DNA of 29,548 bases. Origin: a virus. The notes beneath the pieces were generated by a model. The model searched no databases. It was not told the origin of the DNA and was given only the letters and a program-made list of their open reading frames with translations. The DNA lies in the IMG/VR virus record IMGVR_UViG_3300009000_001496, positions 1 to 29,548 of that record, one strand, 5' to 3'. Of the stretch, positions 1 to 29,548 are shown one piece after another. Numbering within the stretch: position 1 is the first letter of the stretch; each line of letters begins with the position of its first letter. The translations under genes and the position numbers were made by a program.

Positions 1-384
1 AAACCAATATTTGATGTTTTTGCAGAATACTACTATCAAAAGGAAATCAGCGGTATGATACAAGAGGGGGTGATTGAAATATCTCCGCTAGCCTACATGA
101 GAGGTAGAACATTTAAAAATGCATACATTATTGCAGACGAAATGCAAAATGCTACACCTAGTCAAATGAAGATGTTATTAACTAGAATTGGTGAGCATAG
201 TCGCATGGTGGTTACAGGTGATCTACAACAGGCAGATAGAATGAATTCTAACGGCTTGTTAGATTTTACTAATAAAGTAGAATCAAGAGATCTTAATCAT
301 ATTGGAGTTTGCAGATTTGATAAAGGAGACGTAGAACGACATGCGGCGGTAGTAGAAGTACTAGATATATACGGCGAAGATTAA
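1..384 (+). CDS. phoH: PhoH-like ATPase, 5'-truncated by window edge
   Basis: The reading frame is open from base 1, so the gene begins outside the window; the first ATG at 55 is internal. The visible 127 residues are the C-terminal part of the PhoH P-loop ATPase domain, with the segment [12 protein letters not shown], a Walker B-like [16 protein letters not shown], and the [10 protein letters not shown] sensor-type motif. The Walker A loop would lie upstream, off the window. PhoH is common in marine T4-like phages; its role is uncertain, with RNA helicase/RNase-associated or phosphate-stress functions proposed. It is one of only two rightward genes. Its TAA at 382-384 overlaps the stop codon of the convergent ferredoxin gene. 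Confidence 0.93.
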
Positions 385-719
385 ATTTCCTTATAGGGTA
401 ATTTACTGAAGAGTTTAGTTTTGTCCGACTGCATACTAAACTTTTCATACTCGGGCATAGGGTCTTTGGCATCCGTAATATTAGGCCAATTACCTGTTGT
501 TGAAAAATACTCGTTGTGTTTATACCACGGGTCGTTTACATCGTCTGTCTGATAAATTGCTTCTTCAGGACATTCAGGAATACAAACTCCGCAGTCAATA
601 CATTCATCAGGGTTGATTACTAACATGTTTTCACCTTCGTAAAAACAGTCTACAGGACATACAGACACACAGGTTGTATGTTTACACATTATACATTTGT
701 CGTTTACTAAATGAGCCAT
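381..719 (-). CDS. fdxA: 7Fe (3Fe-4S/4Fe-4S) ferredoxin, FdxA type
   Basis: This 112-residue protein is a full-length bacterial-type seven-iron ferredoxin, an electron carrier. The cysteine pattern matches Azotobacter ferredoxin I offset by one residue: C9, C17 and C50 would bind the 3Fe-4S cluster, and C21, C40, C43 and C46 the 4Fe-4S cluster. C12 and the free C25 are also kept. The stretches CPVDCFYEG and [10 protein letters not shown] are diagnostic. The start is an ATG at 719 behind a strong GGAGG site. It is the last gene of a leftward run and ends on a stop codon shared with convergent phoH. The cysteine set is complete, so it is probably functional. Partner reductase and acceptor are unknown. 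A 7Fe ferredoxin differs from the plant-type 2Fe-2S ferredoxins known in cyanophages. Confidence 0.95.
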
Positions 720-720
720 A

Positions 721-969
721 TTAACCTCCTAACCAATTTACTACACCTCTAATTGCTAAAAGCAAATACATTAATTCCATTAATGCTCTTGGCGTATCTT
801 TATCTTTAACACCCATGTAAATCCATATACTACAACTTACAAGGGCAACACTCCATCCTAGCCACTGTATGTTAGGGTTACCACCACTTAATAAAAATGC
901 ACTAACCATTGCTAGGATAAAACCCAACCACCGCCAGCCGTCTATATTATGATAGTAACGGATTTTCAC
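721..969 (-). CDS. Small membrane protein, unknown function
   Basis: This 82-residue protein was not recognised. It shows two to three hydrophobic segments: about residues 13-29 ([14 protein letters not shown]), 36-53 ([18 protein letters not shown]) and a weaker one at 63-80. It is likely an inner-membrane protein. The start codon is GTG at 969, overlapping the TGA of the gene upstream, so it is probably translated by coupling. It sits directly before the ferredoxin gene in the same run, 1 nt apart. Confidence 0.75.
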
Positions 970-1166
970 TTTTTACTTTTTGCTTTCTTTTTCTTTTTAG
1001 CAGTTCCTGCCTTCATCTCACGATATTGTTCACCAGTCATGCCTGTGGGTATGCGTTCGATCTTGCCACCCTTCTCTAAAAATTCTTTTATCATTTGGTC
1101 TAATTCTTCTTGGCGCCTTCTAGCACCTTCTGGGTCTACAATATCCTTTACATTATCGAATGGCAT
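966..1166 (-). CDS. Small basic protein, unknown function
   Basis: This 66-residue protein was not recognised. It has an acidic/helical N-terminal half (EGARRRQEELDQMIKEFLEKG), then KIERIPTGMTGEQYREM, and ends in a lysine-rich tail that may bind nucleic acid (inference from charge). An AAGGAG site lies 4 nt before the ATG and is built from the last codons of the clamp-loader gene. It lies between gp44 and a membrane-protein gene in a tight leftward run, and overlaps the next gene by 4 nt. An antisense frame of similar length runs over it but is only a shadow. Confidence 0.75.
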   Translation of the reverse strand: MPFDNVKDIVDPEGARRRQEELDQMIKEFLEKGGKIERIPTGMTGEQYREMKAGTAKKKKKAKSKK

Positions 1167-1167
1167 A

Positions 1168-2097
1168 CTACTCCTTTGTTAGTCGTGCTAGTTTAACCAA
1201 CGTAGCACTCATGTTTATTTCTGGATCAGCAACAAATGAATGATCTACTAATCCTTGTTTGATTATTAAAATTGCTTGGTCCTGTTTATCTTCTTCTGTT
1301 GTAAACACTTCCAAGTTGTCATACATCCAACGGAAAATATCTTCCATTTCCTCTGGCCTTGCTTGACTGCAAATTAGTTTACGTGCTTCTGTAATTTTGC
1401 CTGCTTTAAATAGTTCTACCATATCTACTTTGTAATCACTTTCACCTGTATCACCTTTTTGTGGTGGAAGCAGTTTGCCTGTAGTACTGTTCATCTGACA
1501 CATATTGATACACTTACGCATATCCGGATACGTTGCTTTTACAAATGTATCTAGTACATCTAGATCAGGTTCAACACCTTCTTCCAACAAGATAGTTGCA
1601 ATACGTGCTGTGAATTCTGTTTGATCTACGTTTGTAATATGAAAGCCTTGACATCTACTATGAATAGCAGGAATAATTCTGTTAGGATAGTTACAGGTTA
1701 AAATAAATCTGCTTGTAGTATGATATTCCTCCATTACACCACGTAGTGCGGCTTGTGCGTTTGGTGATAGATAATCTGCCTCATCAAGTAACACAACTTT
1801 GAAGTCTCCAAATGGAATCATTTGCACAAAGTTTACAATCTTATCACGAACATCTTCTACGCTGTTTGTTCGCGATGCGTTAATCTCTAATACGTCATAT
1901 TCATTAACTTCAAGTTCATTTAGCAATACTTTTGCTAGTGTTGTCTTACCAATACCAGCATGACCACTAAAAAGCAAGTGTGGAATACTTTTATCTTTAA
2001 CCCAACCGTTTACTTGATCTCGTTGTGCTTGATCTCTAAAAACATAATCCTTTACTTCTTTAGGACGATATTTTTCTACCCATAGTTCTTTAGCCAT
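1168..2097 (-). CDS. 44: Sliding clamp loader large subunit (T4 gp44-like)
   Basis: This 309-residue AAA+ ATPase loads the sliding clamp onto primed DNA for the phage replisome. It has the N-terminal LWVEKYRPK signature of clamp loaders, Walker A at residues 45-52 (GHAGIGKT), Walker B/DEAD box at 105-108, sensor 1 near 134-136 (TCN), and the SRC arginine-finger motif at 147-149. Length agrees with T4 gp44 (about 319 residues). The start overlaps the upstream cytidylyltransferase-like gene by 8 nt. A consensus sigma70 promoter lies inside that upstream gene (2150-2178), which suggests early, separate expression. The partner gp62 and the clamp gp45 are not in this window. Confidence 0.96.
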   Translation of the reverse strand: MAKELWVEKYRPKEVKDYVFRDQAQRDQVNGWVKDKSIPHLLFSGHAGIGKTTLAKVLLNELEVNEYDVLEINASRTNSVEDVRDKIVNFVQMIPFGDFKVVLLDEADYLSPNAQAALRGVMEEYHTTSRFILTCNYPNRIIPAIHSRCQGFHITNVDQTEFTARIATILLEEGVEPDLDVLDTFVKATYPDMRKCINMCQMNSTTGKLLPPQKGDTGESDYKVDMVELFKAGKITEARKLICSQARPEEMEDIFRWMYDNLEVFTTEEDKQDQAILIIKQGLVDHSFVADPEINMSATLVKLARLTKE

Positions 2098-2500
2098 TTT
2101 GTTCTATCCTTTTTCGTAATCCACTTGTACTAAATGAATGTTGTCTTTTATTATAGTATATTTCTATGCCTTTGTCAACACATAGTTGCTTGCCTGTGAA
2201 GTCGTTTTGACGATATTCTTCACCAATAAATCTTTTATTAATATCATATGTTAGCAGTATATCAATTAGATCTTTTTCGGTTTCGTAAGGAATAATTTCA
2301 TCAATGTATTTGCAACCTTCTAACTGAACATATCTTTCAAACACACTTTGGATTGGTTTATTCTTTTCGGGTCTGTCTATAGTTGGATCTGTTTGGAGTC
2401 CTACTACTAGGTAATCGCAATTTGATCGTGCTTCTTTAAGCATAGCAACGTGTCCACTATGGAAAAGATCAAAACTACTAAAGGTTATTCCTTTTATCAT
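2090..2500 (-). CDS. Cytidylyltransferase-like nucleotidyltransferase
   Basis: This 136-residue protein belongs to the HxGH nucleotidyltransferase superfamily, closest in size and motifs to glycerol-3-phosphate/ethanolamine-phosphate cytidylyltransferases. These join CTP to a small phosphorylated alcohol. HSGH (14-17) is the nucleotide-binding signature, following the N-terminal strand GITFSSFDLF, and STS at 124-126 matches the C-terminal phosphate-binding motif of TagD-type enzymes. The substrate cannot be told from sequence. It overlaps the DUF2061 gene upstream by 23 nt and gp44 downstream by 8 nt. Together with the sugar genes at 21-24 kb it could take part in making activated surface-polymer precursors (inference). 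Confidence 0.85.
   Translation of the reverse strand: MIKGITFSSFDLFHSGHVAMLKEARSNCDYLVVGLQTDPTIDRPEKNKPIQSVFERYVQLEGCKYIDEIIPYETEKDLIDILLTYDINKRFIGEEYRQNDFTGKQLCVDKGIEIYYNKRQHSFSTSGLRKRIEQNG
2150..2178 (-). promoter_or_regulatory. Consensus sigma70 promoter for clamp loader
   Basis: Reading leftward, the -35 TTGACA (2178-2173) and -10 TATAAT (2155-2150) are separated by exactly 17 nt. Both hexamers are perfect matches to the bacterial consensus. The site lies inside the cytidylyltransferase-like gene. A predicted start near 2143 gives a leader of about 46 nt to gp44. It is likely an early or host-polymerase promoter. Confidence 0.8.
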
Positions 2501-2729
2501 TCATCGAGCCTGTATAAACTTTATCTAACAAATAGAACCAACCACCATTAATTATTGGTTCAATAACAGCATCAACTGCCGCCAGTTCTAGTTCTGCACC
2601 CGTAATTAATCTGTTACAGGTCATTGCTATTATAATATGGCCGATTGTGTAGATAATTGCTCTAGCCAAACTGGAATGACCAACGAGCCGCTTTATTAGC
2701 GTGAATATACCAACACGAAATTCAGTCAT
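2478..2729 (-). CDS. DUF2061-like small membrane protein
   Basis: This 83-residue protein resembles the DUF2061 family of small two-helix membrane proteins. It has an N-terminal SSLARAIIYTIGHIIIAMTC helix, a short LITGAELELA turn and a second helix ending in WFYLLDKVY. Family function is unknown. The ATG at 2729 lies 6 nt after a TATTAT -10 box, so transcription could begin at or next to the start codon; no clear ribosome-binding site precedes it. Its 3' end overlaps the cytidylyltransferase-like gene. Family assignment is by pattern only. Confidence 0.75.
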   Translation of the reverse strand: MTEFRVGIFTLIKRLVGHSSLARAIIYTIGHIIIAMTCNRLITGAELELAAVDAVIEPIINGGWFYLLDKVYTGSMNDKRNNL

Positions 2730-2735
2730 AGTATT

Positions 2736-2764
2736 ATAATACTATTCTTTGTCTTCGTTGTCAA
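2736..2764 (-). promoter_or_regulatory. Sigma70-like promoter for DUF2061 gene
   Basis: Reading leftward, TTGACA (2764-2759), a 17-nt spacer and TATTAT (2741-2736) precede the ATG at 2729 by 6 nt. The expected transcription start is the A of the ATG. The site overlaps the last codons of the 55-residue ORF upstream. Confidence 0.65.
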
Positions 2765-2909
2765 GTATTTTATTTGAGTGTTTTACCGTTTCAGGACTTC
2801 TATATTCGTTTGTATTGCGTAAATGCGGATATTGATATTCTTTCGGTACATATCCATATCCTATAACACGGTCCCAATCACGTTGTGTATAATAATCATT
2901 TTTTGGCAT
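2742..2909 (-). CDS. Small hypothetical protein (55 aa)
   Basis: This short ORF fills an otherwise empty gap. It encodes 55 residues starting MPKNDYYTQRDWDRVIGYGY, with many aromatic and charged residues and the segment YQYPHLRNTNEYRSPETVKH. It was not recognised. A TAAATA late-type element (2918-2925) lies 8 nt before its ATG. The coding-like composition and the fit between flanking genes support a real gene, but it is small and could be chance. Confidence 0.55.
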   Translation of the reverse strand: MPKNDYYTQRDWDRVIGYGYVPKEYQYPHLRNTNEYRSPETVKHSNKILDNEDKE

Positions 2910-2917
2910 TACAAAGA

Positions 2918-2925
2918 TATTTATT
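2918..2925 (-). promoter_or_regulatory. T4-late-like promoter element
   Basis: AATAAATA on the minus strand lies 8 nt upstream of the ATG of the 55-residue ORF. With T4 late geometry (start 6 nt after the element) the leader would be only 3 nt. The spacing differs from the 5-nt pattern seen at other genes here. Confidence 0.5.
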
Positions 2926-2929
2926 ATTC

Positions 2930-3502
2930 CTATGATTGGGTAATAATATTATAGATCTCTTGCCAATTGTCTGCACGTTTAATATTTGGATTTTTGTAAT
3001 CTTGATTCCAATTGTGTGATACTAATATACAACGGTGACCACAATTTAGTCCCGATTCTGCATTTGCTGGTTTATCTTCTATCCACCAATGTCCGGGTTC
3101 ATATTCTTTAAGTGCTTCGTCCTTGTCTGCGCCTGTTGCTAAACACTGCACACGAAAGAATGTTCCACGTCCAAAGAATCTTTCTAAATTCATTGTACGT
3201 AATTCGCCTGCCCAATGATCTGTACTTAAACTAGTAATGGCTTCAAAGTGATAACCTTCTGCTTTAAGTTTTTGAACATATTCAACACTATCACGGAGAG
3301 GTTTTAAAAATCCCATCCATGCACTTTCGTTAAATTGTTTAACTAGTTCATCACACTGTTTTTTACGCTGAAAGCCATAACGCACATATTGATTATACAC
3401 ACCTGGCTTTTTAATACGGAATCCACGTTCGGCCATCCATGCATCAAACGCTGGTTCCCAGTCTAGTAGCACACCGTCTACATCTACTAGAATTTTTTTC
3501 AA
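2930..3502 (-). CDS. HAD-family phosphatase, 5'(3')-nucleotidase-like
   Basis: This 190-residue protein is a haloacid-dehalogenase-fold phosphatase. Motif I is VDVDGVLLD with nucleophile D7 and acid/base D9; motif II is near the ITSLS segment; and WWIEDKPANAESG supplies the late acidic motif. Size and the DVDGVLLDW start resemble 5'(3')-deoxyribonucleotidases, which would dephosphorylate nucleotides, but substrate is not provable. The start codon is TTG at 3502, immediately after the TAA of the MazG-like gene and behind a GGAG site. No ATG upstream could give the conserved N-terminal motif. Being next to MazG suggests a nucleotide-pool role (inference). Confidence 0.8.
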   Translation of the reverse strand: MKKILVDVDGVLLDWEPAFDAWMAERGFRIKKPGVYNQYVRYGFQRKKQCDELVKQFNESAWMGFLKPLRDSVEYVQKLKAEGYHFEAITSLSTDHWAGELRTMNLERFFGRGTFFRVQCLATGADKDEALKEYEPGHWWIEDKPANAESGLNCGHRCILVSHNWNQDYKNPNIKRADNWQEIYNIITQS

Positions 3503-3916
3503 TTACAAGTCTCCGTCTTTTCTGTTTTCGGAATAGTGTACGTCAAACTCTCCGCCTGGATATCTTGCTTTAAGTTTGTTTACATTTTCTGCTACGACTT
3601 CATTAGGATCGAGACCCAATGCCCGGCAACTATTAATCCAATACCACATAATATCGCCAAGTTCTCGTTTGCAATGAAAGACAGTTTCGTCATCCATAGG
3701 TTTACCTTGGAAGATACATTTTTTAACAATTTCACTAAACTCTCCTCCTTCTGATGCAATACCAATTGCACCGGTCATTAATAGTGCTGTGTTTATATTA
3801 GGGTTATTGACTTCGATGTCTTTTGCCCTATAAAACATTTCACTCAATTGATTGCTTTCTTTTGATGTTACTTGTTCTACAAAGTCTTTGTATTTGTTTA
3901 AGTCTACTTGTGCCAA
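3503..3916 (-). CDS. MazG-like nucleotide pyrophosphohydrolase
   Basis: This 137-residue protein matches the MazG-like all-alpha NTP pyrophosphohydrolase group, which hydrolyses (d)NTPs or related nucleotides to monophosphates. The metal-binding acidic pattern is EGGEFSE (56-62) followed by ELGD (85-88). The C-terminal half has NVNKLKARYPGGEFD, typical of phage MazG homologues. The start is TTG at 3916, after an AAGGAG site that overlaps the previous gene's end. Marine phages often carry mazG, where effects on ppGpp or dNTP pools are proposed. It forms a pair with the HAD phosphatase directly downstream. Confidence 0.85.
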   Translation of the reverse strand: MAQVDLNKYKDFVEQVTSKESNQLSEMFYRAKDIEVNNPNINTALLMTGAIGIASEGGEFSEIVKKCIFQGKPMDDETVFHCKRELGDIMWYWINSCRALGLDPNEVVAENVNKLKARYPGGEFDVHYSENRKDGDL

Positions 3917-4132
3917 TTACTTCTCCTTTGGCTCTTGATGTTCCCAATAAATGATTCTTTCCCCAGTTTCTTCAATTACGATAGGTAAAGAATATTTGTA
4001 ATCATTTGCTTGTTGCCTTCCTACATATTCCCATGTGTAGCCTTTTTCATTGTTCTTTTTGACTTCTGCAAAAAATTCTGCATTATCATAGGCAAACATG
4101 CCTAACATTGTCACTAGTACTGCCGTGAACAT
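3917..4132 (-). CDS. Small protein with N-terminal hydrophobic segment
   Basis: This 71-residue protein was not recognised. Residues 1-15 (MFTAVLVTMLGMFAY) are hydrophobic and could be a signal anchor or short signal peptide. The rest is polar, with YTWEYVGRQQANDYKY and IVIEETGERIIYWEH. An AGGGG site precedes the ATG at 4132. It lies between the GroES-like and MazG-like genes; its stop directly abuts the MazG TTG start. A periplasmic or membrane-anchored location is inferred from the N-terminus only. Confidence 0.65.
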   Translation of the reverse strand: MFTAVLVTMLGMFAYDNAEFFAEVKKNNEKGYTWEYVGRQQANDYKYSLPIVIEETGERIIYWEHQEPKEK

Positions 4133-4153
4133 TTTTTCCCCTTTGTTTGTGTT

Positions 4154-4588
4154 TTATCTTGCCCCAAAATCTTCTGCCTTTGCTTTATCCGGTGTTGTAT
4201 CAATTTCTTCACCAATATATACATCATTAGGTTTTTCATCTGATACAGCAAGTATTTCTTTAATGTCTATTTTTCTTACTTCAATCTCGGTCCCGTCATC
4301 TTGCTCAACTATAAAACCTCGACTCCAACGACCGTGTGCTACTAAAATCCAATCACCTACATTGTACTCGTCTTTATTTTCATGCCCTTTAGCATACACC
4401 TGACACCATCTAGGATAAATGCCACGTGTCTGACCGTCATCGTTGCTAATAATAATTCCGCCTTTGGTTTTTTGTTCACCAAAATGCATATTATATGCAA
4501 GTACGTCATCATGAATAGGACGAATACTACCTTTTATTCTTGTTTTTAAACCTGTAGGTCCGCCCATCATTTTTGTAGCATCGATCAT
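4154..4588 (-). CDS. GroES/gp31-like co-chaperonin
   Basis: This 144-residue protein resembles the co-chaperonin fold that caps GroEL. T4 gp31 is the phage version, needed to fold the major capsid protein. Visible features are the opening strand SIRPIHDDVLAYNM, a mobile-loop-like section FGEQKTKGGIIISNDDG around residues 36-52, and the later VYAKGHENKDEYNVGDW and ILVAHGRWSRG that correspond to the GroES VGDxV region. It is longer than GroES (about 97 residues), with an acidic C-terminal tail, like other T4-like marine phage versions. An AGGAG site lies before the ATG. Its relation to gp31 is inferred from motifs, not alignment. Confidence 0.78.
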   Translation of the reverse strand: MIDATKMMGGPTGLKTRIKGSIRPIHDDVLAYNMHFGEQKTKGGIIISNDDGQTRGIYPRWCQVYAKGHENKDEYNVGDWILVAHGRWSRGFIVEQDDGTEIEVRKIDIKEILAVSDEKPNDVYIGEEIDTTPDKAKAEDFGAR

Positions 4589-4590
4589 TA

Positions 4591-5025
4591 CTATTCTCCT
4601 GTAGCGTCTTTAATACCACTGCGTCTTCTACGGGCTCTTTGCACAGCCTCGGTTGCAGTGTCTAATACTTTTTCTTCTTGAGTTACTTCTTCTTTCTTCA
4701 CTTCAGGTTCTTTTTCTGTTACAACTTCGGAAACAGGTGTATCTTCAACCTTCAGTGTTTCCATTGGCGGGACCGATGCGGCTTGTTTAGCATCTTCAGC
4801 AATCCTTACGTTATCAGGATCCGGTGCCGCGTTTGGATTATTTTCATAGTACTGTGCCATAATTTGTTCACGTGTACGCAAAATTTTACCACCAGTGCCA
4901 ATTTCGTCGCCTCTAGCATTTACTTTCATATTGCCAATTGCTGGTTGTAATTCATTGGAAGAACGTAATTTATCCATATCAATAATACGACCTTGCATTG
5001 TTCTATATTGTTTTCTTACTGCCAT
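4591..5025 (-). CDS. Conserved marine-myovirus hypothetical protein
   Basis: This 144-residue protein has an ordered N-terminal half (YRTMQGRIIDMDKLRSSNEL, then GDEIGTGGKILRTREQI). A Glu/Lys/Val-rich low-complexity tail follows, ending with a basic patch of five arginines in six residues (RARRRR) near 130-135. Such N-terminal sequences are familiar from T4-like marine phage hypothetical proteins, but no function is known to me. The charged tail suggests an extended region, perhaps scaffold- or virion-associated (speculation). The start at 5025 follows a clear AAAGGAG site; the gene ends 2 nt before the GroES-like start and supplies its ribosome-binding site. Confidence 0.75.
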   Translation of the reverse strand: MAVRKQYRTMQGRIIDMDKLRSSNELQPAIGNMKVNARGDEIGTGGKILRTREQIMAQYYENNPNAAPDPDNVRIAEDAKQAASVPPMETLKVEDTPVSEVVTEKEPEVKKEEVTQEEKVLDTATEAVQRARRRRSGIKDATGE

Positions 5026-5048
5026 AATAATCTCCTTTGTATAGGTAC

Positions 5049-5624
5049 TTATCTCATGAATTCCGTGGGATCTAAATTATATTTGATAGAATCTACTTTG
5101 TGTACTCCTAACAAATATAGTACGTAACTGGCTACACTAGACCCACGTCCTACACCCCATACAATGTTGTTTTTGCGTAGTGTATCCACCATGTATTTAA
5201 GAAATTGTAAAACATCCATCATAGCATGTGACTTATATAAAGATAATTCATAATCAACACGTTGTTTTTGTTCTGGAGTTTCACAAAGACCCAATACGTA
5301 ATCTTCAATATCAAACTGCTTATACTCTGCTGGCATAAACCAATTTAGTCTATTGTTTTGATCATACAAATCTTGCCCGTCTTGATCATTGATAATTGTT
5401 TGGAAAATTTCTATAGGATCTTTATTTTCACTAACAAGATTGTTATATTTCTGAATAGAGTCGTTTTGTGAAATAACACAATTTTTTATATTGTGTGTTT
5501 TGTTTTGATAAATTAATTCTATTATATTGCGTTCGGTTAGTATAGATTGGCCAATATTATTTTTCTCGGCCACCGTCGATAATTGTTGGTTTAAATGATT
5601 TGTCGTCTTTTGCTTCTGAATCAT
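5049..5624 (-). CDS. DnaE-like (Pol III alpha) fragment protein
   Basis: This protein of at most 191 residues carries near its C-terminus VWGVGRGSSVASYVLYLLGV (GRGSS at 159-163) and YNLDPTEFM. These match the GRGSAAGSLVxYxLGIT and LxFERFL motifs of the bacterial DNA polymerase III alpha subunit. The rest of that enzyme, including the downstream catalytic aspartate motif, is absent, so it is not a polymerase by itself. Similar short proteins occur in marine T4-like phages. The start is uncertain. The ATG at 5624 overlaps the upstream gene by 68 nt without a strong ribosome-binding site; a GTG about 50 nt further in, at the upstream gene's end, is an alternative. Confidence 0.7.
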   Translation of the reverse strand: MIQKQKTTNHLNQQLSTVAEKNNIGQSILTERNIIELIYQNKTHNIKNCVISQNDSIQKYNNLVSENKDPIEIFQTIINDQDGQDLYDQNNRLNWFMPAEYKQFDIEDYVLGLCETPEQKQRVDYELSLYKSHAMMDVLQFLKYMVDTLRKNNIVWGVGRGSSVASYVLYLLGVHKVDSIKYNLDPTEFMR

Positions 5625-6180
5625 AACCTAAATCTTTCCAACTAACTGCACCTTGCCAGTATTTTTTAGCATCAATTTTTTGATCAAATGTTGATGTATC
5701 ATCTCTGTTCCACCACGGAGTGTCAATAGATGCATCAATCCATTCGCTAACATCCAAATGTTTATTTTCAATACTTTCTTCATCTACTGTATATTGTACA
5801 TTATCACCTAGTTTGCTGTCAACCGTTAATTCTCCGATTTCGAAAAAATCACCAACAATTGAAACAATTTTTCTGTGTAAAACTATTCCTAGCAATTGAT
5901 CATATGGACTTCCTGGAATCAATAACTTGTTTATTGGCATTTTAAACCAAATAGATTGTGTTTGGTCTTTGGGATTGAAAATAATACTGTTTTCACAAAG
6001 TCTATGAAAGAGATATTTGACTTTTTCAAATGCAAGATTTTGTGTTTTTATTTCTTTAACTTTTGGTAAAAAAGTTACATTTACATTATATCTATTAGGA
6101 TATACACAGTTGTCGATTACAACAGTTGCATCGAAATGAGTACTCCAAGAAAAGTAATTTATTTGTTCATTATTCAACAT
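5557..6180 (-). CDS. Hypothetical phage protein
   Basis: This 207-residue protein was not recognised. It appears to have a beta-rich N-terminal domain (VVIDNCVYPNRYNVNVTFLP, then FNPKDQTQSIWFKMPINKLL) and an acidic C-terminal third with the tryptophan-rich DTPWWNRDD. It overlaps the gene upstream by 11 nt and the DnaE-like gene downstream. A weak sigma70-like pair lies inside it (TTGACA at 5822-5817, 18 nt, TACAAT at 5798-5793). Position just after the fibre genes suggests a structural or assembly role, but nothing in the sequence proves that. Confidence 0.65.
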   Translation of the reverse strand: MLNNEQINYFSWSTHFDATVVIDNCVYPNRYNVNVTFLPKVKEIKTQNLAFEKVKYLFHRLCENSIIFNPKDQTQSIWFKMPINKLLIPGSPYDQLLGIVLHRKIVSIVGDFFEIGELTVDSKLGDNVQYTVDEESIENKHLDVSEWIDASIDTPWWNRDDTSTFDQKIDAKKYWQGAVSWKDLGYDSEAKDDKSFKPTIIDGGREK

Positions 6181-6415
6181 TAATAAGTGATCCTAAATCG
6201 TTGTCGTTGTCTTTATTAGTAGCGTTTTGAAGTTCTTGTCTTTGTCTTTTTACAAGTTCTTCTCTATACATAGTTAGTACAGAACTAATTTGTGTCAACA
6301 CACTCTGATTAGGAAATCTTGTTGCTGTAGTATATTTTTTTGTAAGTTCTATTACTTTCTTTTCTAGTTCGTCCGTAGAAAGATTAGCAGGGTTTTCTAC
6401 AAGAGGATTAAACAT
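6170..6415 (-). CDS. Small helical hypothetical protein
   Basis: This 81-residue protein is predicted mostly helical and charged: LSTDELEKKVIELTKKYTTA, then VLTMYREELVKRQRQELQNA, suggesting two amphipathic helices or a short coiled coil. It was not recognised. It follows the 187-residue fibre-type gene by 5 nt and overlaps the next gene. A chaperone or adaptor for fibres is possible from position alone. Confidence 0.65.
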   Translation of the reverse strand: MFNPLVENPANLSTDELEKKVIELTKKYTTATRFPNQSVLTQISSVLTMYREELVKRQRQELQNATNKDNDNDLGSLINVE

Positions 6416-6420
6416 AATTT

Positions 6421-6984
6421 TTACTCGTATAAACCGAGATACTTAACAAACAAAGTAGTACCACTATCCGGAGACCAAACTTCAAAAATATATCTTTTGT
6501 TTGCTTCAATTGAAAAAGGAAAACTTAATGATGCTTCTTTAATTGTATTTCCACTAGGATTATTAATAGTAAAAAGTTTTGTAGATCCTTCTGTTCTCAC
6601 ATCATAGATAACATGTGTCATGCTATCACTTGGTGCAAAGTTAATAATTTGCGGAATATTAACTGTTGGATTTTCTCCTGAAATTAATAGTCTTTTGTAT
6701 GATCCTGATTGATAATCAATAGTAGTTTCACCGTCAACACTTGATGTTGTTGGTGCTTTAATTGCTGTATCAACAAAGATTGCTTTAGATAACTCTTTAT
6801 CAGTAAAATCGTTGTTTTGATCTACTCTTGCTCTAGTATCTTGCAAACCAGTAATTTCTGTTTTTGCAGTTGTCAGGGCCGTTTTAATGTTTTGGAAATT
6901 ATCTCTAAATCCTTGAGAATCGTTATCCTGCCCTGCTACCGGATAATTGTCATCTATATTTGTTGTACTAATGTTACTTGCCAT
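6421..6984 (-). CDS. Fibre-associated virion protein
   Basis: This 187-residue protein begins NISTTNIDDNYPVAGQDNDS then GFRDNFQNIKTALTTAKTEI. This is a divergent form of the N-terminal module found in the two large fibre proteins (NDATGDSIRTGFDKTNQNF and NDGTGDDLRTAFDKVNDNF). The C-terminal part, about 95-187, is beta-rich with PTVNIPQI and YIFEVWSPDSGTTLFVKYLG. The shared N-terminus suggests docking at the same virion site (inference). A late promoter at 7017-7023 gives a predicted leader of about 27 nt with an AGGAAGGTG site, built from the last codons of the upstream gene. Confidence 0.72.
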   Translation of the reverse strand: MASNISTTNIDDNYPVAGQDNDSQGFRDNFQNIKTALTTAKTEITGLQDTRARVDQNNDFTDKELSKAIFVDTAIKAPTTSSVDGETTIDYQSGSYKRLLISGENPTVNIPQIINFAPSDSMTHVIYDVRTEGSTKLFTINNPSGNTIKEASLSFPFSIEANKRYIFEVWSPDSGTTLFVKYLGLYE

Positions 6985-6985
6985 A

Positions 6986-9241
6986 TTATATCACCTTCCT
7001 TTTTGGAAATGCAATGTATTTATCACCTGTTTGACCCTCTACAGAGTCTATTGTTAATCTATCAACTTCAAATTCAATATTCTTGAAATCAAAGCCACTT
7101 TCTTGTATATTCTCTAATATACTTATTCCTTGACCTGGCATAACATATGCAATCGCGACTGCTTTTGTATAACCTAGTGCCAATCCTGTACTTTTTTGTG
7201 AAGTACTCATCCACAAAGGTAAGAACTTTTCATTGATTGAAATCTGTGTACTATCGTTCTCTGGATATAAACTTAATAACTTTTCTTGCATGTTTGTTAC
7301 ACTATTTGGATATAAAAATCTGTATGCTAGTTGGTCGATAGTAATTAAATTTGTACTTACTTTAAATTTGTTTGTATCGATTGTAATTGGTTTATTTCCT
7401 GTCCCAAACGGAATTTTTTGTGATACTGAACCTTTAAGTCCTTCTGCTTCATCAACTAGTTCTACATAAATCACTTCATATATTACATTATCATCAGCAT
7501 CACTAGCATCTGCTATCTTAATGTCTCCAAATCTAAAAGTTTTAGTATGGAAGTTTGTAGCAAGTGCAGGAACATATTTTTCAATAGCCAAAGTTTCTAT
7601 ACCATGTTGTAGTAACATTTTAATTTGTGGTTGTGTACCAAAGTTAGGATCGTTAGCACGATACAGTGATTTTTCTGGAAAGATTTTAGTATCTGTTATA
7701 AAGTCGTAAAAGTATTGTCTTTTTACTTTAGGTAAAAACGGCTGTAAGTATATATTAGAATATTGTGTGATAGTGTCTGCTGTTACAGCAATTTGAAAAG
7801 TTTTTTCTACAGCACTTAATTGATAAAAATCTCTCGCACCTATTGTAAATCTATAAATTCTATCAATTGTTGTCGTTCCAGCATCTAAACTAAAACTGTT
7901 CAATCCAAATTGTGAAAGGTCAATAGTTGTTAGTCCGTCTTTAAGACCTGTTGCACTTTCAAACTGATTAATTTTTCCAATTATTTCTCCACTGCTTCCT
8001 AGTTGAAGACCTGGAGGAAGACTACCACTTAATAGTGAATATCTTATGCTTGCGTTAGGCAAAGTAGTAGTAGCATTGATTTGTAAAACACTTTGTTCAT
8101 TAGGTACAAGTGTGCCTAACAAAGTTGGTGAGGTAAACCTAATTGTGCTATCGACTTCTCCTTGTATTTTTAGTATAAATTGTCTATCTTGATAAACAGT
8201 TTCATTAGAAAAATTATCATCTCTAGTCACTCTTACAGTAAATGTGTAAGTTTCTGTTACAGCAGGCTGATAAGGTACTTTACCAAAAAGCACACCGTTG
8301 GTTGTATCTAGTTGCATTCCTCTTGGTAAAATACTTTGTGAACTATCTTCATTTTCTATAAGGCTATATGATACAGTGCCACTGAATTGGTTTGGATCAT
8401 AAACTTCTAGTGGTATTGTAATATAATTGTTTGCACGTTTTATTCCAAGATTACCAGTTGTTGTAAAAATTGGTGCTCTTAAATATGTTGCTGAACTAAT
8501 ATAAGTTTCTGTGTCTGCACTTATAAGTGTTGTATCTGTTCTAAATTGTTCTTCATTTGCAACAAGAATTTTAAATTTTCTAGTTTCTCGAGTTACGCCA
8601 TCGGACACCGTTACTCTAAATTCATAGTATCTAGCAAGGTGTCTAGGAATAGCAGTATCTCCCGATGCATTACTTCCGTAATCATATGGATACAAATCGT
8701 AAAATTGTAAATCGTATGCATTACTTGCACTTTTGTAATCAACAGTCAAATCTGCAGAAACAACCCCAGTAAGTCTACCGTTTTCATCCATTCTCACACC
8801 CGGAGGTAATTCGCCAAACAGATCGTCGAAATAATAAATTAATTTTTCGCCTGCTGTTATATCAGGGTCAGTAGCACTTAATTGAAAATCAATAGGTGAC
8901 CTATTGATAATAAAATATTCACCTTGTGGCCCAATCGGAAGTGTGCCTTCAGGAGTAATCCAAAGCGGCGGATCTTCGCCTTCTACTGTATATGAAAATG
9001 TTCTATCAATAGAACCTTCGTCATTAGATGCTCTAATAACAAATTCGTGCAGTGTAGTTTCAGAAACTTCTAACGGAGTTCCTACAATCTTGTTTCCTTC
9101 AAGTCTCAATCCTTTTGGTAATGAACCACTTATTAAGGAAAAAGTATCAGCATCAACTGCTTGAAGTGCTACATCGAGAGTAATTCGTTCTTGGATTGTA
9201 CCTAAACTACCTGCTGTTGTTGTCCATACTGGTTTAGCCAT
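6986..9241 (-). CDS. Virion adhesion protein with Ig-like (He_PIG-type) repeats
   Basis: This 751-residue protein has four repeats of the putative Ig/cadherin-like pattern LxxGxLPxGLxLxxxGxIxG. They are SGSLPKGLRLEGNKIVGTP near residue 38, FGELPPGVRMDENGRLTGV near 143, ILPRGMQLDTTNGVLFGKV near 313 and SGSLPPGLQLGSSGEIIGK near 405. The C-terminal 270 residues lack them and look like a separate domain. Such stacked beta-sandwiches are typical of extracellular adhesins and phage fibres, so a virion surface or receptor-contact role is inferred. It has no signal peptide. A TAAATA late element and an AGAGGA ribosome site precede the ATG. Confidence 0.78.
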   Translation of the reverse strand: MAKPVWTTTAGSLGTIQERITLDVALQAVDADTFSLISGSLPKGLRLEGNKIVGTPLEVSETTLHEFVIRASNDEGSIDRTFSYTVEGEDPPLWITPEGTLPIGPQGEYFIINRSPIDFQLSATDPDITAGEKLIYYFDDLFGELPPGVRMDENGRLTGVVSADLTVDYKSASNAYDLQFYDLYPYDYGSNASGDTAIPRHLARYYEFRVTVSDGVTRETRKFKILVANEEQFRTDTTLISADTETYISSATYLRAPIFTTTGNLGIKRANNYITIPLEVYDPNQFSGTVSYSLIENEDSSQSILPRGMQLDTTNGVLFGKVPYQPAVTETYTFTVRVTRDDNFSNETVYQDRQFILKIQGEVDSTIRFTSPTLLGTLVPNEQSVLQINATTTLPNASIRYSLLSGSLPPGLQLGSSGEIIGKINQFESATGLKDGLTTIDLSQFGLNSFSLDAGTTTIDRIYRFTIGARDFYQLSAVEKTFQIAVTADTITQYSNIYLQPFLPKVKRQYFYDFITDTKIFPEKSLYRANDPNFGTQPQIKMLLQHGIETLAIEKYVPALATNFHTKTFRFGDIKIADASDADDNVIYEVIYVELVDEAEGLKGSVSQKIPFGTGNKPITIDTNKFKVSTNLITIDQLAYRFLYPNSVTNMQEKLLSLYPENDSTQISINEKFLPLWMSTSQKSTGLALGYTKAVAIAYVMPGQGISILENIQESGFDFKNIEFEVDRLTIDSVEGQTGDKYIAFPKRKVI
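7017..7023 (-). promoter_or_regulatory. T4-late-like promoter, SD-led
   Basis: ATAAATA on the minus strand, inside the 3' end of the 751-residue gene. The predicted start near 7011 gives a 27-nt leader with an AGGAAGG site for the 187-residue fibre-associated gene. Confidence 0.6.
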
Positions 9242-9259
9242 TTTCTATCCTCTTACCAG

Positions 9260-9267
9260 TATTTACC
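9260..9267 (-). promoter_or_regulatory. T4-late-like promoter, SD-led
   Basis: GGTAAATA on the minus strand directly after the stop codon of the 904-residue fibre gene. The predicted start near 9254 leaves a 13-nt leader containing AGAGGA before the ATG at 9241. Confidence 0.65.
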
Positions 9268-11982
9268 TTAACTATCAACGCGACCGATTATCCACCAACT
9301 ATTGTCTGACCAAATAAGTGTTATACTTGCATACTCAAAGTTTTCACCGATTCTCGTTGTTCCACTAGCACCGTTTAATGTTAGGCTAATTTCTACATAT
9401 CTGTCTAAAGTAGGTGGACTTACTGGTTGGTAAACACCTCTTGATTTTAGTTTTATAACTTTAATTTGTCCTTCTCTTGCACCGTCAGCAAGTGTAGCAT
9501 TTGCAATAGTAGATCCGCCCGCTGTCCAATTACCTGTAGTAATAAAGGTACAATATGTAGCAATACTAATTGCTTGAGGACTAGAAGTTGCACCAATTGT
9601 GACATTATCATTGTTTGCAATAAATGTTCTACCAGTTGTAACTACGTCACTATCTAATTCTATATAGCCAGTTCCTAGATGTGCAATTCTTATGTTATCG
9701 TTTGAATTGGCAGTTTCAATACTATTACCTTCAATTCTAATATTACCAGCATCTACATAATCTGCATCAACATTACCTGTCAAATTTCCTTGGAAACCTG
9801 TGTTGGCAATTATAGTTGTTCCTGTTACTGCCGCTGGTGTATTACCGCCTACAATGCCGTCAATGTTTCCTGTAACATTTCCTTGTAAGTTTCCAGTTAT
9901 ATTACCAGTAACATTTCCGTTAAAAGTATTAGCATATACATTGTCAAATTTAAATGTTGCACTACCAATGTTTACAGTTCCGTCTTGATCAGGAATAATT
10001 GATGCATTAGTTGTTAACTGTCCTGCCGCATCGAAAACAATATCGCTTCCTGAAGTAAATGTTGGGTTTCCTGATCCTGTAACATTAAAGTTATCTACAT
10101 TAAGACTGCCAGTGATAATTAAATCATTTAGTGTTGTAGTTTGTGTGCTAGTTAAATTTTTTGTAGTTACTGTATCTAATACATTTAAACTGCTTTTAAC
10201 AGTTAAGAAACTTTCCATCTCTACGCCTGGCGTGAATGATACAGCACTTGAATCTGTTGTATCTACCGTAGTAACAAATAGGTTAGTTGTAGTAATGTTA
10301 GTTGCACTGTCAACATCTCCACTATGTGTACCTGAACTATTACCAGTTAAACTACCACTGAAACTTGTTGCTGTAAGTGTGCCACCATTAGTAATATTAT
10401 TAGTACCTAGATTTATGTCACCAGTCATGGTACCACCGGAAGTTAATAAGCCTCCCTGCGTAGCAATATATGTTCCATCTACAACACTTGTAACATCTAC
10501 AAATTCTAATGCTGTACCACTTGCCGCAACTCTTACAAATTTCAATGCATCAGCGGCACCACCTGCATATGATGCTGGAGTGTCTGATAGTCCTACAAAA
10601 GTTGACGACCCTCCGCCACCTCCGCCACCGGCACCCCATTCTAATATTGTACCTGAAAGTGGAACAGTTAATACTTCGCCTGTGTTACCAATTGTTTCAG
10701 GAAATTGATAAGCACCATAAAAACTAACTTTACCTGTACCGCTTGCATCTAAAATTAAATCTTCGTTTGAATCTATAGTAGTAATTGTTTCGTCTTTAAT
10801 CTTAATACTGTCAAGTATAATTGACCCATCTGCGTTTACTTTAAATTCTCCAGTATCCCCTTCAAAGGTTCCTCTTCTAAATGGTTTAGCAACAAACGCA
10901 TGATCATTACCATCGTATGTCATACCATAGTAACCCATACCTTGTGTTGTACCGTTTACTTTATATTCATGGAAATGAATTTGTCCGTATTCTGTACCAA
11001 CATCTGTAAGTGGAGAATCAATGTAATGAATATAGTTCATCATTGATGTTAAAGTATTATTATCACTCCCTTGTTTTTCAAAGTATGCATCACTAATATC
11101 TGGCATTCTTACAATGAACGATGCATCAGGGTTATTAGGAGCCGGTGCAGTAAGATCTGCATAATTTCCAATACTTCCAAAACCACCAAGTGCTAATCTA
11201 ATAAAAGCAGTATCTGGTCTTGTAATATCGCCGCCGATATCATTTCTCAAACCAAACGCATTTAAATTAAATTCGGATCCTAGGCCACCACTTATGTTTC
11301 CTGTTAAATTACCCGTAACATCACCAGTTAAATCTCCATTAAGTGTGTTATCGAGACCATTTACGATAGGTGTACTATCGTTTCCAAATACACTACCTTT
11401 CAAATCTCCTATAACATCGCCTGCAATATTTCCTACGTTTAAAGATCCTGTTGCTGTTATATTTCCTGTAATATTAATATTGCCACTACCTACAATGTCA
11501 AAACTGTTTAGTGTTAATGGTCCACCTAGTTCTGGAGTAATATCTTGTACTAAATTTAAAGAGGCACTTATTTGGAGATCAGTTCCGACAATATCAGTTG
11601 TAACGTTAGAACCTCCTTTAATACCAAATACAGAATTTGGACTGCCGGCTGTAATAGTATCGCCGCTGTCATCTTGAACTCTACCAAATGCATTTTGATC
11701 AGGGTTTATAGGATTAAGTATAATACTTTCTCCATCCGAAGTAACAGTCAAATTATTTGTATTGGAAGATTTGATTCTTTTGAAAGTTAAGTCTTGTAAA
11801 ACTTTTCCTGCAAATATTGCTTCCCCATCTGTAATATTACCTAGATTAGAAGCAGTATTTGTTTCACCGCCTAGTCCTTCTAGAAAAGTAAAGTTGTCGT
11901 TTACTTTATCAAATGCGGTACGTAAATCGTCTCCTGTCCCGTCGTTTACGTTTTGACCAATGTTTATAGTTTGTATCGCCAT
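9268..11982 (-). CDS. Tail fibre protein with TGN repeats
   Basis: This 904-residue fibre protein starts with the module NIGQNVNDGTGDDLRTAFDK, paralogous to the N-terminus of the 2122-residue neighbour. Next come collagen-like or beta-prism-like runs of TGN/GN repeats around residues 213-234 (GDLTGDVTGNLTGNISGG) and 690-715. Between them lies a glycine run of seven followed by STFVGLSDTPASYAGGAADA near residue 455, a frequent phage fibre element. The C-terminus has a beta-rich domain ending in SITLIWSDNSWWIIGRVDS. Such fibres contact the host surface. The repeats are low-complexity and fast evolving. A late promoter overlapping the upstream stop codon gives an 11-nt leader carrying GGAAG. Confidence 0.85.
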   Translation of the reverse strand: MAIQTINIGQNVNDGTGDDLRTAFDKVNDNFTFLEGLGGETNTASNLGNITDGEAIFAGKVLQDLTFKRIKSSNTNNLTVTSDGESIILNPINPDQNAFGRVQDDSGDTITAGSPNSVFGIKGGSNVTTDIVGTDLQISASLNLVQDITPELGGPLTLNSFDIVGSGNINITGNITATGSLNVGNIAGDVIGDLKGSVFGNDSTPIVNGLDNTLNGDLTGDVTGNLTGNISGGLGSEFNLNAFGLRNDIGGDITRPDTAFIRLALGGFGSIGNYADLTAPAPNNPDASFIVRMPDISDAYFEKQGSDNNTLTSMMNYIHYIDSPLTDVGTEYGQIHFHEYKVNGTTQGMGYYGMTYDGNDHAFVAKPFRRGTFEGDTGEFKVNADGSIILDSIKIKDETITTIDSNEDLILDASGTGKVSFYGAYQFPETIGNTGEVLTVPLSGTILEWGAGGGGGGGSSTFVGLSDTPASYAGGAADALKFVRVAASGTALEFVDVTSVVDGTYIATQGGLLTSGGTMTGDINLGTNNITNGGTLTATSFSGSLTGNSSGTHSGDVDSATNITTTNLFVTTVDTTDSSAVSFTPGVEMESFLTVKSSLNVLDTVTTKNLTSTQTTTLNDLIITGSLNVDNFNVTGSGNPTFTSGSDIVFDAAGQLTTNASIIPDQDGTVNIGSATFKFDNVYANTFNGNVTGNITGNLQGNVTGNIDGIVGGNTPAAVTGTTIIANTGFQGNLTGNVDADYVDAGNIRIEGNSIETANSNDNIRIAHLGTGYIELDSDVVTTGRTFIANNDNVTIGATSSPQAISIATYCTFITTGNWTAGGSTIANATLADGAREGQIKVIKLKSRGVYQPVSPPTLDRYVEISLTLNGASGTTRIGENFEYASITLIWSDNSWWIIGRVDS

Positions 11983-11998
11983 ATGTTTCTTCCTATAC

Positions 11999-12005
11999 TA
12001 TTTAC
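11999..12005 (-). promoter_or_regulatory. T4-late-like promoter, SD-led
   Basis: GTAAATA on the minus strand; its TAA is also the stop codon of the 2122-residue gene. The predicted start near 11993 gives the 11-nt leader GGAAGAAACAT before the ATG at 11982. Confidence 0.65.
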
Positions 12006-15000
12006 AGTCTACCCACCACAACTTCGATGGTTCCAACTTCCTCTGAATCATAATCTTGTAATGCTTTACCAATTACAGCACCAAGTTTTGGATCATCTGA
12101 TGCAATACCTACACCATCGATATCACTGGAAACAATCATGTCACCTTTTGAAATTTTACCAACTACCTTACAAGGAACGCGACCTTGTAGTGCAACAGCA
12201 ATCACAAATTCACCTGGCATTTCTGAATTCATTAAGTGTGCTGGATTAGTAGATACTACACCAGCAATTTTAGTATTCATTTCGCCTTTACATACTGTAA
12301 CTTCATTATAACCACCAAACATTAAAACTGTACCTGGTTCGTAGGTATTGTCACCTAAATAATTTTCAGCCAAGTCAGCATATTGTGCCGCTGTTGCAGT
12401 ACCGTCGAATGTTGTTGCATACACAGTTGCCCAGCGTGTGCCGCTTGCACCAATGTTACCGTTGTTGTTTTGATCTGTGGTAATATTACCATCGACCTGG
12501 ATATTACCTGTAAATGTTCCACCTTCTACAGGAACATACTGATCATCTAGAGCCGCATCACCGAGGGTTACTGTAATACTAATATCACCACTACCATCAA
12601 TAGTTGTTGTACCTGTTGCTTGTCCTGTTAGTGTAATATTTCTTGTAGTTTCCCATTGACTTGCTGTAGCAGAGTTACCAATAAATGTTGATGTAGCATC
12701 TCCGTTATTTGTAAGGACAGTTGTACCACCGTCTGCACTTTTTATATTGGCTCCGTTAATATCGTCTGCATGTAAAGTAGCAGTATAGATATTGAGGAAT
12801 CTAAATCCAGATGGTTGTGGTCCACTACCTAAATTGTAAGTATCATTTGCACTAGGTAAAATATTTTGTGAATTCATTTGTCCAGTCATTGTACCACCGG
12901 ATTTTAACAAAGCACCATTTGTATCTAAAACAGCATCATCAATATATGCTTCAACACTTGTGTTAAATTCAATAAGTGCTCTAATTTGTGCAGGAGTAAG
13001 AGCAACTACAGCGCCAGCACTTGCACCAGAAGTACCTAGCATTGTGTTACCAGTTTGATGCCTAATTTTATTTAAACTTATACCGTCGCTTGTTGATGTT
13101 GCTGTAAGTAATGATACCCATCCGTCTGTTGATGTAAAGAAATCATCATCAAAACTAGACAAACCACTTCTTGCTTGCTTATCTGCTTGTGTGCCAGTTG
13201 GCGCCGCATTTTCTGCTGTTGCTAGTTGTAAATTTAATTTACTTTGTGAAATAGCCGCCGCAACACTGACGTCTGCATTTTTGACTGCTCCACTGGCAAG
13301 TTGTATGTTAAGACTGTTTCCGGCTCTGTTAAATCTTACATCTGAACCAGTACCAAGTGGTTCACCAAATGTTGGACTTCCGCCTGTGGAATCAACTGTT
13401 GTATCTAATGACACGTTAACACTGTTATGGAAATCAACAAATTGATTACTTGGATTAACTCCTGTAAACATTACAATATCAGTATTGCTTGGATTACCTG
13501 TAATTGTAACATCGCTTAATCCACCTAGTGTTGATTTTCTATCTACATAAGATTTTGTTACAGCATCTTTATCTTCTGTTGGATCCATTAAACCTTTGAT
13601 TTGGTTATCATTCATTAAGATAGCACCAGCATTGAGTGTGCTATCATTTAACATCTCAAAAGTTTTTACTTCGTTTCTAATTGAATCAGTAGTTGCACCT
13701 CTAAACACATTGTCAGCATAGTTTTTGTTTACACCGTCGTCTGCTTGAGCACCTACCATTGAAATATTTGTAATCAAGTTTGAGTTCATGTTCAACTCAC
13801 CTTGCATTTTATTCCATTGGCGAAGTGTAACATCATAACCATCTCTTGCTAACAAACCACCTGATGTTGTACTCTGTTGATTATTATTTGCAGTAAATGG
13901 TGTTACCGCAGTACCGTCTTCGTGTCTACCAATTACATTTGAATTCAAGTGTGTAACGATAGTTGCTTCTGTAGGTACAGCATCATCTGACTTACCTTGC
14001 ATTTTATCGTCTGTTGAAAACTCGTCAATTGTAGTACCTTTAGTAAAACCAATACTGTCAACGTTTGTTAATCCAATGTTTGCATTAAGTTCAACTGAAC
14101 CGTCACCTTGGTTTACACGGAAAAATCTACCAACTCTAAAGTTACCATCTTGGTCAGTACTTGCATAGAATACTCTACCTGCACCTTCTTCTACTGCTTC
14201 GTTAGCCTGTTCAGCACTAAAGTCTGGTCTACCAACAGGCTCTCCAAATACGTTATTAGGATAATTAGAAGCCGCATAGTTACCCCAACCAATGTTTAGG
14301 AAGTCGTGTCCTGTTGCTCTCATGGTTGAAATTTTTGTTGTTACCCTAATGAATTCGTTTGCAGTTCTACTACTTGGAACTCTTAAATCAAAAAGTTGTA
14401 ACTGATAATCAACTTGTGTTCCGACCTCGTCGTCTGTGTTGTCTCTTTCAACATTTAAAATTCTAAAGACTTGAGCATCACCTGTTGAAAATTGTAATGC
14501 ACTACTTGGAAGTACTCGTGGTGTATCTAAAAGTCCTTTAACATATATTTTCTTACCAACGGTAAGCATAATCTTTTCACCATCAGCAACAACAGTACCT
14601 ACGCCTAAACTTAATTCTTGTCCTAAACTTAAAACGGCTCTACCACCACCTGTTGCAGTACCGCCACTGCCTGTGTATACACCAGCACTTGCTAAATCTA
14701 GTTCTGTTGACAAGTTAGAATCTGTGTAAACTTTAAAGTCAGTACCACTAGCATTACCTACATAGTAGACTCCGTCAACACCTGTCATTCCAGCACTATC
14801 GAATCCAGCAAGTTTAATAACACTTCCGTTTGTAAAATAGTGATTTGCTGTTGCTGTAAAAGTGTCATTTGCATTATTTGCACCTGAAATACTTACACTT
14901 ACTGGCGTTACATCTTCAATGGTATATTCTGTTGTATCATTATTAGTTGAAAATGCACTTAAAATCATTCTACTGTCTGGAAACGGTAGGTAGTCAAAAT

Positions 15001-18000
15001 CTCTAATTTCGAATTGATTATTACCTGTAATATTATTTGTGCCGCCAGGGTTATGCGAAATTACTTCTTGTGTATAATCAACATCAGGTGAGCCTGTTTT
15101 GTTTACATTTAGTTGTCTAAAGAATGTAGTACCTGATTGAACGTTTTCGTTTGGATCACTTCCTGATGCTTTAATACCAATACGACCATAACCATTAGAA
15201 CCGTTTAGTGATCTAATTTGTCCACCATTACGTGCCCAGTATGCAGTATCACAATAGTATGTAAATACAGATACCGCTTCAATTAAACCTGCGTTTGTAG
15301 CAACTAGGCCATAACCATCACTGTTGATTTGTGTGTAGTCGTTACAAGCCATTGACTTGTTACCAGCAGTTTCTAATCTTATTTCTACACCATTATCAAT
15401 ATAACCATTATTAAGATTTCTAGTACTTACTTTTATTTCTGTATCAGCCGCTAGTGTTAGTGTTTGCCTAAATGTTCCTTGTCCTAAACCGTCATCTACC
15501 GGTGCAGTAGAACCGATAATACGATAAGTTCCTTTTTCTGTATCACTTGGATTATTACCTTGATACAAGAAAGTTGTTGGAAGTTGTACAGGTCTAGTTA
15601 ATCCTTGCAAGGTTATTGAAAAACCGCTCGCATTAGGACTATCAACTACAGTACCATATTGTACACCGGAGTTACCGTCAACATATTGACCACCACCACC
15701 TTGTCCACAGAATGATGAACATGTTTGAGCATATGGAGATTTTGTAAGAATTTGTCCTTCAGGATCAAGTGTCATAACAAATCCTTGATGTCTTCTAATA
15801 CTCAAGTTTCTAATAATAGTTGAGTTATTCATCAAGAATACGTCACAATGTTGATTTAGTTTTTTAAGTTCTACTACAGTATTATTTGTAATTGAATATG
15901 TTAATGTAGTTGTGGTTGTTGTGTTAATGTCACTATAAAGTTCACAATCAGCAGTTTGGAAATCTCCAACTCCTAATGGATCAAAAGTAATATTTTTAAT
16001 GTAGTATCTAACACTTGGACCAACACCATCGGTGTGTTCAAAGTACATTCCGTTCAAAGGATAGTACACTAGATTTTTTAATCTTACACTTCCTGCTCCA
16101 GCACTGTTCAAACCACCATTACTATCTGCTTGTGAATATTGACTATCATAGTGATTTCTAAAACGTGCAGATTTAGGTGTTGTTCCAGAATTATTATAAT
16201 TGAAAAGATCTCCTCTTTCAAATTTCATATCTATAGATCTTTGAGGAGGTCTTACACCAACTTTCGATTGTATCAATACACGTCTAAATTCGTCACCTTT
16301 TAAGGATACATTTTCTGGTATAGGCATTGGACACAATTCTTCATAATTGCCTGACTCAACATGTACTGTTATTTCAGGTAATGGAACATTTTGTTCTCTT
16401 CCTTGCCCACCTGTTTTTGCAGGTAGTGTTCCTAAACCACCTGTTATAGCATTGGTAATAATTGCAAATAAACTTGTTAGAATACCACTAGCAGGTGTTT
16501 CTGCTGTAATACTAGTATCAATAACCTGTACATCTGTACTTACATTATTAGTAGTTCCAACCAAAGCAGGTAATGATCCCAAACCTCCTGTGATAACAGA
16601 ACTTATGTTGTTCATCAATGTATCAACTTTTGTTCTAGCGGCAGTTTCACCTGCATTAGATAAATCTCTTACTTGTTTGCTAGAATCAACTGCTGTTTGT
16701 AAACTTGTGAATAATATATTTGTAAGAACGTAATCAGAAACTAAATCTCTAGCATATGCAACAGCCGCCGCTGTTTGTTGCTCTTGTCCTGCAACTTTGC
16801 TTACTGCACCATCATAGTATCTTGAAGCATTAATTCTTGTTTGTGTGTTACCGCCATATTTTAAATCAAATGCAACACCATCTAAAATAATACCAACATC
16901 TCTAGCACATTTATTCTCGTCATATGTAAAGTTTTCCCAAATACTACCAGGTGTAGCATTTGCAACCTGATAATTGATATATGCTATTGTTTCGTCTACA
17001 ACAAATCTTTTGTTACTATTGATAAGAGCATAAGCATTTGGATTTGCAGTAGCATCTGGAGCAACATAAGCAGTGTTTGTTAAAATATTGTTTAGGACTA
17101 AATCTCTAGCAAAATTTATTGCCGCAACAGTTTCGCTTTGTTGTCCTGCAACTAAACTTATATCATCACCTGAATTTCCAGGTGTTCCTGCATTGTCCCA
17201 ATAACTTGTCGCCGCATCAACAGTTCTACTGTTACCTACGTAGGTCAAATCAAATGACATAGCATCAATAATTAATCCTACATCTCTAAAACATTTTTCT
17301 TGATCATAAGTGAAAGAACTAGAAAAACCATCTGCGTTGTCATTGTCTGCTACTTCTCTATTAATAAATGCAACAGTTTCTTGTTGAATAAAACTTCTAT
17401 TTCTTACAAGTAAACTGTTAGCAAGAACGTTAGTTGTATCTTCTGTTCCGTCAGCCGCCAAACCTACTGTGTATGGTCCTGGCTTACGTCCAGGTGTTGG
17501 AAAATAATTAATATGACTGCTAGGCAATAAACCTTCTGATTTTAATCTAGCATCACCTTTGATTACACGTTCTGCATAAAACAATGCGTCTCTAACACTC
17601 GAAAAAGCATTACCCCAACTTCTACCTACTTTTAATTGTTCAATACCTGCGTCTAGTTGTTGTCTCTCTGTTCTACCTTTAGAAGAAACATAGATGTTTA
17701 AGTTTGAAATGTAACCTGTAGAATCTACATAATTTTTTGTAACTGCTGTTAATCCGCTATCACCTTCGATAGGATCGCGAGCAAGTATTAGTTGTCCAGT
17801 CATTTCGTCACCGGATTTGGATACTTTTGTATCTACATATTGTTTATTAGTCGCTTCGTCCAGCAGTGTTGGAATTCTTGGTTGTCCTGCACCGTCTTGT
17901 AATTGTATTTGTCCTACTGCTACATCTCCAGCAACATCAATAAATGTCTGATCAGCATACTGTTTATTCACAGCATCTTGTGCGTTGATAGGATCAGCAA

Positions 18001-18370
18001 GACGTTTGATTCTAAATTGTCCAAGTGCATCAAGATCACCACCTAGTTCTGGTGATGTATCACGTGCAACTTCAGTACCAGTATTTCTAATAATAATTTG
18101 TGTAGGGTTTGTAGATTGATCAATAGTTACACCGTCACCTACTAGTGTTTTTTCAATAATTTCATCACCATTAGCATTTGATGCTAACACTTTATTAGCA
18201 GTTAATGCATTAGGTGTATTGTCTAGTGTTTCAAAGTTTAGACCACCGCCTAATCCTAGTGCCGCGTATAGTTCTGTAAAGTTTTGATTTGTTTTGTCAA
18301 AACCTGTTCTAATACTATCACCGGTTGCGTCATTACCAGTTGCGCCAATATTAATCTCTTTACGTGCCAT
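12002..18370 (-). CDS. Giant tail fibre protein (2122 aa)
   Basis: This is the largest gene of the window. The N-terminal module (NIGATGNDATGDSIRTGFDK) is shared with the adjacent fibre. Residues 130-225 contain repeats of NKQYxD plus GDEMTGQL, typical of phage fibre shafts. Residues 314-555 are two tandem copies of a cysteine-containing domain. About 600-1000 look like a parallel beta-helix (VHVESGNYEELCPMPIPENV). Around 1520-1650 the NKNYAD/TKSYVD shaft repeats return. The last 130 residues (YADLAENYLGDNTYEPGTVL onward) resemble the C-terminal chaperone or self-cleaving domain (Peptidase_G2-like) of some fibres; this is tentative. It starts 4 nt after the IscA-type gene, using a GGAG inside that gene's end. 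Confidence 0.87.
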   Translation of the reverse strand: MARKEINIGATGNDATGDSIRTGFDKTNQNFTELYAALGLGGGLNFETLDNTPNALTANKVLASNANGDEIIEKTLVGDGVTIDQSTNPTQIIIRNTGTEVARDTSPELGGDLDALGQFRIKRLADPINAQDAVNKQYADQTFIDVAGDVAVGQIQLQDGAGQPRIPTLLDEATNKQYVDTKVSKSGDEMTGQLILARDPIEGDSGLTAVTKNYVDSTGYISNLNIYVSSKGRTERQQLDAGIEQLKVGRSWGNAFSSVRDALFYAERVIKGDARLKSEGLLPSSHINYFPTPGRKPGPYTVGLAADGTEDTTNVLANSLLVRNRSFIQQETVAFINREVADNDNADGFSSSFTYDQEKCFRDVGLIIDAMSFDLTYVGNSRTVDAATSYWDNAGTPGNSGDDISLVAGQQSETVAAINFARDLVLNNILTNTAYVAPDATANPNAYALINSNKRFVVDETIAYINYQVANATPGSIWENFTYDENKCARDVGIILDGVAFDLKYGGNTQTRINASRYYDGAVSKVAGQEQQTAAAVAYARDLVSDYVLTNILFTSLQTAVDSSKQVRDLSNAGETAARTKVDTLMNNISSVITGGLGSLPALVGTTNNVSTDVQVIDTSITAETPASGILTSLFAIITNAITGGLGTLPAKTGGQGREQNVPLPEITVHVESGNYEELCPMPIPENVSLKGDEFRRVLIQSKVGVRPPQRSIDMKFERGDLFNYNNSGTTPKSARFRNHYDSQYSQADSNGGLNSAGAGSVRLKNLVYYPLNGMYFEHTDGVGPSVRYYIKNITFDPLGVGDFQTADCELYSDINTTTTTTLTYSITNNTVVELKKLNQHCDVFLMNNSTIIRNLSIRRHQGFVMTLDPEGQILTKSPYAQTCSSFCGQGGGGQYVDGNSGVQYGTVVDSPNASGFSITLQGLTRPVQLPTTFLYQGNNPSDTEKGTYRIIGSTAPVDDGLGQGTFRQTLTLAADTEIKVSTRNLNNGYIDNGVEIRLETAGNKSMACNDYTQINSDGYGLVATNAGLIEAVSVFTYYCDTAYWARNGGQIRSLNGSNGYGRIGIKASGSDPNENVQSGTTFFRQLNVNKTGSPDVDYTQEVISHNPGGTNNITGNNQFEIRDFDYLPFPDSRMILSAFSTNNDTTEYTIEDVTPVSVSISGANNANDTFTATANHYFTNGSVIKLAGFDSAGMTGVDGVYYVGNASGTDFKVYTDSNLSTELDLASAGVYTGSGGTATGGGRAVLSLGQELSLGVGTVVADGEKIMLTVGKKIYVKGLLDTPRVLPSSALQFSTGDAQVFRILNVERDNTDDEVGTQVDYQLQLFDLRVPSSRTANEFIRVTTKISTMRATGHDFLNIGWGNYAASNYPNNVFGEPVGRPDFSAEQANEAVEEGAGRVFYASTDQDGNFRVGRFFRVNQGDGSVELNANIGLTNVDSIGFTKGTTIDEFSTDDKMQGKSDDAVPTEATIVTHLNSNVIGRHEDGTAVTPFTANNNQQSTTSGGLLARDGYDVTLRQWNKMQGELNMNSNLITNISMVGAQADDGVNKNYADNVFRGATTDSIRNEVKTFEMLNDSTLNAGAILMNDNQIKGLMDPTEDKDAVTKSYVDRKSTLGGLSDVTITGNPSNTDIVMFTGVNPSNQFVDFHNSVNVSLDTTVDSTGGSPTFGEPLGTGSDVRFNRAGNSLNIQLASGAVKNADVSVAAAISQSKLNLQLATAENAAPTGTQADKQARSGLSSFDDDFFTSTDGWVSLLTATSTSDGISLNKIRHQTGNTMLGTSGASAGAVVALTPAQIRALIEFNTSVEAYIDDAVLDTNGALLKSGGTMTGQMNSQNILPSANDTYNLGSGPQPSGFRFLNIYTATLHADDINGANIKSADGGTTVLTNNGDATSTFIGNSATASQWETTRNITLTGQATGTTTIDGSGDISITVTLGDAALDDQYVPVEGGTFTGNIQVDGNITTDQNNNGNIGASGTRWATVYATTFDGTATAAQYADLAENYLGDNTYEPGTVLMFGGYNEVTVCKGEMNTKIAGVVSTNPAHLMNSEMPGEFVIAVALQGRVPCKVVGKISKGDMIVSSDIDGVGIASDDPKLGAVIGKALQDYDSEEVGTIEVVVGRL
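16700..17430 (-). repeat. Tandem duplicated domain in giant fibre
   Basis: Two copies of about 115 residues lie at residues 314-432 and 446-555 of the giant fibre. Shared features in order are an ETVAFIN/ETIAYIN strand, FTYDQEKCFRDVG / FTYDENKCARDVG, FDLTYVGN / FDLKYGGN, VAGQ(Q/E)xxT and ARDLV. The copies are diverged at protein level, so the duplication is old. The single conserved cysteine in each copy is unusual for a fibre shaft. Confidence 0.8.
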
Positions 18371-18373
18371 ATT

Positions 18374-18697
18374 TTAAACTCCGAAACTTTCTCCACATCC
18401 ACAACTTGATGTTGCATTAGGGTTTTGTATACTCATGTATGATCCAAATACTTCTTTTTTATAGTCTATTGTAGTACCCATTACAAACATTAGACCAGTT
18501 GCATCAATAGCAAAATTGCCATTACTTAATTCAAATATCTCATCATCGTCTTCTACTGTATCTACAGCATTCCATTCATACTGAAAACCAGCACATCCAC
18601 CGCCCTTAACGCTTAATTTAACGTACTTTTTGCCTTCCTTTGCAATGACGGTTTCCATGTGTTCTTTTGCTGAATCTGTCACAGTTACAATGCTCAT
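18374..18697 (-). CDS. IscA/HesB-type Fe-S cluster carrier
   Basis: This 107-residue protein is an A-type iron-sulfur carrier, delivering Fe-S clusters to target proteins. The three conserved cysteines are present: C35 in GGGCAGF and C99/C101 in SSCGCGESF. Length matches the family. The frame stays open to 18829, but the start chosen is the ATG at 18697: it gives the standard family N-terminus, and a TAAATA element lies exactly 5 nt before it. No ribosome-binding site precedes it, so a leaderless message is likely. The giant fibre gene follows after 3 nt and probably shares the transcript. HesB-like genes occur in other marine T4-like phages. Confidence 0.93.
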   Translation of the reverse strand: MSIVTVTDSAKEHMETVIAKEGKKYVKLSVKGGGCAGFQYEWNAVDTVEDDDEIFELSNGNFAIDATGLMFVMGTTIDYKKEVFGSYMSIQNPNATSSCGCGESFGV

Positions 18698-18700
18698 GAC

Positions 18701-18708
18701 AATATTTA
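18701..18708 (-). promoter_or_regulatory. T4-late-like promoter, leaderless geometry
   Basis: CATAAATA, then TTGTC, then ATG of the IscA-type gene. The 5-nt gap puts the expected start on the A of ATG. It faces the rightward element at 18731-18737, about 22 nt away. Confidence 0.7.
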
Positions 18709-18730
18709 TGTTATATTTTATAATCCGAAT

Positions 18731-18737
18731 GTAAATA
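18731..18737 (+). promoter_or_regulatory. T4-late-like promoter, leaderless geometry
   Basis: GTAAATA, then GTGTT, then ATG at 18743 of the only complete rightward gene. The same 5-nt spacing on the opposite strand supports the pattern being functional rather than a strand composition effect. Confidence 0.68.
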
Positions 18738-18742
18738 GTGTT

Positions 18743-19030
18743 ATGTTCAAAAGAATAGAAAATTCTATAACTCACTACTATCGTAAAAGCAAAAAGGGCA
18801 AAGTACACCCCTACAAACGCATGAAACAAATTGCTGTGTTTGTATGTGATGAATGCAATGAAGAGTTTAAGCGTGAGAAAGGTAAAGTAGATCCTAGGCG
18901 GTTAAGCGACAACTATTTTCATGTATGTCCTAGTTGCGATCCTAAAAGATTTGCACAAAAACGTGGAGTTGAAAAAAGGCTGGTTTGGAATATGCCAGCC
19001 TCTATAGATAAACCAATTAGTAGTTTGTAA
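18743..19030 (+). CDS. Zinc-ribbon-like small protein
   Basis: This 95-residue protein has two CxxC pairs, CDEC at about 35-38 and CPSC at about 62-65, separated by a basic stretch (EFKREKGKVDPRRL). They could bind one zinc ion. The N-terminus and C-terminus are also basic, so DNA or RNA binding is plausible. The family was not recognised. It is the only complete gene on the + strand, set between a divergent IscA-type gene and a convergent membrane-protein gene. Its promoter is a TAAATA element 5 nt before the ATG and no ribosome site is visible. The long minus-strand frames over it are shadows. Confidence 0.78.
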   Translation: MFKRIENSITHYYRKSKKGKVHPYKRMKQIAVFVCDECNEEFKREKGKVDPRRLSDNYFHVCPSCDPKRFAQKRGVEKRLVWNMPASIDKPISSL

Positions 19031-19204
19031 TTATTCAGACTTGTAAATAGTCCAAGCACCATATGCGATTGCCGCATATGCAAGTAATCCTGCAAGTGGT
19101 TTAGCAATTAGCACAACAATTCCTAATGCAATAAGTGCCGCACCGTCCCAAGATGTTCTTTCTGTGAAGCGTTTTGCTACCCAACCTTTAAAATTATCTA
19201 ACAT
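19031..19204 (-). CDS. Small membrane protein (57 aa)
   Basis: This short ORF begins MLDNFKGWVAKRFTERTSWD and continues into a long hydrophobic segment of alanine, leucine and isoleucine (about residues 21-53, probably two short helices). It ends WTIYKSE. The ATG at 19204 has a clear AAAGGAG site 7 nt upstream. Its stop directly abuts that of the convergent zinc-ribbon gene. It is the third gene after SOD in a leftward run. Phage spanins and holins can look like this, but there is no evidence for either. Confidence 0.68.
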   Translation of the reverse strand: MLDNFKGWVAKRFTERTSWDGAALIALGIVVLIAKPLAGLLAYAAIAYGAWTIYKSE

Positions 19205-19215
19205 AGTAATCTCCT

Positions 19216-19434
19216 TTATTTTTTAGGTTTTACTTCTTTCCATAGTTGATCAACTAGTTTTGGTTTAGTTAATCGTTTGTCTAACTCAATGCCATGAGCA
19301 CGACCTAGTTGTTCAAGTTCGTTCTTTGTCATTTTTGTTAGTTCTGCCTTTTTCATTACAACAGGCTTGTCTAACACTAATGGTTTTTCAGCAATTTCTG
19401 TTGGCATGAATATATTTTTAAGCCAATTAAGCAT
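19216..19434 (-). CDS. Small protein with SAP/HeH-like helical motif
   Basis: This 72-residue protein has the C-terminal segment LTKMTKNELEQLGRAHGIEL then KRLTKPKLVDQLWKE. That fits the helix-extension-helix pattern of SAP/HeH or Rho-N-like domains, which often bind nucleic acid. The N-terminal 28 residues include a hydrophobic start (MLNWLKNIFM). A GGAG site lies 6 nt before the ATG at 19434, within 10 nt of the SOD stop codon, so it is probably cotranscribed with SOD. Family assignment is by pattern. Confidence 0.65.
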   Translation of the reverse strand: MLNWLKNIFMPTEIAEKPLVLDKPVVMKKAELTKMTKNELEQLGRAHGIELDKRLTKPKLVDQLWKEVKPKK

Positions 19435-19443
19435 TGTACTCTC

Positions 19444-19995
19444 CTAATCTTTAAGTATAATTACCCCACAAGCGAGTCGTTCACCTGCATTTCCGGTTTT
19501 GAGTGATTCTGCATCGCCGCCTTTACCTAGGTCATCTACATCAGCATGGACTACTATTGCACGACCAACAACACTGCGTTCACCTATTAGATCAACACGT
19601 TTTGCTATAATAGTGAAGTCGGCTACGCCGTCTGTGTTCGCTGTGACATTTCCTAAATCGCCTACATGACCATTATCAATATCACCGTGATCTACATCAT
19701 CGGGATTATAATGACCACCGGCGCTCTCACAGCCATCTGTCAAATCACCAAACTCGTGTATATGAAATCCATGTTCACCAGGTTCTAAACCTGTAATACG
19801 TCCTACTATTACAGTACCAGATCCTTTTTTCATTTGTCTCAACAAAATAGTTCCTTCTACTGATTCTCCGTGATCTAAATTACATAATGCAGTAACATAG
19901 TCATCTGATTCAGTAATAGTGGTAAGTTGAGTACACTGGCATTCTGCGGCTCTTGTTCTAGAGCAACTTTTTTCTGATATCTCTTGTAGTTTCAT
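19444..19995 (-). CDS. Cu/Zn superoxide dismutase, SOD1-like
   Basis: This 183-residue protein converts superoxide to O2 and H2O2. Every catalytic residue is present: copper ligands H78, H80, H95 and H150; zinc ligands H95, H103, H110 and D113; disulfide C89-C176; and active-site R173. Motifs GFHIHEFGD, HVGDLGNVTA, DDLGKGG and GNAGERLACGVI read like eukaryotic SOD1 rather than the periplasmic bacterial SodC type. There is no signal peptide. Instead there is a 32-residue N-terminal extension with C11, C19 and C21, of unknown role. The ATG at 19995 sits exactly 5 nt after AATAAATA, suggesting leaderless late expression. Two small genes follow in the same run. SOD is known in eukaryotic viruses, but it is unusual in phages. 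Confidence 0.95.
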   Translation of the reverse strand: MKLQEISEKSCSRTRAAECQCTQLTTITESDDYVTALCNLDHGESVEGTILLRQMKKGSGTVIVGRITGLEPGEHGFHIHEFGDLTDGCESAGGHYNPDDVDHGDIDNGHVGDLGNVTANTDGVADFTIIAKRVDLIGERSVVGRAIVVHADVDDLGKGGDAESLKTGNAGERLACGVIILKD

Positions 19996-20000
19996 ACAAG

Positions 20001-20008
20001 TATTTATT
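20001..20008 (-). promoter_or_regulatory. T4-late-like promoter, leaderless geometry
   Basis: AATAAATA, then CTTGT, then ATG of SOD. The element contains the TAA stop codon of the 52-residue ORF upstream. Confidence 0.7.
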
Positions 20009-20162
20009 GTTCTTTTTTATACAAGTCCCATAATTTATACTTGTTCCTCCAAGTTTTCATCTCTGATGCCAACTTGTAGTTATGTGGTATAAACTTTAGA
20101 GGTTCTTGCTCGAGTACTTTCCTGATTGGACTGTTCTCGAATAAAATTTCGTCCTCGCTCAT
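20004..20162 (-). CDS. Small hypothetical protein (52 aa), overlaps uvsE
   Basis: This protein starts MSEDEILFENSPIRKVLEQE and is charged and aromatic (KTWRNKYKLWDLYKKEQ); it was not recognised. The ATG at 20162 lies exactly 5 nt after CATAAATA, which is why this start was chosen over an upstream in-frame ATG. Its first 83 nt lie in another frame over the 3' end of the UV endonuclease gene, leaving about 75 nt of unique sequence before SOD. Promoter spacing supports it, the overlap argues for some caution. Confidence 0.6.
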   Translation of the reverse strand: MSEDEILFENSPIRKVLEQEPLKFIPHNYKLASEMKTWRNKYKLWDLYKKEQ

Positions 20163-21171
20163 AAAAATATTTATGCAGTTTTTCACTTGCAAGGTTCTTT
20201 GCTTTGCTTTCTACCATTATATCTGCGTACGGCCAAAACTCTAATGCCCAGTCATTTACTGCGTTGTTCCACATAAAATCACTGTGGGCACGTAGTTTTT
20301 GTTTCTTGTATCCTGTTTCTAGTAGTGATTCCATATTAGGTTTAGAATCCTGTGGGAAATCTACAAGCACATCTTCACGGCTAACACTGTAATGAATAAC
20401 AGGTCGAACACCACGCCAACTGTCTACTATGCGAGCAAATCTATCGTCGGTGGGTTGAATGTATTCTCCACTATTGACCCAGTGATGGTGTATGTCAAGA
20501 ACGAGGGCAAGGTGGTCTGCAAGTTCGAGGCTTGCGTCGATTCCCCACGACATTTCGTCGTTCTCGATCGTGATAGTGTTTCTTGCTTCAGGCGAGAGTC
20601 GTTTAAGTGCGTCGATGATACCTTGTGGACCTTTTCTACCCGATATGTGTACATTGCATTTAAAGTCTTGAAATGATTTGCCGTATCCCATCCACCTGAT
20701 GACATCCACATGATATTCAAACTCCTCTATACTTCTATTTACAATATCAGGATTATCTGACGCAAGTACAGTAAACTGACCAGGGTGCATAGAAAGCCTA
20801 ACATCAAGTTCCCTTGCAACTTTGCCGGCCCTTGCGAAATGCTTTTCGCAATATGCGACCACATCAGGTAGTTTCCAATAATAGCACCAAGTAGGCTCTG
20901 TGTACACAGGAAGGACATCACTACCAAGTCTAACCATGCGTAGTTCATTAGGTAATCCTCCTACGTATCTAATCAAGTTTTCAAACGATTTGATGTTATG
21001 TACCATAATATCCCATAGACGTTCTTCTGCAACTTCTTTAGTTTGTCTATTAAGCCATGCAACAGTTGTTGAACGTGTATTGAATGGGCGTTGAATTTCT
21101 TCTAGTAACTTTTTCTTTTGTGTTTGGTCGTGATGCATATACTTACATGCAAATCCAATTCGTTTTGTCAT
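20080..21171 (-). CDS. uvsE: UV-damage endonuclease (UVDE/UvsE)
   Basis: This 363-residue TIM-barrel endonuclease nicks DNA 5' of UV photoproducts. UVDE-family signatures run in order: RIGFACKYM at the start, MVRLGSDVLPVYT, RLSMHPGQFTVL with SIEEFEYHVDVI, NVHISGRKG, TIENDE, LVLDIHHHWVN and VIHYSVSRE. These carry the His/Glu/Asp metal ligands. The start chosen is the ATG at 21171, which overlaps the phosphomannomutase stop as ATGA; the frame extends seven codons further. A sigma70-like promoter inside the upstream gene (21213-21241) could drive it separately. Such a repair enzyme makes sense for a phage in sunlit surface water (inference). Confidence 0.93.
   Translation of the reverse strand: MTKRIGFACKYMHHDQTQKKKLLEEIQRPFNTRSTTVAWLNRQTKEVAEERLWDIMVHNIKSFENLIRYVGGLPNELRMVRLGSDVLPVYTEPTWCYYWKLPDVVAYCEKHFARAGKVARELDVRLSMHPGQFTVLASDNPDIVNRSIEEFEYHVDVIRWMGYGKSFQDFKCNVHISGRKGPQGIIDALKRLSPEARNTITIENDEMSWGIDASLELADHLALVLDIHHHWVNSGEYIQPTDDRFARIVDSWRGVRPVIHYSVSREDVLVDFPQDSKPNMESLLETGYKKQKLRAHSDFMWNNAVNDWALEFWPYADIMVESKAKNLASEKLHKYFYERGRNFIREQSNQESTRARTSKVYTT
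20168..20175 (-). promoter_or_regulatory. T4-late-like promoter, leaderless geometry
   Basis: CATAAATA, then TTTTT, then ATG of the 52-residue ORF, all inside the uvsE coding region. Confidence 0.6.
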
Positions 21172-21869
21172 AGTGTTTTTAATATTTTCCAAGTTTCTTC
21201 CCAGTCTTTAATATGATAACACAAACCTAGATCTTTGTCAACAAGCAGTTTTTTCAAAGGATAATCGTTTCCTGCTTTATCCATTCTATCACCAAAGAAA
21301 TGTAATTCATCATTAGGATCAAAGTCTTTTATAATTTGTCCTTTGTCATTGCCTTTTGGATATATGTCTATTCCAGTTTCTCCACCAACTCGTGCTTCTA
21401 TATTTGGAAAAAGTTCATTAAATTGTTTTGCAATAGTATTGCGTTCGTTTTTATGCTCATCCCATTCTTTATATATGAAACGCTCTTCTAAATTTGCATT
21501 ACGTCCTACAATGCTATAGTTTACCATGCCAGGGCGATGTTCAAAGTGTAGTCCTGTTTTTCTGTAAAACTTGCTTTCTTGTAGTTGTATTTCCAACCAC
21601 GCAATAGCATCTTCGGGCAGATGCCATACTTTAGAAAAAATGTTTTTACCATTTTCCCACACGTCGCTACCTGAACAGTTATATACACGGTTTACATTTT
21701 CACAAATTGTGGAACCAAGTTGTTCTAAAGTTTTAGGATAGTCACTACCAGTAATTAGATAAACATTATGATCATAGATAAATTCTATAAACCATTTTTG
21801 GAATTGATCGTTTATTTTTTGTCGACTAGGTGTAAGTGTGCCATCGACGTCGAAAATATACCTTTTCAA
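21168..21869 (-). CDS. Eukaryote-type (PMM2-like, HAD) phosphomannomutase
   Basis: This 233-residue protein matches the HAD-type phosphomannomutase family found mainly in eukaryotes, which interconverts mannose-6-P and mannose-1-P for GDP-mannose synthesis. Motifs in order are FDVDGTLTPSRQKI with D7/D9, a GSD segment at 41-43, FEHRPGMVNYSIVGRNA (109-125), GGETGIDIYPKGNDKGQ (162-178) and FFGDRM with GNDYP. It lacks the phosphoserine signature of bacterial ManB-type enzymes. Length is close to human PMM2 (246). The start codon is TTG at 21869, with a GGAG site 7 nt upstream and a stop just above in the only ATG frame. The uvsE start overlaps its stop. A sigma70-like promoter lies directly upstream. 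Confidence 0.9.
   Translation of the reverse strand: MKRYIFDVDGTLTPSRQKINDQFQKWFIEFIYDHNVYLITGSDYPKTLEQLGSTICENVNRVYNCSGSDVWENGKNIFSKVWHLPEDAIAWLEIQLQESKFYRKTGLHFEHRPGMVNYSIVGRNANLEERFIYKEWDEHKNERNTIAKQFNELFPNIEARVGGETGIDIYPKGNDKGQIIKDFDPNDELHFFGDRMDKAGNDYPLKKLLVDKDLGLCYHIKDWEETWKILKTL
21213..21241 (-). promoter_or_regulatory. Sigma70-like promoter for uvsE
   Basis: Inside the phosphomannomutase gene: TTGACA (21241-21236), 17 nt, TATCAT (21218-21213). A predicted start near 21206 gives a leader of about 35 nt before uvsE. Confidence 0.6.
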
Positions 21870-21891
21870 AATACTACTCCATGTTTTATAT

Positions 21892-21920
21892 ATTGTAGTA
21901 TAGATTTATTTGTGTGTCAA
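21892..21920 (-). promoter_or_regulatory. Sigma70-like promoter for PMM-uvsE
   Basis: TTGACA (21920-21915), 17 nt, TACAAT (21897-21892), directly after the dioxygenase stop codon. A predicted start near 21885 leaves a short leader with GGAG before the TTG start. Confidence 0.7.
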
Positions 21921-22574
21921 CTAAATTTTGTCTTTGATTGCTTTAAGAATTGCCAATGCAGATTCGTTACTTCCGTCGAACTGCATACCTAGTTTATCTG
22001 CAACTGCATTTAGTTCGTCGTCTAGTAAATCATTTGATACTACTTGATCAACATTTTTAAATGTTAATACCATGTTAATTGCACGTCTTTCTTCTGTGCC
22101 TGTATAAGCAGTTACTCCGTGCCATACACTACTTGGAAACATTACAATTTTACCAGGCTTAAAAGGAATTACGTATTTGCCATCACCTTTAACTCCGCCC
22201 CATAGTTTTGGATTTTCCCATCTTGGATCCCAAAGGACTAAATCACCGCCTTGTCCTTCTTGACCTTCGAACCAACATACTGCACTTATAGTTCCTCCAT
22301 GATCTTCATCTGTATGGATATCCATTCCTGTACTATTAGGTGAAAATGTGCTTAACCAACTGCTTGCAACTACAGGTGTTATATGATGCTTTGGAGTAAA
22401 ATCTTTTGCCCAATCTATTACAGATTGTTTAATATCCTTTAGCCCGTCAATTTGTGACATTGGTTCTAGTTGACCTGATGGAATATCAGGAAAATTGTTA
22501 ATCTTAATGTTATTTTCTTTTACTATAGTACCCCAAAGTACTTTGTAATCTTCAAATTCAAATGTTCTGCTCAT
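21921..22574 (-). CDS. 2-oxoglutarate/Fe(II)-dependent dioxygenase
   Basis: This 217-residue protein has the double-stranded beta-helix iron triad: H87-x-D89 (in DIHTDEDHGG) and H152 (in PSSVWHGVTAYTGTEERR). R163 or R164 is placed to bind 2-oxoglutarate. The stretch GQGGDLVLWDPRWE and the GKIVMFPSS strand are typical of phage and prolyl-hydroxylase-like members. Substrate is unknown; related phage enzymes are proposed to hydroxylate proteins or modify nucleic acids or sugars. The ATG at 22574 lies 5 nt after GGTAAATA, giving a leaderless geometry. It stands between the glycosyltransferase and phosphomannomutase genes. Confidence 0.9.
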   Translation of the reverse strand: MSRTFEFEDYKVLWGTIVKENNIKINNFPDIPSGQLEPMSQIDGLKDIKQSVIDWAKDFTPKHHITPVVASSWLSTFSPNSTGMDIHTDEDHGGTISAVCWFEGQEGQGGDLVLWDPRWENPKLWGGVKGDGKYVIPFKPGKIVMFPSSVWHGVTAYTGTEERRAINMVLTFKNVDQVVSNDLLDDELNAVADKLGMQFDGSNESALAILKAIKDKI

Positions 22575-22579
22575 GACAA

Positions 22580-22587
22580 TATTTACC
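22580..22587 (-). promoter_or_regulatory. T4-late-like promoter, leaderless geometry
   Basis: GGTAAATA, then TTGTC, then ATG of the dioxygenase. The whole 13-nt element matches that of the IscA-type gene except for two bases at its 5' end. Confidence 0.7.
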
Positions 22588-22596
22588 TTTTCACAA

Positions 22597-23463
22597 TCAC
22601 TTCCAATTATTTTTTACCCACGGATCATCACAATTATGTGGATTTGGATCTCCGTGAAACACGCAAATAGAACAATCATCAGGTGGTATCACATCTTCTA
22701 CTTCTCTAAATCTTCTATTGCCCTTGGCTCCGGAAGTTAAAATCCTGCATTTACGCACTTCCCATTTCCAACTTCTAATCCATTCATCAGGCCATAATGT
22801 AGCAGGATTTGATTGATTAGTTGCTGTCCATAACCAATCTTGATCTCCAAAATGACTTTTAATTATTGATTTTGGATCTTTAATAAAGTGTGTCCATACA
22901 TCATTTAGTTGTCCTAATTTAAATCTAATAACACTTGAGTTATACTTTTTCCACTGCGGTTGCATCGATCTAGTAAAATCTCTAATTACACACCATTTGT
23001 CTACTTCGTACTCAAACAGTTTATCCAAATTGCCACTTACAACAACATCTAGATCCATATACAAAATTGTACTGTCTTTTGCTAAAGGTAAGTCTGCTGA
23101 ATACATGTAAGGCTTACACCACCAACCAGTAAGTTCTTTTGGCAAATCTAAACAAAGTATATCTTTATTGATATCTTGTTTATTATCTGTTAAACATACC
23201 ATAGTAAAAGGAATTGTAAGATTTTGTTTTACCATGCTGTAAAGTGTGTTTACATATTTTGCACTATACTTGTCACCGTGCTTTAAACACAGTACATAGT
23301 TTTTTCCTTTACTATTTACAGCATCATATGATGGATAGCCTTTTTCAAATACTGGGGCTACTACTTCTTGTTTGCGGCGGTTGTTTTCTTTTTCAAGCCG
23401 ACGCTGTTCTCTTATTTTTTTCCATTCTTCTTTAGAATATTGACTTTTATCAATCTTCGGCAC
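22597..23463 (-). CDS. GT8-like glycosyltransferase
   Basis: This 288-residue protein resembles GT-A-fold glycosyltransferases near family 8. It has YVLCLKHGDKYSAKYVNTLY at the start of the catalytic domain (about 56-75), the metal-binding DxD as D137-L-D139 in YMDLDVVVSGNLDKLFE, then NSSVIRF and FGDQDWL. About 45 N-terminal residues are a charged helix (KKIREQRRLEKENNRRKQ), perhaps a coiled coil. The start is GTG at 23463, overlapping kdsA by 14 nt, with AGGGAG upstream. Donor and acceptor are unknown. Next to KdsA it may act on a surface sugar or on a virion protein. Confidence 0.8.
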   Translation of the reverse strand: MPKIDKSQYSKEEWKKIREQRRLEKENNRRKQEVVAPVFEKGYPSYDAVNSKGKNYVLCLKHGDKYSAKYVNTLYSMVKQNLTIPFTMVCLTDNKQDINKDILCLDLPKELTGWWCKPYMYSADLPLAKDSTILYMDLDVVVSGNLDKLFEYEVDKWCVIRDFTRSMQPQWKKYNSSVIRFKLGQLNDVWTHFIKDPKSIIKSHFGDQDWLWTATNQSNPATLWPDEWIRSWKWEVRKCRILTSGAKGNRRFREVEDVIPPDDCSICVFHGDPNPHNCDDPWVKNNWK

Positions 23464-24238
23464 TCTCTAATGCTCCCTTTATTTTTACTATATCATCAAT
23501 AATTTTTTCAAAGTCAGTTAACTTAACCATATTAGGTCCGTCACTTGGAGCATTATCTGGATCAGCATGTACTTCTAAAAAGAAATTTGTGATCCCCAAA
23601 GCACACCCGCTACGAGCCATCCCAGGGACGAAAGAACGATTGCCGCCGCTACTAGTCCCCAATCCTCCGGGTTTTTGGACAGAGTGCGTAACATCGTACA
23701 CGATGTCAGCGTCAATATTGTCGAGCATCCACATAAGACCAGTATAATCCACGACAAGAGTGTTATATCCAAAACTTGTTCCCCTTTCTGTAATCCATAC
23801 TTCTTTTGCACCTTCTGTTTTTGAAAGTATACCTTCAACGTCCCATGGTGCAAGGAACTGTCCTTTCTTGATATTTACAATCTTTTTTGTTTTGCATGCC
23901 GCTTGTACTAAATCAGTTTGACGGCATAAAAATGCCGGGATCTGTAACACATCAACTATATCGTTATAGTATGCGGCAATCTTTAGAACTTCGTTTTGAT
24001 TATGAACATCAGTAAGTGTTTTACAACCTACTTGTTCTTTTATCATTTTAAAATCTTTAAGTGTAGTTTCTAATCCTACACCTCGTTTGCCTTTGATGTT
24101 GGTTCTATTTGCTTTATCAAAACTTGCCTTGAAATAGTATTCTATATCGTATTTGTCACAAACACGTTGACACTCGCGAGCAATCTCCATACTTTGATGT
24201 AGAGTTTCGTGTTGACAAGGTCCTGCTATAATTCTCAT
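23450..24238 (-). CDS. kdsA: KDO-8-phosphate synthase, metal-dependent type
   Basis: This 262-residue enzyme condenses phosphoenolpyruvate with arabinose-5-phosphate to KDO-8-phosphate, the precursor of the KDO sugar of lipopolysaccharide. Family signatures run the full length: FKASFDKANRTNIKG, DVLQIPAFLCRQTDL, NIKKGQFLAPWDVE, ERGTSFGYNTLVVDYT and EVHADPDNAPSDGPNM. C8 in AGPC, with H185, E222 and D233, indicates the metal-dependent class rather than the Asn-bearing E. coli class. The start overlaps the cupin gene as ATGA. No KdsB, KdsC or KdsD is visible here, so the product must enter a host pathway if the enzyme acts as KdsA (inference). Confidence 0.95.
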   Translation of the reverse strand: MRIIAGPCQHETLHQSMEIARECQRVCDKYDIEYYFKASFDKANRTNIKGKRGVGLETTLKDFKMIKEQVGCKTLTDVHNQNEVLKIAAYYNDIVDVLQIPAFLCRQTDLVQAACKTKKIVNIKKGQFLAPWDVEGILSKTEGAKEVWITERGTSFGYNTLVVDYTGLMWMLDNIDADIVYDVTHSVQKPGGLGTSSGGNRSFVPGMARSGCALGITNFFLEVHADPDNAPSDGPNMVKLTDFEKIIDDIVKIKGALESAED

Positions 24239-24561
24239 TCGTATCTATTTCCATTAAACACACAAACAAAATACAATTCTTCATTGCCTGCGTGTACACG
24301 ATGAAACACACCGTCTTCAATTAACACAGTATCACCTGCTTCAACATGATAGGTAACACCGTCAAGTTCCATAGTTCCATAACCTTCTACAAACATATAA
24401 ACTTCTTCCTGCCCTTCGTGCTTGTGTCCGCTTGTACTCTTACGTGGATTTAATCTTGTACTACTTACTACAAGAGTTTTTAAATGAGTGTTGTCTTTTA
24501 CAACATAACGTTCATCGTTCTTTACAACTGTTCCTTCAATATTAGAACTTTTGAACTTCAT
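24235..24561 (-). CDS. Single-domain cupin protein
   Basis: This 108-residue protein is a conserved single-domain cupin. Metal-site residues H46, H48 (GHKHEGQEEVY), E52 or E53, and H87 (GVFHRVH) are present along with the GDTVLIEDG turn. Small cupins near sugar genes are often isomerases or epimerases, or bind sugars, but the substrate is not evident. It starts 2 nt after the QueD-like stop, with GAGGG built from that gene's last codons, and ends in an ATGA overlap with kdsA. It looks coupled to KdsA and may supply or modify its sugar substrate (inference). Confidence 0.85.
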   Translation of the reverse strand: MKFKSSNIEGTVVKNDERYVVKDNTHLKTLVVSSTRLNPRKSTSGHKHEGQEEVYMFVEGYGTMELDGVTYHVEAGDTVLIEDGVFHRVHAGNEELYFVCVFNGNRYE

Positions 24562-24563
24562 TG

Positions 24564-25013
24564 TTAACCCTCGTAGATTGCTGAATTGGCACCGTGTTCA
24601 GCACATTCTACTCGTACACAGTAACAACGGTTGTCACTCATTTCACGTACTAGTTTATCAGCAAAATTAAATGCGTGTTCAGCAAACTTCTCTGCGCCAA
24701 CACCATCCATAATAACAACTTCTGCTAGATCCATATCATTAAGTTTTAAAAATGTATCCAAGTGTGGATCGTGTTTATCAATTGCTGTTTTGTGATCGAA
24801 GTGATCTTCAAGCCACTTCTTCAAAGGCTTTAGTCCGCCAAAGTCAACTGCCCAGTTTTTGTTGTCTAGTTCATCACAACCAAACGTGAATGTAAATGCT
24901 AGACTGTAACCGTGTAGTAGATGACAGTGTGAATGATCTGCGTTAGGTTGACGGAACACTGCCGATAGGCCAATGTTGTGTCCGTAGTGTTTTGTACTGT
25001 AATGTTTTCCCAT
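24564..25013 (-). CDS. QueD/6-pyruvoyltetrahydropterin synthase-like protein
   Basis: This 149-residue protein has the T-fold pattern of 6-carboxytetrahydropterin synthase (QueD) or PTPS: HLLHGYSLAFTF, NWAVDFGGLKPL, HFDHKTAID and the final VECAEHGANSAIY. QueD acts early in the 7-deazaguanine (queuosine) pathway. The zinc site is divergent. The usual HGH is HGY here (H34, Y36), and the upstream AAH histidine is replaced by phenylalanine (LSAVFRQ). A local cluster H27, H29, C30, H31 might substitute. The start follows AGGAG. No FolE, QueC or QueE is seen here, so its role in DNA/RNA modification or pterin synthesis is unproved. Confidence 0.8.
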   Translation of the reverse strand: MGKHYSTKHYGHNIGLSAVFRQPNADHSHCHLLHGYSLAFTFTFGCDELDNKNWAVDFGGLKPLKKWLEDHFDHKTAIDKHDPHLDTFLKLNDMDLAEVVIMDGVGAEKFAEHAFNFADKLVREMSDNRCYCVRVECAEHGANSAIYEG

Positions 25014-25076
25014 TATTATCTCCTATACTTTAATAATGGCGGCAGAATTAGAAGGGTTGACGCCAAGTCCTTTATG

Positions 25077-25343
25077 TTATATATCTTCTTTAAGTTTAAC
25101 AATTAAATTTTCGATTATTTCAATGTTTTTATTTTCTAATCCAAGATTGTCTTCAATTATTGCTTTAAGTAATTTTACAATGCTACTAATTTTAAGTTCC
25201 ATATCTGGACCGTAAATATCAATACCATTATCATTAAGAGTATGTACGATGTTTTCAATTAACTCATATGTAACATCATTACTTTTTTGCATAATTGCTT
25301 CCGGATTAATTGCACCCGGAAACATAACTACATTACTTGACAT
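25077..25343 (-). CDS. Small hypothetical protein
   Basis: This 88-residue protein was not recognised. It looks helical, with VTYELIENIVHTLNDNGIDI and a repeated leucine/isoleucine-rich second half ending in NLIVKLKEDI. It overlaps the preceding gene by 11 nt, with an AGAGGA site inside that gene. In the same frame, the sequence beyond its stop codon stays open for 17 further codons (25023-25076) and reads like coding sequence. Confidence 0.65.
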   Translation of the reverse strand: MSSNVVMFPGAINPEAIMQKSNDVTYELIENIVHTLNDNGIDIYGPDMELKISSIVKLLKAIIEDNLGLENKNIEIIENLIVKLKEDI

Positions 25344-25533
25344 CTTGTTCCTCTAGTTTTTTCAATTCTTTTATAACTTCTACGAAACTTTTGAATACAT
25401 CATCATGCTTTGATTCTTGAATTTTATTAATATTCAAATTTGCTACAGTTTTTTCAAGACTATAAACCTTGAATCCAAGACAAAAAACAAGTGCAATCAA
25501 AAAACCTAAAATAATATTTTTAAATTGTTCCAT
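25333..25533 (-). CDS. Small membrane-anchored protein
   Basis: This 66-residue protein has one N-terminal membrane helix (about 5-24, FKNIILGFLIALVFCLGFKV) followed by a charged helix (VFKSFVEVIKELKKLEEQ). It was not recognised. The ATG at 25533 lies 6 nt after a consensus TATAAT box, so the message would begin at the start codon; no ribosome-binding site is seen. It is the first gene of a short run with the 88-residue ORF. Confidence 0.7.
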   Translation of the reverse strand: MEQFKNIILGFLIALVFCLGFKVYSLEKTVANLNINKIQESKHDDVFKSFVEVIKELKKLEEQDVK

Positions 25534-25539
25534 GCTCTT

Positions 25540-25567
25540 ATTATAGCATATTACTTGTTCTTGTCAA
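25540..25567 (-). promoter_or_regulatory. Consensus sigma70 promoter, leaderless geometry
   Basis: TTGACA (25567-25562), 16 nt, TATAAT (25545-25540), then 6 nt to the ATG at 25533. Both hexamers are perfect. The site overlaps the 3' end of the upstream gene. Confidence 0.75.
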
Positions 25568-26168
25568 TCAAAATTTGTAAATTTTCGTAATTATCGATAA
25601 AAAAATTACCAAACTGATCCCATTCTTCAGGCGGATCCCAATCATCAGGTTGTATTTGCAGGAATTTAATTTTTGGATACAATTCAAATAGTTTTGCAGT
25701 TTGATAAACCCAATATGAAGGATCTGTTGCTGGCTTGGTTGCATCATTGTAATTTTCTGTGCTTTTGTATATGTTGTTAAATTTGCTATCACTACCCCAT
25801 AAATCAAAACCTAGCATTACAACATAATCTGGGTCCATAGTACAGGCTAAATTTAGAGCATGTCCTCCACTACCCCAGTGCCATGGATCATCTTGACGCT
25901 TATTTCCTTTGTATGGCAATTCAGGTAAGCAACGTACATTGCGCCAAAAACTAAACTGTTTGTACCAATTGCTTCTTGTGTATACAGGATTTTCGTAACT
26001 GTTGTTTACGGCTTCTTGTACCATGCGTCTATCACAGCACACTAGATGATCAGGATGAAAATCTCTATGAACAGCATTAGTACCTATTGTAGTACCTAAT
26101 GATTCAAGTTGATACAAGTCAAAAATTTTACGGCTTTCACCGTTGCCTATAACAGTAACATACTTCAT
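25551..26168 (-). CDS. Putative glycosyltransferase-like/DUF115-like protein
   Basis: This 205-residue protein starts VTVIGNGESRKIFDL, then LGTTIGTNAVHRDFHPDHLVCCDRRMV, and later HWGSGGHALNLACTMDPDYVVMLGFDL. The pattern of a GNGxS loop, a TNAVHRDF strand, a CDRRM segment and a GSGxxAL helix recalls the DUF115/sialyltransferase-like group that moves or modifies sugars. This is weak, and the true family was not recognised. The start lies 5 nt after CTTAAATA, whose TAA is also the stop codon of the upstream gene. Expression is likely late and leaderless. Confidence 0.6.
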   Translation of the reverse strand: MKYVTVIGNGESRKIFDLYQLESLGTTIGTNAVHRDFHPDHLVCCDRRMVQEAVNNSYENPVYTRSNWYKQFSFWRNVRCLPELPYKGNKRQDDPWHWGSGGHALNLACTMDPDYVVMLGFDLWGSDSKFNNIYKSTENYNDATKPATDPSYWVYQTAKLFELYPKIKFLQIQPDDWDPPEEWDQFGNFFIDNYENLQILIDKNK

Positions 26169-26173
26169 AAGTG

Positions 26174-26181
26174 TATTTAAG
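26174..26181 (-). promoter_or_regulatory. T4-late-like promoter, leaderless geometry
   Basis: CTTAAATA, then CACTT, then ATG at 26168. Its TAA doubles as the stop codon of the 111-residue gene. Confidence 0.6.
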
Positions 26182-26512
26182 ACTTGCGGATTTGTTTGAC
26201 TATATCTTTTATGTCGCGAATATCGTGTAGTACTTCTTGTACAGTGCTTTCTGCTCGATGTGTGCGGTCAGCAATTTCACCAATAGTATGGACAGTCCAG
26301 AACCACCAAGTAACTGCGGTCATAGCAAATACACCAGCACCTATCCCTGCTATAACGTGCCAATCCCAAACATTGTTATGCCACAACAAAAAACCTACTA
26401 GTAAGTAGGCGATTGGGGAAAGTTTGGCATACAAGTCCCACCATCGCACTTCTCGCTTTATTTTATCAGGTATTTCTTTGTTGAGAAATATTACGTTTTT
26501 CATCTTGCCCAT
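26177..26512 (-). CDS. Two-helix membrane protein with coiled-coil tail
   Basis: This 111-residue protein has two predicted membrane helices (about residues 32-45, IAYLLVGFLLWH, and 52-73, HVIAGIGAGVFAMTAVTWWFW). A charged C-terminal helix follows (TIGEIADRTHRAESTVQEVL then DIRDIKDIVKQIRKS) that could form a coiled coil. It was not recognised. The first ATG at 26512 was chosen because it lies 5 nt after AATAAATA; a second ATG three codons later is possible. Confidence 0.7.
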   Translation of the reverse strand: MGKMKNVIFLNKEIPDKIKREVRWWDLYAKLSPIAYLLVGFLLWHNNVWDWHVIAGIGAGVFAMTAVTWWFWTVHTIGEIADRTHRAESTVQEVLHDIRDIKDIVKQIRKS

Positions 26513-26517
26513 ACTAA

Positions 26518-26525
26518 TATTTATT
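26518..26525 (-). promoter_or_regulatory. T4-late-like promoter, leaderless geometry
   Basis: AATAAATA, then TTAGT, then ATG at 26512. It lies in the 30-nt gap after the 369-residue fibre gene. Confidence 0.68.
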
Positions 26526-26542
26526 GTATGAGTTAATTAGAA

Positions 26543-27652
26543 TTATGTTGTGGTATTATTTCCTATGAATCCCCACGGTGACCAATTACCGGGTGTACCA
26601 CTTGCTGTGCATATCCAACCAATGGGTGCTGTGTTTTTAGGATTCTCATTCCACACTGTATCACCTTTGTTCCAGTGTCCGCTAGCGGGTGGTTTATCTG
26701 CTACCATGAACAGTCGATTTTGAAAACGTATGTTGCCTGCTACTTCTAAATCTTCTGTAGGATTCTTAACACCAACACCTAATTTGCCGTAAACTCTGTG
26801 TGTGTTGCTTGTATTGCCTTCTTGTCCTACTGTGACATCACCATTAAAAGACACTTTAATACGTGCTTGGTCATCTGTGATAATGCGTAGGTTTTTATTA
26901 TTATATGTGCCTATTTTAGCATCACCATCTTCAGCATCAATAATAACATTAGTATCATTAGCAAAGTTAAAAATTCCTATATCGCCTGCAGGCTTGTCTG
27001 TACCTAAACCTATTCTATCTAGATTAGGATCATAAAAGAAATGTTCACCTAGTTCAACTCTTCCATTTACTTTGAGATTTTTTAATTGCCCTACTTCACG
27101 TAAACTACTTCTAGTAATACCTTCACCTAATTTATCTTTTTCTAATACTTCTAATCCGTTTATCATATAACTTGCATTAGTATGCAAGTCTATATTTTCT
27201 GTGCTAAAAAACCTATCTGGTTTTGCTTTTAAAATAAATTGCTTTGAGTATTTTCCCCCTAACCATAAAAATCCAGTGCCTAAATGACTATTCCTAACAT
27301 TTGTTGCACCAAATTCTATGTATTGCCCGGGGACTTTTTTATCTGAAATTAATTCTTTAGTTTGCAGTGTGTCTACTTCTAGTGATCCTTTTATATAAAC
27401 ATCTTTTTCTACTGAAAGTTTTCCTTGTAAGTTTATATCTCCTACTAGAGTTTTTGTTTTAATTGTGTCAACAACAATTAAATTGTCCATTACAGTTAAT
27501 GAAATCTCATTAGCCTTATCTAGTATACCAGTTGAACTAAATTCCTGTAACGGGCCTCCTTTGACCCAATCTCCGTTGAGTTCACCTTTTTTAATGTCAA
27601 GTTGTTCTACTCTAATGTTTTCAAGATTATTATCAAAGGTTGCAACGGGCAT
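26543..27652 (-). CDS. Tail fibre/virion protein
   Basis: This 369-residue protein has fibre-like features. Beta-rich repeats of the type GDINLQGKLSVEKDVYIKGS occur around 92-115, LGVGVKNPTEDLEVAGNIRF near 292-311, and a C-terminal module KPPASGHWNKGDTVW to IGWICTASGTPGNWSPWG resembles small fibre-tip domains of other phages. It lies after ClpP and two small genes with a TAATG overlap, which suggests cotranscription. Receptor binding is plausible but unproved. It is not clearly paralogous to the three fibre genes at 6-18 kb. Confidence 0.75.
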   Translation of the reverse strand: MPVATFDNNLENIRVEQLDIKKGELNGDWVKGGPLQEFSSTGILDKANEISLTVMDNLIVVDTIKTKTLVGDINLQGKLSVEKDVYIKGSLEVDTLQTKELISDKKVPGQYIEFGATNVRNSHLGTGFLWLGGKYSKQFILKAKPDRFFSTENIDLHTNASYMINGLEVLEKDKLGEGITRSSLREVGQLKNLKVNGRVELGEHFFYDPNLDRIGLGTDKPAGDIGIFNFANDTNVIIDAEDGDAKIGTYNNKNLRIITDDQARIKVSFNGDVTVGQEGNTSNTHRVYGKLGVGVKNPTEDLEVAGNIRFQNRLFMVADKPPASGHWNKGDTVWNENPKNTAPIGWICTASGTPGNWSPWGFIGNNTTT

Positions 27653-27843
27653 TATAGTTCCTCTAAAACTCCTAAAACTTCAGCGGCAATCAATAATGCA
27701 CCCGCAATCATAATATAGAATCCCCAGTCACTAGGACCTAAATAGTATCCTCCTATCATGAGTGCCGCACCTGATGCCATTCTTACTCCACTTTTTACTA
27801 ATGAAATGTAAAAATGTTTTTTACTTACGTCTTTAGGTTCCAT
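27652..27843 (-). CDS. Small membrane protein (63 aa)
   Basis: This 63-residue protein has two hydrophobic segments (GVRMASGAALMIGGYYLG and GFYIMIAGALLIAAEVLGVL) and was not recognised. TAATG overlaps at both ends and a GAGGT site place it in a tight run between the 60-residue ORF and the fibre gene. Membrane location is inferred from hydrophobicity. Confidence 0.7.
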   Translation of the reverse strand: MEPKDVSKKHFYISLVKSGVRMASGAALMIGGYYLGPSDWGFYIMIAGALLIAAEVLGVLEEL

Positions 27844-28025
27844 TATTTTACCTCAACAAGTGGTTCGCTGATATAAGAATCGTTGTAGTCACCATTCTTT
27901 TTATATTGACGCAAACTAGTTTCTTTTACAAGTTGACCGTCTTTAACAGTATATGTAATATACTCTGCCTTAATAACACCTTGTTTATTTCTTTCAATGT
28001 GTTCTTTCATAGGCCCGTCTTCCAT
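27843..28025 (-). CDS. Small polar hypothetical protein (60 aa)
   Basis: This 60-residue protein was not recognised. It begins [20 protein letters not shown] and continues as a beta-rich polar stretch (YITYTVKDGQLVKETSLRQY). It overlaps the clpP stop codon as TAATG, with AGGAG upstream inside clpP. Being tied to clpP it may be translated together with it. Confidence 0.65.
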   Translation of the reverse strand: MEDGPMKEHIERNKQGVIKAEYITYTVKDGQLVKETSLRQYKKNGDYNDSYISEPLVEVK

Positions 28026-28618
28026 TAGTCTCTCCTTTTAAAAATTTCGTCAATAAGTCCATAGTCGAGTGCTTCTTGAGCAGTCATAAACTTATCACGT
28101 TCCATATCATTCGCAAGTTCTTCAAATGTTTTGCCCTTGCTGTTATGCTGAACGTATACATTAGTTAGTTCTTTTTTAAGTTTGATAATTTCTTCTGCAT
28201 GAATTTGAATATCAGTTGCTTGTCCACTAGCACCACCACTTGGTTGGTGAATCATGTGTCTAGCATGTGGCAACATAAAACGTTTACCTGGTTCTCCTGC
28301 TTGAGCAAGCAATGAGCCCATTGAGCAAGCCTGACCCATTACATATGTGTACACGGGCGATTTGATGTATTGCATAGTATCATAGATAGCCATGCCCGAA
28401 CTTACTACACCCCCAGGTGAGTTAATATAAAAGTGAATTGGCTTGTCACGGTTTTGTGATTCCAATAAAATAAGTTGTGCTGTAATCGAGTGTGCTACAG
28501 CATCGTGGACTGCACCGTTTAAAAATACGATACGTTCTTTTAATAGTCTTGAAAAAATATCATATGCTCTTTCGCCATCTTGATTCTTTTCAACCACCAT
28601 TGGGATTAGACTGCTCAT
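28025..28618 (-). CDS. clpP: ClpP-type ATP-dependent protease subunit
   Basis: This 197-residue serine protease is the proteolytic chamber subunit of the Clp system. The catalytic triad is complete: S99 in GQACSMGS, H124 in MIHQPSGG, and D171 in [10 protein letters not shown]. Other conserved pieces are [20 protein letters not shown] and [10 protein letters not shown]. It has no long propeptide. Length matches bacterial ClpP (about 200 residues). An AGGAG site precedes the ATG, which shares a base with the stop of the 306-residue gene. Phage ClpP could combine with host ClpA/ClpX or host ClpP to change protein turnover, or act in virion maturation (inference). Confidence 0.95.
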
Positions 28619-29538
28619 TAATATACTCCTATCAGTATTGTTTCTGGGTTTATTCTACCATTCATCATGGTAGGTGTTGTTGTAAGTTTCTCAATCCAGT
28701 TTTCAAATTTCTTACGTGTATTGAGAGTTTTTACTTCTTGTAATTGATCCATTGGTTTGCGTAGTGTCCACCAAACACTGCGTTTTTCGTCATAACGTTG
28801 TAGTGTTTGTCCTTTGAGATAAAGTCCACTGCCTTCACGGCCAACTCCTGTTGGATCTTCCATTGATGTGTAGTAAATGCCTAGTTTTCTATTCTTGCTG
28901 TTAAACACAACAAGACAGTTTGCACCGATAAATTTATGTGCTGGTACACTTGATACATTGTACTTGTCATCTGAAATTTTATATTTTAGTTTTTCTACTA
29001 CCTTTTCTGGTGACTTTTTGCTTACCTTGCGTGGTTTTCTATTTGCTTTGCTTTCTGCAATAATACCATCACAAGCACTAATAATTGAAACAAGAAAATC
29101 ATGTAGTTTTTTAACTTGTGGTTTTGAATAGTGCGAGTATGCTTCTTTTAACTGCTTGTGATAATCTAATTCATGTTCTGTCATTTTAGCAGTATTAGGT
29201 GGATCTAGTAGTTCTTTGTATTCTGCTATCTGCGGCTCATAGAATGTAGCAATCAATCTTGCGTGAGGTTGTTTGCACTGTAACTGACGCAACAGTGTTA
29301 GAGGTTTAATTGCTTTGAAGTCTGTGATCTTTCCGTCACAAAAATCATCCAGTGCTTGTTCAAAGTCCTGTACCATAATCGATGTTGCTTCACGTATGCG
29401 ATCCTGTATGCTAGGTACATAAGTTTCTTGTTTTTTAACTTCTTCTTCTTTCTTTTCTTCTACTACCTTTTCACCTACTTCTAGTATTTCTTTTAACCAT
29501 TTGTCAATATATTCATGATGAGGCTTTGGAGTGCCCAT
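28618..29538 (-). CDS. Conserved phage hypothetical protein, possibly 5'-extended
   Basis: This 306-residue protein was not recognised by function, though similar proteins seem common in T4-like marine phages. It has an acidic/lysine-rich helix near 18-42 and a central helical part (about 43-165). A basic linker near 165-180 ([17 protein letters not shown]) leads to a beta-rich C-terminal domain with [20 protein letters not shown]. No enzyme motif was seen. The ATG at 29538 is the first in frame, but the frame stays open to the window end, so the true start may lie outside. Its stop shares a base with the clpP start (TAATG). Confidence 0.65.
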
Positions 29539-29548
29539 TGTGCCTGGC

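Follow-up and report, generated by a model that had tools for sequence, protein, structure and literature searches.

A SOD1-type Cu/Zn superoxide dismutase of uncultured phages carries an N-terminal extension that reads as a candidate T4-type capsid-targeting propeptide

The window, a stretch of viral DNA of 29,548 nucleotides, encodes a Cu/Zn superoxide dismutase (SOD) with an N-terminal extension, which lies among genes for metabolic, repair and iron-sulfur proteins (Table 1). The preliminary description gave the coordinates of this open reading frame exactly; the strand, which it did not state, is minus, and the plus-strand reading of the same positions contains many stops. UvdE lies within 5 kb of the SOD gene in 17/58 and an A-type Fe-S carrier in 19/58 non-redundant members of the SOD family, in both cases on the same strand. 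An element fitting the late-type promoter proposed for sod was also found, a T4-late-like TAAATA 5 nt ahead of its ATG, and 32 of the 42 SOD members scored have [TC]AAATA 3-8 nt before the start codon. Across the window, TAAATA stands exactly 5 nt before the ATG of six out of 35 ORFs, and genomes G001, G002 and G003 show a similar excess of TAAATA ~4-6 nt before the start. The geometry of T4 late promoters would put the ATG at or adjoining the transcript start. Should these elements act as late promoters of the T4 type, the transcripts would have little or no leader.

Table 1. Features of the sod locus and other annotated genes in the window
Feature	Position	Strand	Basis or remark
4Fe-4S ferredoxin	384-719
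A-type Fe-S cluster carrier	18374..18829	-	Pfam; downstream of sod; ATG 18697 with its own TAAATA
sod, Cu/Zn superoxide dismutase with N-terminal extension, 183 aa	19444..19995	-	ORF and Pfam Sod_Cu
SOD1 fold, residues 33-183	19447..19899	-	AlphaFold2 model and structural alignment to human SOD1 1-153
Proposed prohead-protease cleavage site I-T-E↓S, residues 27-29	19909..19917	-	T4 motif likeness
Cys module, residues 11-21, CSRTRAAECQC	19933..19965	-	Alignment of relatives
Proposed capsid-targeting sequence, residues 1-8, MKLQEISE	19972..19995	-	Motif likeness to T4 IPIII
TAAATA, T4-late-promoter-like	20001..20006	-	5 nt before sod ATG
UvdE UV-damage endonuclease	20080..21192	-	Pfam; upstream of sod, same strand
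Phosphomannomutase-like HAD	21171-21869
2OG-Fe(II) oxygenase	21924-22574
DAHP synthase family (KdsA-like)	23453-24238
PTPS	24567-25013
ClpP	28028-28618
ORF starts preceded by TAAATA	18697, 19995, 22574, 26168, 26512	-
ORF start preceded by TAAATA	18743	+

The Pfam Sod_Cu profile matched residues 46-179 of the window protein with E=3.8e-46 and 157 bits (cut-off 28.9) and was covered end to end (1-133/133). All of the motifs previously singled out as SOD1-like (HEFGD, HVGDLGNVTA, DDLGKGG and GNAGERLACGVI) are found in the protein, and the set of copper, zinc and disulfide residues is complete, as had been claimed. In an alignment of 37 phage sequences, the copper ligands (H78, H80, H95, H150), the zinc ligands (H95, H103, H110, D113), the C89-C176 disulfide and the active-site R173 are all invariant. 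The protein was said to have no signal peptide, and no hydrophobic signal segment was found in it, so a signal peptide or lipoprotein reading was dropped. Its identity as a Cu/Zn superoxide dismutase is secure, and dismutase activity is predicted.

In an AlphaFold2 model, the SOD fold superimposed on human SOD1 with a Z of 25.3 and an rmsd of 1.1 over 150 residues. Because this structural match starts at residue 33, the earlier count of 32 residues for the extension is correct. The extension was also held to lie outside the SOD fold, which agrees with its pLDDT of ~47-63 compared to mostly 80-97 in the core.

The preliminary description placed the protein closer to cytosolic eukaryotic SOD1 than to periplasmic SodC. 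Sequence identity bears this out, with 53% to a human SOD1 variant versus 36% to Gifsy-2 SodC and 42-50% to the ten best Pseudomonadota matches after contig L119/L195 in a scan of 398 genomes. The likeness to SOD1 extends to the same metal ligands and the electrostatic loop (E163, K166, T167). The phylogeny that had been suggested as a check was run on 71 rows, with eukaryotes represented by only four PDB-derived rows and bacteria by one class (alphaproteobacterial). Phage SODs form a single branch (support 100/98), which falls within a set holding animal and plant SOD1 (support 100/98), and the alphaproteobacterial SodC and Gifsy-2 SodC lie on the opposite side of supported branches. The phage enzyme thus groups with eukaryotic SOD1 and apart from bacterial SodC, and a bacterial SodC that lost its signal peptide was rejected because the tree puts the bacterial rows and Gifsy-2 elsewhere. 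From these comparisons, ancestry of the eukaryotic SOD1 type is secure; the donor cannot be named because the eukaryote sampling is small. The top-scoring SOD of the Pseudomonadota scan, 56% identical, is encoded on a Rickettsiales bin contig (L119/L195; 3818-4432 in L119), has an N-terminal anchor and branches just outside the phage and eukaryote group. This contig encodes an unusual series of small proteins, of which several have a membrane segment, and its SOD may be viral.

A first scan of viral contigs returned 84 relatives of the phage SOD, and a profile scan extended the family to 256 or more contigs of uncultured viruses. The first 80 relatives are 55-99% identical in the best segment, and nearly all have the extension. 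The family belongs to uncultured, mostly marine bacterial viruses, and its members are mutually related, so that counts of members are not independent. It is absent from cultured phage records, where distant SodC-like matches were the only ones found. Cellular genome bins gave six matches, of which four also align over the extension and are probably misbinned phage sequences. Since 14 large contigs with related gp23 carry no SOD (0/14), sod is a sporadic, accessory gene.

The extension has three separable parts: an N-terminal motif, a Cys module and an [LIVM]-x-E site. The family N-terminus, M-[KRHN]-Φ-x-E-Φ, shares its Φ-x-E-Φ core with the capsid-targeting sequence of T4 IPIII (N-terminus MKTYQEFIAE), and the spacing of Y4-x-E6-F7 in IPIII equals that of L3-x-E5-I6 in the window SOD. 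Residues 4 and 7 of IPIII are targeting determinants, and residues 8 and 10 are determinants of processing (PMC9026906). The strict form M[KRHN]ΦxE[FILMV] is present in 21/28 standalone non-redundant members; in a wider set of 46 N-termini, a few of which are internal methionines of fusions, 29 match strictly and 37 loosely. Of the 711 ORFs in three large sister genomes, 16 fit the strict motif, namely two SODs and 14 of the 709 others, compared to ~1.1 matches expected among 711 ORFs from shuffled N-termini. Several of the 14 non-SOD ORFs sit in SOD cargo clusters. By this likeness, the first eight residues of the window protein look like a candidate capsid-targeting sequence.

In 58/58 non-redundant members, an [LIVM]-x-E motif (scored as a motif only) is separated from the SOD1 fold by three residues. 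In the first 37 members, P3 is L in 18, I in 16 and V in three, P1 is always E, and P1' is mostly A, S, Q or D. T4 gp21 cleaves after L/I-X-E (PMC9026906). With cleavage at I-T-E29, the enzyme would exceed SOD1 in length by three residues. Three members without the Cys module keep VYE↓A at the same position, showing that the protease-type site is conserved independently. No match for the extension was found in PHROG. Taken as a whole, the extension resembles a capsid-targeting propeptide of the T4 type that includes a prohead-protease site. This sharpens the earlier suggestion that the extension docks onto something and favors the particle over the cytoplasm.

A prohead protease was found in one SOD genome. 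The 221 kb genome G003 has a head block with a T4 portal, an S77 prohead protease, scaffold and gp23, in which protease, scaffold and gp23 adjoin, and relatives of the G003 phage have L-x-E↓[NTSA] at the presumed gp23 propeptide site in 37/37 cases. Among 20 SOD contigs tested, the protease was found in G003 only and a portal in two; head genes were not found in the window itself. Absence of the protease elsewhere says little, since the other contigs either have no portal or break off at that gene, and SOD contigs without a head region look like fragments.

The SOD family occurs in two genomic contexts, either between UvdE and an A-type Fe-S carrier, as in the window and many other loci, or with cargo-like modules, and the extension with its ITE-type site is identical in kind across both. 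In several phages, SOD is one module within a longer fusion protein. Most of the ~10 fusions have [LIV]xE no more than 10 residues ahead of the Cys module or eight residues past SOD; at many borders P3 is V, where T4 has L or I, and a border site is absent from some fusions. Partner modules of SOD include a nucleotidase, ParB-like stretches, a GH19-like module and small basic Cys-containing modules, and in contig L015 a 5'-nucleotidase domain (NT5C) is accompanied by a GH19-like domain slightly below the Pfam cut-off. Across the loci of the first set, six ORFs carry the DVG module, 17 the NPKG module and 15 the FADGK module. In G001, SOD belongs to a same-strand gene series and has overlaps of a few bases with the genes next to it, and several genes of the series have the same N-terminal motif. 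Large mosaic proteins combining SOD with other modules were seen in L067, L069, L073, L015, L034 and L079, several with [LIV]xE borders.

One tentative extension of these observations is that these phages have a general modular head-cargo system, built from SOD, nucleotidase, ParB-like, GH19-like and small Cys-rich basic modules. Enzyme modules would be swappable and made singly or as a polyprotein, a single N-terminal tag would target them to the prohead, the prohead protease would separate them, and the copper-loading Cys segment of SOD would be removed on maturation. The cytidylyltransferase T4-GC190 was detected in S-SM1 virions (PMC3037559). It was set aside as support for the cargo cluster, as a link to the nucleotidyltransferase in the SOD cluster of G001 is not established.

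For the SOD itself, we consider it fairly probable that the protein is a head-packaged, protease-matured internal protein of the phage. We favor packaging over any other single explanation, since the tag, the site, the fusions, the protease and the late promoter agree and there is a close T4 precedent. We infer packaging, cleavage, metal loading, injection and activity of the enzyme, which would proceed as follows. SOD would be synthesised late in infection and taken into the head, where it would be an internal protein; its first residues would serve for capsid targeting by docking the precursor on the prohead core. Cleavage after I-T-E29 by the S77 prohead protease would free a SOD whose N-terminus lies three residues ahead of that of SOD1. 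The Cys module, which lies between the tag and the cleavage site, would probably help the precursor, by copper or zinc binding or by thiol chemistry. Mature SOD would remain among the packaged DNA and be injected with it, and would either clear superoxide from the cell just infected or shield the packaged genome. Points against packaging are the shortness of the L-x-E motif, the fusion borders with V at P3 or with no site, the minority of standalone members that depart from the strict N-terminal motif, the finding of the protease in one of 20 contigs, the strong conservation of the Cys module, and the UvdE and Fe-S carrier cassette.

The UvdE and Fe-S carrier cassette of the window also fits a cytoplasmic stress enzyme, which is the main rival and is relevant to window-type members. 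On this account, which we judge rather unlikely, a late cytoplasmic SOD acts in a UvdE-SOD-Fe-S-carrier cassette to protect replicating DNA and Fe-S enzymes from superoxide, and the extension serves as a tail for regulation or metal binding with no packaging signal. Pfam confirms both neighbours in the window, they recur on the same strand near 17/58 (UvdE) and 19/58 (carrier) members, and the late-type promoter element suits this account as well. However, members in cargo clusters and fusions carry the same extension and ITE-type site, and the three members that dropped the Cys module kept the cleavage-type site.

A second alternative centers on the Cys module. The three cysteines first noted in the extension (C11, C19 and C21) are invariant in 37 aligned phage sequences, as is T14, and the consensus C-x-R-T-[KR]-A-x2-C-x-C is present in 55/58 non-redundant members. 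Conservation at this active-site level goes beyond the need of a discarded propeptide. The eukaryotic copper chaperone CCS has a CXC domain III. By analogy, the extension could be a built-in copper-loading domain that activates a SOD1-type enzyme in a bacterial cytoplasm without CCS, with or without packaging. The invariant residues, including the C-x-C pair, are in line with this proposal, as is the finding that no non-SOD protein in the loci scanned carries the module, which also led us to drop the idea of a general phage module. Three members do without the module, though, PHROG offers no match, and AlphaFold2 gives the extension no confident structure, so that we regard dedicated copper loading as improbable. 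Finally, it is very improbable that the protein is an SOD-like virion component that is inactive or acts as a decoy, as in poxviruses: the viral fold matches include SOD-like virion proteins of poxviruses, but metal ligands, active-site Arg and disulfide are invariant in all 37 sequences.

The phage SOD can be compared with several known systems. Compared to eukaryotic SOD1, the phage protein adds a targeting-like N-terminus, the Cys module and the protease-like site. T4 IPI-IPIII and Alt have a short N-terminal capsid-targeting propeptide, with the Φ-x-E-Φ core in IPIII, that is cut by an S77 protease after L/I-X-E (PMC9026906), and the phage extension resembles it in its motifs; the propeptide-like region of the SOD, of ~29 residues, differs in containing a Cys module, and T4 cargo consists of anti-restriction proteins or an ADP-ribosyltransferase and includes no redox enzyme. 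Chlorovirus PBCV-1 encodes an active Cu/Zn SOD (A245R) that is expressed late and packaged in the virion, but this is a eukaryotic virus with no phage head, and a prohead-protease propeptide is not described (PMC7019647). The Gifsy-2 and Fels-1 prophages also encode Cu/Zn SODs, but of the bacterial periplasmic type with a signal peptide and ~35% identity, and Gifsy-2 SodC falls on a separate branch. Polyvalent phage proteins are multi-domain, and up to 35% are likely capsid-packaged (Iyer et al. 2017, PMC5512222), although the main text of that study makes no mention of superoxide.

A keyword search of the literature on SOD in phages and viromes, judged by title, returned no title on a phage virion SOD, and a proteome search found nothing either. 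To our knowledge, no bacterial virus packages and injects superoxide dismutase, and we know of no antioxidant enzyme as phage-particle cargo; the phage SOD would be the first, if the head-cargo reading is true. This would point to superoxide at infection, or to the damage that packaged DNA suffers in sunlit water, as something that phages spend resources to counter. The sequence rule of a Φ-x-E-Φ tag with [L/I/V]-x-E borders would then help to find injected cargo among the many proteins of marine T4-like phages that are annotated as hypothetical.

The cultured cyanophages S-SM2, Bellamy and P-TIM68 have the NPKG module, one of the SOD partner modules, as well. T4-style N-termini precede it in S-SM2 (MKTLKQFLKE) and Bellamy (MKSFKQFQES), where the NPKG genes lie between tail-fibre and terminase genes; in P-TIM68, the NPKG-module protein is the second gene after gp23. 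The hypothetical proteins at 3144-3572 of L225 (S-SM2) and 2447-2602 of L392 (Bellamy) are candidate internal head proteins.
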